DNA of 64,000 nucleotides from Bordetella petrii. GTDB taxonomy: Bacteria > Pseudomonadota > Gammaproteobacteria > Burkholderiales > Burkholderiaceae_B. The stretch lies in assembly GCF_017356245.1 (NCBI RefSeq), contig NZ_JAFMZZ010000004.1, positions 627,163 through 691,162 of the forward strand, given 5' to 3'. Each line of letters opens with the position of its first letter. The first letter of the stretch is position 1. Positions 1-64,000 of the stretch are shown piece after piece. The translations under genes were made by a program, and so were the position numbers. The notes below the pieces were generated by a model that saw only the letters and a program-made list of their open reading frames with translations, was not told where the DNA came from and did no database searches.

Positions 1-65
1 TCAACGTGACCAATCGTACCCACGTTCACGTGCGGCTTGGTACGTTCAAACTTGCCTTTTGCCAT
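1..65 (-). CDS. tuf: Elongation factor Tu, N-terminus only (partial)
   Basis: The first 21 codons of EF-Tu read leftwards off the window edge. The visible protein begins [20 protein letters not shown], the hallmark EF-Tu N-terminus leading into the G1 GTP-binding loop. EF-Tu delivers aminoacyl-tRNA to the ribosome. Three tRNA genes lie directly upstream on the same strand (Tyr, Gly, Thr), the same order as the E. coli tyrU-glyT-thrT-tufB operon, so co-transcription is likely. The rest of the gene is outside the window. Confidence 0.97.
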
Positions 66-119
66 GGCTGACTCCTGACCTGGATTGAAGCTTCTGACTA
101 AGAAGAGAACAAAAAGTAG

Positions 120-194
<75 letters not shown>

Positions 195-200
195 AAATTC

Positions 201-274
201 TGGAGCGGGTGAAGGGAATCGAACCCTCGTCGTAAGCTTGGAAGGCTTCTGCTCTACCATTGAGCTACACCCGC
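201..274 (-). tRNA. tRNA-Gly (anticodon TCC)
   Basis: A 74-nt cloverleaf with a GCGGGTG/CACCCGC acceptor stem, D-arm with GGTAGAGC, anticodon loop CTTCCAA (anticodon TCC), T-loop GTTCGATT and an encoded CCA. Only 6 nt separate it from the downstream tRNA-Thr, which indicates a shared precursor. Confidence 0.96.
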
Positions 275-357
275 AGGCTACCCTTTCACCACTCGCCCGT
301 ATTCTGCAGTGCCCGCCGCACAGCGAACCGTGCGGAAAAACCTGGGCCTTACATTGA

Positions 358-381
358 GAATCCAGGCCCAAGCCTGGATTC
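358..381. repeat. Perfect inverted repeat between tRNA-Tyr and tRNA-Gly
   Basis: GAATCCAGGC and its exact complement GCCTGGATTC are separated by a 4-nt loop, a 10-bp hairpin on either strand. No T-run follows on the minus strand, so it is not an obvious terminator. It may be a processing or spacer hairpin in the tRNA-tuf transcript. Confidence 0.6.
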
Positions 382-395
382 GGAATATGGGTCTC

Positions 396-482
396 TGGTG
401 GAGGAGGTTGGATTCGAACCAACGTAGGCGCAAGGCCAACAGATTTACAGTCTGCCCCCTTTAACCACTCGGGCACCCCTCC
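396..482 (-). tRNA. tRNA-Tyr (anticodon GTA)
   Basis: An 87-nt class II tRNA with a long variable arm, acceptor stem GGAGGGG pairing with CTCCTCC (one G-T pair), anticodon loop CTGTAAA (anticodon GTA), T-loop GTTCGAAT and an encoded CCA. It is the first gene of the tRNA-tuf unit in this window. The 62 bp between it and the ansA stop hold nothing I recognise. Confidence 0.97.
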
Positions 483-544
483 AGCGGAGAACTAGGGATT
501 ATGGACACTTTTAAACTGGAAGTCAAATCAGGTGGCGCGCCGGC

Positions 545-1549
545 CTAGTAGCGATCAAAGAAATCCTGCAGCCTGGCCGGGTCGCGGGTCAGCGACAGGC
601 CCAGCATCAGCAGGATGCGGGCTTTTTGAGGGCTGAGTTCGCCTGCGGCGATGAAGCCGGCGGCGGCGTCATCGACTTCGACGTTGCGGCCGACCCGGCC
701 GCTGCCCGTGCGGCTGGCGCGCACCACGGCCACCCCGCCGGCCGCCGCGCGCCGCAGCGCCTGCAGGGCGACATCGGTGGCATTGCCGTCGCCCACCCCC
801 GCCAGCACGATGCCGCGTGCGCGCGTGGCGAGAAAGTCGATCAGGTCGGCGCCCAGGTCGACCCCGGCGTGGACGATGTCGACGCGGGGCCAGCCGGCGG
901 CGTCGAGGGCTTCCAGCGAAAAGGCGCTGGCGCCGGAATGCACGGTGTCGTTGCGCGAAAAGAAGCTGGCCTGCGCGCCGCGCATGACCCCTGCCCTGCC
1001 GCGATTAGGCGAGGCAAAGGCGTTGACGCCCGCGCAGGCGATTTTTTGCACCTCGCGCGCATAGTGGATGTCTTCGTTCATGACGACCAGCGGCCCGCGC
1101 CCGCGCGCGGCGGCACAGCCGGCCAGAGCCACGGCGTGGAACAGATTGGCCGGCCCGTCGGCCCCTGGCGCGGTGGCCGGCCGCATTGCGCCGACCAGCA
1201 CCAGCGGCTTGTCGTGGCGTATGACCAGGCTGAGGAAATACGCGGTTTCTTCGAGGGTGTCGGTGCCGTGGGTGACGACGATGCCATCGACCGCCGGATC
1301 GCCGCACAATGCCTCGATGCGGCGCGCCAGGCTGGCCCATACGCCATGCGTCATGTTCTGGCTGCCGACACTGGCCACCTGCTCGGCCTGTATGCGCGCC
1401 AGCCCGGCCAGGCCGGGCACGGCGTCCAGCAGCTGGCCGACGTCCAGCGCGCCGGCACGGTAGGCGTGCGACGCGGTGTCAGCCTGGGCGCCAGCGATCG
1501 TGCCGCCGGTTGCCAGCACGGCAATTGCCGGCAGGCGGGCTTCAGGCAT
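545..1549 (-). CDS. ansA: Type I/II-like L-asparaginase
   Basis: Predicted to hydrolyse L-asparagine to aspartate and ammonia. The 334-residue length fits the asparaginase/glutaminase family. The N-terminal ATGGTIAG motif carries the nucleophilic Thr, and a second family motif, VTHGTDTLEETAYFL, supplies the second Thr and the Asp. I chose the start MPEARLPAIAVLATGG because the upstream extension reads through parB in another frame and breaks the family N-terminus. The start overlaps the parB stop by 8 bp, so it is probably translated from the end of the parAB transcript. No signal peptide is evident, so I infer a cytoplasmic enzyme. Asparaginase versus glutaminase preference cannot be decided from sequence. 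Confidence 0.9.
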   Translation of the reverse strand: MPEARLPAIAVLATGGTIAGAQADTASHAYRAGALDVGQLLDAVPGLAGLARIQAEQVASVGSQNMTHGVWASLARRIEALCGDPAVDGIVVTHGTDTLEETAYFLSLVIRHDKPLVLVGAMRPATAPGADGPANLFHAVALAGCAAARGRGPLVVMNEDIHYAREVQKIACAGVNAFASPNRGRAGVMRGAQASFFSRNDTVHSGASAFSLEALDAAGWPRVDIVHAGVDLGADLIDFLATRARGIVLAGVGDGNATDVALQALRRAAAGGVAVVRASRTGSGRVGRNVEVDDAAAGFIAAGELSPQKARILLMLGLSLTRDPARLQDFFDRY

Positions 1550-2453
1550 CCAGCACCCCGGACAGACCCTGGCGCTCGAGCAGCGAGTTGAGATGTTCCC
1601 AGCCGTGGAAATCGATGACGATCTGGCCCTTGTCACGGGCGCCCACTTTCAGGGCCACGCGCGTGCCCAACTGGTCGGACAGGGCTTCTTCGAGGCGCGC
1701 CACATCGCGCGAGGCGCCATTGCTTTTCTTGCGCGGCGCCGCTTCGGATTCTTTGGCGGTTTTGGCGACCAGCTTTTCGGCTTCGCGCACCGACAGGCGC
1801 TTGGCGATGATCTGGTTGGCCAACTGGATCTGCATGGCGGCATCGACCGCCAGCAGCGCGCGCGCGTGGCCCATGTCGATGTCGCCGGCCAGCAGCATGG
1901 TTTGCACCGCGGCAGCCAGGTTCATCAGACGCAGCAGGTTGCTGGTGGCCGAACGCGAGCGGCCGATGGCCTGGGCGGCCTGTTCGTGCGTGAGGCCGAA
2001 CTCGTCGAGCAGGCGGCGCACGCCCTGCGCTTCTTCGAGGGGATTGAGGTCTTCGCGCTGGATGTTTTCGATCAGCGCCATGACCGCGGCGTTTTCGTCG
2101 GCGACTTCGCGCACCAGCACGGGCACTTCTTTAAGGCCTGCCAGCTGGGCGGCGCGGAACCGGCGTTCGCCGGCAATGATTTCATAGTGGCCCGGGTCGT
2201 CGCTGAGCGCGCGCACCAGGATGGGCTGCATGATGCCCTGGGTGCGGATGGATTCGGCCAGTTCGTTCAGGGCGCCTTCGTCCATGCGCGTGCGCGGCTG
2301 GTATTTGCCGGCCCGCATCTTGATGACGGGCAGCGTCGACGGCGGCCCTTCGGCCTTGGCCGGGGCTTTGCCGATGGTATCGATAGCGGGCCCGTCTGCG
2401 CCGAGCAGGGCATCCAGCCCGCGGCCCAGACCCTTGGGTTTTTTGGTGGCCAT
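1542..2453 (-). CDS. parB: Chromosome-partitioning protein ParB
   Basis: ParB is the CTP-dependent DNA clamp that loads at parS, spreads, and recruits SMC and ParA for origin segregation. The 303-residue protein opens with the conserved GLGRGLDALLG box. The central domain carries the GERRFRAAQ CTP-binding/arginine motif and the ENIQREDLNPLEEA block, followed by a helix-turn-helix and a C-terminal dimerisation tail. The start MATKKPKGLGRG is chosen because the 19 extra upstream codons are not family-like. It follows parA after a 179-bp gap, and three parS sites lie upstream of mnmG at about 6.1-6.2 kb. Confidence 0.97.
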   Translation of the reverse strand: MATKKPKGLGRGLDALLGADGPAIDTIGKAPAKAEGPPSTLPVIKMRAGKYQPRTRMDEGALNELAESIRTQGIMQPILVRALSDDPGHYEIIAGERRFRAAQLAGLKEVPVLVREVADENAAVMALIENIQREDLNPLEEAQGVRRLLDEFGLTHEQAAQAIGRSRSATSNLLRLMNLAAAVQTMLLAGDIDMGHARALLAVDAAMQIQLANQIIAKRLSVREAEKLVAKTAKESEAAPRKKSNGASRDVARLEEALSDQLGTRVALKVGARDKGQIVIDFHGWEHLNSLLERQGLSGVLDA

Positions 2454-2587
2454 GTCGAGTGATCCTTTTACAACTTTCGATTCTTGCTGCGGCCGCCTTG
2501 CGGACCGCATGCCAGGGCGCCGACCACGGCAACGCCCCCTTCAGGCGCAAACTGGAACGATACGCCCGGCCGCGAACGCGGTGAACG

Positions 2588-2596
2588 TGTGGATAA
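2588..2596 (-). promoter_or_regulatory. Perfect DnaA box in the parA-parB gap
   Basis: TGTGGATAA, the complement of the consensus DnaA box TTATCCACA, lies in the 179 bp between parA and parB. It is a single box. A role in coupling parB expression to DnaA is only conjecture. Confidence 0.5.
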
Positions 2597-2632
2597 CCCC
2601 AGCATGGCGAGGAAGGCGTCCATGGCGCGGCA

Positions 2633-3433
2633 TCAATCCATGGTTTCGACGCGCTTGACCATCTCGGCGCCGAAGGAAATATAGGCCTGGGCCCCGCGCG
2701 AGGCCTGGTCGTACACCACGCCGGGCAGGCCGTAGCTGGGCGCTTCCGCCAGACGGACGTTACGGGGAATGACCGTGGAAAACACCTTGTCTCCGAAGTG
2801 CGATTCAAGCTGGGCCGATACCTGCTGCTGCAGTGTCATGCGCGGGTCGAACATGACACGCAACAGACCGATCAATCGCAGCTCGCCGTTGATGTTGCGG
2901 TGCACGCGCTTGATGGTGTTGACCAGGTCGGACAGCCCTTCGAGCGCGAAGTATTCGCACTGCATGGGAATGATGACCCCGTGCGCGGCCGCCAGGCCGT
3001 TGAGGGTAAGCAGCGACAAGGTGGGCGGGCAGTCGATGAGCACGAAATCGTATTGGTCGACGATGTTGTCGATGGCCGATTTCAGCTGGCGTTCGCGCTC
3101 GTCCATGTTGACCAGGTCGATCTCGGCGCCGGAAAGTTCGCGGTTGGCGGGCAGTACGTCGTAGCCCCCTGCTTCGGACCGTACGCGGGCCTGCTCGATG
3201 GACGCATCGCCGATCAGCACCTGGTACAGATTGGATTCCAGGCTGCTTTTGTCGATGCCGCTGCCCATGGTGGCGTTGCCCTGCGGATCGAGGTCTACCA
3301 GCAGCACCCGCTTGCCATAGGTGGCCAGGCCCGCCGCCAGGTTGATGGCGGTGGTGGTCTTGCCGACGCCGCCTTTCTGGTTCGCAATGCAGAATACGCG
3401 GGCGCCACGCGGGCTGGACGATGTGGTGTTCAT
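2633..3433 (-). CDS. parA: Chromosome-partitioning ATPase ParA
   Basis: A Walker-type ATPase that forms the nucleoid-bound gradient along which ParB-parS complexes move. The 266-residue protein has the deviant Walker A motif KGGVGKTT near residue 20, a Walker A' region VLLVDLDPQGNAT and a Walker B region DFVLIDCPPTLSLLTLNGL. The start MNTTSSSPRGARV sits 8 bp from the rsmG stop; longer reading frames run into rsmG. The order mnmG-rsmG-parA-parB is the classical origin-proximal operon of many bacteria, and the tight spacing suggests one transcript. Confidence 0.97.
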   Translation of the reverse strand: MNTTSSSPRGARVFCIANQKGGVGKTTTAINLAAGLATYGKRVLLVDLDPQGNATMGSGIDKSSLESNLYQVLIGDASIEQARVRSEAGGYDVLPANRELSGAEIDLVNMDERERQLKSAIDNIVDQYDFVLIDCPPTLSLLTLNGLAAAHGVIIPMQCEYFALEGLSDLVNTIKRVHRNINGELRLIGLLRVMFDPRMTLQQQVSAQLESHFGDKVFSTVIPRNVRLAEAPSYGLPGVVYDQASRGAQAYISFGAEMVKRVETMD

Positions 3434-3441
3434 AGAGTTCC

Positions 3442-4128
3442 TTAACTGCGACGCATCCAGATCAGGCAGCGTTGCGCATCCAGCGTCGGGACTTGCAGCG
3501 CCTGGATGTCTTGCACCTGCCATTCGCCCTGCTGGCGCAAGGCTTGAATCTCGTCTTCCGGGACCTTCCCTTTCATGGCGACGAGCGTACCATCGTTGCG
3601 CACATGGCGACCCGCCAGCGACGCAAAATCATTGAGCGAAGCGAATGCGCGCGAGATGACGATATCGCAGCCGGCCGGCGGCAGATCTTCGACCCGCGCA
3701 TGCAGCGCGCGCAAATTGGGCAACGCCAGCACGCCGGACATCTGCCGCACGAAGGCCATTTTCTTTTCCACCGCATCGACGCAAGCCACTTGCCAGCTGG
3801 GCCGCATGATGGCGAGTACGACGCCGGGCAGGCCTGCGCCCGAGCCGATGTCGTACACGCTGGCCGCCGCGCCCGCTTCGATGGCGCGGCTGAGCGGATT
3901 GACGACGCTCAGGCTGTCGAACAGATGCTGCACCAGCATCTGCCGAGGGTCGCGAATGGCGGTGAGGTTATAGGTGCGATTCCAGCGCTGCATTTGCGCC
4001 AGATAGGCCAGCAGTTTGCCGGCTTGCGGTTCATCCACCTGCAGGTCCAGGGTTTCGCTGGCTTGGCGCAAGCGCTGCGCCAGGTCGGCGTCGGGCGCCG
4101 CGCCTTCGTGCTGCGCAGGCGGGCTCAT
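3442..4128 (-). CDS. rsmG: 16S rRNA (guanine-N7) methyltransferase RsmG
   Basis: RsmG (GidB) methylates N7 of G527 in 16S rRNA using S-adenosylmethionine. At 228 residues it has the family length. It carries the SAM-binding motif [15 protein letters not shown] and the N-terminal [21 protein letters not shown] block typical of the family. Its ATG overlaps the mnmG stop as ATGA, so the two are translationally coupled. In other bacteria, loss gives low-level streptomycin resistance. Confidence 0.97.
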
Positions 4129-6044
4129 GCGGCTTGCTTGCGCGAGCCGTAGTGCAGGCGCTTGAGATGGATGAGCAGCAGCGAGATGGCTGCGGGTGTC
4201 ACGCCGGAAATGCGGGCGGCCTGCCCGATGGTTTCCGGACGGTGCGCCTTGAGCTTCTGCCGCACTTCAAACGACAGGCTGCTGACCGCGTCGTAATCGA
4301 TATCGGCCGGAATGCGCTGTTGTTCATGCGCCAGGTGCTTTTGCACTTCGTCCTGCTGGCGGGCAATGTAGCCGGCGTACTTGACCTGTATTTCAACCTG
4401 CTCGGCCAGGATCTCGTCGCCCGCCACGCCGGGGCCGGCCAGCAAGCTGCCGTCGGTGTTCCGGGCCTGCATCAGCGCGGCATAGGAAACCGCGGGCCGC
4501 TTGAGTAAATCTGATAGTGAGTACTCACGTTCAATTGCTTTGCCGAGCAAGGGTTCGGCCGCTTCTACGGGGAAACTGCGCGGATTGACCCAGGTGGACT
4601 TCAGGCGTTCGACTTCCGCCGCAACGGCGTCGCGCTTGCGGCTGAACGCGTCCCAACGCGCGTCGTCCACCAGGCCCAGTTTGCGTCCGATTTCGGTCAG
4701 GCGCAGATCGGCATTGTCTTCGCGCAGGCTCAAGCGGTATTCAGCGCGCGATGTGAACATGCGGTACGGCTCGGTTACGCCGCGGGTGACCAGGTCGTCG
4801 ACCAGCACACCCAGGTAGGCTTCGTCGCGGCGCGGTGTCCAGGTGTCGCGGTCCAGTGCCTGCAGTGCGGCATTGGCGCCAGCGAGCAGGCCTTGCGCCG
4901 CGGCCTCTTCATAGCCGGTGGTGCCGTTGATCTGGCCCGCAAAATACAGGCCGCTGATGGCCTTGGTTTCCAGGGTGCTCTTGAGCGCGCGAGGGTCGAA
5001 GTAGTCGTATTCGATGGCGTAGCCCGGCCGCAGAATGTGCGCGTTCTCGAGCCCCGGCAAGGAGTGGATCAGATCCCACTGCACATCGAAGGGCAGGCTG
5101 GTAGAGACGCCGTTGGGATAGACCTCGTGTGTATCCAGCCCTTCGGGCTCCAGAAACACCTGGTGCGAGGCCTTGTCGGCAAACCGGTGGATCTTGTCTT
5201 CGATAGACGGGCAATAGCGCGGGCCGACGCCTTCGATCACGCCACTGTACATGGGCGAGCGATCGAGCCCGCCGCGAATGATGTCGTGGGTGCGCGCATT
5301 GGTATGAGTGATCCAGCAGGGCAGTTGCCGCGGGTGCATGGCGGCGCTGCCCAGGAACGAGAATACCGGCACCGGGTCCAGGTCGCCTGGCTGCTCTTCC
5401 AGAACGCTGTAGTCGATGGTGCGCCCGTCAATGCGTGGAGGCGTGCCCGTCTTGAGCCGCCCTTGCGGCAACTGCAGCTCTTTCAGGCGCTGCCCCAGGG
5501 AGTTGGCTGGCGGGTCTCCCGCGCGACCGCCGGAGTAGTTCTGCAAGCCCACATGAATCAGGCCGTTCAAGAACGTTCCAGCCGTCAGCACGACTGTACG
5601 AGCGCGAAACTTCAGGCCGATCTGTGTCACCGCCCCAACCACATGATCGCCCTCGACCATCAGGTCATCTACCGCCTGCTGGAATATCCACAGATTTGGC
5701 TGGTTTTCCAGACGGCTGCGGATAGCCTTGCGATACAGCACACGATCAGCCTGGGCGCGCGTGGCTCGTACCGCTGGGCCTTTCGAGCCATTCAAGATCC
5801 GGAATTGGATACCTGCTTCATCAGTGGCAATCGCCATTGCGCCACCCAGCGCGTCGACCTCTTTGACCAGATGTCCTTTCCCAATACCGCCGATTGACGG
5901 ATTGCAGGACATTTGCCCCAGAGTTTCGATGTTGTGCGTCAGTAGTAGTGTCTTGGCGCCAATACGGGCTGCGGCTAACGCGGCCTCGGTGCCGGCGTGA
6001 CCGCCACCGACGACGATCACGTCAAATTCGCGGGGGTAATCCAT
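4125..6044 (-). CDS. mnmG: tRNA uridine-5-carboxymethylaminomethyl modification enzyme MnmG
   Basis: MnmG (GidA) is the FAD- and NADH-dependent partner of MnmE that modifies U34 of certain tRNAs. The N-terminus has the FAD motif [19 protein letters not shown], then [18 protein letters not shown], and the family C-terminal helical region ends the 639-residue protein. I use the start [10 protein letters not shown]; an ATG 12 codons upstream (6080) has a GAGG about 12 nt before it and cannot be excluded. The coding sequence contains a perfect SlmA-type palindrome at 4517-4528. Its partner mnmE is at 35.4-36.8 kb. Confidence 0.96.
4517..4528. promoter_or_regulatory. Perfect SlmA-type binding site inside mnmG
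   Basis: GTGAGTACTCAC is a perfect 12-bp palindrome and is identical to the E. coli SlmA-binding site consensus for nucleoid occlusion. It lies within the mnmG reading frame, in codons for Glu-Tyr-Ser-Leu. A second identical copy lies at 14231-14242, and the shared identity extends to the following TTCAA after one mismatch. Confidence 0.75.
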
Positions 6045-6100
6045 GATGAAAAGCGAGAGGAAAGAGCTGGTTGACTCCATTATAGAGGCGACCTCGGTAA

Positions 6101-6116
6101 TGTTTCACGTGAAACC
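6101..6116. promoter_or_regulatory. parS site 1
   Basis: TGTTTCACGTGAAACC matches the ParB-binding consensus TGTTTCACGTGAAACA at 15 of 16 positions. It is the parS copy nearest mnmG and one of three within 125 bp. Confidence 0.95.
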
Positions 6117-6160
6117 TTGAGCGGAGTTGCAACTACTGGCGTCTCTGCAACAACGCTCGA

Positions 6161-6176
6161 TGTTTCACGTGGAACA
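6161..6176. promoter_or_regulatory. parS site 2
   Basis: TGTTTCACGTGGAACA matches the parS consensus at 15 of 16 positions. The single change, in the right half, leaves the CACGTG core intact. Confidence 0.94.
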
Positions 6177-6209
6177 TTCGAATAGCGCCAGGCTACCGCC
6201 GCTACTCAT

Positions 6210-6225
6210 GGTTTCACGTGAAACA
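6210..6225. promoter_or_regulatory. parS site 3
   Basis: GGTTTCACGTGAAACA matches the parS consensus at 15 of 16 positions, with only the first base changed. The three sites start 60 and 49 bp apart. Confidence 0.95.
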
Positions 6226-6820
6226 ATAGCGACGCAGAGCACCCCGTCGCGAGACAACAAACGGGCGAATGTATCGACAGACCGAGGCATGCCCTGGGCA
6301 ACTATCCACAATCTACTCACAGGCGCTGCCTCGCTTTTGACGCATCAAATGACGTTCAGACGCCCTGGGGATATCTCTGTGAACAACTCCAGCCCCTGTG
6401 CCGCGCTGCAGCAGCAACAGCCTTCACGCAAGCAACAAGATGCGCGGCCAAAGCAGAAGCCCGTGGCCCGCCCTCGGGCTTAAACACCGGAAAACACGGA
6501 GCTTTTTCATGCCGTAGGCCGGCAAACGCCGGCCCGTGGCTGCCGATAGTCTTCTACCTATGGGCCGGCATGTTCTTATAACCATGCTGTGCAAAACTAA
6601 GCGCGGGCCCGTTCCAGCCGGCGACGGCGCACAAGACCAAGGGCCGCGGGCCTGAAAACTATCCACAGAGTTATGCCCGCAGTTACCCACATGCCGCCCC
6701 CTCTGCGCGACACACATACGGCAGGCCGGCAAAAGTATCTGCCGGCCCACCGGGTTCTGCGCGAATGCCCAGATGTGAAAAGCAAGTGCGGTACGCGCCG
6801 CCAACGGGCCTGGATATAAC
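6226..6820. other. Non-coding gap between parS and csp, with weak DnaA boxes and hairpins
   Basis: No credible gene is visible. I see near-consensus DnaA boxes CTATCCACA (6302-6310 and 6659-6667), TTACCCACA (6683-6691) and, on the minus strand, TTGTTCACA (6378-6386). Two hairpins share the stem GGCCGGC/GCCGGCC (6517-6534 and 6724-6747). The gap may contribute to the origin domain, but it lacks a strong AT-rich tract and a perfect DnaA box, so I rank it below 13.9-14.3 kb as oriC. Confidence 0.5.
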
Positions 6821-6853
6821 AACGCCCCGGAAGCCATGCGGCTGCGGGGCGTT
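6821..6853 (-). terminator. Rho-independent terminator of the cold-shock gene
   Basis: AACGCCCCG pairs with CGGGGCGTT around a loop that itself can pair (AAGCC/GGCT). On the minus strand it is followed by GTTATAT, moderately T-rich. It lies about 50 bp after the csp stop. A second hairpin (ACCAGGGG/CCCCTGGT, 6856-6876) sits between them. Confidence 0.7.
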
Positions 6854-6901
6854 GCACCAGGGGGAGGGCCCCTGGTTTACGGGAAAGCGGGATTTCCCGA
6901 T

Positions 6902-7108
6902 TTAAAGCGGCCGAATATCGGCCGCTTGAGGCCCTTTCGGGCCGTCCTTGACTTCGAATTCGACTTCCTGGCCTTCGTTCAGGCTGCGATAGCCGCGGCC
7001 CTGGATAGCCGAGAAATGCGCGAATACGTCGGTGCCGCCGGCGTCCGGCGTGATGAAGCCGAAACCCTTATCGGCGTTGAACCATTTGACCTTGCCCTTC
7101 TGAACCAT
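6902..7108 (-). CDS. CspA-family cold-shock protein
   Basis: A 68-residue single-stranded nucleic-acid-binding protein expected to act as an RNA chaperone. The cold-shock domain is complete: [16 protein letters not shown] contains RNP1, and DVFAHFSAI contains RNP2. A promoter about 100 bp upstream predicts a 5' UTR of roughly 90 nt, in keeping with the long leaders of cold-shock genes. The stop codon is followed by two hairpins, one terminator-like. Whether it is cold-induced or constitutive cannot be told from the sequence. Confidence 0.95.
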
Positions 7109-7205
7109 TTGTATAGCGTCCTGGAAATAAAAACGAATGCAAGTGAATCAAGGACGCCAACGCCTGAGAGATGCCTGTGCAACACTTGAATCAACTGCGA
7201 AAGTC

Positions 7206-7234
7206 AGCATACTCACGCGTCTTGGACAAAACAA
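7206..7234 (-). promoter_or_regulatory. Putative sigma-70 promoter of the cold-shock gene
   Basis: On the minus strand TTGTTT is followed after 17 bp by TATGCT, a good match to -35 and -10 boxes at optimal spacing. It would start transcription about 90 nt before the csp ATG. Confidence 0.55.
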
Positions 7235-7384
7235 ATAGTTGTTTACCCCTATGTGGCTTTTTCCCCATGATGGTGCCCGGAAATATGCCTGTCACCGGCA
7301 CTGCCACCGGCCCTTGCCCGCGGCCTGGTTAGTGGGATACTTACGCGGGTTCTTCTTCCACTCTTACCACGCTGCTTCATCGCC

Positions 7385-8551
7385 ATGATCCGATCCAAGC
7401 TGCCAGATGTCGGCACGACTATCTTTACCGTCATGAGCCGGCTGGCCATTGAACACCAAGCCATCAACCTGGGGCAGGGCTTTCCCGACTTCGACCCGGA
7501 CCCCCGGCTGTGCGAGCTCGTGGCGCGGGCCATGAGCGCGGGCCACAACCAGTACCCATACATGCCCGGCGTCGCCCCGCTGCGCCAGGCGATTGCCGAG
7601 AAAACCCAGGCACTGTACGGCCGGGCCTACGACCCTGAAACTGAAATCACCGTTACCAGCGGCGCGACCGAAGCCCTGATGGCCACCGTGCTGGCGGCAG
7701 TCAACAGTGGCGACGAGGTGGTGGTGATCGAGCCGTGCTACGACTCGTATCTGCCGGCGATCCGGCTGGCCGGCGGCACCGCGGTGCCCGTGCCGCTGCG
7801 CGCCCCCACACCCGACGACCCGTACTACCGCATCGACTGGCAGCGCGTGCGCGACGCGATTACCTCGCGCACGCGCCTGCTGATGCTGAATTTCCCGCAC
7901 AACCCGACCGGCGCCGTGCTGGACGACAGCGACCTGGATGCGCTGGAAAGCATAGTGCACGACACCGGCGTGCTGTTGCTGTCGGACGAGGTTTATGAAC
8001 ACATCGTGTTCGACGGCAAGCCGCACGCCAGCCTGGCCCGGCGGCCGCTGCTGGCCGAACATGCTTTCGTGATCTCGTCATTCGGCAAGACGTACCACAC
8101 TACCGGATGGAAAGTGGGCTATTGCTGCGCGCCCCGCCAACTGAGCGCCGAGCTGCGCAAGGTGCATCAGTTCATGGTGTTCACGGTGTCGTCGCCCATG
8201 CAGTTCGGGCTGGCTGAATACATGCGCGACCCCAAGCCGTACAACGACCTGCCGGCGTTCTACCAGGCCAAGCGCGACCGCCTGGCCGCGGGCCTGGCGC
8301 GCACGCGCTTCAAGCCGCTGCCCAGCCCGGGCACGTTTTTTATGCTGGCCGACTACAGCGCCATCTCGAAGCAGTCTGAAGCCGATTTTGCTCGCGACTT
8401 GACCGCGCAGCATGGTGTAACGGTGATCCCCGTGTCGGCCTTCTACCAGCATCCCGATGCCGAATCATCCAACCACCAACTGGTGCGGTTCTGCTTCGCC
8501 AAGAAAGACGCCACGCTGGACGCAGCCATCGAGAGACTGGCGAACGTATAA
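7385..8551 (+). CDS. PLP-dependent aminotransferase (methionine/kynurenine-type, YbdL-like)
   Basis: A class I/II aminotransferase of 388 residues. The PLP-binding lysine lies in SSFGKTYHTTGWKVGY. Other fold-type I motifs include INLGQGFPDF near the N-terminus, NFPHNPTGAVL and the aspartate in LLSDEVYEHIVF. The sequence resembles the YbdL group, which transaminates methionine and aromatic amino acids; the exact substrate is inference. It is the only plus-strand protein gene left of 13.9 kb. No clear Shine-Dalgarno sequence is visible before the ATG. It converges on bctA and ends at the bctA terminator. Confidence 0.9.
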   Translation: MIRSKLPDVGTTIFTVMSRLAIEHQAINLGQGFPDFDPDPRLCELVARAMSAGHNQYPYMPGVAPLRQAIAEKTQALYGRAYDPETEITVTSGATEALMATVLAAVNSGDEVVVIEPCYDSYLPAIRLAGGTAVPVPLRAPTPDDPYYRIDWQRVRDAITSRTRLLMLNFPHNPTGAVLDDSDLDALESIVHDTGVLLLSDEVYEHIVFDGKPHASLARRPLLAEHAFVISSFGKTYHTTGWKVGYCCAPRQLSAELRKVHQFMVFTVSSPMQFGLAEYMRDPKPYNDLPAFYQAKRDRLAAGLARTRFKPLPSPGTFFMLADYSAISKQSEADFARDLTAQHGVTVIPVSAFYQHPDAESSNHQLVRFCFAKKDATLDAAIERLANV

Positions 8552-8585
8552 AAAAATGGGGCCGGATGGGCGTCCATCCGGCCCC
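8550..8585 (-). terminator. Strong Rho-independent terminator of bctCBA
   Basis: GGGGCCGGATGG pairs perfectly with CCATCCGGCCCC (12 bp) around a 4-nt loop. On the minus strand it is followed by A and then six T. It ends the bctCBA transcript between the convergent bctA and aminotransferase genes. Confidence 0.92.
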
Positions 8586-8601
8586 GGCAGAAGCAGCGCG
8601 G

Positions 8602-10128
8602 TCAGACGGCCGCTTTGCGCGCCTGGCGGCTTTCGCGAACCCGGCGCAGCAATTGCGGAACGACAACCACGGCTGCGGCGGCAATCCACAGGCCCACCGA
8701 CACCGAGCTGCTGTACAGCACGGAGACGTCGCCGTTGGTGATGGACAGTGCGCGGCGCAGGTTCTGCTCCATCATGTCTCCCAGCACCACGCCCAGTACC
8801 AGCGGCGCCATGGGCACCCCGAACTTGCGCAGGAAGTAGCCGATCGTGCCGATGCCGACCACCATCAGCAGGTCGAAGGTGCCCGAGTTGATCGCATACA
8901 CGCCGATGTAGCTGATGCTGAGAATACCCGGCACCATCAGCCAGCCCGGCACCGACAGCACCTTGGAGAACACGCGAACCATCGGCACGTTCATCAGGAA
9001 CAGCAGCACGTTGGCGATGAACAGCGAAGCGATCAGGCCCCACACCAGTTCGGGCTTGGTATCGAACAGCACGGGGCCCGGCGTGATGTTGTACAGCGTC
9101 AGGGCGCCCATCATCACGGCAGTGGTGCCCGAGCCCGGCACACCGAGCGTCAGCATGGGCACGAACGAACCGATGGCCGACGCGGTCGCGGCGGATTCGG
9201 GCGCGACCAGGCCGCGCATGTCGCCCTTGCCGAACTTGGCGTCGGGATCCTTGCTTTCGATAATGCGCTTTTCCTGCGAGTACGCCACGGCGGCGGCCAC
9301 GCTGGCGCCGGCGCCGGGCAGCACACCCACGCCGAACCCGACCAGCGCACTGCGCCCGATGCTGCCGGCGGTGAAGGCCAGCTCTTTCAGGTTGAACAGC
9401 TTGCGGCCGCTGGACTTGACCTCGACGCTGTGGCCGGCCACGACCTTTTCCAGCATTTCCAGCATTTCGGCCACCGCAAACAAGGCAATGACCACCACGA
9501 CGAAGTCGATGCCGTCAGCCAGGTGCACAGAATCGAAGGTGTAGCGATACACGCCTGAGTTGGAATCGACGCCGATCACCGAAATTCCCAGGCCGATCAT
9601 GGCGGCCAGCACGCCCTTGACCGGCTGCTTGCCCAGCAGGCTGGTCAGGCAGCAGAAAGCAAAGACCATCAGCACGAAATACTCGGCCGGCCCGAATGCC
9701 AATGCCCATCTGGCCAACAGGGGAGCCAGCAGGATGATGCCGATGACCGAGACGATGGATCCGGCGAACGCCGAGGCGGCCGACAGCGACAGGGCTACGT
9801 TGGCCATACCCTGCCGGGCCAGCGGATAGCCGTCGAGCGTGGTCATGATGGCGCTGGCCTCGCCCGGCACATTCAGCAGGATGGAGGTGATGCGTCCCCC
9901 ATATTCAGCCCCTACGTACACCGCGGCCAGCAGAATCAGTGCGGTTTCCGGCGGCAGGTTCATCGCGAAAGCGATGGGTATCAGCATCGCCACGCCGTTG
10001 ATGGGGCCCAGGCCGGGCAGTACGCCGACCATCGTGCCGATGAACGAACCGATGGCCGCCACCAGCAGGTTGGTCAGCGAAAAGGCGACGCCGAAACCGA
10101 TAGACAGGTGATCGAGAATGGCGCTCAT
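8602..10128 (-). CDS. bctA: Tripartite tricarboxylate transporter large membrane subunit, BctA/TctA
   Basis: The 508-residue permease of a TTT-family secondary transporter that imports citrate-like carboxylates with the periplasmic protein BctC. It is highly hydrophobic with about twelve helices and carries TctA signatures such as GVLPGLGPINGVAMLIP near residue 40, GGRITSILLNVPGEASAIMT, and a second GVLPGAGASVAAAVAYSQEKR. The start overlaps the bctB stop (ATGA). Gene order bctC-bctB-bctA, with the bctE/bctD pair upstream, matches the B. pertussis citrate-uptake locus. The actual substrate here is inferred from that similarity. Confidence 0.94.
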   Translation of the reverse strand: MSAILDHLSIGFGVAFSLTNLLVAAIGSFIGTMVGVLPGLGPINGVAMLIPIAFAMNLPPETALILLAAVYVGAEYGGRITSILLNVPGEASAIMTTLDGYPLARQGMANVALSLSAASAFAGSIVSVIGIILLAPLLARWALAFGPAEYFVLMVFAFCCLTSLLGKQPVKGVLAAMIGLGISVIGVDSNSGVYRYTFDSVHLADGIDFVVVVIALFAVAEMLEMLEKVVAGHSVEVKSSGRKLFNLKELAFTAGSIGRSALVGFGVGVLPGAGASVAAAVAYSQEKRIIESKDPDAKFGKGDMRGLVAPESAATASAIGSFVPMLTLGVPGSGTTAVMMGALTLYNITPGPVLFDTKPELVWGLIASLFIANVLLFLMNVPMVRVFSKVLSVPGWLMVPGILSISYIGVYAINSGTFDLLMVVGIGTIGYFLRKFGVPMAPLVLGVVLGDMMEQNLRRALSITNGDVSVLYSSSVSVGLWIAAAAVVVVPQLLRRVRESRQARKAAV

Positions 10129-10562
10129 AGCAGGTCTCCCAGTACGCCGACAGGCAGCACCACATCCAGCGCCTGGTCAAACAGCAAAAAGAAGAACACG
10201 CCCATGATGACGCCGCCCAGGGCGCATTTCAGCCAGGTTCCGCCAAACAGGCGGCCCACGAAAATCGTCATCAGGGCCGTGGAGATGATGAATCCGAGCC
10301 ACTGGAACAAGAATGCGTAAGCCGCCGCGGCCAGCACCATCAGGGCGATGCGCGAGTTGGCGCCCGCCGAATTCTTTTCCACGGGGTTGCCGCCCTTGAT
10401 GGCCAGGCGCAACCCGCACAGGCCGATGATCAGCGCCACCAGCATCGGAAAGGCGCGCGGCCCTACCGGTTCGTAGGCAAACGGGGCTTCGATATCCCAG
10501 CCCAGCCACGTCATGAGGCCAGCCAGGATCAGGGCGAAAATGCCCAAAGTTCGATCATTCAT
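10125..10562 (-). CDS. bctB: Tripartite tricarboxylate transporter small membrane subunit, BctB/TctB
   Basis: A 145-residue membrane protein of the TctB family with about four predicted helices (near residues 7-25, 37-55, 76-105 and 115-140). It forms the membrane complex with BctA. The family is poorly conserved, so assignment rests on hydrophobicity, size and its position between bctC and bctA. It overlaps bctA by 4 bp and follows bctC after 98 bp. Confidence 0.88.
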   Translation of the reverse strand: MNDRTLGIFALILAGLMTWLGWDIEAPFAYEPVGPRAFPMLVALIIGLCGLRLAIKGGNPVEKNSAGANSRIALMVLAAAAYAFLFQWLGFIISTALMTIFVGRLFGGTWLKCALGGVIMGVFFFLLFDQALDVVLPVGVLGDLL

Positions 10563-10660
10563 GATCCAGTTTCCAGAAATCGGAAAGCCGCCAGCGCACC
10601 GGCGCAGGGGTCAGGCGCGCGGCGGCGTGGAACGGGGCGGCCGGGCGCCGCCCCAGGGGC

Positions 10661-11656
10661 TTACTTTTTGACCAGGCCGAAGCTGTCGGCCAGTTCGCGG
10701 TACATCTTCACGCGTTCTTTGACGTAGGCATCGAGTTCGGCGCCGGTCTTGTTGAACGGGAACAGGCCCTGCTGCTCGCGCAGCTTGGCGTATTCCGGCG
10801 AAGACATGGTCTTGTTGAAGGCATCTACCCAGAATTGGTAGTCTTTGTCGGACACCTTGGGGCCAACGTAGAAGCCGCGGATGATGGGCCAGTCGATGTC
10901 ATAGCCCTGTTCCTTCGCGGTAGGCACCGAGTTCAGCTTGCCGGGCAGGCGTTCGTTGTTGAACACCGCCAGCACGCGGATCGGCGCGCCACCTTCCAGC
11001 ATGGTGAAGGCTTCGGCCGCGTCACCCATGTAAGCCTGGATATGGCCGCCGCGCAGCGCGGTCACGGCTTCGCCGCCCCCTTCAAACGCCACGAAACGCA
11101 TCTTGCGGAAATCCACGCCGGCCGCCTTGGCGGTCAGGGCGGCTTTCATCCAGTCCTGGCTGCCCACGGTGCCACCGGCGCCCAGCACGATCTTGGTGGG
11201 GTCTTTCTTGAAAGCCTCCATCAGGCTCTTCAGATCGGTATAGGGCGAATCATTGCGCACCACGGCCACGCCGTAGTCGGTACCAATGCCCGCCAGCCAG
11301 CGCACGTCGTCGACGTTGTACTTGCCGAACTTGCCCTGCGCCAGGTTCAACAGCGAACCGCCCGAGAACGCCACGATGGTGCCGGGCTCGTCGGGATGCT
11401 GGGCCACGATGTTGTTGTAGGCCACTGCGCCGATGCCGCCGGGCATGTAGATGATGCGCATGGGTTCTTTCAATGCGCCGCTTTGCTTCAGGCCTTCGGT
11501 GGCCAGCCGGCAGGTCAGGTCGAAACCGCCGCCGGGCTGGGCCGGCGCGATACATTCGGGCCGGCGCGGCTCGTCGGCCGCGTGGGCAGCCATGCCCACA
11601 GACAGCGCACATGCGCCAATAACCGCCGCCAGGCGGGCTTTCAGGAAGGATTGCAT
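10661..11656 (-). CDS. bctC: Periplasmic tricarboxylate-binding protein, BctC/TctC (Bug family)
   Basis: A 331-residue extracytoplasmic binding protein. The N-terminal segment MQSFLKARLAAVIGACALSV, ending before AHAADE, is a typical Sec signal peptide with a probable AxA cleavage site. The Bug fold is indicated by PGGGFDLTCRLATEGL, the YMPGGIGAVAYNNI loop and GAGGTVGSQDWMKAA. In B. pertussis, BctC both captures citrate and takes part in signalling through the sensor BctE, whose gene lies immediately upstream here. Two further Bug genes occur in this window, at 47.3 and 59.0 kb. Confidence 0.93.
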   Translation of the reverse strand: MQSFLKARLAAVIGACALSVGMAAHAADEPRRPECIAPAQPGGGFDLTCRLATEGLKQSGALKEPMRIIYMPGGIGAVAYNNIVAQHPDEPGTIVAFSGGSLLNLAQGKFGKYNVDDVRWLAGIGTDYGVAVVRNDSPYTDLKSLMEAFKKDPTKIVLGAGGTVGSQDWMKAALTAKAAGVDFRKMRFVAFEGGGEAVTALRGGHIQAYMGDAAEAFTMLEGGAPIRVLAVFNNERLPGKLNSVPTAKEQGYDIDWPIIRGFYVGPKVSDKDYQFWVDAFNKTMSSPEYAKLREQQGLFPFNKTGAELDAYVKERVKMYRELADSFGLVKK

Positions 11657-11776
11657 CTTGCGGTCTCCGTGAATCGCTTTTTGGATGTCATCGTCAGCGG
11701 ACCATGCCCATACAGCGGGACCATGGCCAACGGATCAGAACCGTACTCAATGCAGGCTTTCCGGAAGCTTTCAGAA

Positions 11777-13240
11777 TCAGGCAATTTCATGCCGCAATGC
11801 AGCATTCGGGAAGGAATCTAGGGTAAACACCAATGCCGCGCGCAGCCCGGGAAGCGGCGCGCGGTTTTCCAGCACCATTTTGCCGCCATGGATTTCCACG
11901 ATGGTGCCCACGATGGCCAGGCCCAGGCCGGCGCCAGGCTTGTTCTTGCCGGCGGCGCCCCGGCGGAACCGCACGCTGGCGCGGGCGATGTCTTCCGCCG
12001 ACATGCCCGGGCCGCTGTCTTCCACGGTAAGCCGGGCGTAGCGCTCGTCGGCATAGACCCGCACCGTGACCTGGCTGGCCGGCGCGGTATAGCGGATGGC
12101 ATTGTCCACCAGGTTGCTGAGGGCTTCGCGCAGCAGCCAGTCGACCCCCTGGATGCGCACCGGCAGGCTCGAAGCCTCGAGTCCCAGGTCTATCTGGCGG
12201 GCCCGCGCGGCCGGCAGCAGAGTTCGGATCACGCCCTGGGCCACTTCCGCGAGGTCTACCGGCGCCGGCGCCAGGCCGCCTTCGGCCAGCGGTGCATCCT
12301 TGGCGCGCGCCAGCGCCAGCATCTGGTTGGTAGTGCGCACGGCCCGATCCAGGCCTTCCTGCATGGCCAGCAGCACCGTGCGGACTTCCTGGGGATCTGA
12401 TTCGCGCAGGGCGTAGGCAGTCTGGGTGCGCAAAATCGACAGCGGCGTGCGCAACTGATGCGAGGCGTCGTCCAGAAACTGCCGCTGCAGCCTCGCCTGG
12501 GCCGCAAAACGGGCCATGTGCAGGTTTACGGCGTCGACCAGGGGTGCGACCTCACCCGGGATATCCGGCGCGTCTACGGGGCTGAGATCGTCTGCAGACC
12601 GGCCTTCGACCTCCTGGCGTAGCCGCTCGAGGGGGCGGACCGCCATGAAAACGCTCCAGACGACGACCAGCACCACGATGGCAATGACCACGATATCGCG
12701 TTCCAGCGCCCGCACCAGCGCGCGCTGCAGGAAGTCTTGCCGCGATTCGAGTGTTTCGGCCACTTGTACGATGACGCGGCCGCCCAGGTTGTTGTACAGC
12801 GGCGGATCCATCGGCCGCGCCAGGGCCGCCACACGCAGCGGCACGCCCTGGTATTCGGCATAGAAGAACTGTGGCTGCCCGGAAATCAGGGGCTTGTCGG
12901 GCAATGGCAGGTCGGGGTTGCCGATTTCCGCCAGCCCGTCTTCGGTGGCCACCCGGTAATACACGCTGCCGTTGGCCGTGAGTTCGAAAAATTCGAACAT
13001 CAGGTAGGGCTGCTCCATGGCCAGGCCGCCGCTGGCTGTGGATATGTTGTGGTCGATGGAACGCAGCGCGCCGGACAATGACCGGTCATAGGCCAGATCG
13101 ACCTGGTGACGCAGCTGGTAATTGGACAGCCACAGGGCAGCCAGCATGATGCAGACCAGGGCCGGAATCAGCCACCACAGCAGCAAGGATTTCAAGGTGC
13201 GGTGGTGCGCGGATTTTGCCCAGCGGCCGGGCCTAGGTTT
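11777..13240 (-). CDS. bctE: Sensor histidine kinase BctE/TctE
   Basis: A membrane sensor kinase of about 487 residues paired with BctD. It has an N-terminal TM helix (LLLWWLIPALVCIMLAALWL), a periplasmic sensor domain, a second TM helix (ERDIVVIAIVVLVVVWSVFMAV), a HAMP linker, the phosphoacceptor motif FLDDASHQLRTPLSILRTQ, and N-box and G-box segments (NLVDNAIRYT, EDSGPGMS, GAGLGLAIV). I place the start at a TTG (13240) because GGAGG lies 6 nt upstream and it overlaps the bctD stop by 8 bp. The ATG at 13294 would give an arginine-rich extension with no ribosome site. Expected to sense citrate-bound BctC. Confidence 0.9.
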   Translation of the reverse strand, partial: KPRPGRWAKSAHHRTLKSLLLWWLIPALVCIMLAALWLSNYQLRHQVDLAYDRSLSGALRSIDHNISTASGGLAMEQPYLMFEFFELTANGSVYYRVATEDGLAEIGNPDLPLPDKPLISGQPQFFYAEYQGVPLRVAALARPMDPPLYNNLGGRVIVQVAETLESRQDFLQRALVRALERDIVVIAIVVLVVVWSVFMAVRPLERLRQEVEGRSADDLSPVDAPDIPGEVAPLVDAVNLHMARFAAQARLQRQFLDDASHQLRTPLSILRTQTAYALRESDPQEVRTVLLAMQEGLDRAVRTTNQMLALARAKDAPLAEGGLAPAPVDLAEVAQGVIRTLLPAARARQIDLGLEASSLPVRIQGVDWLLREALSNLVDNAIRYTAPASQVTVRVYADERYARLTVEDSGPGMSAEDIARASVRFRRGAAGKNKPGAGLGLAIVGTIVEIHGGKMVLENRAPLPGLRAALVFTLDSFPNAALRHEIA

Positions 13241-13910
13241 CAAGAACGGCCTCCAGGCAGTACCCCATGCCGCGCAGCGTGACAATCTGCACACCGGTGT
13301 CGGCCAGTTTTTTGCGCAGCCGGTGCACCAGCACTTCGATGGCTTCCAGGTTGACGTCGGAATCGTCGGTCTGGATGCGATCGAGGATCTGCTGCTTGTT
13401 CATGGGTTCGCCGCTGCGCTGGATGAGCACGCGCAGCACGGCGTGTTCGCGCGGTGAAAGCTGCAGCGGCTGGCCACGCACGGTAAACCGCTGGGCGGAA
13501 GTATCCAGCAGCAGGTTGCCCAGCGCCAGGCGCGGGTGTTCCCGGCCGCGGCTGCGGCGGATCAGCGCGGTCAGCCGGGCTTCGAGCTCTTCCAGCACAA
13601 ACGGTTTGGGCAGAAAGTCGTCGGCGCCTTCGTGCAGGGTGCCCACCCGTTCAGCCAGCGAGTCGCGGGCGGTCAGCACCAGTACCGGCGTGCGGTCGTC
13701 GCGGGCCCGGATCCTGGACAACAGAGTGTGTCCGTCCATGCCCGGCAGGCCCAGGTCGAGAATGACAGCGTCGAATTCCTCGACGGCCAGGCGCCGTTCA
13801 GCCAGCAGGCCGTCGTCTGCCCATTCCACCACGAATCCGGCATGGCGGGCCAGGCTGCGCGACAGCCATCTGGCCAGTTCGGCCTCGTCTTCTATGAGCA
13901 GGATACGCAT
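13233..13910 (-). CDS. bctD: OmpR-family response regulator BctD/TctD
   Basis: A 225-residue two-domain regulator: an N-terminal receiver (MRILLIEDEAELARWL, with the phosphorylated Asp in FDAVILDLGLPGMDG and the Lys in DDFLPKPF), then a winged-helix DNA-binding domain (LSPREHAVLRVLIQ ... VDVHRLRKKL-like recognition region). It likely activates bctCBA when phosphorylated by BctE. It is the first gene of the bctDE pair and is transcribed away from the AT-rich gap at 13.9-14.3 kb, so its promoter must lie within that candidate origin. Confidence 0.94.
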   Translation of the reverse strand: MRILLIEDEAELARWLSRSLARHAGFVVEWADDGLLAERRLAVEEFDAVILDLGLPGMDGHTLLSRIRARDDRTPVLVLTARDSLAERVGTLHEGADDFLPKPFVLEELEARLTALIRRSRGREHPRLALGNLLLDTSAQRFTVRGQPLQLSPREHAVLRVLIQRSGEPMNKQQILDRIQTDDSDVNLEAIEVLVHRLRKKLADTGVQIVTLRGMGYCLEAVLET

Positions 13911-14183
13911 GACCCGAATTTTGGCATTGGCGCGTGGTGGTGGGGCATTGATGTTTTTTCTCTTTTCTTTTTCTTTATATAAAGACTAATGATTAATAAG
14001 GCCTGTGGACAACTGCATCAACTCAGAATTACCTAATATTTTCATGTGCTTGCGGCTGTTTTTGGCTGTGCACGACTTCTGTGTGGAGTTCTGGACCAAG
14101 TTGAACAACTTTTCGGGAAAGGATGGAAACCGGGTTTGTTCAGCCTGGATCCACATGCTGTGCACAGTAGCGTTGCTTAGACG

Positions 14184-14192
14184 TTATCCACA
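14184..14192 (+). promoter_or_regulatory. Perfect DnaA box
   Basis: TTATCCACA is the consensus high-affinity DnaA site and the strongest box in the candidate origin. It lies about 185 bp from the AT-rich tract. Confidence 0.75.
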
Positions 14193-14230
14193 GGCATGGG
14201 TGCAGCGGGTTTGACCCGATATTTAACAGG

Positions 14231-14242
14231 GTGAGTACTCAC
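14231..14242. promoter_or_regulatory. Perfect SlmA-type binding site next to candidate oriC
   Basis: GTGAGTACTCAC is identical to the copy in mnmG and to the E. coli SlmA consensus. It sits 39 bp after the perfect DnaA box and 88 bp before the ada-like start codon. SlmA bound here would inhibit FtsZ assembly over the origin region. Confidence 0.78.
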
Positions 14243-14260
14243 TTTCAAGAATGATTTGAT

Positions 14261-14282
14261 CGCAAGAATCAGGATTCTTGCG
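14261..14282. repeat. Perfect 10-bp inverted repeat upstream of the ada-like gene
   Basis: CGCAAGAATC and GATTCTTGCG are separated by AG, giving a 22-bp near-continuous palindrome 48 bp before the start codon. CAAGAAT also occurs once just upstream (14246-14252). It could be an operator for the downstream gene or part of the origin region; no terminator-like T-run follows. Confidence 0.55.
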
Positions 14283-14329
14283 TTCGAATTCTGCTTTACA
14301 GTGGGCTTGCGTCCACTCACCAGGTTGCC

Positions 14330-15409
14330 ATGAAAGCTCCATATTCCGTTGCCAGCCACTATACGACCGACGAAGCTCGCTGGCTGGCTGTCTGCGCGCG
14401 CGACGCCGCGGCTGACGGCCATTTTGTCTATGCCGTGCGCACCACGGGCGTGTACTGCCGGCCCAGCAGTTCGTCGCGCCTGCCGCGGCGGGAAAACGTG
14501 CAGTTCTTTGACACGCCACAAGCCGCCGAGGCGGCGGGCTACCGGCCCAGCCGCCGGGTTGCCGCCGATCGCAGCGCCGTGGCGGCGCGCCGGGCGGCGC
14601 TGGTGGAACAAGCCTGCCGCCTGATCGAAAATGCCGAAACGCCGCCCAGTCTCGAATCGCTGGCGTCGCAGGCGGGGATCAGTGCTTTCCATTTCCATCG
14701 CCTGTTCAAGGCCGAAACCGGGTTGACGCCCAAGGCCTACGCCAATGCGCACCGCGCCCGGCGGCTGCGCAATGAGCTGGGTGAATCCGGTACTGTCACG
14801 CAGGCTATCTATGAAGCCGGTTTCAATTCCAACAGCCGCTTCTACGAAGCGTCGGACAGCCTGCTGGGCATGCTGCCGCGCGACTACAAGGCGGGGGGAC
14901 ACAACACCGAGATCTACTTTGCCGTGGGCCAATGCGCGCTGGGCGCCATTCTGGTGGCCTGCAGCCAGCGCGGCATTTGCGCCATTTCATTGGGCGATGA
15001 TCCGGATGCCCTGGTGCGCGAGCTGCAGGACCGCTTTTCCAACGCCCGGTTATGTGGCGGGGACCCCGCCTTCGAACAACTGGTCGCCCAGGTGGTGGGG
15101 TTTGTCGAGGCGCCGGCGCTGGGCCTGAACCTGCCCCTGGATGTGCGCGGCACGGCGTTCCAGCAGCGGGTGTGGCAGGCGCTGCGCGACATTCCGGTAG
15201 GCGCCACGGCCAGCTACGCCGAGATCGCCCAGCGCATCGGCGCACCCAAGGCGGTACGCGCGGTGGCCCAGGCGTGCGGCGCCAACCATTTGGCCGTGGC
15301 CATACCCTGCCACCGGATCGTCAGGCGCGACGGCGATATTTCCGGTTACCGCTGGGGTGTGGAGCGCAAGCTCGAGTTGCTGAGGCGCGAAGCGGCCAAG
15401 GCCGCCTAG
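14330..15409 (+). CDS. Ada-like protein: AraC domain plus O6-methylguanine methyltransferase, degenerate zinc site
   Basis: A 359-residue protein with the three-part Ada layout: N-terminal Ada zinc-binding region (about 10-80), AraC helix-turn-helix (about 95-180) and a C-terminal methyltransferase. The repair motif PCHRIV is intact, with the acceptor Cys at residue 327. The N-terminal region keeps TTGVYCRPS (C43), but the other three cysteine ligands of the Ada zinc site are replaced by S47, S74 and V77. It should repair O6-methylguanine but probably cannot bind zinc or take methyl groups from phosphotriesters, the step that activates Ada as a regulator. It could still bind DNA constitutively. 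Confidence 0.88.
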   Translation: MKAPYSVASHYTTDEARWLAVCARDAAADGHFVYAVRTTGVYCRPSSSSRLPRRENVQFFDTPQAAEAAGYRPSRRVAADRSAVAARRAALVEQACRLIENAETPPSLESLASQAGISAFHFHRLFKAETGLTPKAYANAHRARRLRNELGESGTVTQAIYEAGFNSNSRFYEASDSLLGMLPRDYKAGGHNTEIYFAVGQCALGAILVACSQRGICAISLGDDPDALVRELQDRFSNARLCGGDPAFEQLVAQVVGFVEAPALGLNLPLDVRGTAFQQRVWQALRDIPVGATASYAEIAQRIGAPKAVRAVAQACGANHLAVAIPCHRIVRRDGDISGYRWGVERKLELLRREAAKAA

Positions 15410-15425
15410 GACGGACAGGCCCCAT

Positions 15426-15968
15426 TCAACCGGCGAACCCGCCCTGGTCCAGAAACGCCTGTTCTTGCGCCGTGGTCTCGCGCCCCAGCAGCGGATTGCG
15501 GTGCGGAAAGCGGCCGAACAATTCGATGATGCGCAGGTGTTCTTCGGCATGGTGCAGCCACGGCGCGCCCAGCACCTGGTTCAATTCGACCGCCTGGCGC
15601 TGGTCCGCCAGGTTTTCCGAGTGCGATAGCGGCAGGTAGCAAAAGACCCGCATGCCCGCCTCGATGTCGGCGTCTTTGCCGGCCTGGATCAGGCGCCGCG
15701 CGTAATGACGCGCCAGCGGATCGGTAGCGTACATGTGGCCGGTGCTGCGAAAGGTATTGCGCGGGAACTGGTCCAGCAATATCAACAAAGCCAGCGCACC
15801 GTACGGAGTGTCTTCCCAGGCATCGAACTGGCGCCGCGCGGCAGCCATGTGCAGATCCAGGAAGCGGGCGCCGAACTCACGGTCGAAGGCCTCGTCTTTG
15901 CGGAACCAGCGCGCCGGGCCCGCGTCGCGCCAGAAATCCACTACGCCGTTCGATGCGTTCGTGCTCAT
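15426..15968 (-). CDS. DUF924 family protein
   Basis: A 180-residue soluble protein of the DUF924 (TPR-like) family, recognised by VVDFWRDAGPARWFRKDEAFD at the N-terminus, LLILLDQFPRNTFR in the middle and YLPLSHSENLADQ towards the end. These are predicted helical hairpins; no catalytic function is established for the family. It stands alone on the minus strand between the ada-like gene and narK1 and converges on the former. A GGAG Shine-Dalgarno sequence is not obvious. Confidence 0.85.
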   Translation of the reverse strand: MSTNASNGVVDFWRDAGPARWFRKDEAFDREFGARFLDLHMAAARRQFDAWEDTPYGALALLILLDQFPRNTFRSTGHMYATDPLARHYARRLIQAGKDADIEAGMRVFCYLPLSHSENLADQRQAVELNQVLGAPWLHHAEEHLRIIELFGRFPHRNPLLGRETTAQEQAFLDQGGFAG

Positions 15969-16021
15969 TGTTTGCCCGTACAGAAGGAGAAATGCGGCTC
16001 AGCATACCCAACCCAGGCGAG

Positions 16022-16070
16022 AAGAACTAGTCACATTGATTCACGCCGACAGGTCTGTCGGCGAATGGTC
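16022..16070 (+). promoter_or_regulatory. narK1 upstream element shared with narG
   Basis: AAGAACTAGT (16022-16031) is followed exactly 41 bp later (start to start) by GAATGGTC (16063-16070). The narG upstream region has the same pair at the same spacing. Between them lies a perfect 9-bp inverted repeat CGCCGACAG/CTGTCGGCG (16044-16063). No full FNR palindrome is visible; TTGAT at 16036-16040 is only a half-site. Confidence 0.5.
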
Positions 16071-16101
16071 AGGCATGGGCCTTGTGATTATCTTGCTTGA
16101 C

Positions 16102-17385
16102 ATGTCCAACAACGACATGAGCAAGCCCATCATGGCACATCAACCGTCCACGGGAGCCGCGACCCGTGTCCTGATCTCAAGCACCTTCGCTTTCACGATC
16201 TGCTTCGCGGTATGGATGATCTTCGCCGTTCTCGGCATTCCCATCAAGGCCGAACTCGGCCTGTCCGAAACGGAATTCGGCCTGTTGGCCGCCATGCCCG
16301 TGCTCAGCGGATCGCTGATCCGCGTACCCCTGGGAATCTGGACCGACCGTTATGGCGGCCGCATCGTGTTCTTCCTTCTGATGCTGGTGTCGGTGCCGGC
16401 GGTATGGCTGCTGGCCTATGCCACCGAATACTGGCAATTCCTGCTGTTAGGGCTGTTCGTGGGCTTGGCGGGTGGTTCGTTTTCGGTGGGCACGCCCTAT
16501 GTGGCGCGCTGGTTCCCGCGCAACCGGCAGGGCCTGGCCATGGGAATCTTCGGCGCCGGCAATTCGGGTTCGGCCGTTACCAAGTTCGTCGCGCCCGCAC
16601 TTATCGCCGCGGCCGGCGGCGCATGGGTCATCGTGCCCAAGGTCTATGCCGTGGCGCTGCTGGCAACCGCCATCCTGTTCTGGATGTTCTCGGCCACCAA
16701 CCCCGCGCACAATGTGCGCAGCGGCGCCAGCCTGTCGACGCAACTGGCCATGCTGCGCGACCCGCGCGTGTGGCGCTACTGCCAGTACTACTCGGTGGTG
16801 TTCGGCGGATACGTTGCGCTGGCGCTGTGGATGACCAAATACTACGTCGGCGAATATGGCTTCGACATGAAGCTGGCCGCGCTGCTGGCCGCCTGCTTCT
16901 CGTTGCCGGGCGGCGTGCTGCGAGCCGTGGGCGGCTGGATCTCCGACAAGTACGGCGCCTATCGCACCACCTGGTGGGTGATGTGGGTGTGCTGGGTGGC
17001 GTTCTTCATTCTCAGCTATCCGCAAACGCACTTCATCATCGAAACCGACGTTGGCCCGCGTGAATTCTTCCTGGCCATCGGCCCCACGGTATTCACCATC
17101 CTGATGTTCGTGGTGGGCATCGCCATGGCTATCGGCAAGGCGTCCGTCTTCAAGTTCATCTCAGACGAGTTCGGCGAAAACATCGGCGCGGTATCCGGCA
17201 TCGTCGGGCTGGCCGGCGGGCTGGGCGGGTTCGTGCTGCCTATCCTGTTCGGCGCGCTGCTCGACATCACCGGCGTGCGGTCCAGCGCGTTCATGCTGAT
17301 GTACGGCACGGTGTGCGTGTCGCTGATCTGGATGCACTACAGCTTCCGTCCCGAATCCGCCGGCCGCGCATTGCAGGCCGCCTGA
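16102..17385 (+). CDS. narK1: Nitrate transporter NarK1-type (MFS)
   Basis: A major-facilitator permease of about 427 residues with twelve predicted TM helices, of the short NarK1 type thought to be a nitrate/proton symporter. Family motifs include the helix-2/3 loop IRVPLGIWTDRYGGR, the nitrate-signature glycine-rich helix GLFVGLAGGSFSVGTPYVARWFP, and GNSGSAVTKFVAPAL. The start is uncertain: ATG codons at 16102, 16117 and 16132 are in frame and none has a strong ribosome site. It precedes narK2 by 67 bp, forming the tandem narK1-narK2 arrangement common in nitrate-respiring beta-proteobacteria. Confidence 0.92.
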   Translation: MSNNDMSKPIMAHQPSTGAATRVLISSTFAFTICFAVWMIFAVLGIPIKAELGLSETEFGLLAAMPVLSGSLIRVPLGIWTDRYGGRIVFFLLMLVSVPAVWLLAYATEYWQFLLLGLFVGLAGGSFSVGTPYVARWFPRNRQGLAMGIFGAGNSGSAVTKFVAPALIAAAGGAWVIVPKVYAVALLATAILFWMFSATNPAHNVRSGASLSTQLAMLRDPRVWRYCQYYSVVFGGYVALALWMTKYYVGEYGFDMKLAALLAACFSLPGGVLRAVGGWISDKYGAYRTTWWVMWVCWVAFFILSYPQTHFIIETDVGPREFFLAIGPTVFTILMFVVGIAMAIGKASVFKFISDEFGENIGAVSGIVGLAGGLGGFVLPILFGALLDITGVRSSAFMLMYGTVCVSLIWMHYSFRPESAGRALQAA

Positions 17386-17408
17386 CCCTTTCCCCGCCAA
17401 CCCCCGCA

Positions 17409-17430
17409 GCCGGCCGCCCGCGCGGCCGGC
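17409..17430. repeat. GC-rich hairpin between narK1 and narK2
   Basis: GCCGGCCGC pairs perfectly with GCGGCCGGC around a 4-nt loop in the 67-bp spacer. There is no T-run, so it is more likely an mRNA-stability or attenuation element than a terminator. Confidence 0.45.
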
Positions 17431-17452
17431 GCCCCTCGACTGCGAGAACACC

Positions 17453-18838
17453 ATGTCCAGCTATGTCCTGACCCGCTGGGAGCCAGAAAACCGGAACTTC
17501 TGGCACAGCACCGGCGCCCGCATCGCCAATCGAAACCTCTGGATTTCCATCCCTGCCCTCAGCCTGGCATTCTGCATCTGGATGCTCTGGAGTGTCGTGG
17601 TAGTCAACCTGGACAAGGCAGGTTTCGAACTGTCGAAGAACCAGATGTTCTGGCTGACGGCCCTGCCCGCACTGTCTGGCGCGACCCTGCGCATTTTCTA
17701 TTCATTCCTGGTGCCGATATTCGGCGGCCGGCGCTGGACGGCCATTTCCACCGCCACCCTGCTGATTCCCGCGCTGGGCATGGGGTTCGCCCTGCAAGAC
17801 TCCACCACGTCATACCCCACGCTGCTGGCTCTGGCCCTGCTGTGCGGGTTTGGCGGCGGCAATTTCAGCTCCAGCATGGCCAACATCAGCTTTTTCTTTC
17901 CCAAAGAGAAAAAAGGCTTCGCCACCGGCATGAACGCCGGCATCGGCAACCTGGGCGTGTCGGTCGTGCAGTTCGTGGTGCCGGTCATCATCACCATGGG
18001 CGTGCTCGGCACCCTGGGCGGCGACCCGCAGCGCTTCGTGGTCGATGGCGTCGAACACCAGATCTGGCTGCAGAATGCAGGCTTCATCTGGGTGCCGATC
18101 ATCCTGGCATCGTCGCTGGCGGCCTGGTTCGGCATGAACGACATCGCCGATGCCAAGGCTTCCTTTGCAGACCAGGCCGTGATCTTCAAGCGCAAGCACA
18201 ACTGGCTGATGTGCTGGCTGTATGTCGGCACGTTCGGTTCGTTCATCGGGTTCTCGGCTGGCTTCGCCATGCTGACCAAGGCCTTGTTTCCCGACGTCAA
18301 CCCCGTTACCTATGCGTTCCTGGGGCCGCTGGTGGGCTCGCTGACGCGGCCGATAGGCGGCTGGGTGTCCGACAAGATCGGCGGCGCGCGCGTCACCCTG
18401 CTGGTGTTCGCCGGCATGATCGCCGCGGTACTGGGCCTGCTGGCCTTCGTGCCCACCGGCACCAGCGCGGGCAACTTTCAGGGCTTCCTGACAATGTTCA
18501 TCGTGCTGTTCGCGCTGACCGGCGTCGGTAACGGCTCGACCTTCCGCATGATCCCCGTGATCTTCCTGCACGAACGCACGCACGCCGCGCGGGGGCGCGG
18601 CGCCGCCGCCGAAAAGCAGGCCCTGATCGACGCCGGCAAAGAATCCGCCGCGGTGCTGGGTTTCTCGGGCGCCATCGGGGCCTACGGCGGATTCTTCATT
18701 CCCCGCAGCTTCGGTTCCTCGATCGAACTCACCGGTGGCGTCGGCGCGGCGCTGTACTGCTTCATCGCCTTCTACGTTACCTGCCTGGCCATTACCTGGT
18801 GGTATTACGCGCGCCGCAATGCGCCGGTGCCCTGCTGA
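17453..18838 (+). CDS. narK2: Nitrate/nitrite antiporter NarK2-type (MFS)
   Basis: A 461-residue MFS permease with twelve predicted helices, similar to E. coli NarK. The nitrate-signature motifs are GFGGGNFSSSMANISFFFPKEKKG and GMNAGIGNLGVSV, and another glycine-rich helix GVGNGSTFRMIPVIF lies near residue 360. Paired with narK1, the usual model is NarK1 for nitrate entry and NarK2 for nitrate/nitrite exchange; this division is inferred from other species. A separate promoter for narG probably lies in the 148 bp downstream. Confidence 0.94.
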   Translation: MSSYVLTRWEPENRNFWHSTGARIANRNLWISIPALSLAFCIWMLWSVVVVNLDKAGFELSKNQMFWLTALPALSGATLRIFYSFLVPIFGGRRWTAISTATLLIPALGMGFALQDSTTSYPTLLALALLCGFGGGNFSSSMANISFFFPKEKKGFATGMNAGIGNLGVSVVQFVVPVIITMGVLGTLGGDPQRFVVDGVEHQIWLQNAGFIWVPIILASSLAAWFGMNDIADAKASFADQAVIFKRKHNWLMCWLYVGTFGSFIGFSAGFAMLTKALFPDVNPVTYAFLGPLVGSLTRPIGGWVSDKIGGARVTLLVFAGMIAAVLGLLAFVPTGTSAGNFQGFLTMFIVLFALTGVGNGSTFRMIPVIFLHERTHAARGRGAAAEKQALIDAGKESAAVLGFSGAIGAYGGFFIPRSFGSSIELTGGVGAALYCFIAFYVTCLAITWWYYARRNAPVPC

Positions 18839-18868
18839 GCCGCGCCGGTGATTAGTCAACTCGGCCAC

Positions 18869-18917
18869 AAGAACTAGTGCGCATGGCGTGTCTATCCTCT
18901 ACCAGCGATGAATGGCC
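18869..18917 (+). promoter_or_regulatory. narG upstream element shared with narK1
   Basis: AAGAACTAGT (18869-18878) and GAATGGCC (18910-18917) are spaced 41 bp start to start, as upstream of narK1. The intervening sequence is not conserved, so the two blocks may be the functional contacts of one regulator or of RNA polymerase. Confidence 0.5.
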
Positions 18918-18986
18918 GGACACGCCCTGCCTCAATAAAGTAGTAGCCAGATCGCGCCGGCGTTGCCGGCGCACACGGAGAAAAGA

Positions 18987-21900
18987 ATGAGTCATTTCCT
19001 GGACCGGCTGAAATTCATGTCGCGGGTGAAATCCACCTTTTCCAGTGGCCACGGTGAAGTCGTCAACGAAGACCGTACCTGGGAAAACGCCTACCGCAGC
19101 CGCTGGCAGCACGACAAAATCGTGCGTTCCACGCACGGGGTGAACTGCACCGGCTCATGTTCCTGGAAGGTTTACGTCAAGAACGGCCTGATCACCTGGG
19201 AAACCCAGCAGACCGACTACCCGCGCACCCGCCCCGACCTGCCCAACCACGAGCCCCGCGGCTGTCCGCGCGGCGCCTCGTACAGCTGGTACGTGTACTC
19301 GGCCCAACGCGTCAAGTATCCGATGATCCGCGGCCGCCTGATGCAAATGTGGCGCGAGGCCCGCAAAACCCTCGACCCCATCGCCGCCTGGGAATCCATC
19401 AGCCAGGATCCGGCCAAGGCCAGGCGCTACAAGTCGGTGCGTGGCCTGGGCGGCTTCGTGCGGGCCGACTGGGACACCGCCACCGAGATCATCGCGGCGG
19501 CCAACGCCTACACCATCAAGCAGTTCGGCCCCGATCGCCTGGTCGGCTTTTCGCCCATTCCGGCTATGTCCATGGTCAGCTACGCCGCGGGGGCGCGCTA
19601 TCTGAGCCTGCTGGGCGGCGCCTGCCTGAGCTTCTACGACTGGTACTGCGACTTGCCGCCGGCCAGCCCCCAGGTCTGGGGTGAACAGACCGACGTGCCC
19701 GAATCGGCCGATTGGTACAACTCTACCTACCTGATGGTGTGGGGTTCCAACGTGCCCCAAACGCGTACGCCCGACGCACACTTCTACACCGAGGTGCGCT
19801 ACAAGGGCACCAAGACGGTAGCCGTATCCAGCGATTTCGGCGAAATGGTCAAGTTCGGCGATATCTGGCTGGCGCCCAAACAGGGCACCGACGCGGCGCT
19901 GGCGCTGGCCATGGGCCACGTCATCCTGAAAGAATTCCACCACAGCGGCGCGTCCGACTACTTCCGCGACTACGCCAAGCGTTACACCGACATGCCCATG
20001 CTGGTGCAGCTGAAAGAACGCGACGGCTGCCTGGTGCCGGACCACTTCCTGCGCGCTTCGCAACTGGCCAATTCCCTGGGCCAGCCCAACAACCCCGACT
20101 GGAAGACGCTGGTCATCGACAACAACACCGGCGATCTGGTGGCGCCCAACGGCAGTATCGGCTTCCGCTGGGGCGAGGCGGCCATCGACGGCGGTGCCAA
20201 GGTCGGGCGCTGGAACCTGGAGTCGCGCGACGGCGGCAGCGGCCGCGAAATCGACCCGGTGCTGTCTCTGCTCGACGCCCACGACGCCGTGGCGGGCGTG
20301 GGATTCCCGTATTTTGGCGGCGAGCACGGCAGCGTGCTGGTGCGCAACGTGCCTGTGCGCCACATCGTGCTGGCCGACGGCAGCCAGGCCTGCGTGGCCA
20401 CCGTGTACGACCTGCAAATGGCCAGCTACGGGGTCGACCGCGGCCTGGGCGGCGACAACGTGGCCGCCTCGTACGACGATGATGTGCCCTACACGCCGGC
20501 CTGGCAGGAAAAACACACCACCGTGCCGCGCCACCTGGTCGTGCAGGTGGCGCGCGAGTTCGCGCAGAACGCGCACGACACCCAGGGCAAGTCCATGGTG
20601 ATCGTCGGGGCCGCGCTGAACCACTGGTACCACATGGACATGACTTACCGCGGCATCATCAACCTGCTGATGATGTGCGGCTGCGTGGGCAAGAGCGGCG
20701 GCGGCTGGGCCCACTACGTGGGTCAGGAAAAGCTGCGTCCGCAGTTCGGCTGGGCGCCGCTGGCCTTCGCCGCCGACTGGTCGCGCCCGCCGCGCCACAT
20801 GAATGGCACGTCGTTCTTCTACGCGCACACCAGCCAGTGGCGCCACGAGAAGCTGCCCGTCAGCGACATCCTGGGCCCCACCGCCGACGCGGCGCGCTAC
20901 AGCCAGCTCAGCATGATCGACCTGAACGCCAAGTCCGAACGCATGGGGTGGCTGCCTTCGGCACCGCAGCTCGAAACCAACCCGCTCGATGTCGTGGCGC
21001 AGGCCGAGGCGGCCGGCGAAGACCCGGTGGCCTACGCCGCCCGTCGCCTGAAAAGCGGCCAGCTCAACTTCAGCTGCGACGACCCCGACAACCCCGCCAA
21101 CTTCCCGCGCAACATGTTCGTGTGGCGTTCGAACATCCTGGGGTCCAGCGGCAAGGGGCACGAATACTTTCTGAAGTACCTGCTGGGCACCCAGAACGCG
21201 GTGTTCGGCGACGAGGCCGACGCCATCAAGCCCGCCGAAGTGCGCTTTCGCGCGGAAGCCGCCGAGGGCAAGCTCGATCTGCTGACCGTGCTCGATTTCC
21301 GCATGAGCACCACCTGCCTGTATGGCGACATCGTGCTGCCCACCGCCACCTGGTACGAAAAAGACGATCTCAACACGTCTGACATGCACCCCTTCATCCA
21401 CCCGCTGTCCGAAGCCGTGCAGCCGCTGTGGGAAAGCAAGACCGACTGGGAAATCTACAAACTGCTGGCGCGCAAGTTCAGCGAGGTTGGCGGCCCGTAC
21501 CTGGGCAAGCGCAAAGACCTCGTCCTGACGCCCCTGCTGCACGACACCCCGGGAGAACTCGGCCAGGCGTTCGAGCCCAAAGACTGGAAGCTGGGCGAAT
21601 GCGACCTGGTGCCGGGCAAGACCGCGCCGTCCATGACGGTGGTCGAGCGCGACTACAACGACATCTACCGCAAGTTCACCTCGGTGGGCCCGCTGCTCGA
21701 CAAGCTGGGCAATGGCGGAAAGGGCATCACCTGGAACACCGAGCACGAAGTGCGCGAGCTGGGCGACCTGAACCGCCGCGTCGACGACGCGGGCGTCAGC
21801 GAAGGCCGGCCGCGTCTGGATACCGCGATCGATGCCGCTGAAATGATCCTGACCTTCGCGCCGGAAACCAACGGCCACGTCTCGGTCAAGGCCTGGCAAG

Positions 21901-22727
21901 CCCTGGGCAAGATCACCGGCCGCGATCACACGCACCTGGCAGTGGGCCGCGAGCACGACAAGATCCGCTTCCGCGACATCCAGGTGCAGCCGCGCAAGAT
22001 CATCTCGGCCCCGACCTGGTCGGGTCTGGAAAGCGAAGAAGTCAGCTACAACGCCGGCTACACCAACGTGCATGAACTGATCCCCTGGCGCACCCTGACC
22101 GGCCGCCAGCAGTTCTACCAAGACCACCGCTGGATGCTGGATTTCGGCGAAGGGTTCTGCGCCTACAGGCCGCCCATCAACACGCGCACGGTGGCGCCCA
22201 TGCTGGGGCAGTATCCCAACGGCGAACACGAACTGGTGCTGAACTGGATCACGCCGCACCAGAAGTGGGGCATCCACAGCACTTATACCGACAACCTGCG
22301 CATGCTGACTCTCAGCCGCGGCGGGCCGCATGTCTGGGTGTCCGAAACCGAGGCCCGACAGGCCGGCCTGGTCGACAACGACTGGGTCGAGGTCTTCAAC
22401 GTCAACGGCACCCTGACGGCGCGGGTGGTGGTCAGCCAGCGCGTGCCGGTGGGCATGTGCCTGATGTACCACGCCCAGGAAAAGATCATCAACGTGCCCG
22501 GCGCCGAAACCAGCGGCATGCGTGGCGGCATCCATAACTCGGTGACGCGCGCGGTGCTCAAACCCACCCACATGATCGGCGGCTACGCCCAGCAGGCTTA
22601 TGGCTTCAACTACTACGGCACGGTTGGCAGCAACCGCGACGAATACGTGGTGGTGCGCAAGATGAAAAAGGTCGATTGGATGGAAGGCCCGCTGGGGCAG
22701 CAGCTCGAAGAAGGAAGCGCAAAATGA
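18987..22727 (+). CDS. narG: Respiratory nitrate reductase alpha subunit NarG
   Basis: The 1246-residue molybdenum catalytic subunit reduces nitrate to nitrite on the cytoplasmic face of the membrane. The N-terminal FS0 iron-sulfur motif is HGVNCTGSCSW with a later Cys in GCPRGASYSWY. The Mo-ligand region is STYLMVWGSNVPQTRTPDAHF. Length matches E. coli NarG (1247). I start at MSHFLDRL because GGAG lies 8 nt upstream; an ATG 8 codons earlier is less well placed. Being of the membrane-bound cytoplasmic type, it has no Tat signal. The stop overlaps the narH start (ATGA). Confidence 0.98.
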   Translation: MSHFLDRLKFMSRVKSTFSSGHGEVVNEDRTWENAYRSRWQHDKIVRSTHGVNCTGSCSWKVYVKNGLITWETQQTDYPRTRPDLPNHEPRGCPRGASYSWYVYSAQRVKYPMIRGRLMQMWREARKTLDPIAAWESISQDPAKARRYKSVRGLGGFVRADWDTATEIIAAANAYTIKQFGPDRLVGFSPIPAMSMVSYAAGARYLSLLGGACLSFYDWYCDLPPASPQVWGEQTDVPESADWYNSTYLMVWGSNVPQTRTPDAHFYTEVRYKGTKTVAVSSDFGEMVKFGDIWLAPKQGTDAALALAMGHVILKEFHHSGASDYFRDYAKRYTDMPMLVQLKERDGCLVPDHFLRASQLANSLGQPNNPDWKTLVIDNNTGDLVAPNGSIGFRWGEAAIDGGAKVGRWNLESRDGGSGREIDPVLSLLDAHDAVAGVGFPYFGGEHGSVLVRNVPVRHIVLADGSQACVATVYDLQMASYGVDRGLGGDNVAASYDDDVPYTPAWQEKHTTVPRHLVVQVAREFAQNAHDTQGKSMVIVGAALNHWYHMDMTYRGIINLLMMCGCVGKSGGGWAHYVGQEKLRPQFGWAPLAFAADWSRPPRHMNGTSFFYAHTSQWRHEKLPVSDILGPTADAARYSQLSMIDLNAKSERMGWLPSAPQLETNPLDVVAQAEAAGEDPVAYAARRLKSGQLNFSCDDPDNPANFPRNMFVWRSNILGSSGKGHEYFLKYLLGTQNAVFGDEADAIKPAEVRFRAEAAEGKLDLLTVLDFRMSTTCLYGDIVLPTATWYEKDDLNTSDMHPFIHPLSEAVQPLWESKTDWEIYKLLARKFSEVGGPYLGKRKDLVLTPLLHDTPGELGQAFEPKDWKLGECDLVPGKTAPSMTVVERDYNDIYRKFTSVGPLLDKLGNGGKGITWNTEHEVRELGDLNRRVDDAGVSEGRPRLDTAIDAAEMILTFAPETNGHVSVKAWQALGKITGRDHTHLAVGREHDKIRFRDIQVQPRKIISAPTWSGLESEEVSYNAGYTNVHELIPWRTLTGRQQFYQDHRWMLDFGEGFCAYRPPINTRTVAPMLGQYPNGEHELVLNWITPHQKWGIHSTYTDNLRMLTLSRGGPHVWVSETEARQAGLVDNDWVEVFNVNGTLTARVVVSQRVPVGMCLMYHAQEKIINVPGAETSGMRGGIHNSVTRAVLKPTHMIGGYAQQAYGFNYYGTVGSNRDEYVVVRKMKKVDWMEGPLGQQLEEGSAK

Positions 22728-24289
22728 AGATCCGTGCCCAAGTCGGTATGGTGTTGAACCTGGACAAGTGCATCGGCTGCCATACCTGCTCTATTACCTG
22801 CAAGAATGTCTGGACCAGCCGCGACGGCGTCGAGTACGCCTGGTTCAACAACGTGGAAACCAAGCCGGGCATCGGCTACCCCAAAGAATGGGAAAACCAG
22901 TCGCGCTGGAACGGCGGCTGGACGCGCACGCCGGCCGGCAAGCTCGAACCGCGGCAGGGCGGCAAGCTGAAGATCCTGGCCAATCTGTTCGCCAATCCCA
23001 ACCTGCCCGCCATCGACGACTACTACGAGCCGTTCACCTACGACTACGAGCATTTGCAGAATGCTCCGTTGAGCCAGACCCCGCCCACGGCCCGGCCCGT
23101 GTCCGTGCTGACCGGCCGGAAAATGGACAAGATCCACTGGGGCCCGAACTGGGAAGACGACCTGGGCGGCGAATTCAGCTCGCGCGGCCGCGATGCGCTG
23201 TTCGAAGGCGTGCAGAAAGAAATGTACTCGACCTTCGAGAACACTTTCATGATGTACCTGCCGCGTCTGTGCGAACACTGCCTGAATCCCGCCTGCGTGG
23301 CCAGCTGCCCGTCGGGGTCCATCTACAAGCGCGAAGACGACGGCATCGTGCTGGTCGACCAGGACAAATGCCGCGGCTGGCGCATGTGCATCTCGGGCTG
23401 CCCATACAAGAAGGTGTACTACAACTGGCAAAGCGGTAAGGCCGAGAAGTGCACCTTCTGTTATCCGCGCATCGAGGCGGGCCAGCCTACCGTGTGCTCT
23501 GAAACCTGCGTGGGCCGCATCCGTTACCTGGGCGTACTGCTGTACGACGCCGACCGCATCGAGGCGGCCGCCGCCAGCGCCAGCGAGCAAGACCTGTACC
23601 AGGCGCAGCTGGATGTGTTCCTGGACCCGCATTCGCCCGAGGTCATCGCCGAAGCGCGCCGCCAGGGCATACCCGATTCGTGGCTGCAGGCCGCGCGCCA
23701 GTCGCCGGTGTACAAGATGGCATGCGAATGGAAGGTGGCCTTTCCGCTGCACCCCGAATACCGCACGCTGCCCATGGTCTGGTACATACCGCCGCTGTCG
23801 CCGATCCAGTCGGCGGCCGAGGCCGGCCACATGCAGCACAAGACGGTGGGCAAGACAGGCGTGATTCCCGATGTGTCCACCCTGCGCATTCCCATGCGCT
23901 ACCTGGCCAACCTGCTGACGGCGGGCGACGAAGCCCCGGTGCAGCAGGCGCTGGAGCGCCTGCTGGCCATGCGGGCCTACATGCGCGCCGAATCGGTGCA
24001 TGGCGAGCAAGACGAGGCCATTCTGGCCGACGTCGGGCTGGACCGCGCCACGGTGCGCGACATGTACCGCATCATGGCCATCGCCAACTACGAAGACCGC
24101 TTCGTGGTGCCGTCCAGCCACAAGGAAATGGTCGAAGACAGCTTCAACGACAAGGGCAGTTGCGGATTCACGTTCGGCAACGGCTGCTCGGGCGGCGTGT
24201 CCGATGGCGCGCTGTTCGGCAAGAAGCCGCGCGGCAGCGAGATCTTCATCGAGATGCCCAAGTCGCGCAAGAAAGCCGCCCTGGCCTGA
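22724..24289 (+). CDS. narH: Respiratory nitrate reductase beta subunit NarH
   Basis: The 521-residue electron-transfer subunit carrying electrons from NarI to NarG through four iron-sulfur clusters. Cysteine motifs appear in order: CIGCHTCSITCKN (residue 16 on), CEHCLNPACVASCPSG, CRGWRMCISGCPY and CTFCYPRIEAGQPTVC-ETC. The Trp in CRGW replaces a Cys and marks the [3Fe-4S] cluster, as in E. coli NarH. It is translationally coupled to narG and followed by narJ after 15 bp. Confidence 0.98.
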   Translation: MKIRAQVGMVLNLDKCIGCHTCSITCKNVWTSRDGVEYAWFNNVETKPGIGYPKEWENQSRWNGGWTRTPAGKLEPRQGGKLKILANLFANPNLPAIDDYYEPFTYDYEHLQNAPLSQTPPTARPVSVLTGRKMDKIHWGPNWEDDLGGEFSSRGRDALFEGVQKEMYSTFENTFMMYLPRLCEHCLNPACVASCPSGSIYKREDDGIVLVDQDKCRGWRMCISGCPYKKVYYNWQSGKAEKCTFCYPRIEAGQPTVCSETCVGRIRYLGVLLYDADRIEAAAASASEQDLYQAQLDVFLDPHSPEVIAEARRQGIPDSWLQAARQSPVYKMACEWKVAFPLHPEYRTLPMVWYIPPLSPIQSAAEAGHMQHKTVGKTGVIPDVSTLRIPMRYLANLLTAGDEAPVQQALERLLAMRAYMRAESVHGEQDEAILADVGLDRATVRDMYRIMAIANYEDRFVVPSSHKEMVEDSFNDKGSCGFTFGNGCSGGVSDGALFGKKPRGSEIFIEMPKSRKKAALA

Positions 24290-24304
24290 GCACGGAGCCC
24301 AACC

Positions 24305-24952
24305 ATGAGCCCATACCGCATACTTTCCGCGCTGCTGACCTATCCCGAGCAGGACCTTGTCGATGCCCTGCTCGAGATCGACGACGCGCTCGACGCCTAT
24401 CCCGAGGCGCAAGACCAGCTCTCGCCCCTGACCGACTACCTGAAAACCCACGGCCTGATCGAGCTGCAGGAAAACTACGTCGCCACCTTCGACCGGAACC
24501 CGTCGCATTCGCTGCACTTGTTCGAGCACGTGCACGGCGAAAGCCGCGACCGCGGCCAGGCCATGGTAGACCTGCTGCAAGAGTACCGCCGCCACGGTTT
24601 CGAGCCGGACGCGGCCGAGCTGCCCGACCATGTGCCGCTGTTCCTGGAACTGCTGGGCCTGATCGACCCCGGACAGGCGCGCCAGTTGCTCGACGAGGCC
24701 ATTCACGTGCTGGCCGCCATCGGCGCGCGCCTGGCGCGGGCCGGCAGCCCGTATTCGACCGTGTTTGCCGTGCTGCGCGGCATGACCGACGTGGTGCCGC
24801 GCGAACAGACCGAGCCGCCGGTGCGCGACATGGACGAAGCCATGGAAGCCTACGGCGTGGGCGTCGATGGCGTCGAGCCCCTGCTGCCGCTGGCCGCCGC
24901 GGGCACGCACGTGATGCATTTCCACCCCCGCTCGCGCGGCGCCCAACAATAA
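24305..24952 (+). CDS. narJ: Nitrate reductase assembly chaperone NarJ
   Basis: A 215-residue TorD/NarJ-family chaperone that holds the NarGH complex until the molybdenum cofactor and FS0 are inserted and NarI is joined. It begins MSPYRILSALLTYPEQDLVDAL and carries the NarJ block YVATFDRNPSHSLHLFEHVHGESRDRGQAM around residues 58-84. It lies between narH and narI, the standard order, and is not part of the final enzyme. Confidence 0.95.
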   Translation: MSPYRILSALLTYPEQDLVDALLEIDDALDAYPEAQDQLSPLTDYLKTHGLIELQENYVATFDRNPSHSLHLFEHVHGESRDRGQAMVDLLQEYRRHGFEPDAAELPDHVPLFLELLGLIDPGQARQLLDEAIHVLAAIGARLARAGSPYSTVFAVLRGMTDVVPREQTEPPVRDMDEAMEAYGVGVDGVEPLLPLAAAGTHVMHFHPRSRGAQQ

Positions 24953-24969
24953 AGGCCGGGAGCCCTTTC

Positions 24970-25653
24970 ATGAACACCCTGCATCAGTTCCTATTCGGCG
25001 TCTATCCGTACATTGCGCTCAGCATCTTCCTGCTGGGCAGCCTGGTGCGCTTCGAGCGCGAGCAATACACCTGGAAGAGCGACAGTTCGCAGCTGCTGTA
25101 CCGCGGCCAGCTGCGCCTGGGCAACATCCTGTTCCACATCGGCATCCTGGGCCTGTTCTTCGGGCATCTGGTGGGCCTGCTGACGCCGGTGGTGGTATGG
25201 GACACCCTGGGCGTGTCGCACAGCGTGAAGCAGGCCGTGGCCATGGCGGCCGGCGGCATCATGGGGATGCTGTGCCTGGCCGGCCTGCTGATCCTGCTGC
25301 ACCGGCGCCTTACCCATCCGCGCATTGCCCACGCCACGCGCCCGGGCGACAAGATCCTGCTGCTGTGGCTGCTGATCACCCTGCTGCTGGGCCTGTCCAC
25401 TATCGTCGTGTCGGCCGGCCACATGGACGGCCACATGATGGTGCTGTTCATGACCTGGGCCCAGCACATCTTCACGTTCCGGGGCGACGCGGCCAGCTAT
25501 ATCGCCGATGCGCCGGTGTTGTTCAAGGCCCACCTGTTCATGGGCATGACGCTGTTCGTCATCTTCCCCTTCACCCGGCTGGTGCATGTCTGGAGCGGAT
25601 TCGCCTCGGTGGGATACCTGGGCCGCGCCTGGCAGCTGGTCCGGCCGCGTTGA
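24970..25653 (+). CDS. narI: Respiratory nitrate reductase gamma subunit NarI (cytochrome b)
   Basis: A 227-residue membrane cytochrome b with five predicted TM helices that oxidises quinol at the periplasmic side. It starts MNTLHQFLFGVYPYIALSIF. Histidines in the helices, FHIGILGLFFGHLVG (helix 2) and AGHMDGHMMVLFMTWAQH onwards (helices 4-5), are candidates for the two b-haem ligands. A purine-rich ribosome site (GGGAG) lies 8 nt upstream. It is followed closely by ppiC. Confidence 0.96.
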   Translation: MNTLHQFLFGVYPYIALSIFLLGSLVRFEREQYTWKSDSSQLLYRGQLRLGNILFHIGILGLFFGHLVGLLTPVVVWDTLGVSHSVKQAVAMAAGGIMGMLCLAGLLILLHRRLTHPRIAHATRPGDKILLLWLLITLLLGLSTIVVSAGHMDGHMMVLFMTWAQHIFTFRGDAASYIADAPVLFKAHLFMGMTLFVIFPFTRLVHVWSGFASVGYLGRAWQLVRPR

Positions 25654-25695
25654 ACCATGGCGCCGCCGGCCAGCCCGGCGGCAACGGAAACCAAC

Positions 25696-26442
25696 ATGCC
25701 AGTCATCGTCAATGGCGTCGAACTCAGCGATGCCGATCTGGAACAAGAACTGCCTCGCCATGGCGACGCGGCCAATCCGCAGCGCCGCGCCATGACCGCG
25801 CTGGTGCTGCGCCGCGTAATGCTCGACGAAGCCCGGCGCCTGGGCCTGTCCGCCGACAGCGACGAAGCCGCCATCGACGCCCTGCTCGACACGCAGGCCG
25901 GCACACCCGAGCCCGACGACGCCGCGTGCCGTCGTCACTATGACACGCACCCCGACCGCTTCACCGTGGGCGAACTGGTCGAGGCCGACCACATCCTGTT
26001 CCAGGTGACGCCCCAGGTCGATCTGCAGCGCCTGCGCGAACGCGCCGAGGCGGCGCTGCAGCAAGCGCGGGCCGAGCCGGAACGCTTCGCGGAGCTGGCG
26101 CGCGCCTTGTCGAACTGCCCGTCGGCCGCCGTGGGCGGCAGCCTGGGGCAGCTGGGCCGCGGCGATACCGTGCCCGAATTCGAGCGCGCGGTATTCGGCC
26201 AGGCTGCCGGTACGGTGCTGCCGCGCCTGGTGGAAACCCGCCATGGGCTGCACGTCGTGCGCGTCGTCCGCCACGTGCCGGGCCGCCTGCTGCCGTACGA
26301 GCAGGTGGCGCCGCGCATTGCGCAGGCGCTGGCGGCGGCCAGCCGCGATACGGCCTGGCGGCAGTACGCGCGCATGCTGGTCGGGCGCGCCCGCATCGAA
26401 GGCATTGAACTGGAAGGCGCCGACGGCCTCCTGGTGCAGTAA
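25696..26442 (+). CDS. ppiC: Parvulin-type peptidyl-prolyl cis-trans isomerase of the nar operon
   Basis: A 248-residue PpiC-like protein. The parvulin domain spans about residues 100-195, with VEADHILFQVTP, FAELARALSNCPSAAVGGSLGQLGRGDTVPEFERAVF and TRHGLHVVRV. No signal peptide is apparent, so a cytoplasmic role in nitrate reductase folding is likely but unproven. Such a gene often follows narI in beta-proteobacteria. I chose MPVIVNGVELSD as the start; an ATG 13 codons upstream at 25657, almost on the narI stop, is possible. Confidence 0.88.
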   Translation: MPVIVNGVELSDADLEQELPRHGDAANPQRRAMTALVLRRVMLDEARRLGLSADSDEAAIDALLDTQAGTPEPDDAACRRHYDTHPDRFTVGELVEADHILFQVTPQVDLQRLRERAEAALQQARAEPERFAELARALSNCPSAAVGGSLGQLGRGDTVPEFERAVFGQAAGTVLPRLVETRHGLHVVRVVRHVPGRLLPYEQVAPRIAQALAAASRDTAWRQYARMLVGRARIEGIELEGADGLLVQ

Positions 26443-26452
26443 GGCGGCGGCG

Positions 26453-27442
26453 ATGTCTGGCGCGACTTCCCTGGTAGACGGCCATGGCCGGCGCATCGAC
26501 TATTTGCGCGTGTCGGTCACCGACCGCTGCGACTTGCGCTGTACCTACTGCCTGCCTGCCGATTTCAAAGACTTCGACGCGCCCGCGCACTGGCTGAGCC
26601 ATGCCGAGATGGCGCGGCTGGCCGGCGTTTTCGTGGGCCTGGGCGTGCGCAAGCTGCGCCTGACCGGCGGCGAACCCCTGACCCGGGGCGGCTTGCCCGC
26701 CCTGGTGCGCGGGGTGGCCGCGCTGCCCGGCCTGCAAGACCTGTCGTTGTCCACCAACGGCACGCGGCTGGCGCGCCATGCGGCCGCGCTGCGCGCCGCC
26801 GGCGTGGCCCGCCTGAATGTCAGCCTGGACACGCTGGACGCGGGCGCCTACGCGCGCATCACGGGCCGCGACTGCCTGGACGATGTGCTGCGCGGGCTGG
26901 ACGCCGCGCGGGCCGCGGGGTTTTCGCCCATCAAACTCAACGCCGTGGTGCAGGCGCACACGCCCGAACCCGATCTGGACCGGCTGCTGGCCTATGCCTG
27001 CCGGCAGGGATTCATCCTGCGCCTGATCGAGCCGATGCCCGTGGGCGATACCGGCCGGCGCGGCGCCGGCGCCGATCTTTCGGTGCTGGGCAGCCAGCTG
27101 GCCGTCCGCCACGGCCTGATGCCGGCGCTGGCGGGATCGGGCGCGGGCCCGGCACGCTACTGGAGCAACACCGACGGCTGTCTTGTCCTGGGCGTCATCA
27201 CGCCCATGTCGCAGCATTTTTGCGCGGCCTGCAACCGGGTCCGGCTGGGAGCCGACGGCACGCTGTACCTGTGCCTGGGCCAGCGCGACAGTGTGCCGCT
27301 GGGGGCCCAGATGCGCCAGGGCGCCAGCGATGCCCAACTGGCCCTGGCCATCAGGGCCGCCATCGCCGCCAAGCCCGAACGCCACGACTTCCACGCCCGC
27401 CCCGAACACATCGTGCGCTTCATGTCGCAAACCGGCGGCTGA
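26453..27442 (+). CDS. moaA: GTP 3',8-cyclase MoaA (molybdenum cofactor biosynthesis)
   Basis: A radical-SAM enzyme for the first step of molybdenum cofactor synthesis, converting GTP to the cyclic intermediate used by MoaC. The radical-SAM cysteines are C26, C30 and C33 (CDLRCTYC), followed by LTGGEPLTRGGL. The second cluster is bound by FCAACNRVRLGADGTLYLCLG, and the protein ends MSQTGG with the essential Gly-Gly tail. The 329-residue length is standard. Its place in the nar operon supplies cofactor capacity when NarG is induced. Confidence 0.95.
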   Translation: MSGATSLVDGHGRRIDYLRVSVTDRCDLRCTYCLPADFKDFDAPAHWLSHAEMARLAGVFVGLGVRKLRLTGGEPLTRGGLPALVRGVAALPGLQDLSLSTNGTRLARHAAALRAAGVARLNVSLDTLDAGAYARITGRDCLDDVLRGLDAARAAGFSPIKLNAVVQAHTPEPDLDRLLAYACRQGFILRLIEPMPVGDTGRRGAGADLSVLGSQLAVRHGLMPALAGSGAGPARYWSNTDGCLVLGVITPMSQHFCAACNRVRLGADGTLYLCLGQRDSVPLGAQMRQGASDAQLALAIRAAIAAKPERHDFHARPEHIVRFMSQTGG

Positions 27443-27444
27443 CC

Positions 27445-28104
27445 ATGCGCGACCTGCCCGCCACACGCACCCACGACCTGGAACGCTTCATCAGCGGGTT
27501 CCAGCGCTTCCAGCAGCACTATTTCGACGATGCGCCGGCCCTGTTCCGCGACCTGAGCCGCGGCCAGAATCCCGGCACGCTGCTGATCGGCTGCTGCGAT
27601 TCGCGGGTCGACCCGGCCTTGCTGCTGGGGTGCGACCCCGGCGATATCTTCACCGTGCGCAATGTGGCCAACCTGGTGCCGCTGGCCGAAGACGATGGCG
27701 GGCAACAGGGCGTGCTGGCCGCCATCCAGTTCGCGGTAGAGCAGTTGCAGGTCGGCCGTATCATCGTGCTGGGCCACGGCCAGTGCGGGGGGATCCGCGC
27801 GCTGATGGAACAGCGCCTGGACGGCCATGCCCACGACGATTACATCGGGCGCTGGGTCAATATCGCCGAACCCGCGCGCGCGCAGATACTGCGGCAGATG
27901 CCGCATGCCAGCCCGGCCGAACAGCGGCGCGCCTGCGAGCAGGCGTCGATCCTGATTTCGCTGCGCAACCTGGAATCCTTCGCCTGCGTGCAGCGACAGC
28001 TGGCACGCGGCGCCATCAGCCTGCATGGCTGGTATTTCGACCTGGAGGCCGGCGCCCTGCTGGCCTATTCATCGCGGGCCGACGCCTTCCTGCCGCTGAC
28101 CTGA
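27445..28104 (+). CDS. can: Beta-class carbonic anhydrase
   Basis: Interconverts CO2 and bicarbonate. The 219-residue protein has all beta-class landmarks: zinc ligand C50 and the Asp-Arg dyad in CCDSRVDP, and ligands H111 and C114 in GHGQCGGIRAL. Its start lies 2 bp after the moaA stop, so it is in the nar transcription unit. narX starts 40 bp downstream. A carbonic anhydrase inside a nar operon is unusual; it may supply bicarbonate or help cytoplasmic pH balance during nitrate respiration (inference). Confidence 0.94.
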   Translation: MRDLPATRTHDLERFISGFQRFQQHYFDDAPALFRDLSRGQNPGTLLIGCCDSRVDPALLLGCDPGDIFTVRNVANLVPLAEDDGGQQGVLAAIQFAVEQLQVGRIIVLGHGQCGGIRALMEQRLDGHAHDDYIGRWVNIAEPARAQILRQMPHASPAEQRRACEQASILISLRNLESFACVQRQLARGAISLHGWYFDLEAGALLAYSSRADAFLPLT

Positions 28105-28143
28105 GCGGGCATCCAGGGTAGCCTCGCATCCCGTCCGGCACCC

Positions 28144-30123
28144 ATGAAAAAAGCTAAACTTCCTACGTCCACCCGTTGGCGTCGTGACATGACCTCTACA
28201 GAATTTTCCGTGGGCCCGGACGGCCTGCCCACGCTGCGCGACAGCCTGCCTACCCGCATTATTGCCAGTTCGCTGGTTGCCCTGGCGGTCGTGCTGAGCA
28301 TGGTGGCCTGGACGCTATGGCTGTCCTGGGGACTGGAAGGCGCGGGCGCGGCCATCAACGACACTGGCAGCCTGCGCATGGTGGCTACACGTGTGGCGGT
28401 CGAACTGATGCGCCCGGGCGCCGATCGCGGCGCGCAGGTCGACGAATTCGTGCACGCGCAGGACGAAACCCTGGCCCTGCTCGAGCGCGGCAATCCGGCG
28501 CGGCCGCTGTTCCTGCCGGCCGATCCCGCCGTCGGAGCCCAGCTGGGCGTGGTAACAAAATTGTGGGGCCAGACCATGAAACCGGCCGTGGCGCGGGCCC
28601 GGCAGGAGGGCGACATGGCCCCCTATCTTGACGCCCTGCCCGACTTCGTGGCCGAGGCCGACAAGCTGGTGCGCATGATCGAGCTCGACAACGCCGACAA
28701 GACCGCCTTGCTGCGCCTGACCCAGGGCGTGTTGGCGGGCATAGGCAGTGTGGGCACGGTGGCCATGATCTACCTGCTGTACCTGTGGATCATCTCGCCC
28801 GTGCTGCGCCTGCGCGACGGCCTGCAGCGCATGACGGCCGGCGAATTCAGCACCCGCCTGCCGGTCGAGACCCGCGATGAGTTCGGCGTGCTGGCGCGCG
28901 GTTTCAACCTGATGGCCGACAAGCTCGAGAACCTGTATCACAGCCTGGAAAACCGGGTGCGCCGCAAAACGGCCGAACTCGAGGCGCAGAACCGCGAGAT
29001 CGGCGCGCTGTACGACATGGCGGCGTTTCTGAACCAGCCCAACAGCATCGAGGCCATCTGCCGCGGGTTCCTGCAGCGCGTGATGAGCCAGTTTGGCGCC
29101 GCCGGCGGCACCATTCGCGCGCTGGATCCATCCGATGAAAAGCTGAACATGATGGTGTCCGAAGGCCTGTCGCCCGAGCTGGCCGAGGCCGAACGCTGCA
29201 TGCGCGCCGACCACTGCTATTGCGGCGTGGCCACGCAAGAGGGCACGCAGATCGTGCGCGATTTACGCAAAATCGCGCCCATCGAGGCATTTCATTGCGC
29301 CAACGAGGGCTTTCGCAGCCTGGCGGTGTTCCGCATCGTGGCGCGCGACAAGGTGCTGGGCTCGTTTTCGCTGCATTTCAAGATGCGGCGCCAGGTGTCG
29401 CCCGCCGAGACCCAGATGCTGGAGACCCTGGGCCAGCACCTGGGCGTGGCGCTGGAAAACCGCCGGCTGGATGCCCACGCGCGGCAGCTGGCCGTGGTGC
29501 GCGAACGCAGCCTGATGGCCCAGGGCCTGCACGACAGCATTGCGCAGGGCCTGAACTTCCTTAAACTGCAGTTGCAGCTGCTGGACGATGCCGTGGCGCG
29601 CGGCGACCAGAACGACGTGCGCGAGATCGTGCCGCTGCTGCGTACCGGCGTGGAAGAAAGCTACCAGGATGTGCGCGAGCTGCTGGTGAATTTCCGCACC
29701 AAGCTCGACCAGGGCGAATTGCCCGACGCCATCGAAGAGGCCGTGCTGCGGTTCCGGCGCCAGACCGGCATCGAAGTCGACCTGGACATGCAGTACGGCA
29801 CCGACCGGCCGCTGCCGCCCGAGCAGCAGTTGCAGGTGCTGTTCATTTTGCAGGAGGCCCTGTCGAACGTGCGCAAGCATGCCCAGGCCAGCCACGTGCG
29901 GGTGCGGTTGAGAAACAACCAGGATTTCGAAATGGAGATCACCGATGACGGCATCGGCTACGATCCCGACGAGGTGGGACAGCGGGAAGAAAGCCACATC
30001 GGGCTGCATATCATGCGCGAACGGGCCGCCCGTCTCAACGCTGTGATAAAACTGATGTCCCGGCCCGGCGCCGGCGCCACGGTACGGCTGGTGCTGCCCC
30101 GTGCCGCGCGCCGCGCCGCCTGA
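28144..30123 (+). CDS. narX: Nitrate/nitrite sensor histidine kinase NarX
   Basis: A 659-residue sensor with TM1 near residues 38-62, a periplasmic domain containing a P-box-like INDTGSLRMVATRVAVELM that should bind nitrate, TM2 near 195-225, HAMP, a cytoplasmic GAF-like region with a cysteine cluster (CMRADHCYCG), and a HisKA_3/HATPase module. The phosphoacceptor is H463 in GLHDSIAQGLNFLKLQ; ATP-binding motifs are NVRKHAQASHV and TDDGIGYDPDE. The start could also be the ATG at 28189. It is followed by its regulator narL after 15 bp. Confidence 0.93.
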   Translation: MKKAKLPTSTRWRRDMTSTEFSVGPDGLPTLRDSLPTRIIASSLVALAVVLSMVAWTLWLSWGLEGAGAAINDTGSLRMVATRVAVELMRPGADRGAQVDEFVHAQDETLALLERGNPARPLFLPADPAVGAQLGVVTKLWGQTMKPAVARARQEGDMAPYLDALPDFVAEADKLVRMIELDNADKTALLRLTQGVLAGIGSVGTVAMIYLLYLWIISPVLRLRDGLQRMTAGEFSTRLPVETRDEFGVLARGFNLMADKLENLYHSLENRVRRKTAELEAQNREIGALYDMAAFLNQPNSIEAICRGFLQRVMSQFGAAGGTIRALDPSDEKLNMMVSEGLSPELAEAERCMRADHCYCGVATQEGTQIVRDLRKIAPIEAFHCANEGFRSLAVFRIVARDKVLGSFSLHFKMRRQVSPAETQMLETLGQHLGVALENRRLDAHARQLAVVRERSLMAQGLHDSIAQGLNFLKLQLQLLDDAVARGDQNDVREIVPLLRTGVEESYQDVRELLVNFRTKLDQGELPDAIEEAVLRFRRQTGIEVDLDMQYGTDRPLPPEQQLQVLFILQEALSNVRKHAQASHVRVRLRNNQDFEMEITDDGIGYDPDEVGQREESHIGLHIMRERAARLNAVIKLMSRPGAGATVRLVLPRAARRAA

Positions 30124-30138
30124 GTTTTCCGCTATCCC

Positions 30139-30801
30139 ATGGCTATCCGTATCCTGCTTATCGACGACCACAGCCTGTTTCGCTCGGGCGTGCGGCTGCT
30201 GCTGCAGCGCCAGCCCGATTTCGAAATCGTGGCCGAGGCGGCGGATGGCCTGGAGGGCGTCAAGCGCGCCAAGGAATTCCAGCCCGACGTCATACTGCTG
30301 GACCTGAACATGCCCGGCCTGTCGGGCCTGGAAACCCTGCAATTGCTGGTGCAGGACGTGCCGCGCAGCACGGTGGTCATCCTGACGGTCTCGGAAGAAG
30401 CCGACGAGCTCAGCCAGGCCTTGCGCGATGGCGCGCGCGGCTACCTGGTCAAGAATATCGACGCCGAGGCGCTGACGGCCGCGATCCGCCGCGCCGCCAC
30501 GGGCGAGCCCGTGATCGCCGACAACATGACCGCCAAGCTGGTCGACCGCTTCCGCGAGCAGGCCACGCAGGGCGCCACGGGCGGAGCCAGCGGCGAACGC
30601 ACCCGCCTGACCACGCGCGAGCGCGAGATCGTCCAGTGCCTGGCGCACGGCGCCAGCAACAAGGTCATTGCCCGGCAGCTGGACATTGCCGAAAGCACGG
30701 TCAAGATCCATGTCCAGAACATTCTCAAGAAACTGAACCTGACCAGCCGGGTACAGGTGGCGGTGTATGCCGTCGAACACGGGTTGGTTGCGGACGATTG
30801 A
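30139..30801 (+). CDS. narL: Nitrate/nitrite response regulator NarL
   Basis: A 220-residue response regulator: an N-terminal receiver (IRILLIDDHSLFRSGVRLLL, the phospho-Asp in DVILLDLNMPGLSGLE, the Lys in RGYLVKNID) joined to a LuxR-type helix-turn-helix (LTTREREIVQCLAHGASNKVIARQLDIAESTVKIHVQNIL). It pairs with NarX and should regulate narK1/narK2/narGHJI in response to nitrate. No clear NarL heptamer pair was found upstream of these genes by eye. Confidence 0.94.
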   Translation: MAIRILLIDDHSLFRSGVRLLLQRQPDFEIVAEAADGLEGVKRAKEFQPDVILLDLNMPGLSGLETLQLLVQDVPRSTVVILTVSEEADELSQALRDGARGYLVKNIDAEALTAAIRRAATGEPVIADNMTAKLVDRFREQATQGATGGASGERTRLTTREREIVQCLAHGASNKVIARQLDIAESTVKIHVQNILKKLNLTSRVQVAVYAVEHGLVADD

Positions 30802-30834
30802 ATCCGGCAGCCGGCCGGACCACAGGGGAAATCC

Positions 30835-32601
30835 ATGGCAGTAGAAGGCGACGCGGGCGAGCTGGCCAAGGTCGTGGTGTTGTTGGGCGCGGCGGTGGTA
30901 GCGGTACCACTGTTCCGCCGCCTGGGGCTGGGGTCGGTGCTGGGCTACCTGGCCGCCGGGCTGGTCATCGGGCCGTTCGGGCTGGGCCTGTTCCGCGATC
31001 CGCAAACCATCTTGCACACGGCCGAGCTGGGCGTGGTGATGTTCCTGTTCATCATCGGCCTGGAAATGCGCCCGTCGCACCTGTGGGCCCTGCGCGGCGA
31101 GATATTCGGGCTGGGCAGCCTGCAGGTGCTGGTGTGCGGCCTGTTGCTGACCGGCGTGGGGCTGGCGTTCGGGTTTCCGTTGGCCGTGTCGTTCATTTGC
31201 GCCATGGGCTTCGTGCTGACTTCCACGGCCATTGTCATGCAACTGCTGGGTGAACGCGGCGATATCGCGACCCCGCGCGGGCAGAAGATCGTATCCATCC
31301 TGCTGCTGGAAGACCTGCTGATCGTGCCGCTGCTTGCGCTGGTGGCGTTCATTGCGCCGCCGGGCGCCCAGCACGCCGAGGCGCCCACCGCCGCGTCGCG
31401 CTGGCTGGACGTGGGCATCGGCGTGGGCGCATTGGCGGCGCTGGTGGTGGCGGGCATCTGGCTGCTGAACCCGCTGTTCCGCCTGCTGGCGCGCGCCAAG
31501 GCGCGCGAGGTGATGACCGCCGCGGCGCTGCTGGTGGTGCTGGGCTCGGCCCTGCTGATGCAATGGGGCGGGCTGTCGATGGCCATGGGGGCGTTCCTGG
31601 CCGGCGTGCTGTTGTCGGAATCCACGTTCCGCCACCAGCTGGAAGCCGACATCGAACCCTTCCGCGGCCTGCTGCTGGGCCTGTTCTTCCTGGGCGTGGG
31701 CATGTCGCTGGATCTGACCGTGGTGGCGCGCAACGCCTCGCTGATCGTGGCCGGCGTGCTGGCCATGATGGCCGTCAAGGCATTGTGCATCTATGGCACT
31801 GCAAGGCTGGCCAAAAGCTCGCGGGCCGAGGCGCTGGACCGCGCCGTGCTGATGGCCCAGGGCGGCGAGTTTGCGTTCGTGCTGTTTTCGGCCGCGCTGG
31901 CCAATGGGGTCATCGACCCGGTGGTGAATGCCAACATGACCGCCATCGTGGTGCTGTCGATGGCGCTGACGCCGCTGGCCGTGCTGGCGCACAAGCGCTG
32001 GGCGCCGCGCCCCGGCGTATCCACCGAAGGGCTCGAGGCGCCCAGCGACCAGATCGGCCGCGCGCTGGTGATCGGCTTCGGCCGCGTGGGCCAGATCGCC
32101 AGCCAGCACATGCTGGCCATGGGCGCCGAGATCACCATCATCGATAACGACCCCGAGATGATCCGCAGCGCGGCCAATTTCGGTTTCAAGGTCTATTACG
32201 GCGACGGCACGCGCACCGACGTGCTGCATGCCGCCGGCGCCAAGCACGCCCAGGCCATCCTGGTGTGCGCCAACGGCTGGTCCACGGTGACGCAGATGGT
32301 GGAACGCATCAAGGCGGTGTGCCCGCATTCGCGCATTCTGGCGCGTGCGTTCGACCGCGAGCATGCGCTGGAGCTGCACAAGGCGGACGTCGATTTCCAG
32401 GTGCGCGAGACCTTCGAGTCGGCCATGGTGCTGGGCCGCCAGGCCACCATGGCGCTGGGCGCCACGCCCGAGGCGGCGGACGAGATCGCCGAGGAGATCC
32501 GCCGCCGCGATGCCGAGCGCTTTCAGCTGGAAGTGACGGGCGGCCTGTTCGCCGGCCGCGCGCTGCTGCTGAACAACCAGTCGGCCGAGCACGACCGCTA
32601 G
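30835..32601 (+). CDS. CPA2-family cation:proton antiporter with TrkA-N domain (Kef-type)
   Basis: A 588-residue monovalent-cation/proton antiporter. About twelve TM helices fill residues 1-385. Family motifs include VLTSTAIVMQLLGERG and LLEDLLIVPLLALVAF, where the Asp is the conserved helix-5 residue of Kef/CPA2 proteins. A cytoplasmic TrkA-N (RCK) NAD-binding domain starts at ALVIGFGRVGQIASQHML. A GGGGAAA ribosome site precedes the ATG. It lies 33 bp after narL and may be read through from the nar operon, but a K+ or Na+ specificity cannot be assigned. Confidence 0.9.
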   Translation: MAVEGDAGELAKVVVLLGAAVVAVPLFRRLGLGSVLGYLAAGLVIGPFGLGLFRDPQTILHTAELGVVMFLFIIGLEMRPSHLWALRGEIFGLGSLQVLVCGLLLTGVGLAFGFPLAVSFICAMGFVLTSTAIVMQLLGERGDIATPRGQKIVSILLLEDLLIVPLLALVAFIAPPGAQHAEAPTAASRWLDVGIGVGALAALVVAGIWLLNPLFRLLARAKAREVMTAAALLVVLGSALLMQWGGLSMAMGAFLAGVLLSESTFRHQLEADIEPFRGLLLGLFFLGVGMSLDLTVVARNASLIVAGVLAMMAVKALCIYGTARLAKSSRAEALDRAVLMAQGGEFAFVLFSAALANGVIDPVVNANMTAIVVLSMALTPLAVLAHKRWAPRPGVSTEGLEAPSDQIGRALVIGFGRVGQIASQHMLAMGAEITIIDNDPEMIRSAANFGFKVYYGDGTRTDVLHAAGAKHAQAILVCANGWSTVTQMVERIKAVCPHSRILARAFDREHALELHKADVDFQVRETFESAMVLGRQATMALGATPEAADEIAEEIRRRDAERFQLEVTGGLFAGRALLLNNQSAEHDR

Positions 32602-32619
32602 AGGGCCCGCGCACGGGAT

Positions 32620-34368
32620 TCAGCGCAGCGCCAGCAACACCACCAGCGCCAGCGCCAGCAGCAGGCTCAGGCCCTTCCAGAAAGCCAGCGGATTGCGCTC
32701 GAGCAGCGGCGGGCGGGCCCGCGCGTCTACCGGCGCGCACGGGTGGCGCAAGGCATGCGTGAATTCAGAGAGTTCCTGGTAGCGCCGCCGCGGATCGGGG
32801 TGGACCGCCAGGCTGAGCACGCCGTCGACCCAGGCCGGAATGGCGCGTTGTTCGTCCAGCGCCGATTCATACCGCAGCTGCCGCTGGGCCGCGCGGGTGC
32901 GGGCCTGGGCCGCCTGGGCGCCATAGGGCAGCCGTCCGGTCAGCATCTGGTAGGCGATGGCGCCCAGCGAATAGATGTCGGATACGGTGCTGCCCGGTTC
33001 GCCCAGGAAATATTCGGGCGCGGCATATTGCGCCGTGCCCAGCATCGGCGGTGCCTGGCCGGTGGCCGCCATTTCGGCAATGCCCGCCACCCGTGTCGAA
33101 CCGAGGTCGATGATGCGGGCCGTGCCGGCGGCGTCGATCAGAATGTTCTCGGGCCGCAGGTCCTGGTGCACCATTTCCTGGCGGTGGAACGCCTGCAGGC
33201 CCTTGGCGACCTGTTCGACGATGTCCACGACCTGTTCCAGCGGCGGCGCGCGATGCGCGGCCATCCAGCGCGCCAGGGTGATGCCTTCGAGATGTTCGCT
33301 GACCGTATACAGGCTGCGGCGCGGGCGCGCCGCCGGCCAGGCCCGCACAACGTGGCGGCTGTCGAGGCGGCGCGCAATCCATTCTTCCATCAGCAGGCGT
33401 TCAAGGTAGGCCGGATCATGGCGCTGGTCCAGCGACGGAATCTTGATCGCCACCACGGCGCCGGTGGCGATGTCGGTGGCCCGGTAGACATGGCTGCGGC
33501 TGCTGGCATGCAGTTCCTGGTCGATGCGAAAGCCCTCGAATTCCATGCCGGCCTGCAGCAGCGGCGGGCACGGCAAGGCGCGGACCCGGCGGGCCGCCTC
33601 GCCGGCATCCGGGGCAGGCAGCTCGTCGATCCGCAGGATCTGCACGGTCAGGTTGTCGGGGCTGCCGCAGGCATAGGCCAGCTCGGCCAGCGATGCCGCG
33701 GCGCCGTCCAGGTCCGGGGCATGAGTGTGCACCGCCTGGACCACGGCGGCGGCATCCACGTGTTCGTGCACGCCATCGGTGGCCAGCACGAAGATATCGC
33801 CGGCTTCGATGCGCCGCGTGTGATAGTCGACCTGCAGGTGCGGCGCCAGGCCCAGCGCGCGGCCCAGGCAGCTTTTGTCGTGCGATACCCAGATGCGGTG
33901 GTCGTCGGTCAGTTGTTCCAGGATGGCCCCGCGCAACCGATAGATGCGCGCGTCGCCGACGTGCAGGATGTGCGCGGTGGTGGACTTCAGCACCAGCACG
34001 CTCATGGCGCACACGTAGCCGCGGTCGCGGTCGTGGCGGTGCGGCCCCTGGCGGGTTTGCGCGTGCAGCCAGGCATTGGCGGCCGACAGCACCCGCTGCG
34101 CCGACTTGTTCACCGACCAGGATTCCGGGGTGCAGTAGTAGTCTTCCAGAAAGCCGGCCACCGCGGTTTCGCTGGCGATGCGGCTGACCTCGCTGCTGCT
34201 GATCCCGTCGGCCAGCGCCGCCGCGATGCCCTTGGCGGCCAGCAGCGCGCCCTCGGGAATGCACAGGCCATGGAAGTCCTGGTTGGATGGCTTGCGGCCC
34301 CGGTCGGAATACTGGCCAGCCGCCACGCGCAGCTGGCCCGCGCCGGGGCGGGATGCGGAGCGGTCCAT
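32620..34368 (-). CDS. Tail-anchored bifunctional PP2C phosphatase / Ser-Thr protein kinase
   Basis: A 582-residue fusion. Residues about 10-250 form a PP2C phosphatase with metal-binding Asp motifs SDRGRKPSNQD, ALADGIS, LATDGVHEHV and GSPDNLTVQ. Residues about 280-540 form a Hanks-type kinase with the ATP-binding Lys in VVAIKIP, catalytic HQDLRPEN and IIDLGST in place of DFG. The glycine-rich loop is poor (ASSRSHVY). The C-terminus LSLLLALALVVLLALR is a single TM anchor, which places both domains in the cytoplasm. It follows the FNT channel gene after 15 bp, suggesting it regulates that channel (inference). Confidence 0.9.
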   Translation of the reverse strand: MDRSASRPGAGQLRVAAGQYSDRGRKPSNQDFHGLCIPEGALLAAKGIAAALADGISSSEVSRIASETAVAGFLEDYYCTPESWSVNKSAQRVLSAANAWLHAQTRQGPHRHDRDRGYVCAMSVLVLKSTTAHILHVGDARIYRLRGAILEQLTDDHRIWVSHDKSCLGRALGLAPHLQVDYHTRRIEAGDIFVLATDGVHEHVDAAAVVQAVHTHAPDLDGAAASLAELAYACGSPDNLTVQILRIDELPAPDAGEAARRVRALPCPPLLQAGMEFEGFRIDQELHASSRSHVYRATDIATGAVVAIKIPSLDQRHDPAYLERLLMEEWIARRLDSRHVVRAWPAARPRRSLYTVSEHLEGITLARWMAAHRAPPLEQVVDIVEQVAKGLQAFHRQEMVHQDLRPENILIDAAGTARIIDLGSTRVAGIAEMAATGQAPPMLGTAQYAAPEYFLGEPGSTVSDIYSLGAIAYQMLTGRLPYGAQAAQARTRAAQRQLRYESALDEQRAIPAWVDGVLSLAVHPDPRRRYQELSEFTHALRHPCAPVDARARPPLLERNPLAFWKGLSLLLALALVVLLALR

Positions 34369-34383
34369 GCGCCTGCCCGGCGA

Positions 34384-35196
34384 TCAGCCGAAGCTGCGTT
34401 TGGGCGCGGTTTTCATGTGCGTGGTGTAGAGCGTCAGGCCGGTGAGCGAGATGCCGCCCACCAGGTTGCCCAGCACCACCGGGATCTCGTTCCAGATCAG
34501 GTAGTCCATGATGGAAAAGTTGCCGCCCAGGATCAGCGCCGACGGGAACAGGAACATGTTCACCACCGAGTGCTCGAAACCCATGTAGAAAAACAGCATG
34601 ACGGGCATCCACATGGCGATGACCTTGCCGCTGACCGTGGTGGAGATCATGGCGCCCACCACGCCCAGCGACACCATCCAGTTGCACAGCACGCCGCGGA
34701 TAAAGATGGTGAGCATGCCGGCCGCGCCGTATTCCTTGTAGCCCAGCGTGCGGTTCTCGCCGATGTGCGAGATCACTTCGCCCACCTTGCCGGCCGGGAT
34801 CGAGAACCCGTAGGTGAACACGATTGCCATCAGCACCGCCACCGTCAGCGCGCCCAGGAAATTGCCCACGAACACCACGCCCCAGTGTTTCAGGATGGCG
34901 CGCGGCGTGACGCCGGGCCGCTTGTCGAACCAGGCCAAGGGCGTCAGCGTGAACACGCCCGTCAGCAAATCGAAGCCCATCAGGTACAGGATGCAGAAGC
35001 CCACGGGAAAGAGCGCGGCGCCCAGGATGGGCGAGCCGGTCTGCACATTGATGGTGACGGCGAACACCGCGGCAATGGCCAGGATGGCGCCGGCCATGTA
35101 GGCACGGATCAGCGAGTCGCGGGTCGCCATGTAGATTTTCGATTCGCCCGCATCCACCATCTTGGTGACGAATTCTGAAGGGACCAGGTAGGACAT
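34384..35196 (-). CDS. Formate/nitrite transporter family channel (FocA/NirC-like)
   Basis: A 270-residue FNT protein with six predicted TM helices and the usual broken-helix motifs: MGFDLLTGVFTLTPLAW, GNFLGALTVA, RGVLCNWMVSLGV, and the conserved pore His in GFEHSVVNMF. FNT pentamers conduct formate or nitrite. Given the nearby nitrate reductase genes, nitrite export or uptake is the better guess. The start MSYLVPSEFV is preferred over an ATG 12 codons upstream. The 227 bp before mnmE hold no gene I can recognise. Confidence 0.93.
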   Translation of the reverse strand: MSYLVPSEFVTKMVDAGESKIYMATRDSLIRAYMAGAILAIAAVFAVTINVQTGSPILGAALFPVGFCILYLMGFDLLTGVFTLTPLAWFDKRPGVTPRAILKHWGVVFVGNFLGALTVAVLMAIVFTYGFSIPAGKVGEVISHIGENRTLGYKEYGAAGMLTIFIRGVLCNWMVSLGVVGAMISTTVSGKVIAMWMPVMLFFYMGFEHSVVNMFLFPSALILGGNFSIMDYLIWNEIPVVLGNLVGGISLTGLTLYTTHMKTAPKRSFG

Positions 35197-35423
35197 GATG
35201 TGTTCCAGTTGGAATGAGTTGTGGCGGCGCACCGGGGACCGTCAGAAGGAATCAAGCAACAAGCGTGCCAAGCGGCTGCGCGCGCGGCCCGCGCGAGCAG
35301 CGAGGCGGGGGCGCCGCGCGGGCGGGCCGGAGCGGTTCAAAGCGGTGCGGAGGACCGCAAATGGTGCGCGGCGGCGCACCGGCCTGGGGCGTGGAGGGCC
35401 GTGGCTTGCGGCCGGAGGGCGGC

Positions 35424-36782
35424 TTACTTCCCGATGCAGAAGCTGGAGAAGATCTCGCCCAGCAGATCGTCGCTGGTGAACTTGCCGGTGATGCTGCTCA
35501 GGCTGTCGTGCGCCAGGCGCAGTTCTTCGGCAAACAGGTCCAGCACGCGGTCGTCCTGCGCCGCGTGTTCGGTGGCCGCCGCCAGGTGCTCGGCGGCGAG
35601 CTGCAGCGCATGTACGTGGCGTTCGCGCGCCAGCCAGGGCGATTCCGCGCCGGGATTCCAGCCGGCCAGCGCCAGCAGGCGGGCGCGCAGTTCGTCCAGC
35701 CCCGCCCCTTCGCGCGCCGAAATTCCCAGTTGCCCTGCTTCGGCCTGGAACGGCTGATCGAGCAGGTCTACCTTGTTGAACACCGTGAGCAGGGGCGTGC
35801 GGGCCGGCAGCCGCGCCACGATCTGCGCGTCGAGCGCGTCGGCCGGCTGGGTGGCATCCTGCAGGTGCAGGATCACGTCGGCCCGCTCGATTTCTTTCCA
35901 GGTGCGCGCGATGCCGATGCTTTCCACCGTATCGTCGGTGTCGCGCAGCCCGGCCGTGTCGACGATGTGCAGCGGCACGCCGTCGATATGGATTTCCTGC
36001 ACCACCTTGTCGCGCGTGGTGCCGGCGATGGGCGTGACGATGGCGATGTCGTCGCCCGCCAGCGCGTTCAGCAGGCTGGACTTGCCCACATTGGGCTTGC
36101 CGGCCAGCACCACGTGCAGGCCCTCGCGCAGGATGACGCCCTGGCGCGCCTGGGCGATCAGGGTGGCTAGGTCGGCGGCCAGCGCCTGCAGCGTGGGCCG
36201 GGCCTGGTATTTTTCGAGGAAGTCGATTTCTTCTTCGGGAAAGTCGAGCGTGGCCTCGACCAGCATGCGCAGGTGCACGATGCGGTCCGACAGGGCGTTG
36301 ACGCGGGCCGAGAATTCGCCCGATAGCGAGGCCATGGCCCCGCGCGCCGCGGCAACCGATGACGCATCAATCAAGTCGGCCACGGCCTCGGCCTGGGCCA
36401 GGTCCATGCGGTCGTTCAGGAAGGCGCGCCGGGTGAATTCGCCCGGCTCGGCCAGGCGCAGGCCCAGGTCGGCGCCAGCCTGCAGGCAGCGGTCGAGAAT
36501 GCGCCGCAGCACGGCTGGCCCGCCGTGGCCCTGCAGTTCCAGCACGTCTTCGCCGGTGTACGACTGCGGCGCGCGGAAATACAGCGCAATGCCTTCGTCC
36601 AGGGCTTCTCCGGTATCGGCGGTGAACGGCAGGTAGTGCGCGTGGCGGGGCGTAAGCTCGCGGCCGAACAGGCGCCGCGCCAGTGCCGATAAATCAGGGC
36701 CGGACACGCGCACCACGCCGATGCCGCCACGACCCGGGGCGGTGGCGATGGCGGCGATGGGGGCATGCGTGGAGAGAGCCAT
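35424..36782 (-). CDS. mnmE: tRNA modification GTPase MnmE
   Basis: The GTPase partner of MnmG (coded at 4.1-6.0 kb) in U34 tRNA modification. The 452-residue protein has an N-terminal formyl-tetrahydrofolate-binding domain, a G domain inserted in a helical domain ([24 protein letters not shown]) and the invariant C-terminal CIGK. The start [23 protein letters not shown] matches the family; the longer frame does not. In most relatives it directly follows yidC, but here 11.8 kb separate them. It is divergent from dppA. Confidence 0.97.
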
Positions 36783-36907
36783 GAGTAGCGGATTCCGGGC
36801 AGTTTCAGGACGGCAATAAGGGAATATAACTGTTGCGTGTCTTTGCGTTTGCTGGTTAAGTTGTGCGGCGGCAGTCCAACCTGCAGAACAGACACGGGGA
36901 GAGCATG

Positions 36908-38494
36908 ATGGCGTCTCGATGGTTACGTTTATTGGCTGGCAGCACACTCGCAATGGCCATGGCGCTGGGGGCCACGGCGCCCGCCGCGGCGCGTGACCTG
37001 GTGGTGGCGTTGAAAACCGAGCCCAGTTCGCTGGACCCGCAATACCACGCGCTGACGCCCAACACGCAGATATCCCACACGCTGTTCGACCCGCTGGTGC
37101 GCGCCGACGCGAAGCTGCAGCCGCAGCCGGCGCTGGCCGAATCCTGGACGGTGGACGGCAACGTCTGGACCTTCAAGCTGCGCCCGAACGTGAAGTTTTC
37201 GGACGGCTCGCCGTTTACGGCGGAAGACGTGGTGTTCACCTATGACCGCGTTCCCAAGGTGCCCAACAGCCCGTCGCCCTTTACCCTGTACCTGGGTTCG
37301 GTGGCCAAGGCCGAAGCCGTGGATCCGCTGACGCTGCGCATTACGACCAAGGGCCCGGCGCCGCTGCTGCTGATCAACCTGGCGCAGCTGCCCATCCTGT
37401 CGAAGAAGGCGGCTTCCGGCCCCGCGCCCGAAGGCAAGACCACCACCCAGCTCAACAGCGGCGACGGCCTGGTGGGTACCGGCCCGTACAAGTTCGTGTC
37501 CTGGAAGCGCGGCGCCCAACTGGTGTTCGAGCGCAATGAACACTACTGGGGCAAGAAGCCCGACTGGGACAAGGTGATCTATCGTCCCATGTCGAATGCC
37601 GCCGGCCGCGTGGCCGCCCTGCTGGCCGGCGATGTGGACATGATCGAGGATCCTCCTACCGACGACCTGCCCAACCTGAAGAAGAACAAGGACCTGTTCA
37701 TCGAAGAAACGCCGTCGGTGCGGGTGATGTACGTGGCCATGGACCAGTACGCCGAACCCACGCCGGGCATTCCCGACCTGAAGAAGAACCCGCTGAAAGA
37801 CAAGCGCGTGCGCGAGGCCCTGTCGCTGGCCATCAGCCGCGATGCCATCGTCGACCGGGTGATGGGCGGGGTGGCCAAGGCGGCCGGCAATGCGCTGCCG
37901 TACCCGATGTTCGGCGCGTCCAAGGAACACGCCGAAGCGCCCAAGGCCGACCCGAAGAAGGCCAAAGAATTGCTGAAGGAAGCCGGCTATCCGGACGGGT
38001 TCTCGATCACGCTGGGCGCGCCTTCGGGCCGCTACGTGAACGATTCGAAAATCGCGCAGGCCATCGCGTCGATGTGGTCGCGCATCGGGGTCAAGACCAG
38101 TGTCGAGGCGCTGGCGCCTTCGGTGTTCTTCAAGAAGCGCGACAGCTACAGCTTCAGCGCCTATATGGCGGGCTGGTCGGCCACCAGCGGCGAGATGTCC
38201 AACCCGCTGACTTCGCTGCTGATGACGCGCAACCCCGAAGCGGGCGAAGGCACCACCAACCGCGGCCGCTACTCGAACCCCGAGATGGACAAGCTGGTGC
38301 GCGAGGCCTCGCGCACCATGGACGACGACAAGCGCGCCAAGCTGCTGCAGCAGGCCAGCAACCTGGCCATGGACGACTACGCGTTCCTGCCGCTGCATTT
38401 CGAGTTGTCGGTGTGGGCCATGAAGAAGGACATCCGCTACGAGGGCCGGCCCGACCAGACCACCCTGGTGCAGTACGCGACCCTGAAGAAGTAG
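36908..38494 (+). CDS. Peptide ABC transporter substrate-binding protein (SBP_bac_5)
   Basis: A 528-residue periplasmic binding protein of the DppA/OppA family. The signal peptide [20 protein letters not shown] is cleaved probably after APAAA. Family features include [13 protein letters not shown] after cleavage, [30 protein letters not shown], and [15 protein letters not shown]. Of two adjacent ATGs (36905, 36908) I use the second because GGGGAG lies at optimal spacing. First gene of a five-gene ABC operon, with an M20 amidohydrolase downstream. Ligand could be di/oligopeptides or acylated amino acids. Confidence 0.94.
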
Positions 38495-38513
38495 GGCCGA
38501 GGGTAGCGCCGAC

Positions 38514-39488
38514 GTGCTGGCAACCATTATCCGCAGGCTGCTGCAGACGCTGGTCGTGATGCTGGTGATGTCGGCGCTGGTGTTCGCCGGCATTTACCTG
38601 GTGGGCGACCCGGTGTCGATGATGGCCAGCCCCGAGGCCACCGATGCCCAGCGCGAGGCCATCCGGGTGTCGCTGGGGCTGGACAAGCCCCTGGTGATGC
38701 AATACCTGGTGTTCATCGGCCAGGCGGTGCAGGGCAATTTCGGCAACAGCTTCCTGACCGGCGAGCCGGCCATGCGCCTGATCCTGGAGCGCATGCCGGC
38801 CACGCTGGAGCTGGCCAGCGTGGCCATGCTGCTGTCGGTGCTGATCGGCGTGCCGCTGGGCATCCTGGCGGGCCTGCGGCCCAAGGCGGCGGGTTCGCGC
38901 GCCATCATGACCGGTTCGGTGCTGGGATTTTCGCTGCCCAACTTCTGGGTGGGCCTGATGCTGATCATGCTGTTTGCCGTGCAGCTGGGCTGGCTGCCGG
39001 CCAGCGGGCGCGGCGCCACGGTGTCGGTGCTGGGCGTGCCGCTCAGCGTCCTGACGCTGGACGGCCTGGCCAGCCTGGTGCTGCCGGCCAGCACGATTGC
39101 CCTGGCCAAGTGCGCCATGATCGTGCGGGTGACGCGCGCGGCCACGCGCGAATCGCTGCCCATGGACTACATCAAGTTCGCGCGCGCCAAGGGCCTGTCG
39201 GAAAAGCGCGTGCTGGGCGTGCATTTGCTGAAGAACATCCTGATTCCCATCGTGACGGTGGCCGGACTGGAGTTCGGCCAGGTGGTGGCTTTTGCCGTGG
39301 TGACCGAGACGGTGTTCTCGTGGCCCGGCATGGGCAAGCTGCTGATCGATTCCATCATCAACCTCGACCGCCCGGTGGTGGTGGCCTACCTGATGCTGAT
39401 CGTGTTCTTCCTGGTCATGCTGAACCTGGTCGTGGACATCATCTACACGGTGCTGGATCCGCGCGTACGCCTGGAGCGCCGAGCATGA
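38514..39488 (+). CDS. Peptide ABC transporter permease, DppB-like
   Basis: A 324-residue permease with six predicted TM helices and the DppB/OppB N-terminal pattern IIRRLLQTLVVMLVMSALVF. The permease EAA loop RAATRESLPMDYIKFARAKGLSE contacts the ATPases. It uses a GTG start at 38514, preceded by GAGGG. It overlaps dppC by 4 bp (ATGA). Confidence 0.95.
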   Translation: MLATIIRRLLQTLVVMLVMSALVFAGIYLVGDPVSMMASPEATDAQREAIRVSLGLDKPLVMQYLVFIGQAVQGNFGNSFLTGEPAMRLILERMPATLELASVAMLLSVLIGVPLGILAGLRPKAAGSRAIMTGSVLGFSLPNFWVGLMLIMLFAVQLGWLPASGRGATVSVLGVPLSVLTLDGLASLVLPASTIALAKCAMIVRVTRAATRESLPMDYIKFARAKGLSEKRVLGVHLLKNILIPIVTVAGLEFGQVVAFAVVTETVFSWPGMGKLLIDSIINLDRPVVVAYLMLIVFFLVMLNLVVDIIYTVLDPRVRLERRA

Positions 39489-40408
39489 CGACGCCTGTTT
39501 CTTCCGCCCCGCCCGCGCCCGCCGCCGCGCGCGTCGAGACGCCGCTGCGCCGCTTTCTGGCCGACTTCTGCGCCAGCAAGCTGGCGCTGCTGGGCGTGGT
39601 GCTGCTGCTGCTGACCGTGGGGGCGGCGCTGTTCGCGCCCTGGATCGCGCCGCAGAACCCGTTCGACATCGGCACGCTGGACATCCTGGATTCGAAACTG
39701 CCGCCCGGCAGCGCCAGCAGCGACGGCAGCATGACCTACTGGCTGGGCACCGACGGCCAGGCGCGCGACGTGTTCTCGGCCATTCTGTACGGCATGCGCA
39801 CCAGCCTGATGGTAGGCACTATTTCCGTATTGGCGGCCTTTGCCATCGGCGCCACGGTGGGCCTGATCGCGGCCTATTTCGGCGGGCGGATCGACGCGGT
39901 GCTGATGCGCACCGTGGATATCCAGCTGTCGTTCCCGGCCATCCTGGTGGCGCTGATCCTGCTGGCCATTCTTGGCAAGGGCGTGGACAAGGTGATCATC
40001 GCGCTGGTGGTCGTGCAGTGGGCCTACTTCGCGCGCGCCGCGCGCGGCGCGGCGCTGGTCGAGCGCGGCAAGGAATATGTCGAGGCGGCGCGCTGCATGT
40101 CGCTGGGCTGGGGGCGAGTGCTGTTCCACCATGTGCTGCCCAACTGCATGCCGCCCTTGATCGTGATCGCCACCATCGACCTGGCCCACGCCATCGCGCT
40201 CGAGGCCACGCTGTCATTCCTGGGCGTGGGCGTGCCGGTGACCGAGCCGTCGCTGGGCATGCTGATCTCGAACGGTTTCGAATACCTGCTGTCGGGCCTG
40301 TACTGGATTTCGTTCTTTCCCGGCATTGCGCTGGCCGTCGCCATTATCGGCATCAATCTGGTGGGCGACCACCTGCGCGATGTGCTGAACCCGCACAACG
40401 CGGCCTGA
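39485..40408 (+). CDS. Peptide ABC transporter permease, DppC-like
   Basis: A 307-residue second permease, with a hydrophilic N-terminus, then LALLGVVLLLLTVGAALFAPWI as TM1 and further helices. It has the DppC features WLGTDGQARDVFSAILYGMRTSLMVG and the EAA loop AARGAALVERGKEYVEAARCMSLGWGRV. It pairs with DppB to form the channel. The start ATG overlaps the dppB stop. Confidence 0.95.
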   Translation: MTTPVSSAPPAPAAARVETPLRRFLADFCASKLALLGVVLLLLTVGAALFAPWIAPQNPFDIGTLDILDSKLPPGSASSDGSMTYWLGTDGQARDVFSAILYGMRTSLMVGTISVLAAFAIGATVGLIAAYFGGRIDAVLMRTVDIQLSFPAILVALILLAILGKGVDKVIIALVVVQWAYFARAARGAALVERGKEYVEAARCMSLGWGRVLFHHVLPNCMPPLIVIATIDLAHAIALEATLSFLGVGVPVTEPSLGMLISNGFEYLLSGLYWISFFPGIALAVAIIGINLVGDHLRDVLNPHNAA

Positions 40409-40422
40409 ACAGGATGCCGGCC

Positions 40423-41411
40423 ATGGACAACGCCAACCCTGCCGCCGCCGCGCCCATGCTCGACGTGCGCGGGCTGAAGACGCATTTTTTCACGCGGGCC
40501 GGCGTGGTCAAGGCGGTGGACGGCGTGGATCTGTCGGTGGCGCCGGGCGAGATCCTGGGCCTGGTGGGCGAGTCGGGCTCGGGCAAGAGCATTACCGGGT
40601 TCTCGCTGCTGGGGCTGGTGGACGCGCCGGGCCGCGTGGTCGACGGCGAGATCCGCCTGAACGGCGAAGACCTGCGCCAGGCTTCGCCGCGGCGCTGGCG
40701 CGAGCTGCGCGGCAGCGACATCGCGATGATCTTCCAGGATCCGATGATGACGCTGAACCCGGTGCTGCGCGTCGATACGCAGATGATCGAGACGGTGCGG
40801 GCGCACCGCCGGGTCGGCCGGGCCGAGGCGCACGCGCGCGCGCTGCAGGCCCTGACCAAGGTGGGGATCCCGTCGCCGCAGGAGCGCCTGCGCGCCTATC
40901 CGCACCAGCTTTCGGGCGGCATGCGCCAGCGCGTGGCCATCGCCATTGCGCTGCTGAACGCGCCGCGCCTGATCATCGCGGACGAGCCCACCACCGCGCT
41001 GGATGTCACCATCCAGGGACAGATCCTGTACGAAATGCAGAAGCTGTGCCAGGAGACCGGCACCGGGCTGATCTGGATTACGCATGACCTGGCCGTGGTG
41101 GCGGGCCTGGCCGACCGGGTGGCGGTAATGTACGCGGGCCGCGTGGTGGAAACCGGCACCACGGCCGACGTGATCGGCCGGCCGCTGCATCCTTATACGC
41201 ACGGGCTGATCGCGTCGATTCCCACGCCGCAGACGCGCGGCCATGCGCTCGACCCTATTCCGGGCATGACGCCGTCGTTGTTGAACCTGCCGCAGGGCTG
41301 TGCGTTCCGCACGCGCTGCGCGCGCGCCACCGATGCCTGTACGCAGGCGCCGCAGGCGGTCGAGCACCGGCCCGGCCACTGGGCCCGCTGCTGGCACGCA
41401 GGAGAACCGTA

Positions 41412-41412
<1 letters not shown>
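40423..41412 (+). CDS. Peptide ABC transporter ATPase, DppD-like
   Basis: A 329-residue ATP-binding subunit. It has Walker A GESGSGKS, the ABC signature [12 protein letters not shown], Walker [13 protein letters not shown] and the switch His in [10 protein letters not shown]. The C-terminal extension [15 protein letters not shown] carries the cysteine cluster typical of Opp/Dpp ATPases, which bind [4Fe-4S] in some members. An in-frame ATG at 40414 is an alternative start, but the ribosome site AGGA fits 40423 better. Confidence 0.94.
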
Positions 41413-42470
<1,058 letters not shown>

Positions 42471-42486
42471 ATGGCTGTTGTGTGTT

Positions 42487-42515
42487 GGTGTCCGGCACCT
42501 GCGGAGCCAGACACC
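42487..42515. repeat. REP-like hairpin after the peptide-transporter operon
   Basis: GGTGTCCGGC and GCCAGACACC flank a 9-nt loop with one mismatch. It may be a member of a dispersed intergenic family in this genus or a Rho-independent-like stop lacking a T-run; copy number cannot be judged from one window. Confidence 0.4.
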
Positions 42516-42543
42516 TGGATCTAGAACCAATCTGTCCACTGCG

Positions 42544-42565
42544 GCATACCCGCCCGGCGGTATGC
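42544..42565. promoter_or_regulatory. Putative operator of the M20 hydrolase gene
   Basis: GCATACC and GGTATGC form a perfect 7-bp inverted repeat with an 8-nt spacer, 50 bp before the start codon. It could bind a dimeric regulator. Confidence 0.35.
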
Positions 42566-42615
42566 TACAAAACCTGGACACAAAGCCCCTTTTCAGCAGA
42601 ACACCGAGCCTCGCC

Positions 42616-43815
42616 ATGAAAACCCTAGATGAAATCGAATGCGCCCATGCCGACCTGACCACGCTGCGGCGCGATATCCATGCGCATCCTGAGCTGGCGT
42701 TCAACGAGACGCGCACCTCGGCGCTGGTGGCCGAGCGGCTGCGCAGTTTCGGTATCGAGGTGCACACCGGCTTCGGCAAGACCGGCGTGGTGGGCGTGCT
42801 GAAAGCGGGTACCGGCGGCAAGACCGTGGCCCTGCGGGCCGACATGGACGCGCTGCCGATGCCCGAGCACAACCGCTTCGCGCACAAATCCACCATCGAC
42901 GGCCGCATGCACGGCTGTGGCCACGATGGCCATACCACCATGCTGCTGGGGGCGGCCGAGTACCTGGCCAGGCACCGCGATTTCGACGGCACGGTGATCT
43001 TCATTTTCCAGCCGGCCGAAGAAGGCGGCAATGCCGGCGCGCGCGCGATGATGCAGGACGGGCTGTTCGACAAATTTCCTTGCGACGCGGTGTTCGGGCT
43101 GCACAACATGCCCGGCATGCCGGCCAACCAGTTCGGTTTTCGCAGCGGGCCGGCCATGGCGTCGAGCAATCGCTGGGACATCACCATCCGCGGCGTGGGC
43201 GGCCATGCCGCGCAGCCGCACCGCGCGGTCGACCCCATCGTGGTGGCGGCCGACATGGTGCATGCGCTGCAGACGCTGATCTCGCGCAGCAAAGATCCGC
43301 TCGAATCGGCGGTGCTGACCATTACGCAGATCCATGCGGGCGACGCATACAACGTCATTCCCGGCGAGGCTGTGCTGCGCGGTACGGTGCGCACCTACAC
43401 GGTGGACGTGCTGGACCAGATCGAAGACGGTATGCGGCGCATCGCCACCAGCCTGCCGCAGGTCTACGGCGCCACCGGCGAACTGGATTTCGTGCGCTCG
43501 TACCCGCCGCTGGTGAACTGGGAAAAAGAAACCGCCTTTGCCGCCCAGGTGGCGCGCGAGGCGTTTGGCGACGAGCAGGTCAATTGCGAGATTCCGGCCT
43601 TCATGGGAGCCGAGGACTTTTCCTTCTACCTTGAGAAGGTGCCGGGCTGCTACCTGTTCCTGGGCAACGGCGACGGCGACCACCGCATGGCCACCTACCA
43701 TGGCATGGGCCCCTGCCAGCTGCATAACCCCAATTACGACTTCAACGACGCCCTGCTGCCGGTGGGCGCCACCTACTGGGTGAAGCTGGTGCAGAAGTTC
43801 CTGCCGGCCGCCTGA
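42616..43815 (+). CDS. M20-family amidohydrolase (hippurate hydrolase/aminoacylase type)
   Basis: A 399-residue metal-dependent amidohydrolase. Metal-site motifs are visible: LRRDIHAHPELAFNE near the N-terminus, ADMDALPM, GCGHDGHTTMLLGAA, FIFQPAEEGGNAGARAMMQDG and AEDFSFYLEKVPGCYLFLG. Such enzymes cleave N-acyl amino acids or peptides in the cytoplasm. Its position after the peptide transporter suggests it processes the imported compound. It has its own upstream inverted repeat and may be transcribed separately. Confidence 0.93.
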   Translation: MKTLDEIECAHADLTTLRRDIHAHPELAFNETRTSALVAERLRSFGIEVHTGFGKTGVVGVLKAGTGGKTVALRADMDALPMPEHNRFAHKSTIDGRMHGCGHDGHTTMLLGAAEYLARHRDFDGTVIFIFQPAEEGGNAGARAMMQDGLFDKFPCDAVFGLHNMPGMPANQFGFRSGPAMASSNRWDITIRGVGGHAAQPHRAVDPIVVAADMVHALQTLISRSKDPLESAVLTITQIHAGDAYNVIPGEAVLRGTVRTYTVDVLDQIEDGMRRIATSLPQVYGATGELDFVRSYPPLVNWEKETAFAAQVAREAFGDEQVNCEIPAFMGAEDFSFYLEKVPGCYLFLGNGDGDHRMATYHGMGPCQLHNPNYDFNDALLPVGATYWVKLVQKFLPAA

Positions 43816-43850
43816 AGCCCCCGGCGGCGCCTATATGACGCCAGGCTCTG

Positions 43851-43876
43851 TTCAAACACCGATAACTTCGTTTGAA
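43851..43876. promoter_or_regulatory. Putative operator of the small membrane-protein gene
   Basis: TTCAAAC and GTTTGAA form a perfect 7-bp inverted repeat with a 12-nt spacer. The right arm overlaps the proposed -35 box at 43872, a position suited to repression. Confidence 0.4.
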
Positions 43877-43899
43877 TTGGCGGGCCGCGTTTGCATAAT
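43872..43899 (+). promoter_or_regulatory. Putative sigma-70 promoter of the small gene
   Basis: TTGAAT and CATAAT are separated by 16 bp and lie 28 bp before the start codon of the 62-codon gene. Confidence 0.5.
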
Positions 43900-43926
43900 G
43901 GGCTGCTCTGAATGCCGGAGCCACCC

Positions 43927-44115
43927 ATGTCTGTTGCCAGTAATGCCGTGCGCCGCGAAAGCCCCGCGGCCGATTCGCGCCTGGCTCGCTATGCCGGCGC
44001 CATGGCGCTGGCGCTGGTGATCGCCCTGCTGGCGCTGCTGTCGCCCACCCCGGCGCTGGCCCAAGCCGCATCGCCGGTCGATGCCCCGGCCGGCGCGGCC
44101 GCCGTACAGCGCTAG
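43927..44115 (+). CDS. Small hypothetical exported or single-pass membrane protein
   Basis: A 62-residue open frame that I do not recognise. Its first 20 residues are polar with several Arg; residues about 24-46 (YAGAMALALVIALLALL) form one hydrophobic segment followed by SPTPALAQA, which could be a signal-peptidase site or leave the helix as an anchor. GGAG lies 8 nt before the ATG, and a promoter with an overlapping inverted repeat lies upstream, which supports a real gene. It converges on the GMC oxidoreductase 5 bp away. Confidence 0.5.
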   Translation: MSVASNAVRRESPAADSRLARYAGAMALALVIALLALLSPTPALAQAASPVDAPAGAAAVQR

Positions 44116-44120
44116 CCGGC

Positions 44121-45749
44121 TCAGCGCCGGCCTGCCGCGCGCAGCACCAGGTCGGCGCCCTTTTCGCCGATCATGATGCTGGCGGCGTTGGTATTGGTGG
44201 ACACCATCGTGGGCATGACCGACGCGTCGATGACCCGCAGCGCGGCAATGCCGTGCACCCGCAGTTCCGGGTCTACCACCGCGGACGCATCGTTCCCCAT
44301 CTTGCACGACCCGCTGGCGTGGAAAACCGTGCCGCCATGGTGGCGGGCGAACTGCTCCAGGGCGGCGTCCTGCGTGATCGCGTTGCCGGGCAGGTATTCG
44401 TCCGGGGTGATCAGGCCGCGGAACGACGGCTGCTGGAAGATGTCGCGCAACTGCTTCAGCCCCGACACCAGCACGCGGGCATCGTGCGCCTCGGTCAGGT
44501 AGTTGGTGACGATGGCCGGCGGCTGCAGCGGATCGGCCGCGCGGATGCGCACATGGCCGCGCGACAGCGGGCGGCACTGCGTGGCAGACGCCGAGAAGCC
44601 CGAAAAGCGGTGCAGCGGGTCGCCGGGCTTGTCTACCGACAGGGGCATTACATTGAACAGCAGGTCGGGCCGCCCGCCCACGGCGTGCTCGCTGCACACC
44701 ATGCCGCCCACCTGCCCGGCGCCGACGGTCAGGGGGCCCGACTGGCGGAACAGCCAGCGCGCGCCCATCGACAGCAGGCCCGGTACGCTGCGTGACTGGT
44801 CGTTCAGCGACATTTTCTTGCGCAGCTTGACGATGACGCGCGCCTGGTAGTGGTCTTGCAGGTTTTCGCCCACCCCGGGCAGGTCTGCGTGAACCGCGAT
44901 GCCGTGCCGCTGCAGCAGATCCGCCGGGCCGATGCCCGACAATTGCAGCAGCTGGGGCGATTGCAGGGCGCCGGCCGCCAGCAGTACTTCGGACTCGGCG
45001 CGCGCCGAGTGCGGCGCGCCGTCGCGCAGCCATTCGACCCCGGTGGCCCGCCCCTGCCTGACCAGTACGCGCGTGACGTGCACGCCGGTCAGCACGGTAA
45101 GGTTGGGCCGCCGCAGGACGGGCGCCAGGAATGCCGAGGCGGCGTCGCAGCGCCAGTGGCCGCGCAGGGTCAGCTGGTAGGCGCCCAGGCCCTCGGTGCG
45201 CGCGCCGTTGAAATCCGGGTTCCGGCCGTAGCCGGCCTCGGCGCCGGCCTCGAGCCATGCCTGGCAGTAGGGATGGTCGTTGCGCAGCTCGGAAACGCAC
45301 AGCTCGCCCGAGCCGCCGTGGTATTCGCTGGCGCCGGCCTCGTGGCGCTCGGAACGCTTGAAAAACGGCAGCACCTGGCGATAGCCCCAGCCGTCGGCGC
45401 CCGATTGCTGCCAGTCGTCGAAGTCGGCGTGCTGGCCGCGGATATACAGCAGGCCATTGATGGCGCTGGATCCGCCCAGCACGCGCCCGCGCGGCCACAC
45501 GATGGACCGGTTGCCGGTGGCGTCCTGCGGCTCGGTCTGGAATTGCCACGAGAAGCGCGGGTCGTAGATGGTGCGGAAATAGCCGATGGGCAGGCGCAGC
45601 CAGAAGTTGCCGCCTTTGCCGCCGGCTTCCAGCAGCAGCACGCGGCAGCGCGGGTCGGCGCTGAGGCGGTTGGCCAGCACGCAGCCCGCCGAGCCGGCGC
45701 CCACGATGATGTAGTCGTAGCCGCCCCTGGCCTGCCTGCCGCCGTTCAT
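44121..45749 (-). CDS. GMC-family FAD oxidoreductase (choline/alcohol dehydrogenase type)
   Basis: A 542-residue flavoenzyme. The FAD motif is YDYIIVGAGSAGCVLANRLS at the N-terminus, followed by the GMC signatures GRVLGGSSAINGLLYIRGQ (about residue 85) and GALQSPQLLQLSGIGP (about residue 265). The C-terminal HASGSCKMG carries the catalytic His and NTNAASIMIGEKGADL closes the fold. Oxidises an alcohol to an aldehyde; the substrate is unknown. The start overlaps the sulfatase stop (ATGA), so it probably acts on the alcohol released by that sulfatase (inference). Confidence 0.92.
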   Translation of the reverse strand: MNGGRQARGGYDYIIVGAGSAGCVLANRLSADPRCRVLLLEAGGKGGNFWLRLPIGYFRTIYDPRFSWQFQTEPQDATGNRSIVWPRGRVLGGSSAINGLLYIRGQHADFDDWQQSGADGWGYRQVLPFFKRSERHEAGASEYHGGSGELCVSELRNDHPYCQAWLEAGAEAGYGRNPDFNGARTEGLGAYQLTLRGHWRCDAASAFLAPVLRRPNLTVLTGVHVTRVLVRQGRATGVEWLRDGAPHSARAESEVLLAAGALQSPQLLQLSGIGPADLLQRHGIAVHADLPGVGENLQDHYQARVIVKLRKKMSLNDQSRSVPGLLSMGARWLFRQSGPLTVGAGQVGGMVCSEHAVGGRPDLLFNVMPLSVDKPGDPLHRFSGFSASATQCRPLSRGHVRIRAADPLQPPAIVTNYLTEAHDARVLVSGLKQLRDIFQQPSFRGLITPDEYLPGNAITQDAALEQFARHHGGTVFHASGSCKMGNDASAVVDPELRVHGIAALRVIDASVMPTMVSTNTNAASIMIGEKGADLVLRAAGRR

Positions 45750-47278
45750 GGCGCGGGCACCTGCAGGCCCAGGCGCTGGTAGGCCTCGGGCGGCGCGTCG
45801 TTGTCGCACATGATCTTCATCATCAGCTCCTGCAGCCGGCGCTCGATGGCGGCATCGCGGAACGGATGCTGCTGCGCGTAGTCGCTGTCCAGATCATAGA
45901 GCACCGTGGTGGTGTCTTCGTATCCGCCACCCTGCCCCTGGTGGCCGGTGGGCTGCCCGCGGTCGTTGCGGCGCGCCGGCACTTTCAGCACCGGCACGCC
46001 CTGCGTGAACGCGAACGGCGGCGCGAGCTCGGCGCCGCGCAGGTCATCGACGTGGAACATGGTTTTCAAGTGCATGGGCATCAGCGTGTATTCGTACAGC
46101 TGTTGCCGGGTCATGTCTTCGGGGTACAGAAAGTAGGTATAGCGGCCGTCGGTGATATTGGTGCCGGCGCCGAACATGCCGTACAGCGCGGCTTCGCGGC
46201 CGGGGCCGTCCTGCTTGAGCAGCGGCAGCAGCGAGCGGCCGTTGCAGGTGGGCGGCGCGGCCACGCCATGCAGCGCCAGCAGCGTCGGCATGATGTCGAT
46301 GGTCTGCGTCAGCGCCTGGCGGCGTTCGCCGGCCTGGGCGGCGCAGTCGGGATGGTGGACGATCAGCGGGATATGCGCGATCTCGTTGTAGAACGGCATG
46401 CGGTTCTTGCCCCACCAGTCGTGCTCGGCCAGCAGGAACCCGTGGTCGGTGGTCAGCACGACGGCCGTGTCTTTCCACATGTCGTGCTCGTCCAGGAAGT
46501 CGAGCAGGCGGCCGAAATGGCGGTCGCACATCGCCACCAGCGCGGCGTAGTTGGCGCGCAGTTCGGCGATTTCGGCGGCGGATTCAGTGCTGCGCTTGTA
46601 GCGCGGCCAGTCCAGGATGGGGCCGTCGTAGTCGCTGGGATAGCGTTCGCGGTAATGCGCCGGCGCATGAAAGGGCTCGTGCGGGTCGAAGCATTCCAGG
46701 TGCAGCAGCCAGTTGTCGGCCGTACGGTTGCGTTCCAGGAACTCGAAGCCGGCGGCGAACGTGCGGGGGCAGCAGTAGTCGGCCTCGTCGCGCATGAACT
46801 CGCGGTTCACCATCGCCTGGGTGCGGCCGTCGTTCTTGCCCGCGGGCTGCTGCATCGGGTGGTACATGGCGCGGAAACGCTCGAGCGGCGGCTGCACCAT
46901 GGCCTTCCACTTGTCCCATTCCTGGCCGCGCACGAATTCCCAGGTGTTGTAGCGGTTGTGATAGGTGGCGCCGCCGTCTTCCCAATAGTGGTAGTGGTCG
47001 GACACCAGGTGCGTGTAGATGTCGTGCGCGCCCAGCAGCTGGGCGAACGACTGGTCGAAGGGTTCCAGCGGGCCCCAGCTGCGGTGCAGGAAGTTCAGCC
47101 GCCCCGTATGCATCTCGCGGCGCGCGGGCATGCAGGGCAGGCTGCCCACGAAATGCCGCTCGAACGTGATGGCGCGCTGCGCGAACCGGTTGAAGTTGGG
47201 CGTGTCGATGGCCGTGCCGCCGTAGCATTGCAGCGCCGAGCGCATCAGCGAGTCGAACAGCACAAAAATGGTGCGCAT
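45746..47278 (-). CDS. Type I sulfatase-family enzyme with formylglycine motif
   Basis: A 510-residue sulfatase. The FGly motif CMPAR (C49-R53) fits CxPxR, so the Cys should be oxidised to formylglycine by a sulfatase-maturating enzyme, none of which is in this window. The N-terminus starts FVLFDSLMRSALQCYGG, with the metal Asp, and DTAVVLTTDHGFLLAEHDWWGKN carries the second metal site. No signal peptide is visible, so it appears cytoplasmic, unlike many arylsulfatases. It lies between a Bug binding protein and a GMC oxidoreductase in one operon. Confidence 0.9.
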   Translation of the reverse strand: MRTIFVLFDSLMRSALQCYGGTAIDTPNFNRFAQRAITFERHFVGSLPCMPARREMHTGRLNFLHRSWGPLEPFDQSFAQLLGAHDIYTHLVSDHYHYWEDGGATYHNRYNTWEFVRGQEWDKWKAMVQPPLERFRAMYHPMQQPAGKNDGRTQAMVNREFMRDEADYCCPRTFAAGFEFLERNRTADNWLLHLECFDPHEPFHAPAHYRERYPSDYDGPILDWPRYKRSTESAAEIAELRANYAALVAMCDRHFGRLLDFLDEHDMWKDTAVVLTTDHGFLLAEHDWWGKNRMPFYNEIAHIPLIVHHPDCAAQAGERRQALTQTIDIMPTLLALHGVAAPPTCNGRSLLPLLKQDGPGREAALYGMFGAGTNITDGRYTYFLYPEDMTRQQLYEYTLMPMHLKTMFHVDDLRGAELAPPFAFTQGVPVLKVPARRNDRGQPTGHQGQGGGYEDTTTVLYDLDSDYAQQHPFRDAAIERRLQELMMKIMCDNDAPPEAYQRLGLQVPAP

Positions 47279-47282
47279 GAGC

Positions 47283-48284
47283 CTACTCCACCTTGATATG
47301 CGCGCTGCGGACGATACCCGTCCATTTGTCGAGATCGGTGCCGACCTCGGTGCTGAAGGCCGCCACGCTGGCGGGTTCGGCCGCCGTGATGCCGCTGCGT
47401 GTCATGGCGTCGCGAACCTTGGGGTCGGCCAGGGCCTTCGAGGCGGCCTGGTTCAGGCGTTCGATTACCGCGGCGGGCGTGGCCTTGGGCGCCAGCAGGC
47501 CGATCCACTGGTCGGTGTTGAAGCCGGGCTCGCCGGCTTCGGCCATGGTGGGCACTTGCGGCAACTGCGGCATGCGCTTGTCGCTGGCCACCGCCAGCGC
47601 GGTAATTTTGCCCGCTTTGATTTGCGGCAGCGCCACGGCGGCATTGGCAAAATGGAAGTCGACCCGTCCGCCGATCTGGTCGGTCATGGCGGGCGGGCCG
47701 CCCTTGTAGGCCACGTGCACGATGTCGAGATGTTCGCGGGCCTTCAGCCATTCGCCCGCCAGGTGGCCGGGCGTGCCGTTGCCGGCCGACGCGTAGTTCA
47801 GCTGCCCCGGCGTCGCGCGGGCGCGCGCGATCAGGTCGGCCAGCGATTTGGGCCCGCGCGTGGGATGCGTAACCAGCAACAGGGGCGCATAGGCCAGCGG
47901 CGCCACCGGCTGGAAGTCTTTCAGCAAGTTGAAGGGCTGCGGCAGCCCGATAGCCTGGTTGATGGCAATGGCGCTGGTGGTCACCATCAATGTGTAGCCA
48001 TCGGCCGGGGCCTTGGCGACCGTGTCGGCTCCGATGGTGCCGCCCGCGCCCGTCTTGTTCTCGACGATCACGGTGCCGCCCAGCTCCGCCTGCAGCTTGT
48101 CGGCCAGCAGGCGGGCCGGCAGGTCCACCAGCCCGCCCGCCGGCCAGGGCACGATGATGCGGATGGGCTGGTCGGGATAGGCGGCCTGCGCGGCGGCCAT
48201 GCCGCCGGCCAGCATGGCGCCGAGCGCGCCGGCGATGATCCTGCGGCACCAGTGCGCGGGGCTGCGGCGGGTGCTGTGCTTCAT
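47283..48284 (-). CDS. Bug-family periplasmic binding protein (upstream of sulfatase)
   Basis: A 333-residue tripartite-transporter-type binding protein. Its N-terminus has a signal peptide with a short Arg-rich lead (CRRIIAGALGAMLAGGMAAAQA), followed by YPDQPIRIIVPWPAGGLVDLPAR and the Bug block VIVENKTGAGGTIGADTVAKAPADGYTL. AAGGAG lies 7 nt upstream of the ATG I use; the longer frame reads through an untranslated leader. No membrane TctA/B partners are adjacent, as is common in Bordetellas. It starts the sulfatase-GMC operon, so a sulfate ester is a possible ligand (inference). Confidence 0.92.
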   Translation of the reverse strand: MKHSTRRSPAHWCRRIIAGALGAMLAGGMAAAQAAYPDQPIRIIVPWPAGGLVDLPARLLADKLQAELGGTVIVENKTGAGGTIGADTVAKAPADGYTLMVTTSAIAINQAIGLPQPFNLLKDFQPVAPLAYAPLLLVTHPTRGPKSLADLIARARATPGQLNYASAGNGTPGHLAGEWLKAREHLDIVHVAYKGGPPAMTDQIGGRVDFHFANAAVALPQIKAGKITALAVASDKRMPQLPQVPTMAEAGEPGFNTDQWIGLLAPKATPAAVIERLNQAASKALADPKVRDAMTRSGITAAEPASVAAFSTEVGTDLDKWTGIVRSAHIKVE

Positions 48285-48502
48285 GGTTGTCTCCTTGGGT
48301 GTGCCTGGCCGGTGCCGTGGCGCGCGGCGACGTGCGGGGTAAGGCACGCCGGTGCGTTGCCGGCCCGGCCGGATCGTTGTTATGAAAAGGGCGATCGCGG
48401 TCGATTCATCTAAAGGTTCTATAAACCATACGACCGTCACACAGTCTATGTCAAGGAGATTTATGTAGCTGCGGCCGCGTCGGCATGGAGCCGGAAATGG
48501 CA

Positions 48503-48535
48503 ACGCCCCCAAGGCGTGGCATGCCTTGGGGGCGT
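48503..48535 (-). terminator. Terminator-like hairpin after yidC
   Basis: ACGCCCCCAAGGC pairs perfectly with GCCTTGGGGGCGT (13 bp) around a 7-nt loop. On the minus strand only a weak T-rich tail follows. It lies about 30 bp after the yidC stop and isolates it from the Bug-sulfatase operon. Confidence 0.7.
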
Positions 48536-48563
48536 CGTATGCCGTCGGCAGCGCCGGCGGCCG

Positions 48564-50252
48564 CTAGCGGTTGGCCGCGGCCTCTGTCTTGCGCTGGAGG
48601 TTGCGCGTGATGGTCCACTGCTGCGCGATGGACAGCGTGTTGTTGACGCACCAGTACAGCACCAGGCCGGCCGGGAAGAAGAACATCATCCCGCCGAACA
48701 CCAGCGGCATGATCATCATGACCTTGGCCTGGATGGGATCGGGCGGCGTGGGGTTCAGCTTGATCTGCAGGAACATGGTGGCCATCATGACCGCCGGCAG
48801 GATGAAGTACGGGTCGCGCACCGACAGGTCATGCACCCACAGGATCCACGGCGCGCCGCGCATTTCGACGCTGGCCAGCAGCACCCAGTACAGGGCGATG
48901 AACACCGGGATCTGCACCACCATGGGCAGGCAGCCGCCCAGCGGGTTGATCTTTTCGGTGCGGTACATCTCCATCATGGCCTGATTGAGTTTCTGGCGGT
49001 CGTCGCCGTACTTTTCTTTCAGGGCCTGCAGGCGCGGGGCCACCTGCTTCATGCGCGCCATCGAGCGGTAGCTGGCGGCGGCCAGCGGGAAGAACACCGC
49101 CTTGATGATGACGGTAAGGGCGACGATGGCCCAGCCCCAGTTGCCCAGCAGGCCGTGCAGCCAGGTCAGCAGCGAGAACAGCGGCTTGGCGATGATGGTC
49201 AGCCAGCCGTAGTCGACCACCAGCTCCAGGCCGGGCGCCACGGCGGCCATGGCTTTCTGGTCTTGCGGGCCCACCCACAGGCGGGAATCGACCTGGGCGG
49301 TGGCGCCGGGCTGCACCGCGCCGACGGCCTCGATGCTGCGCGCGGCGTACAGGTTGGGCTGCACCTGCAGCAGTTCGTTGGTGCGCGGCTTGCCCTGCGG
49401 GGGCACCCAGGCGGTGGCGAAGTAGTGCTGCACGATCGCCAGCCAGCCGTTGTCGGCCTGCTTGATGTAGCTGCCCTTGCCCTTGGCGATGTCCGAGAAG
49501 GTGATCTTCTGGAACTTGTCTTGTTCGGAGTAAACCGCGACACCGGTGAAGGTGTGATAGAAGCTGGACGTGTCGGCCGGGTCGTTGCCGTCGCGCTCGA
49601 GCTGCAGGTACAGCGACGGCGACAGCGGTGCGCCGGAGATATTGGCCAGCGAGTGCTGGACGTCGATGTCGTAGCGGCCGCGATGCAGGGTGTAGGTCTT
49701 GGTGACTTTCAGGCCGCCCGAGTCGGCCTCGAACACCACCTGCAGGCTGTCGCCCTTGAGCTCGTGGTCGCTGGATACCAGGCGGAACGGGGTCTGGTGG
49801 TTGGGGAAGCTCTGGCCGTCGGGGGCGCCGATCAGGCCGGACTGCACCACGTAGGTGAGTTCGGGCGAGCGGTCGAGCAGCACGGTGGGCTTGTTGGGCT
49901 GGCCCGAGGTGGGGAACTTGAGCAGTTCGGCGCGCACCAGCTGGGCGCCGGTGGTGTCGAAGGTCAGGCGCAGGACGTCGGTGGTAACCACCACCTGCTC
50001 GGCCTTGGCGGCGGCCGGCGCGGCCGTGGCGCCGGGCACCGTGCTGGGCGCGGCGGCGGGCGTGGTGGGCACCGAAGCCGTGGCGGCCTGCCCGTTGGCG
50101 GCCGGCTGCTGCGCTTCGGCCGGCTTGGCGCTGCTGGCTGCGGGGGGCGTTCCGAACAACGACGGCTTGCCGTTATGGATTTGCCAGTTGTTCCACAGGA
50201 GCAACAGCGAGAAGGAGAAGATCATCCAGAGGATGGTTCGTCGGATATCCAT
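48564..50252 (-). CDS. yidC: Membrane protein insertase YidC
   Basis: The 562-residue Oxa1/YidC insertase that places membrane proteins into the inner membrane alone or with SecYEG. It starts MDIRRTILWMIFSFSLLLLWN (TM1), has an Ala/Pro-rich linker and a large periplasmic domain, and the C-terminal insertase core begins near GLLGNWGWAIVALTVIIKAVFFPLAAASYRSMARMK. The start is fixed by TM1; upstream codons are not family-like. It follows yidD by 61 bp in the rpmH-rnpA-yidD-yidC order. Confidence 0.97.
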   Translation of the reverse strand: MDIRRTILWMIFSFSLLLLWNNWQIHNGKPSLFGTPPAASSAKPAEAQQPAANGQAATASVPTTPAAAPSTVPGATAAPAAAKAEQVVVTTDVLRLTFDTTGAQLVRAELLKFPTSGQPNKPTVLLDRSPELTYVVQSGLIGAPDGQSFPNHQTPFRLVSSDHELKGDSLQVVFEADSGGLKVTKTYTLHRGRYDIDVQHSLANISGAPLSPSLYLQLERDGNDPADTSSFYHTFTGVAVYSEQDKFQKITFSDIAKGKGSYIKQADNGWLAIVQHYFATAWVPPQGKPRTNELLQVQPNLYAARSIEAVGAVQPGATAQVDSRLWVGPQDQKAMAAVAPGLELVVDYGWLTIIAKPLFSLLTWLHGLLGNWGWAIVALTVIIKAVFFPLAAASYRSMARMKQVAPRLQALKEKYGDDRQKLNQAMMEMYRTEKINPLGGCLPMVVQIPVFIALYWVLLASVEMRGAPWILWVHDLSVRDPYFILPAVMMATMFLQIKLNPTPPDPIQAKVMMIMPLVFGGMMFFFPAGLVLYWCVNNTLSIAQQWTITRNLQRKTEAAANR

Positions 50253-50313
50253 AGTGCCTACGGTAAGGATGCGGGCCGGCCGGAAAGGGAGCGGCAAACC
50301 CGCGAGTTTAGCG

Positions 50314-50586
50314 TCAATTGGGACCGGTGCGGCGCTGATGCGTGCAGCACGGGGGCGAATCGGGATGGTGCGGGGGCGGAACCGGGTCGTGTCCGCCCGG
50401 CGACCACGGGTGGCATCGGCCGATGCGGCGCGCCGCCATCCAGCTGCCGCGCCAGGCGCCATGCCGCTCGATGGCTTCGATGGCGTAGGCCGAGCAGGTG
50501 GGCGTGAACCGGCATTGCCGCCCCAGCCAGGGGCTGAGGAAAAACCGGTAGAACCGCATGGGGGCGATCAGTAGAGCCTTGATCAT
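50314..50586 (-). CDS. yidD: Membrane protein insertion efficiency factor YidD
   Basis: A 90-residue peripheral membrane protein of the YidD family: [23 protein letters not shown], then the [19 protein letters not shown] and [15 protein letters not shown] signatures. The C-terminus beyond the signature is Pro/His-rich and probably unstructured. It overlaps rnpA by 4 bp. Confidence 0.95.
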
Positions 50587-50954
50587 TGCCGTACCCGAGC
50601 GAAGTGAGCGTCTACTTCGTCACGCGCCAGCCGCTTCAGCGCGGTTAGCGAGGCCGGCGCGGGCTTGCTGTGCAGCCGCAGCACGTAGTCTTGCGGCGGC
50701 AGCTGCAGCCGGCAATGCCGGAAGGCTTCGCGGATGACGCGCTTGAGGGCGTTGCGCGTGCTGGCGTGGGCCGCGTAGCGCTTGGCGATGACCATGCCCA
50801 GGCGTGCCTGGGCGGCCTGCCCGGGGGGCTGGCTGGCGGGCGCGGCGCTGAGAATGAAGAAAGCCCCTCGGGCCAGCCGGCGCCCTTTCAGGGCAGCGGC
50901 AAACTCAGAGGGGCGATGCAGCCGCGCCTCGGGAGGAAGCGTGGCGCGCGGCAT
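50583..50954 (-). CDS. rnpA: Ribonuclease P protein component
   Basis: The 123-residue basic protein subunit of RNase P, which trims tRNA 5' ends. The RNR motif [13 protein letters not shown] lies near residue 75, preceded by [15 protein letters not shown]. The start [18 protein letters not shown] fits the family; longer frames run into rpmH. It lies 50 bp after rpmH. Confidence 0.96.
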
Positions 50955-51004
50955 GAACGACCGGTGCGGCGATACGCGAAAGGCGGAAAGACCCGGTGCC
51001 GGCC

Positions 51005-51139
51005 TTACACGGCCAGGCGCTTGCGGCCCTTGGCGCGGCGGGCGTTCAGCACGGCACGGCCGCCGCGGGTTTTCATGCGCACGCGAAAGCCGTGGGTACG
51101 CTTGCGGCGGGTAACGGAAGGTTGGTAGGTGCGTTTCAT
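51005..51139 (-). CDS. rpmH: 50S ribosomal protein L34
   Basis: The 44-residue L34 begins [18 protein letters not shown] and ends GRKRLAV, with the usual run of Arg and Lys. It heads the rpmH-rnpA-yidD-yidC unit and is divergent from dnaA. A promoter lies about 150 bp upstream. Confidence 0.98.
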
Positions 51140-51285
51140 GGACGATCCACAAAAAGAACAACGTCAGAAGGGACCTGCCCGACGGGTTCCCGGCCAGGGC
51201 GGGCCCTGGCGCAAATAACGGCGGGGGCGGCCCCCGGCGTACATAAAAAGAACCTTCTGACAGACAGAATTCGGAAAAGCCCATC

Positions 51286-51314
51286 ATTTCAGCAAGTTTT
51301 CTCTGCCTTGTCAA
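51286..51314 (-). promoter_or_regulatory. Putative sigma-70 promoter of rpmH
   Basis: On the minus strand TTGACA is followed after 17 bp by TGAAAT, with TGC just before the -10 box. It faces rpmH and lies in the rpmH-dnaA gap. Confidence 0.6.
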
Positions 51315-51354
51315 ACAGTTACGGCCGAAAGACAGGGACGCAACAGCGGCAGCC

Positions 51355-51386
51355 TGTGGATAACCCACCCCCAGGCAAGGTAGAAT
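51355..51386 (+). promoter_or_regulatory. dnaA promoter region with one perfect DnaA box
   Basis: TGTGGATAA (51355-51363) is a perfect DnaA box on the minus strand. TAGAAT at 51381-51386 is a plausible -10, which puts the DnaA box over the -35, as in DnaA autorepression. Only this single box is seen in the 268-bp gap, so an origin here is less likely. Confidence 0.55.
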
Positions 51387-51407
51387 CGAGGTTTGAATAA
51401 GAGCGAC

Positions 51408-52844
51408 ATGAAAGAATTCTGGCAGACCTGCGTCAGTCGTCTAGAGCAGGAACTTCCCCCCCAACAGATCAGCGCCTGGATACGGCCGCTGGTGCCGCTT
51501 GCGTACGACGAGACGCAGGCCGTGTTACGCGTTGCCGCGCCCAACCGGTTCAAGCTGGACTGGGTGCGCAAGAATTTCTCCCACCAGATAGAGGCCCTGG
51601 CGGCCGAATGGTTCCAGCGCCCGGTGCAGGTGGCTTTCGAGCTGCCCGCCGGCGGCGCGGGGCCGCGCATGCCGGCCGCCCCGCGGGCCGCCGTGCCGGC
51701 GCCGGCTCCGGCCGGCGGGGCAGCCGCGCCGGGCGCCGCGCCCATCCAGGCGCCGCCGGCGGTTGCGGCCACCGCCGTGGCGGCGGCGGTGCAGGCCGAT
51801 GCGGCCGGCGTGGTGTACGAGCGTTCGCGCCTGAACACCGACCTGACCTTCGAAAACTTCGTCACCGGCAAGGCCAACCAGCTGGCCCGCGCGGCGGCGC
51901 TGCAGGTGGCCGAGAACCCCGGCATCTCGTACAACCCGCTGTTCCTGTACGGCGGCGTGGGGCTGGGCAAAACCCACCTCATCCACGCCATCGGCAATGC
52001 CATGGTGGCCGCCGGCACCGGCGTGCGGGTGCGCTACGTGCACGCCGACCAGTACGTGTCCGACGTGGTCAAGGCGTACCAGCGCAAGGCGTTCGACGAC
52101 TTCAAGCGCTACTACCATTCGCTCGACCTGCTGCTGATCGACGACATCCAGTTCTTTTCCGGAAAAAGCCGCACCCAGGAAGAATTCTTCTATGCGTTCG
52201 AGGCCATGGTCGCGCAGCGCAAGCAGATCATCATCACCAGCGACACCTACCCGAAAGAACTGGCCGGCATCGACAGCCGGCTGATCTCGCGCTTCGATTC
52301 GGGCCTGACCGTCGCCATCGAGCCGCCCGAACTCGAAATGCGCGTGGCCATCCTGCTGCGCAAGGCCGAGTCCGAGGGCGTGCCCATGCCCGAAGAAGTG
52401 GCCTTCTTCATCGCCAAGCACCTGCGCAGCAACGTGCGCGAACTGGAAGGCGCGCTGCGCAAGGTGCTGGCCTATGCCCGCTTCCATGGCCGCGACGTGC
52501 TGTCGGTCGATGTCTGCAAAGAAGCGCTGAAAGACCTGCTGTCGGTGTCCAACGGCCAGATCACGGTCGAGAACATCCAGAAGACCGTGGCCGACTTCTA
52601 CAAGATCAAGGTCGCCGACATGTACTCGAAACGGCGGCCCGCCAATATTGCCTTGCCGCGCCAGGTTGCCATGTACCTGGCCAAGGAGCTCACCCAGAAA
52701 AGCCTGCCGGAAATCGGCGATCTGTTCGGTGGCCGCGACCACACCACCGTGCTGCACGCGGTACGCAAGATTTCCGACGCCCGCGCCAAGCAGGCCGAGC
52801 TGAACCATACCCTGCACGTGTTGGAACAAACTCTAAAAGGATGA
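51408..52844 (+). CDS. dnaA: Chromosomal replication initiator DnaA
   Basis: The 478-residue initiator. Domain I starts [28 protein letters not shown]; domain II is a long Ala/Pro-rich linker around residues 80-140; domain III has Walker [11 protein letters not shown] and Walker [14 protein letters not shown]; domain IV ends with the DNA-recognition motif [15 protein letters not shown]. An in-frame TTG 5 codons upstream is possible, but the ATG has AAGAG just before it. dnaN follows by 2 bp. The candidate origin lies about 37 kb away. Confidence 0.97.
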
Positions 52845-52846
52845 AC

Positions 52847-53956
52847 ATGCAACTCGTACAAACCACGCGCGATGCATTGCTGAAACCGCTGTCGACCGTG
52901 GCGGGAATCGTCGAAAGACGCCATACCCTGCCCATCCTGGCGAACATCCTCATGCGCAAGGAAGGCAACAAGGTTTCCTTCATTGCGACCGACCTCGAAG
53001 TCCAGATCACCACGCATGCCGATTTCGGCGTAGGCCAGGACAACGAGTCCACCACCGTGGCGGCGCGCAAGCTGCTCGATATCCTGAAGGCCCTGCCCGA
53101 CACCGGCGAGGTCAAGCTGGGCCTGGCCAACAACAAGCTGTCGGTGCAATCGGCAAAAAGCCGCTTCGCGCTGCAAACGCTGGCGGCCAGCGAATTCCCC
53201 ACCGTTGCGCAACCTGAAAAATGGGATGTCTCCCTGACGCTGCCGCAACGCACGCTGCGCCACCTGTTCAACATGGTGCACTTCGCCATGGCGCAGCAAG
53301 ACATCCGCTATTACCTGAATGGCATGCTGCTGGTATTCGAAGCCGGCCATGTGCGCGCGGTGGCCACCGATGGCCATCGCCTGGCCCATTGCGCCACCGC
53401 AGCCGACGGCATCGCCCAGCGCCAGGAAGTCATCGTGCCGCGCAAGACCGTGCTGGAAATGCAGCGCCTGCTTGAAGACTCCGACGAGCCCGTCGCCATC
53501 GACGTGGCGCCGGGCCAGATCCGTTTCCGTTTCGGCGACGTCGAGCTGGTGTCCAAGCTGGTGGAAGGCAAGTTCCCCGATTTCACGCGTGTGATTCCCA
53601 CCAACTACACGCGCCAGTTCGTCATCAGCCGCGAGGCCCTGCAGGGCAGCCTGCAGCGCGCGGCCATTCTTACCACCGACAAGTTCAAGGGCGTGCGCCT
53701 GCAGCTGGCGCAGAACCAGATGAAGATCTCGTCTTCCAACGCCGAACAAGAAGAGGCGCAGGAAGAGCTCGACATCGACTACGGCCACGAGGCCCTCGAC
53801 GTGGGCTTCAACGTCAGCTACCTGCTCGACGTGCTGGCCAACGTCAAGACCGAGAACATCCAATGGTCGGTCATGCCCGATGCGAACGCGTCGGCGCTGC
53901 TCACCCTGCCCGACGACGACCAGTTCAAGTACGTCGTCATGCCCATGCGGATCTGA
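52847..53956 (+). CDS. dnaN: DNA polymerase III beta sliding clamp
   Basis: The 369-residue clamp that tethers polymerase to DNA. The sequence [35 protein letters not shown] and the C-terminal VVMPMRI are the family ends. An ATG two codons earlier overlaps the dnaA stop, but AAAAGGA then lies too close, so I use the second ATG. Confidence 0.97.
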
Positions 53957-54028
53957 TCCGCGCCCAGGGGTTTATGCCGCGCGGGCGCGTGCCGCCCGCC
54001 GCGGTCCGGCCGTCAGGCCGTCTTTTGA

Positions 54029-56500
<2,472 letters not shown>

Positions 56501-56526
56501 CGTAAGCCGCCGCGGTATCGGCAAGG

Positions 56527-56552
56527 GCCCGCCTTCATGGCGGGCTTTTTTT
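56527..56552 (+). terminator. Rho-independent terminator of gyrB
   Basis: GCCCGCC and GGCGGGC flank a TTCAT loop and are followed by seven T. It lies 26 bp after the gyrB stop and touches the last base of the convergent downstream gene. Confidence 0.92.
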
Positions 56553-57463
56553 CATGCGCCGGCAGGCGCAAAGCCCAATGACGCCGCCTGGGCCCGCGGG
56601 CGTATCACCTTGATCAGCGCCGCCAGTTCCTGGTTGCCCAGCCCGGCCGCGTCGGCGCGTTGCAGCCAGTTGTCGACGAAGGCGGGCATGTCGGTATTGA
56701 TGCCGGCGGCCTTGCTGCTGTCGAGAATGCGGCGCGCGGCTTCGACCGAAATGCGCAGCGGGCTTTCCGAAACGGTGAAATCGCCGCTCTGGATGACCTT
56801 GCCCTCGTGCTGGAAGAAGGCGCCGAAGCTGGGCGAGATGCCGGCGACGATGCTGCCCAGCTGCGCCACGTCCAGCCCCTGCGATTCGGCGATCAGGGCG
56901 CCGTGGATGAAGCCGGCGGTGGCGCCGTACACGTACGAGAGCGTGGCCAGGTCCATGGCGGCGGCGGCGTCGATCTGGCTGCCCAGGTAAGTGATGTTGC
57001 CGGCCAGGTCGCGCAGTGTGCCGGCCACCCGCGCATAAGCCTGCGGATCGCCCGACAGCAGCACCGGGGTGTCCGGCTGTCCCATCTGGCTGGGGGCGGC
57101 CTGGATGGCGCCATCCAGGTAGGCAGCGCCGTGCGCCGTGGCCCAGGCCAGCGCCTCGCGCGCCTCGGCCGGGCTGCCCGTGGTCAGCTGCACCAGTGTC
57201 TTGCCCCGCAGCGCGGCGGCTACGCCCGGCGCGGCCAGGATGGCGTGGGCGGCGGCGTAGTCGTACACGATCATCACGGCCAGGTCGCTGGCGCGGATGG
57301 CCTCGGCGGCGGTGGCGGCCGCCCGGGCGCCCAGCGCGGCCAGGGGCGCCGCCTTGCCGGCGCTGCGGTTCCAGACGGTGACCTGGCGGCCCTGTTCGAG
57401 GAACAGGCGGGCGATGGCGGCGCCCATGGTGCCGAGGCCCAGTACGGTAACGGTGGTGGACAT
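56552..57463 (-). CDS. NADPH-dependent imine-reductase-like oxidoreductase (6PGDH/beta-hydroxyacid dehydrogenase superfamily)
   Basis: A 303-residue protein with an N-terminal Rossmann fold (VTVLGLGTMGAAIARLFLEQG, then VWNRSAGKAAPLAALGA for NADP) and a helical C-terminal domain. At the position of the catalytic Lys in beta-hydroxyacid dehydrogenases it has D171 in AAAAMDLATLSYVYG, a pattern typical of imine reductases, which use Asp or Tyr there. Reduction of an imine is therefore more likely than of a hydroxy acid, though unproven. It is divergent from an HxlR regulator that probably controls it. Confidence 0.82.
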   Translation of the reverse strand: MSTTVTVLGLGTMGAAIARLFLEQGRQVTVWNRSAGKAAPLAALGARAAATAAEAIRASDLAVMIVYDYAAAHAILAAPGVAAALRGKTLVQLTTGSPAEAREALAWATAHGAAYLDGAIQAAPSQMGQPDTPVLLSGDPQAYARVAGTLRDLAGNITYLGSQIDAAAAMDLATLSYVYGATAGFIHGALIAESQGLDVAQLGSIVAGISPSFGAFFQHEGKVIQSGDFTVSESPLRISVEAARRILDSSKAAGINTDMPAFVDNWLQRADAAGLGNQELAALIKVIRPRAQAASLGFAPAGA

Positions 57464-57522
57464 GATGGAATTTCCTGGAAGTTGGTGTGGCAGGCATGTT
57501 GAAATAGTGCTTTCTTATCGTC

Positions 57523-57549
57523 AAGTACCTACAATAAAGTCAGGTACTT
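57523..57549. promoter_or_regulatory. Putative HxlR operator between divergent genes
   Basis: AAGTACCT and AGGTACTT form a perfect 8-bp inverted repeat with an 11-nt spacer, a typical arrangement for a winged-helix dimer. A second shorter palindrome ACTTAC/GTAAGT overlaps its right arm. Confidence 0.6.
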
Positions 57550-57578
57550 ACCATTTAGTAAGTTTAGGAAAGCCCGAT

Positions 57579-57923
57579 ATGAAGAATCTGCCCGTGAATT
57601 GCGGCATCGGCCCGGCGTTCGAAGTGATCGGCGGCAAGTGGAAAGCCGTGATCCTGTGGGAACTGCACGCGCAGGCGCGCCGCTTCGGCGAGCTGCGCCG
57701 CCTGGTTCCCGGCATCAGCGAGAAGATGCTGATTCAGCAATTGCGCGAACTCGAGGCCGACGGCCTGGTCGGCCGCCACGTGTTCCACGAAGTGCCGCCG
57801 CGCGTGGAATACAGCGTGACCGAATGGGGCCATGCGCTGAACCTGGCGATGGGGCCGCTGGCTGACTGGGGCGAGCGATATCGGAACAGCGAGGCCGGGC
57901 GCGCGCGCGCCGGCCATGCCTGA
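57579..57923 (+). CDS. HxlR-family transcriptional regulator
   Basis: A 114-residue winged-helix protein. The family N-terminus is NCGIGPAFEVIGGKWKAVILWEL, with the Cys often involved in aldehyde or redox sensing. The recognition region is RFGELRRLVPGISEKMLIQQLRELEADGLV and the wing is VPPRVEYSVTEWG. AGGA lies 9 nt before the ATG. It is divergent from the imine-reductase-like gene and has a palindromic operator in the gap. Confidence 0.93.
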   Translation: MKNLPVNCGIGPAFEVIGGKWKAVILWELHAQARRFGELRRLVPGISEKMLIQQLRELEADGLVGRHVFHEVPPRVEYSVTEWGHALNLAMGPLADWGERYRNSEAGRARAGHA

Positions 57924-57944
57924 CGGCGTTGCGCCGCGGCCTGC

Positions 57945-58877
57945 CTACGGCGTGTGGCGCCTGCGCGACGCCGCCGCGCGGCGCGGCAGCAGCAAGTTCA
58001 TGAAGCCCGCCACGGCGGGATTGCGGCCATCGTGGCGGCGCACCGCGAACAAGGTGGACATGGCGGCCTGCCCGCCGCCGGCCAGCGGGCGATAGCGCAC
58101 CGCCGAGCCGCGCAGCCCGGTAACCGAGGCCGGGACCAGGGCCAGGCCGACATTGGCCTCGACCAGGGCCAGGATGGTGGGCAGCACGCTCTGGTGCACC
58201 ACATGCGGCCGCACGCCGGCCTGGGCGAACAGCTTGGCCAGCAATTCGTGAAAGTAGCGCGAGCCGCTGGCCGAAAAGCCGACCAGGTCTTGCCCATGCA
58301 GGTCTTGCAGGGCGATGCTCGGGCGCCGCGCCAGGCGGTGGCGCGCGGGCAGCGCCGCCACCAGGGGCTCGCGTTCGGCCACGTCGAACAGCAGGCGCGG
58401 GTCGTCCAGCGCGTCGTGGCGGCGCATCAGGGCGATATCGATGCGTTCGGCCAGCAGGCTGTCGAGCAGTTCGGCGGATTCGCGTTCCACCAGCGAGAGT
58501 TCGATGCCGGGGCAGGCATCGCGGTAGCGCGCCACGATGTCGGGCAGCACTTTGTAGGCTGCGCTGCTGGTGAAGCCCACGGTAAGGGCGCCCAGTTCGC
58601 CGCGGGCGGCGCGCCCGGCGCGTATCAGCGCGGCTTCGCTGTCGTGCAGGATCTGCCGCAGGCTGGCCAGCAGCTGCGCGCCCGCCAGCGTCAGCTGGAC
58701 CGAGCGCGTGTTGCGCACCAGCAGGGGCATGCCCATCTGTTCTTCAAACTGCCGCACCTGCTGGCTGAGCGGCGGCTGGCTGATGTGCAGGCGCTGGGCG
58801 GCGCGGCCGAAGTGCAGTTCTTCCGCGACGGCGATGAACGCGCGGGCCTGCCTGGAGAACAATGAGATCGCATCCAT
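57945..58877 (-). CDS. LysR-family transcriptional regulator
   Basis: A 310-residue LysR regulator: an N-terminal helix-turn-helix (ARAFIAVAEELHFGRAAQRLHISQPPLSQQVRQFEEQMG), then an effector-binding domain starting ELGALTVGFTSSAAYKVLP. The gene is divergent from the Bug-amidase operon, so it likely regulates it. The 151-bp gap is AT-rich around 58908-58930, where a LysR-type site such as ATAT-TGG-ATAT could lie. Confidence 0.93.
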   Translation of the reverse strand: MDAISLFSRQARAFIAVAEELHFGRAAQRLHISQPPLSQQVRQFEEQMGMPLLVRNTRSVQLTLAGAQLLASLRQILHDSEAALIRAGRAARGELGALTVGFTSSAAYKVLPDIVARYRDACPGIELSLVERESAELLDSLLAERIDIALMRRHDALDDPRLLFDVAEREPLVAALPARHRLARRPSIALQDLHGQDLVGFSASGSRYFHELLAKLFAQAGVRPHVVHQSVLPTILALVEANVGLALVPASVTGLRGSAVRYRPLAGGGQAAMSTLFAVRRHDGRNPAVAGFMNLLLPRRAAASRRRHTP

Positions 58878-59028
58878 TAAGATAAAAAACGACCTGATGA
58901 CGGGCTAATTTTATATTGGATATATGAATCCGGGCTTCCTATGATGTGCCGCACGTGCCGGGCTTTGGCGCCCGGGCACGGATCCGTCATTCGACACGGC
59001 CGTCAGGCCGGACATCGGGGAACCATCC

Positions 59029-60018
59029 ATGCCGCAATTTCAATTTCTATCCAGGACAATACGCGCGGGCCTTGCCGCGCTGCTTGCCGCCGGCGCCTGC
59101 GCCGCGGCGCAGGCCGCCGGCTATCCGGACAAGCCCGTGCACCTGATCGTGCCCTTCGGCCCGGGCAGCGTAACCGACCAGCTGGCGCGCATCACGGCCG
59201 ACAAGCTGGGCAAGGCGCTGGGCCAGACGGTGATCGTCGAGAACAAGGCGGGCGCGGGCGGCAACATCGGCGCCGGCTATGTGGCCGGCGCGCCGGCCGA
59301 CGGCTATACGCTGCTGCTCGGCCCGGCCAGCACCAATGCCATCAATCCCAGCCTGTACCACGACCTGAAGTTCGATCCCATGAAGGACTTCGCGCCGATC
59401 ACCAATGTGGCCTCGGTGACCAACGTGCTGGTGGTGCCCGCCGCGGTGCCGGTGCATACGGTGCGTGAACTGATCGACCAGCTGAAGCAGCACAGCGGCG
59501 CCTACAGCTATGCGTCGGGCGGCGCGGGCGGCTCGCAGCACTTGTCGGCCGAGCTGTTCAAGACGATGTCGGGCACGCAGATGCTGCATGTGCCCTACAA
59601 GGGCGGCGGCGCCGCGCTGGCCGACCTGCTGAGCAACCGGGTGCAGGTGATGTTCTGCAATCTGCCGGTGTGCCTGCCGCACATCAAGGCGGGCCGGCTG
59701 ACGGCGCTGGGGGTGTCTTCGGCGCGCCGTTCGGAATTGCTGCCCCAGGTGCCCACCATCGCCGAGAGCGGCCTGCCGGGCTACGAAGTGGATGGCTGGT
59801 TCGGTCTGTTCGCGCCGGCGGGCACGCCGGACCCGATCGTGGCGCGCCTGAATGCAGAGATGACGCGCATCCTGGACACCGCCGAGGTGCGCCAGCTGCT
59901 GCTGGCCCAGGGCGCCACGGCCGAGCCGGGCACGCAGCAGGAGTTCGCGCGCTTTGTGCAGAGCGAACACGACAAGTGGGCGCGAGTGATCAAGCAGGCC
60001 GGCATCACGCTGGAATGA
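59029..60018 (+). CDS. Bug-family periplasmic binding protein (with amidase)
   Basis: A 329-residue binding protein with a signal peptide (RAGLAALLAAGACAAAQAAG), then YPDKPVHLIVPFGPGSVTDQLAR and the Bug segment VIVENKAGAGGNIGAGYVAGAPADGYTLLLG. It is 7 bp before the amidase gene and divergent from a LysR regulator. No adjacent TctA/TctB genes. Its ligand may be an amide or hydantoin-like compound, by context only. Confidence 0.93.
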   Translation: MPQFQFLSRTIRAGLAALLAAGACAAAQAAGYPDKPVHLIVPFGPGSVTDQLARITADKLGKALGQTVIVENKAGAGGNIGAGYVAGAPADGYTLLLGPASTNAINPSLYHDLKFDPMKDFAPITNVASVTNVLVVPAAVPVHTVRELIDQLKQHSGAYSYASGGAGGSQHLSAELFKTMSGTQMLHVPYKGGGAALADLLSNRVQVMFCNLPVCLPHIKAGRLTALGVSSARRSELLPQVPTIAESGLPGYEVDGWFGLFAPAGTPDPIVARLNAEMTRILDTAEVRQLLLAQGATAEPGTQQEFARFVQSEHDKWARVIKQAGITLE

Positions 60019-60025
60019 GCCGGAC

Positions 60026-61297
60026 ATGAAATCGCTGACTGAACTGACCGCCCTGCAGGCCGCCGCGGCGCTGGAAAGCGGGCAGGCCACCGTGGGCGCG
60101 CTGGCCCGGGCCTACCTGGACCGCATCGCGCAGCGCGATGGCGACGTGCGCGCCTACGTGGCCCACGATCCGGCGCGGGTGCGCGATGCGGCGGCCCGCG
60201 CCGAAGCCGGGGGCGGCCTGCTGCGCGGCCTGCCCTATGCCGTGAAAGACGTCATCGCGACCCGCGACTACCCCACCACATTCGGGTCGCCCATCTATGA
60301 GGGCTATATGCCCGGGCGCGATGCCGGCGTGGTGGCCTGCGCGGCCGAGCAGGGGGCGGTGCTGCTGGGCAAGGTGGCCACCGGCGAATTCGCCACCCAG
60401 ACGCCGGGCCAGGCGCGCAATCCGCGCGGTCTGGCGCATACGCCGGGCGGCTCGTCGAGCGGATCGGCCGCCGCCGTGGCCGACGGCATGGCGGTGGCGG
60501 CGCTGGGCACCCAGACCACCGGCTCGATCGTGCGGCCCGCCGTGTATTGCGGGGTGGTGGGCTACAAGCCGTCGTTCGGCATGTTGTCCACGGCCGGCGT
60601 GTCGGCGCTGAGCCCCACGCAGGATACGGTCGGCCTGATTACCCGGGACGTGGCCGATGCGGCGTTCCTGGCCGCGGGCCTGAATGGGCACCGCCTGGTG
60701 CCGCGCCCGCTGGAACGGCCGCGCGTGGGCCTTTGCCTGTCGCGCCAATGGGAACATGCCCGGCCCGAGACCGTGCAGGCCATCGAAGCCCTGGCGCGCC
60801 GCATCGAGGCCGCCGGCGCGCAGGTGCGCCGCGTGGAACTGCCCGCCGCGCTGGAAGACCTGGTCGAAGGCCAGGGCCGCATGGTGGCCTACGATGCGCG
60901 CCAGGCGCTGGCCTACGAACGCACCCGCCATCATGCCCGGCTCAGCCCGCGGCTGCAGGCGCGCATGCAGTCCGGCGAGCAGACCTCGCTGCCCGATTAC
61001 CTGGCCCTGGCGCGGCGCGCGATGCATGCCCGGGTGCAGGCCGAAGCGCTGTTCGACGGCCTGGACGTGCTGCTGTACCCGGCCGCCGAGGGCGAAGCCG
61101 AGGCGGGCCTGGATTATTCCGGTTCGCCGCGCTTCGGGGCGCTGTGGACGCTGCTGCACGTGCCGTGCGTGTCGTTTCCGGTTGCGCGCGGGCCGGGCGG
61201 GCTGCCGCTGGGCGCGCAGGCCATCGGCGCGTATGGCGACGACTTTCGCACGCTGGCCGCGGCGCAGTTCATCGCGGCCCACGCCGAACCGCTCTAG
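60026..61297 (+). CDS. Amidase-signature family amidase
   Basis: A 423-residue serine amidase. The Ser-cisSer-Lys triad is visible: K74 in GLPYAVKDVIA, GGSSSGSAAAVADG, and the nucleophile Ser in TTGSIVRPA, where the family usually has TGGSIR. It hydrolyses amides to acids and ammonia in the cytoplasm. It follows the Bug gene by 7 bp. A strong terminator follows, so hyuA is likely a separate unit. Confidence 0.92.
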   Translation: MKSLTELTALQAAAALESGQATVGALARAYLDRIAQRDGDVRAYVAHDPARVRDAAARAEAGGGLLRGLPYAVKDVIATRDYPTTFGSPIYEGYMPGRDAGVVACAAEQGAVLLGKVATGEFATQTPGQARNPRGLAHTPGGSSSGSAAAVADGMAVAALGTQTTGSIVRPAVYCGVVGYKPSFGMLSTAGVSALSPTQDTVGLITRDVADAAFLAAGLNGHRLVPRPLERPRVGLCLSRQWEHARPETVQAIEALARRIEAAGAQVRRVELPAALEDLVEGQGRMVAYDARQALAYERTRHHARLSPRLQARMQSGEQTSLPDYLALARRAMHARVQAEALFDGLDVLLYPAAEGEAEAGLDYSGSPRFGALWTLLHVPCVSFPVARGPGGLPLGAQAIGAYGDDFRTLAAAQFIAAHAEPL

Positions 61298-61323
61298 CCG
61301 CCGCGTGTTTTGCGATACCCAGG

Positions 61324-61353
61324 AACCCAGCCGGAGACGGCTGGGTTTTTTTT
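61324..61353 (+). terminator. Rho-independent terminator of the Bug-amidase operon
   Basis: AACCCAGCCG and CGGCTGGGTT form a perfect 10-bp stem with loop GAGA, followed by a T-run of 8 overlapping the stem end. It lies 26 bp after the amidase stop. Confidence 0.93.
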
Positions 61354-61407
61354 CGTGGCGCATCCGTGGCTAGGGAAAACCCCGGTGCCTTGTGCACCGC
61401 GCAAACG

Positions 61408-61466
61408 TTGACACCGGTGCCGCTGGCCCGTACCTTAATGGCGTATATCGATTTAAATATATCGAT
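61408..61466 (+). promoter_or_regulatory. Putative hyuA promoter with repeated ATCGAT operator
   Basis: TTGACA (61408-61413) and TACCTT (61431-61436) are 17 bp apart. ATCGAT occurs at 61447-61452 and again at 61461-61466 in AT-rich sequence, close to the expected start of transcription. This suggests a repressor site. Confidence 0.6.
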
Positions 61467-61523
61467 CAGCGATACAACCAAGTGCGCTTTCCATTTCAAG
61501 TTTCCATTCGAGAGGTACGTGAC

Positions 61524-63569
61524 ATGCCTGAAGCATTGCAAGTGGCCGTGGACATCGGCGGCACTTTCACCGATGTGGTTGGACGCGATGCGAGCGGGCG
61601 ATTGCGCTACTTCAAGATCCCGACCACGCGCCAGGACGAGAGCCTGGCGGTGTTCGACGCCATCGGGCGCATCCGCGACCAGTGGGGCGTGGATCCCAAG
61701 TACATCGAGCGCTTCGTGCATGGCACCACCGTGGCCACCAACGCCGTGCTGGAACGCCGGGGCGCCAAGGTCGGGCTGATTACCACGCAGGGCTTCAAAG
61801 ACGTGCTGGAAATCGGCCGTCAGATGCGCCATCGCATGTACGACGTGATCCTGTCGTCGGAAACGCCGTCGTTCCTGATTCCCGGCAACCTGCGCCGGGA
61901 AGTGCCGGAACGGATCGCCGCCGACGGCTCGATCGTCACGGCCCTGGATGAAGACGCGCTGATGCGGCAGGTGGCCGAGCTGGTCGCGCAGAAGGTCGAT
62001 GCGCTGGCCATCTGCTTCCTGTTCTCGTTCGCCAACCCACAGCACGAGCAGCGCGCCAAGGCGCTGATCTCGGCCGCCTATCCCGACCTGACCCTGGCGG
62101 TGTCGCACGAAGTGGACCCGGCTTTTCGCGAGTATGAGCGCACGGTGGTCACCGGCTTCGATGCCTACGTCAAGCCGGTGATCGACCGCTATTTGTCGCG
62201 GCTGGAAAACGGGTTGAAGAAAAGCGGCGTGCAGGCGCCGTTTCAGGTGATGCAGTCGCGCGGCGGCCTGATGGCGTCGCAGGTGGCGCGCAGCCGCCCC
62301 GTGCGGCTGTTCCTGTCGGGCCCCGCCGCGGGCGTGATCGGCGCGCAGATCGCCGGCCGCGCGGCGGGCACCGACGACCTGATCACCGTGGACATTGGCG
62401 GCACCAGCAGCGACATCGCCCTGATCAGCAAGGGCAAGGCGATGATCCGCTCGGAAGGCGTGATCGACGGCTACCCGGTGCGCGTGGCAATGGTGGACGT
62501 GAACTCCATCGGCGCGGGTGGCGGCTCGATTGCCTGGATCGACGCCGCCGGCGGGCTGCGCGTGGGGCCGCGCTCGGCCGGCTCGGAGCCCGGCCCGGTG
62601 TGCTTCGGGCGCGGCGGCGAGAACCCCACGGTAACCGATGCCTCGATTGTGCTGGGCTACCTGAACCCCGATTACTTCGCCGGCGGCTCGCTGAAGCTGT
62701 ATCCGGAGAAATCGCGCGAGGCGATCCAGGAAAAAATCGCCCGGCCCCTGGGAATGACGATCGAGCAGGCGGCGCTGGGCATACACCGCATCGTGAATGC
62801 GCAGATGGCCGAAGGCATACGCCTGGTGTCGATCCGCCAGGGCCTGGACCCGCGCAAGTTCACGCTGATGCCGCTGGGCGGCGGCGGCGCCGTGCACATC
62901 GTGCCGCTGGCGCGCGAACTGGGCGTATCGCGCGTGGTGGTGCCGCGCTATCCGGGCGTGCTGTCGGCCGCCGGCCTGCTGGCCGCGCCCATCGAGCATG
63001 AAAGCTCGCTGGCCTTCGGCAAGGCGCTGCAAGCCAGCGAAGTGCCGGCCATCCGCGCCGTGCTGGATACCCTGGATGCGCAGTGCGCCGAGCTGATGCG
63101 CAATGAGGCGACGCAGCCCGACAGCAGCGCCGTGCGCTACTACGCCGACGTCTGCTATGCCGGCCAGGCGTATTCCATTGAAGTGCCGCTGCTGCCCGAC
63201 GCCGACGACCCGTGCGGCCTGCTGTTCGAGGAATTCTTGCAGGCCCATGCGCGGATCTACGGCTACAGCACCCGCACGCCCGCGCGCATCGTCAACCTGC
63301 GGGCCGTGCACCAGGCGGGCGGCCAGGACAGCATCGATACCACGGCCTACCAGTGCATCGACGAGCCGCCGCAGCGCGGGCAGCGCGCCATCCTGGTGGC
63401 GGGCCAGGACAGCGCGGTACAGGCCGACATCTACCGCCGCGAGGCCATGCCGGCCGGCTTCCGGTTCCAGGGGCCGGCCATCGTCGAACAAGCCGACACC
63501 ACCACGCTGATCGAGCCCGGCTGGCAAGGCCAGGTGGACCAGGGCGGCAATCTCGTTCTGACCCGTTAA
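61524..63569 (+). CDS. Hydantoinase/oxoprolinase subunit A (HyuA-like)
   Basis: A 681-residue ATP-dependent hydrolase or carboxylase subunit of the HyuA/AcxA/oxoprolinase group. The actin-like ATPase start VAVDIGGTFTDVVGRD is intact, as are FVHGTTVATNAVLERRGAKVGLITTQGF and TVDIGGTSSDIAL. Such enzymes act on 5-oxoproline, hydantoins, N-methylhydantoin or acetone-like substrates, so the substrate is unknown. GAGAGG lies 7 nt before the ATG. Subunit B follows after 24 bp. Confidence 0.92.
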   Translation: MPEALQVAVDIGGTFTDVVGRDASGRLRYFKIPTTRQDESLAVFDAIGRIRDQWGVDPKYIERFVHGTTVATNAVLERRGAKVGLITTQGFKDVLEIGRQMRHRMYDVILSSETPSFLIPGNLRREVPERIAADGSIVTALDEDALMRQVAELVAQKVDALAICFLFSFANPQHEQRAKALISAAYPDLTLAVSHEVDPAFREYERTVVTGFDAYVKPVIDRYLSRLENGLKKSGVQAPFQVMQSRGGLMASQVARSRPVRLFLSGPAAGVIGAQIAGRAAGTDDLITVDIGGTSSDIALISKGKAMIRSEGVIDGYPVRVAMVDVNSIGAGGGSIAWIDAAGGLRVGPRSAGSEPGPVCFGRGGENPTVTDASIVLGYLNPDYFAGGSLKLYPEKSREAIQEKIARPLGMTIEQAALGIHRIVNAQMAEGIRLVSIRQGLDPRKFTLMPLGGGGAVHIVPLARELGVSRVVVPRYPGVLSAAGLLAAPIEHESSLAFGKALQASEVPAIRAVLDTLDAQCAELMRNEATQPDSSAVRYYADVCYAGQAYSIEVPLLPDADDPCGLLFEEFLQAHARIYGYSTRTPARIVNLRAVHQAGGQDSIDTTAYQCIDEPPQRGQRAILVAGQDSAVQADIYRREAMPAGFRFQGPAIVEQADTTTLIEPGWQGQVDQGGNLVLTR

Positions 63570-63593
63570 TCACGACACGCCAGAGAGCACATC

Positions 63594-64000
63594 ATGACGA
63601 ATCAAGCTACGCTCGAGCGCCCGGCGCTTTCGCCCGGCAAGACGACGCAGGCCCGCCCCGACCCCATCACCCTGGAGGTAGTGCGCAACAAGCTGGAGGG
63701 CATTGCCAACGAGATGGAATCGACGCTGCTGCGCAGCTCGTTCTCGCCGATCGTGAAAGAAGGCCTGGATGCTTCGGCCAGCCTGTTCACCACCGCCGGC
63801 GAGTCGCTGGCGCAGGCCTGCGCCGTGCCCATCCACCTGGCGACGCTGATCCCCATTGTGGAAACCATCCTGCGCGAATATCCGCTGGACACGATGCGCG
63901 ACGGCGACATCTACATCATGAACGACCCGTACCTGGGCGGTACGCACCTGCCGGATATCGCGCTGGTGGCGCCGGTATTCGTCGACGGACGGGTGATCGC
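63594..64000 (+). CDS. Hydantoinase/oxoprolinase subunit B (HyuB-like), partial at window end
   Basis: The first 135 codons of subunit B. The N-terminus PDPITLEVVRNKLEGIANEMESTLLRSSFSPIVKEGLDASASLF and MNDPYLGGTHLPDIALVAPVF are strong family matches. It forms a complex with HyuA. The gene runs off the window, so completeness and downstream partners are unknown. Confidence 0.93.
   Translation, partial: MTNQATLERPALSPGKTTQARPDPITLEVVRNKLEGIANEMESTLLRSSFSPIVKEGLDASASLFTTAGESLAQACAVPIHLATLIPIVETILREYPLDTMRDGDIYIMNDPYLGGTHLPDIALVAPVFVDGRVI

Follow-up and report, generated by a model that had tools for sequence, protein, structure and literature searches.

SlmA is known for antagonizing FtsZ over the whole chromosome. 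In E. coli it has about 50 dispersed sites, none of them in Ter; according to PMC3116907, these lie mainly in coding regions and SlmA is reported not to be a gene regulator. The V. cholerae protein activates transcription (PMC5519180). In Caulobacter, the FtsZ inhibitor MipZ is carried by the origin/centromere region, and in B. subtilis the division inhibitor Noc is bound at DNA sites. The Bordetella petrii locus described here shares with the E. coli and V. cholerae systems an orthologous SlmA, its recognition-helix stretch, the 12-bp consensus and a similar FtsZ tail, and its mnmG site is also in a coding region. It differs from E. coli in having one or two sites at the origin instead of a dispersed set, in the position of the site beside parS, and in the FtsZ-facing side of the protein, as R73 is not conserved and F65, R73 and N102 are all changed in seven relatives. 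The likeness to Noc is limited to a division inhibitor at DNA sites, with the ParB encoded at our locus, the one protein scored, falling below the Noc cut-off (223.7 versus 315 bits). Among the top-ranked titles and abstract openings of the open literature, we found none that deals with binding sites for SlmA in Bordetella, in Achromobacter or in other Betaproteobacteria.

We analyzed a stretch of 64,000 nucleotides (the window), which contains the following features.

1542..2510, minus strand: parB (TIGR00180, 194.4 bits, above cut-off)
2633..3523, minus strand: gene for a parA-type partition ATPase, called from its operon position and from ParA-type NCBIfam models scoring best (among the best 25 of 31 NCBIfam matches, all below their own cut-offs)
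3442..4128, minus strand: rsmG (gidB), directly downstream of mnmG (TIGR00138, 154.2 bits, above cut-off)
4125..6080, minus strand: mnmG (gidA), which hosts site A (TIGR00136, 895.8 bits, above cut-off)
4517..4528: site A, perfect predicted SlmA palindrome GTGAGTACTCAC, in mnmG codons 518–522 (REYSL), from the motif search
6101..6225: three parS-like 16-mers starting at 6101, 6161 and 6210, 1.58–1.69 kb from site A, called with what we take to be the parS consensus
14004..14192: oriC core with inverted DnaA boxes 180 bp apart, TGTGGACAA at 14004 and TTATCCACA at 14184, called with what we take to be the DnaA box consensus
14231..14242: site B, a second perfect copy of GTGAGTACTCAC, which starts 47 bp to the right of the start of the right DnaA box
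14330..15409, plus strand: ada, the first gene past site B (NF011964, 466.3 bits, above cut-off)

The motif search returned exact copies of GTGAGTACTCAC at the two positions named in the original prediction, and the rest of the window is free of copies with up to two mismatches, in keeping with its reading by eye that no other full copy exists. At up to three mismatches the window has four matches, the two exact copies included, and shuffled sequences have a mean of 11.9. The palindrome is near-unique in the genome: across 4.95 Mb there are two exact copies, both in the window at the origin, no copy with one mismatch and 15 with two, where the window's composition predicts 0.15 exact copies per genome and 0.002 per window. 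The genome-wide total at up to two mismatches is 17, versus 33 for a reversed-pattern control. The placement of the copies also holds, with one inside mnmG, the other adjoining the DnaA-box pair, and both bracketing the parS-like cluster, whose three 16-mers are the only ones in the window at up to two mismatches. The longer flank that the copies were said to share exists in part, as just GTGAGTACTCACnTTCAA on one side, and the 12-mer is indeed identical to the E. coli SlmA consensus as given in PMC3116907. A dispersed, terminus-depleted set such as that of E. coli, which the original prediction had proposed looking for, was not found. It had named two outcomes as speaking against it, a genome lacking slmA and a motif no more frequent than expected and unbiased toward the origin, and neither came out. 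The oriC core is flanked by ada and by the gene for a TctD-like regulator; GC skew is weak and does not pin the origin. An Rfam scan gave nothing at sites A or B, its sole match being a cspA thermoregulator at 6850–7236.

Bordetella, Achromobacter and relatives with SlmA usually carry one perfect predicted site inside the gene beside the centromere. Exact site A is found in mnmG of all nine genomes of the genus and, across the family, in 26 of 36 genomes with SlmA versus 0 of 85 without it (an MnmG match is missing in 7 of the 121 family genomes, one of which, G066, has SlmA). The link to slmA persists where MnmG reads REYS, with the exact site in 26/30 genomes with SlmA and 0/25 without (Fisher p = 8e-12, kinship ignored). 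On supported branches there are five independent contrasts, of which three to five agree with SlmA and none opposes it (sign test p = 0.06–0.25), and within a single genus G023 has both slmA and site A while G060 has neither. Conservation is focused on the codons themselves: over 35 mnmG rows from SlmA-bearing genomes, codons 518–521 rank first of 294 four-codon windows, in a table that sets aside the congeners G001, G002, G003 and G008, which are labelled SlmA-bearing by genus alone, and four small MnmG-bearing genomes (G015, G055, G084 and G106); these small genomes have no exact copy. The occurrence of the exact site under the same REYS residues only together with SlmA argues for DNA-level selection inside the gene that is tied to SlmA. 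The position on the parS side is equally stable, with the nearest parS-like sequence 1575–1696 bp from site A in 19/19 regions (16 with the exact site and 3 with one mismatch) and rsmG next after mnmG in 30/30 loci tested. From these sequence patterns, we infer that SlmA genuinely binds site A. An intragenic promoter at site A was also considered, as TTGAAC, a 17-bp spacer and GATTTA are found here, and was rejected. The bases at the -10 position vary in relatives and no mnmG codon block beyond site A is conserved to a like degree, so there is no sign of such a promoter; these two comparisons used a group of 30 selected for the exact site, and the REYS and codon-rank figures are free of that circularity.

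The slmA homolog whose presence the original prediction had suggested checking is encoded in this genome (NF007015, 276.7 bits versus a cut-off of 120), has 190 residues and stops at the gene's own end; four weaker matches to the SlmA model are present as well. Residues were placed by alignment on what we take to be the standard SlmA numbering. The DNA-binding residue T33 is kept in 36/36 family and 30/30 other SlmA sequences, and the recognition-helix stretch SEAALYRH in this genome and 36 family sequences. The protein of this genome keeps F65, R101 and N102 and has Leu at R73, Met at L94 and L105, and Ala at G97, the last as in V. cholerae; E. coli SlmA L105M stayed active, according to PMC3573117. 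At R73, 36/36 family sequences have Leu, Val or Asp and 30 others have Leu, Ile or Met, whereas F65 and N102 are both kept in 29/36 family sequences. In seven genomes from four genera, R73 is Asp, F65 is Leu, Ser or Met, and N102 is His, and all seven keep T33, SEAALYRH and the exact mnmG site. In these seven, as in this genome, slmA has argB and a HAD gene as immediate neighbors, a shared arrangement which indicates that the changed proteins are orthologs. PMC3573117 reports that R73D, F65L and F65S in E. coli SlmA abolish FtsZ control and leave DNA binding intact, and that FtsZ-defective SlmA on DNA still represses a promoter. Four SlmA-bearing genomes without a close site (G043, G117, G101 and G120, with at least three mismatches at the site A position) keep F65, R101 and N102. 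The FtsZ tail here, DHFDIPAFLRKQAD, is conserved relative to DYLDIPAFLRKQAD, the E. coli FtsZ peptide that binds SlmA.

We tentatively favor the view that site A is kept by DNA-level selection in mnmG for an FtsZ-independent role, most likely one acting on its own locus. SlmA would bind inside mnmG and, once bound, would either act as a roadblock to transcription that proceeds from mnmG into rsmG, parA and parB or modulate it; from its position beside parS it would thereby help set the supply of ParA and ParB. This species has a second perfect site at oriC. We infer this regulatory effect from sequence comparison. The kept role is probably independent of FtsZ, because the exact site is retained in seven relatives despite changed FtsZ-facing residues and is missing from four genomes that keep F65, R101 and N102. 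Activation of transcription by V. cholerae SlmA counts in favor of control of the locus, and the E. coli report that SlmA is not a gene regulator counts against it. The likeness to the V. cholerae chb promoter is by hypothesis an effect on expression from one site without FtsZ contact; that site belongs to a promoter (PMC5519180), whereas site A lies within a coding gene, where we saw no conserved promoter. Against FtsZ independence, the seven relatives may have rebuilt the FtsZ contact through other residues; the conserved FtsZ tail and the retention of F65, R101 and N102 in this genome also weigh on that side. The four SlmA-bearing genomes with at least three mismatches, and the small number of independent contrasts (just five), stand against the favored view as a whole. 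A broader version, about which we are more hesitant, is that in SlmA-bearing Alcaligenaceae SlmA may be devoted to one centromere-linked locus and not be a nucleoid shield, with an ancient FtsZ-independent job at its single perfect site in mnmG beside parS and, in this species, a second site at oriC; several genera would then have discarded the FtsZ-binding residues and left the DNA site unchanged. If this is true, many-site nucleoid occlusion is one elaboration of SlmA and not its sole role.

The main rival, which we consider doubtful, is that SlmA at site A (and here at site B), placed within the parS/ParB centromere and at oriC, inhibits FtsZ near the origins and that mid-cell is freed as they separate. 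This would resemble MipZ in logic and not as a homolog, as MipZ is recruited by ParB and the TetR-family SlmA would bind DNA directly. The site lies beside parS in 19/19 site-bearing regions, the FtsZ tail resembles the SlmA-binding E. coli peptide, F65 and N102 are mostly kept in the family, and SBS-bound SlmA antagonizes FtsZ in E. coli, all of which agree with such inhibition. However, R73 is replaced in every family sequence and in the 30 others, the exact site persists in seven genomes whose SlmA is changed at F65, R73 and N102, four have lost the site with F65 and N102 kept, and a single site offers little for shielding a nucleoid. It is the seven changed orthologs that lead us to rank an FtsZ-independent local role above origin-anchored inhibition. 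Of the SlmA-like occlusion near the origin put forward in the original prediction, the SlmA part is borne out by slmA, the origin-located motif excess and the retention of the mnmG site with SlmA. The lack of a dispersed set, the changed FtsZ-facing residues in seven relatives and a 14231 copy that is perfect only here do not favor occlusion itself. The SlmA interpretation of the GTGAGTACTCAC sites is supported, and the whole interpretation with occlusion partly supported.

An architectural role, in which SlmA at site A limits ParB spreading or tethers the region to the membrane and involves neither FtsZ nor transcription, seems unlikely to us; it draws on the constant 1.6-kb spacing between site A and parS and on reported binding of SlmA to lipid membranes (PMC7468209), but the spacing is also expected from gene order, with parS just upstream of mnmG. 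We give similarly low credence to a dispersed E. coli-like set with a looser motif that near-exact counts would miss and of which site A would be the strongest member. The oriC elements of the genus are imperfect, and exact sites are not above background in other SlmA-bearing Burkholderiales, whose SlmA would bind something else or nothing, which fits a looser motif; yet one-mismatch sites are below control in SlmA-bearing family genomes (36 in 36 genomes, versus 107 exact or one-mismatch control matches), as are sites with up to one mismatch, exact included, in our own chosen samples of 14 genomes without SlmA (15 versus 55) and 70 SlmA-bearing genomes outside the family (70 versus 185). Another TetR-family protein, kept or lost along with slmA, is a quite improbable binder: co-occurrence alone cannot name one, and the four weaker SlmA-model matches provide candidates, but the 12-mer is identical to the E. 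coli consensus (PMC3116907), SlmA proteins altered on the FtsZ side still have T33 and the recognition-helix stretch, and the site tracks slmA in the genus of G023 and G060. Protein-level constraint or chance is hardly credible as the source of the mnmG motif; REYS is common in MnmG of the family, but under REYS the exact site appears in no SlmA-less genome and in most of those with SlmA.

Under the favored view, a single parS-side site is held for SlmA even by orthologs changed at F65, R73 and N102, and these natural variants make a non-occlusion role of SlmA directly testable. The locus bears on how centromeres and division inhibitors connect, and clearly exemplifies how a regulatory DNA site can be fixed in the synonymous positions of a conserved gene.

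A wider set of SlmA sites outside the family was considered and rejected, as there is no enrichment over control: the exact motif occurs in 8/242 genomes versus 11/242 for the reversed control, never in mnmG, and tblastn gave no mnmG match at eight outside-family loci, at L033 or at six class-sample loci. SlmA is common in the order (176/250 genomes), which, together with this background level of the motif, counts against the favored view.

Site B is an oriC element. At the oriC positions of eight other congeners it has one to three mismatches to GTGAGTACTCAC, with the genus variant being GTGAATACTTAC, and it is perfect only in this species. A function as an ada promoter element is not the whole cause, given that the element also occurs in Bordetella sp. 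BOR01, whose 20-kb region yielded no ada. In the 50-kb oriC region of E. coli K-12, the only GTGAGTACTCAC copy with up to two mismatches is likewise in mnmG, offset by about ten codons relative to the homologous position, and is a candidate trace of an ancestral mnmG site.

The palindrome GTGAGTACTCAC, a perfect match to the binding site of the TetR-family division inhibitor SlmA, was placed by the original prediction at 4517–4528 (site A, codons 518–522 of mnmG) and at 14231–14242 (site B, near oriC), and a scan of the window finds it at both positions. No other full copy had been seen by eye, and none exists in the window even at ≤2 mismatches. A genome-wide count, suggested at that stage, shows that these are also the only exact copies in the whole 4.95-Mb genome, where 0.15 would be expected from the window's base composition. 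There are no copies with one mismatch and 15 with two, a total of 17 at ≤2 mismatches versus 33 for the reversed-pattern control. The occurrence of two exact copies less than 10 kb apart at the origin is not due to chance. The genome also encodes the SlmA homologue that the prediction proposed looking for, a 190-residue protein scoring 276.7 bits to the SlmA model and matching structures solved for SlmA (4gct, 149.6 bits). Its gene is preceded by what we take, from their translations, to be argB and a HAD-type gene. The locus is arranged as follows.

Minus strand, in this order: parB, parA, rsmG and mnmG (profile matches)
6101, 6161 and 6210: three parS-like sequences, after mnmG in window order
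6850–7236, minus strand: cspA thermoregulator RNA (Rfam RF01766; 78 bits, exactly the gathering score), past the parS cluster and before the aminotransferase gene
Beyond the parS-like cluster: an aminotransferase gene, then presumably tct-type transport genes (assigned by translation and position)
After the tct-type genes: histidine kinase (below model cut-offs, among the matches listed)
After the kinase: response regulator, closest to TctD (below model cut-offs, among the matches listed)
After the regulator: ada, with the candidate oriC in between
Site B: begins 47 bp to the right of the right-hand DnaA box

Between the response regulator gene and ada, two inverted DnaA boxes, one of them imperfect, are spaced by 180 bp; we take this pair as oriC. 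Of 20 other origin regions, 16 have a pair with 179–181 bp spacing. Two of the sampled regions, L247 (genome G120) and L248 (G017), have two such pairs each (180–181 bp), which suggests a duplicated oriC-like unit. Site A lies 1575–1696 bp from the nearest parS-like sequence in all 19 origin regions with an mnmG site (16 exact, three with one mismatch), and the regions of G101 and G120 have no mnmG site.

Every sampled Bordetella genome (9/9) carries the exact 12-mer in mnmG, with two copies in this genome and one in each of the other eight. In the family sample (n = 121), 36 genomes encode SlmA and 27 have an exact copy, which lies in mnmG in 26; all 26 encode SlmA, and the 27th (G086) lacks SlmA and has its copy elsewhere. 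The ten SlmA-encoding genomes without an exact mnmG site have one mismatch (four), two (one), three or more (four) or no MnmG match (G066). Where MnmG has the tetrapeptide REYS at the site, the exact site occurs in 26 of 30 genomes with SlmA versus 0 of 25 without, a contrast whose Fisher values ignore kinship. Codons 518–521 also rank first in codon conservation among 294 scorable four-codon windows (35 mnmG rows from SlmA-encoding genomes). This contrast and this rank mark site A as under DNA-level selection, linked to slmA, within a protein-coding gene. On the best MnmG tree, built without the site region, slmA requires eight changes, five of them forced by supported branches; in five independent contrasts, a number that cannot reach significance, the site (≤1 mismatch) follows slmA in three to five and never opposes it.

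A 17-base version of the site has 52 matches in the named-genome collection, four outside mnmG and 48 within it (29 Achromobacter, 12 Bordetella, two Pusillimonas, two Candidimonas, one Eoetvoesiella and two metagenome-assembled genomes without a genus name). In the order sample, SlmA is present in 176 of 250 genomes, and outside the family the exact motif occurs in 8/242 versus 11/242 for the reversed pattern, never in mnmG; SlmA is thus widespread in the order, yet exact consensus sites are not above background there. In the class sample (n = 143), seven genomes have the exact motif, and all except this one have a single copy. Sites with one mismatch show no enrichment in the 36 SlmA-encoding family genomes (36 versus 107 control matches), nor, with exact sites included, in 70 chosen SlmA-encoding genomes outside the family (70 versus 185). 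The predicted link of the sites to SlmA is supported, and occlusion near the origin would be one putative function; no dispersed site set is visible at near-exact stringency in the genomes counted. In E. coli K-12, the 50-kb oriC region has one SlmA-like 12-mer at ≤2 mismatches, GTGAGCATTCAC, inside mnmG (L342:24141–24152, NC_000913 about 3924140) and about ten codons off the position homologous to site A; this may be a coincidence.

The main rival reading is that SlmA at origin-anchored sites inhibits FtsZ, which would share the spatial logic of MipZ and is possible in the Bordetella–Achromobacter group, where F65 and N102 are kept. Of the residues on which E. coli SlmA depends for its action against FtsZ, as reported in a mutant study (PMC3573117), SlmA here keeps F65, R101 and N102, with Met at L94, Leu at R73 and, shared with V. 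cholerae, Ala at G97; L105 is Met, which is tolerated in E. coli (PMC3573117). The FtsZ tail is also kept here: it ends in DHFDIPAFLRKQAD, similar to the SlmA-binding peptide of E. coli, DYLDIPAFLRKQAD (PMC4117426). Comparison of all 36 family SlmA sequences shows T33 in every one; seven genomes from four genera (G023, G037, G042, G048, G069, G073 and G096) have Leu, Ser or Met in place of F65, Asp in place of R73 and His in place of N102. In E. coli SlmA, the changes R73D, F65L and F65S abolish FtsZ control and leave DNA binding (PMC3573117). The seven proteins are orthologues, since all exceed the SlmA model cut-off and argB, the HAD gene and slmA lie side by side in 7/7. All seven genomes keep the exact mnmG site, and the four SlmA-encoding genomes that have lost it keep F65, R101 and N102, so site retention does not follow the FtsZ-facing residues. 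From these comparisons, the role of site A appears not to need FtsZ.

For this reason, and because SlmA acts on transcription elsewhere, activating it from one site in V. cholerae (PMC5519180) and repressing a promoter in E. coli even when defective against FtsZ (PMC3573117), we favour local control, in which SlmA, predicted to bind site A, would control the mnmG–rsmG–parAB locus. In all 30 loci tested, rsmG adjoins mnmG. The roughly 50 SlmA sites of E. coli are mostly within coding regions, and Ter has none (PMC3116907), whereas here one site beside parS remains. SlmA–site pairs are already known; new here would be a pair with a single centromere-linked site, apparently separate, in some members of the family, from control of FtsZ. 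Among the matches listed from open full-text literature, titles and abstract openings revealed no study of SlmA sites from these bacteria; N. gonorrhoeae is described in PMC3910319 as having no SlmA.

SlmA binding at site B is a guess. The eight congeners have an element 44–47 bp from the right DnaA box: GTGAGTACTTAC in one (one mismatch), GTGAATACTTAC in six (two mismatches) and GTGAACACTTAC in one (three mismatches), in a spacer that has otherwise diverged. No such element was seen at this place in regions of other genera, among the ten listed. Bordetella sp. BOR01 has the element, with no ada found nearby. Two Bordetella relatives, G004 (L238:13755) and G006 (L240:11923), carry GTGAATGCTCAC and GTGAGTGCTCAC, respectively, inside ada at one shared offset, again near oriC.
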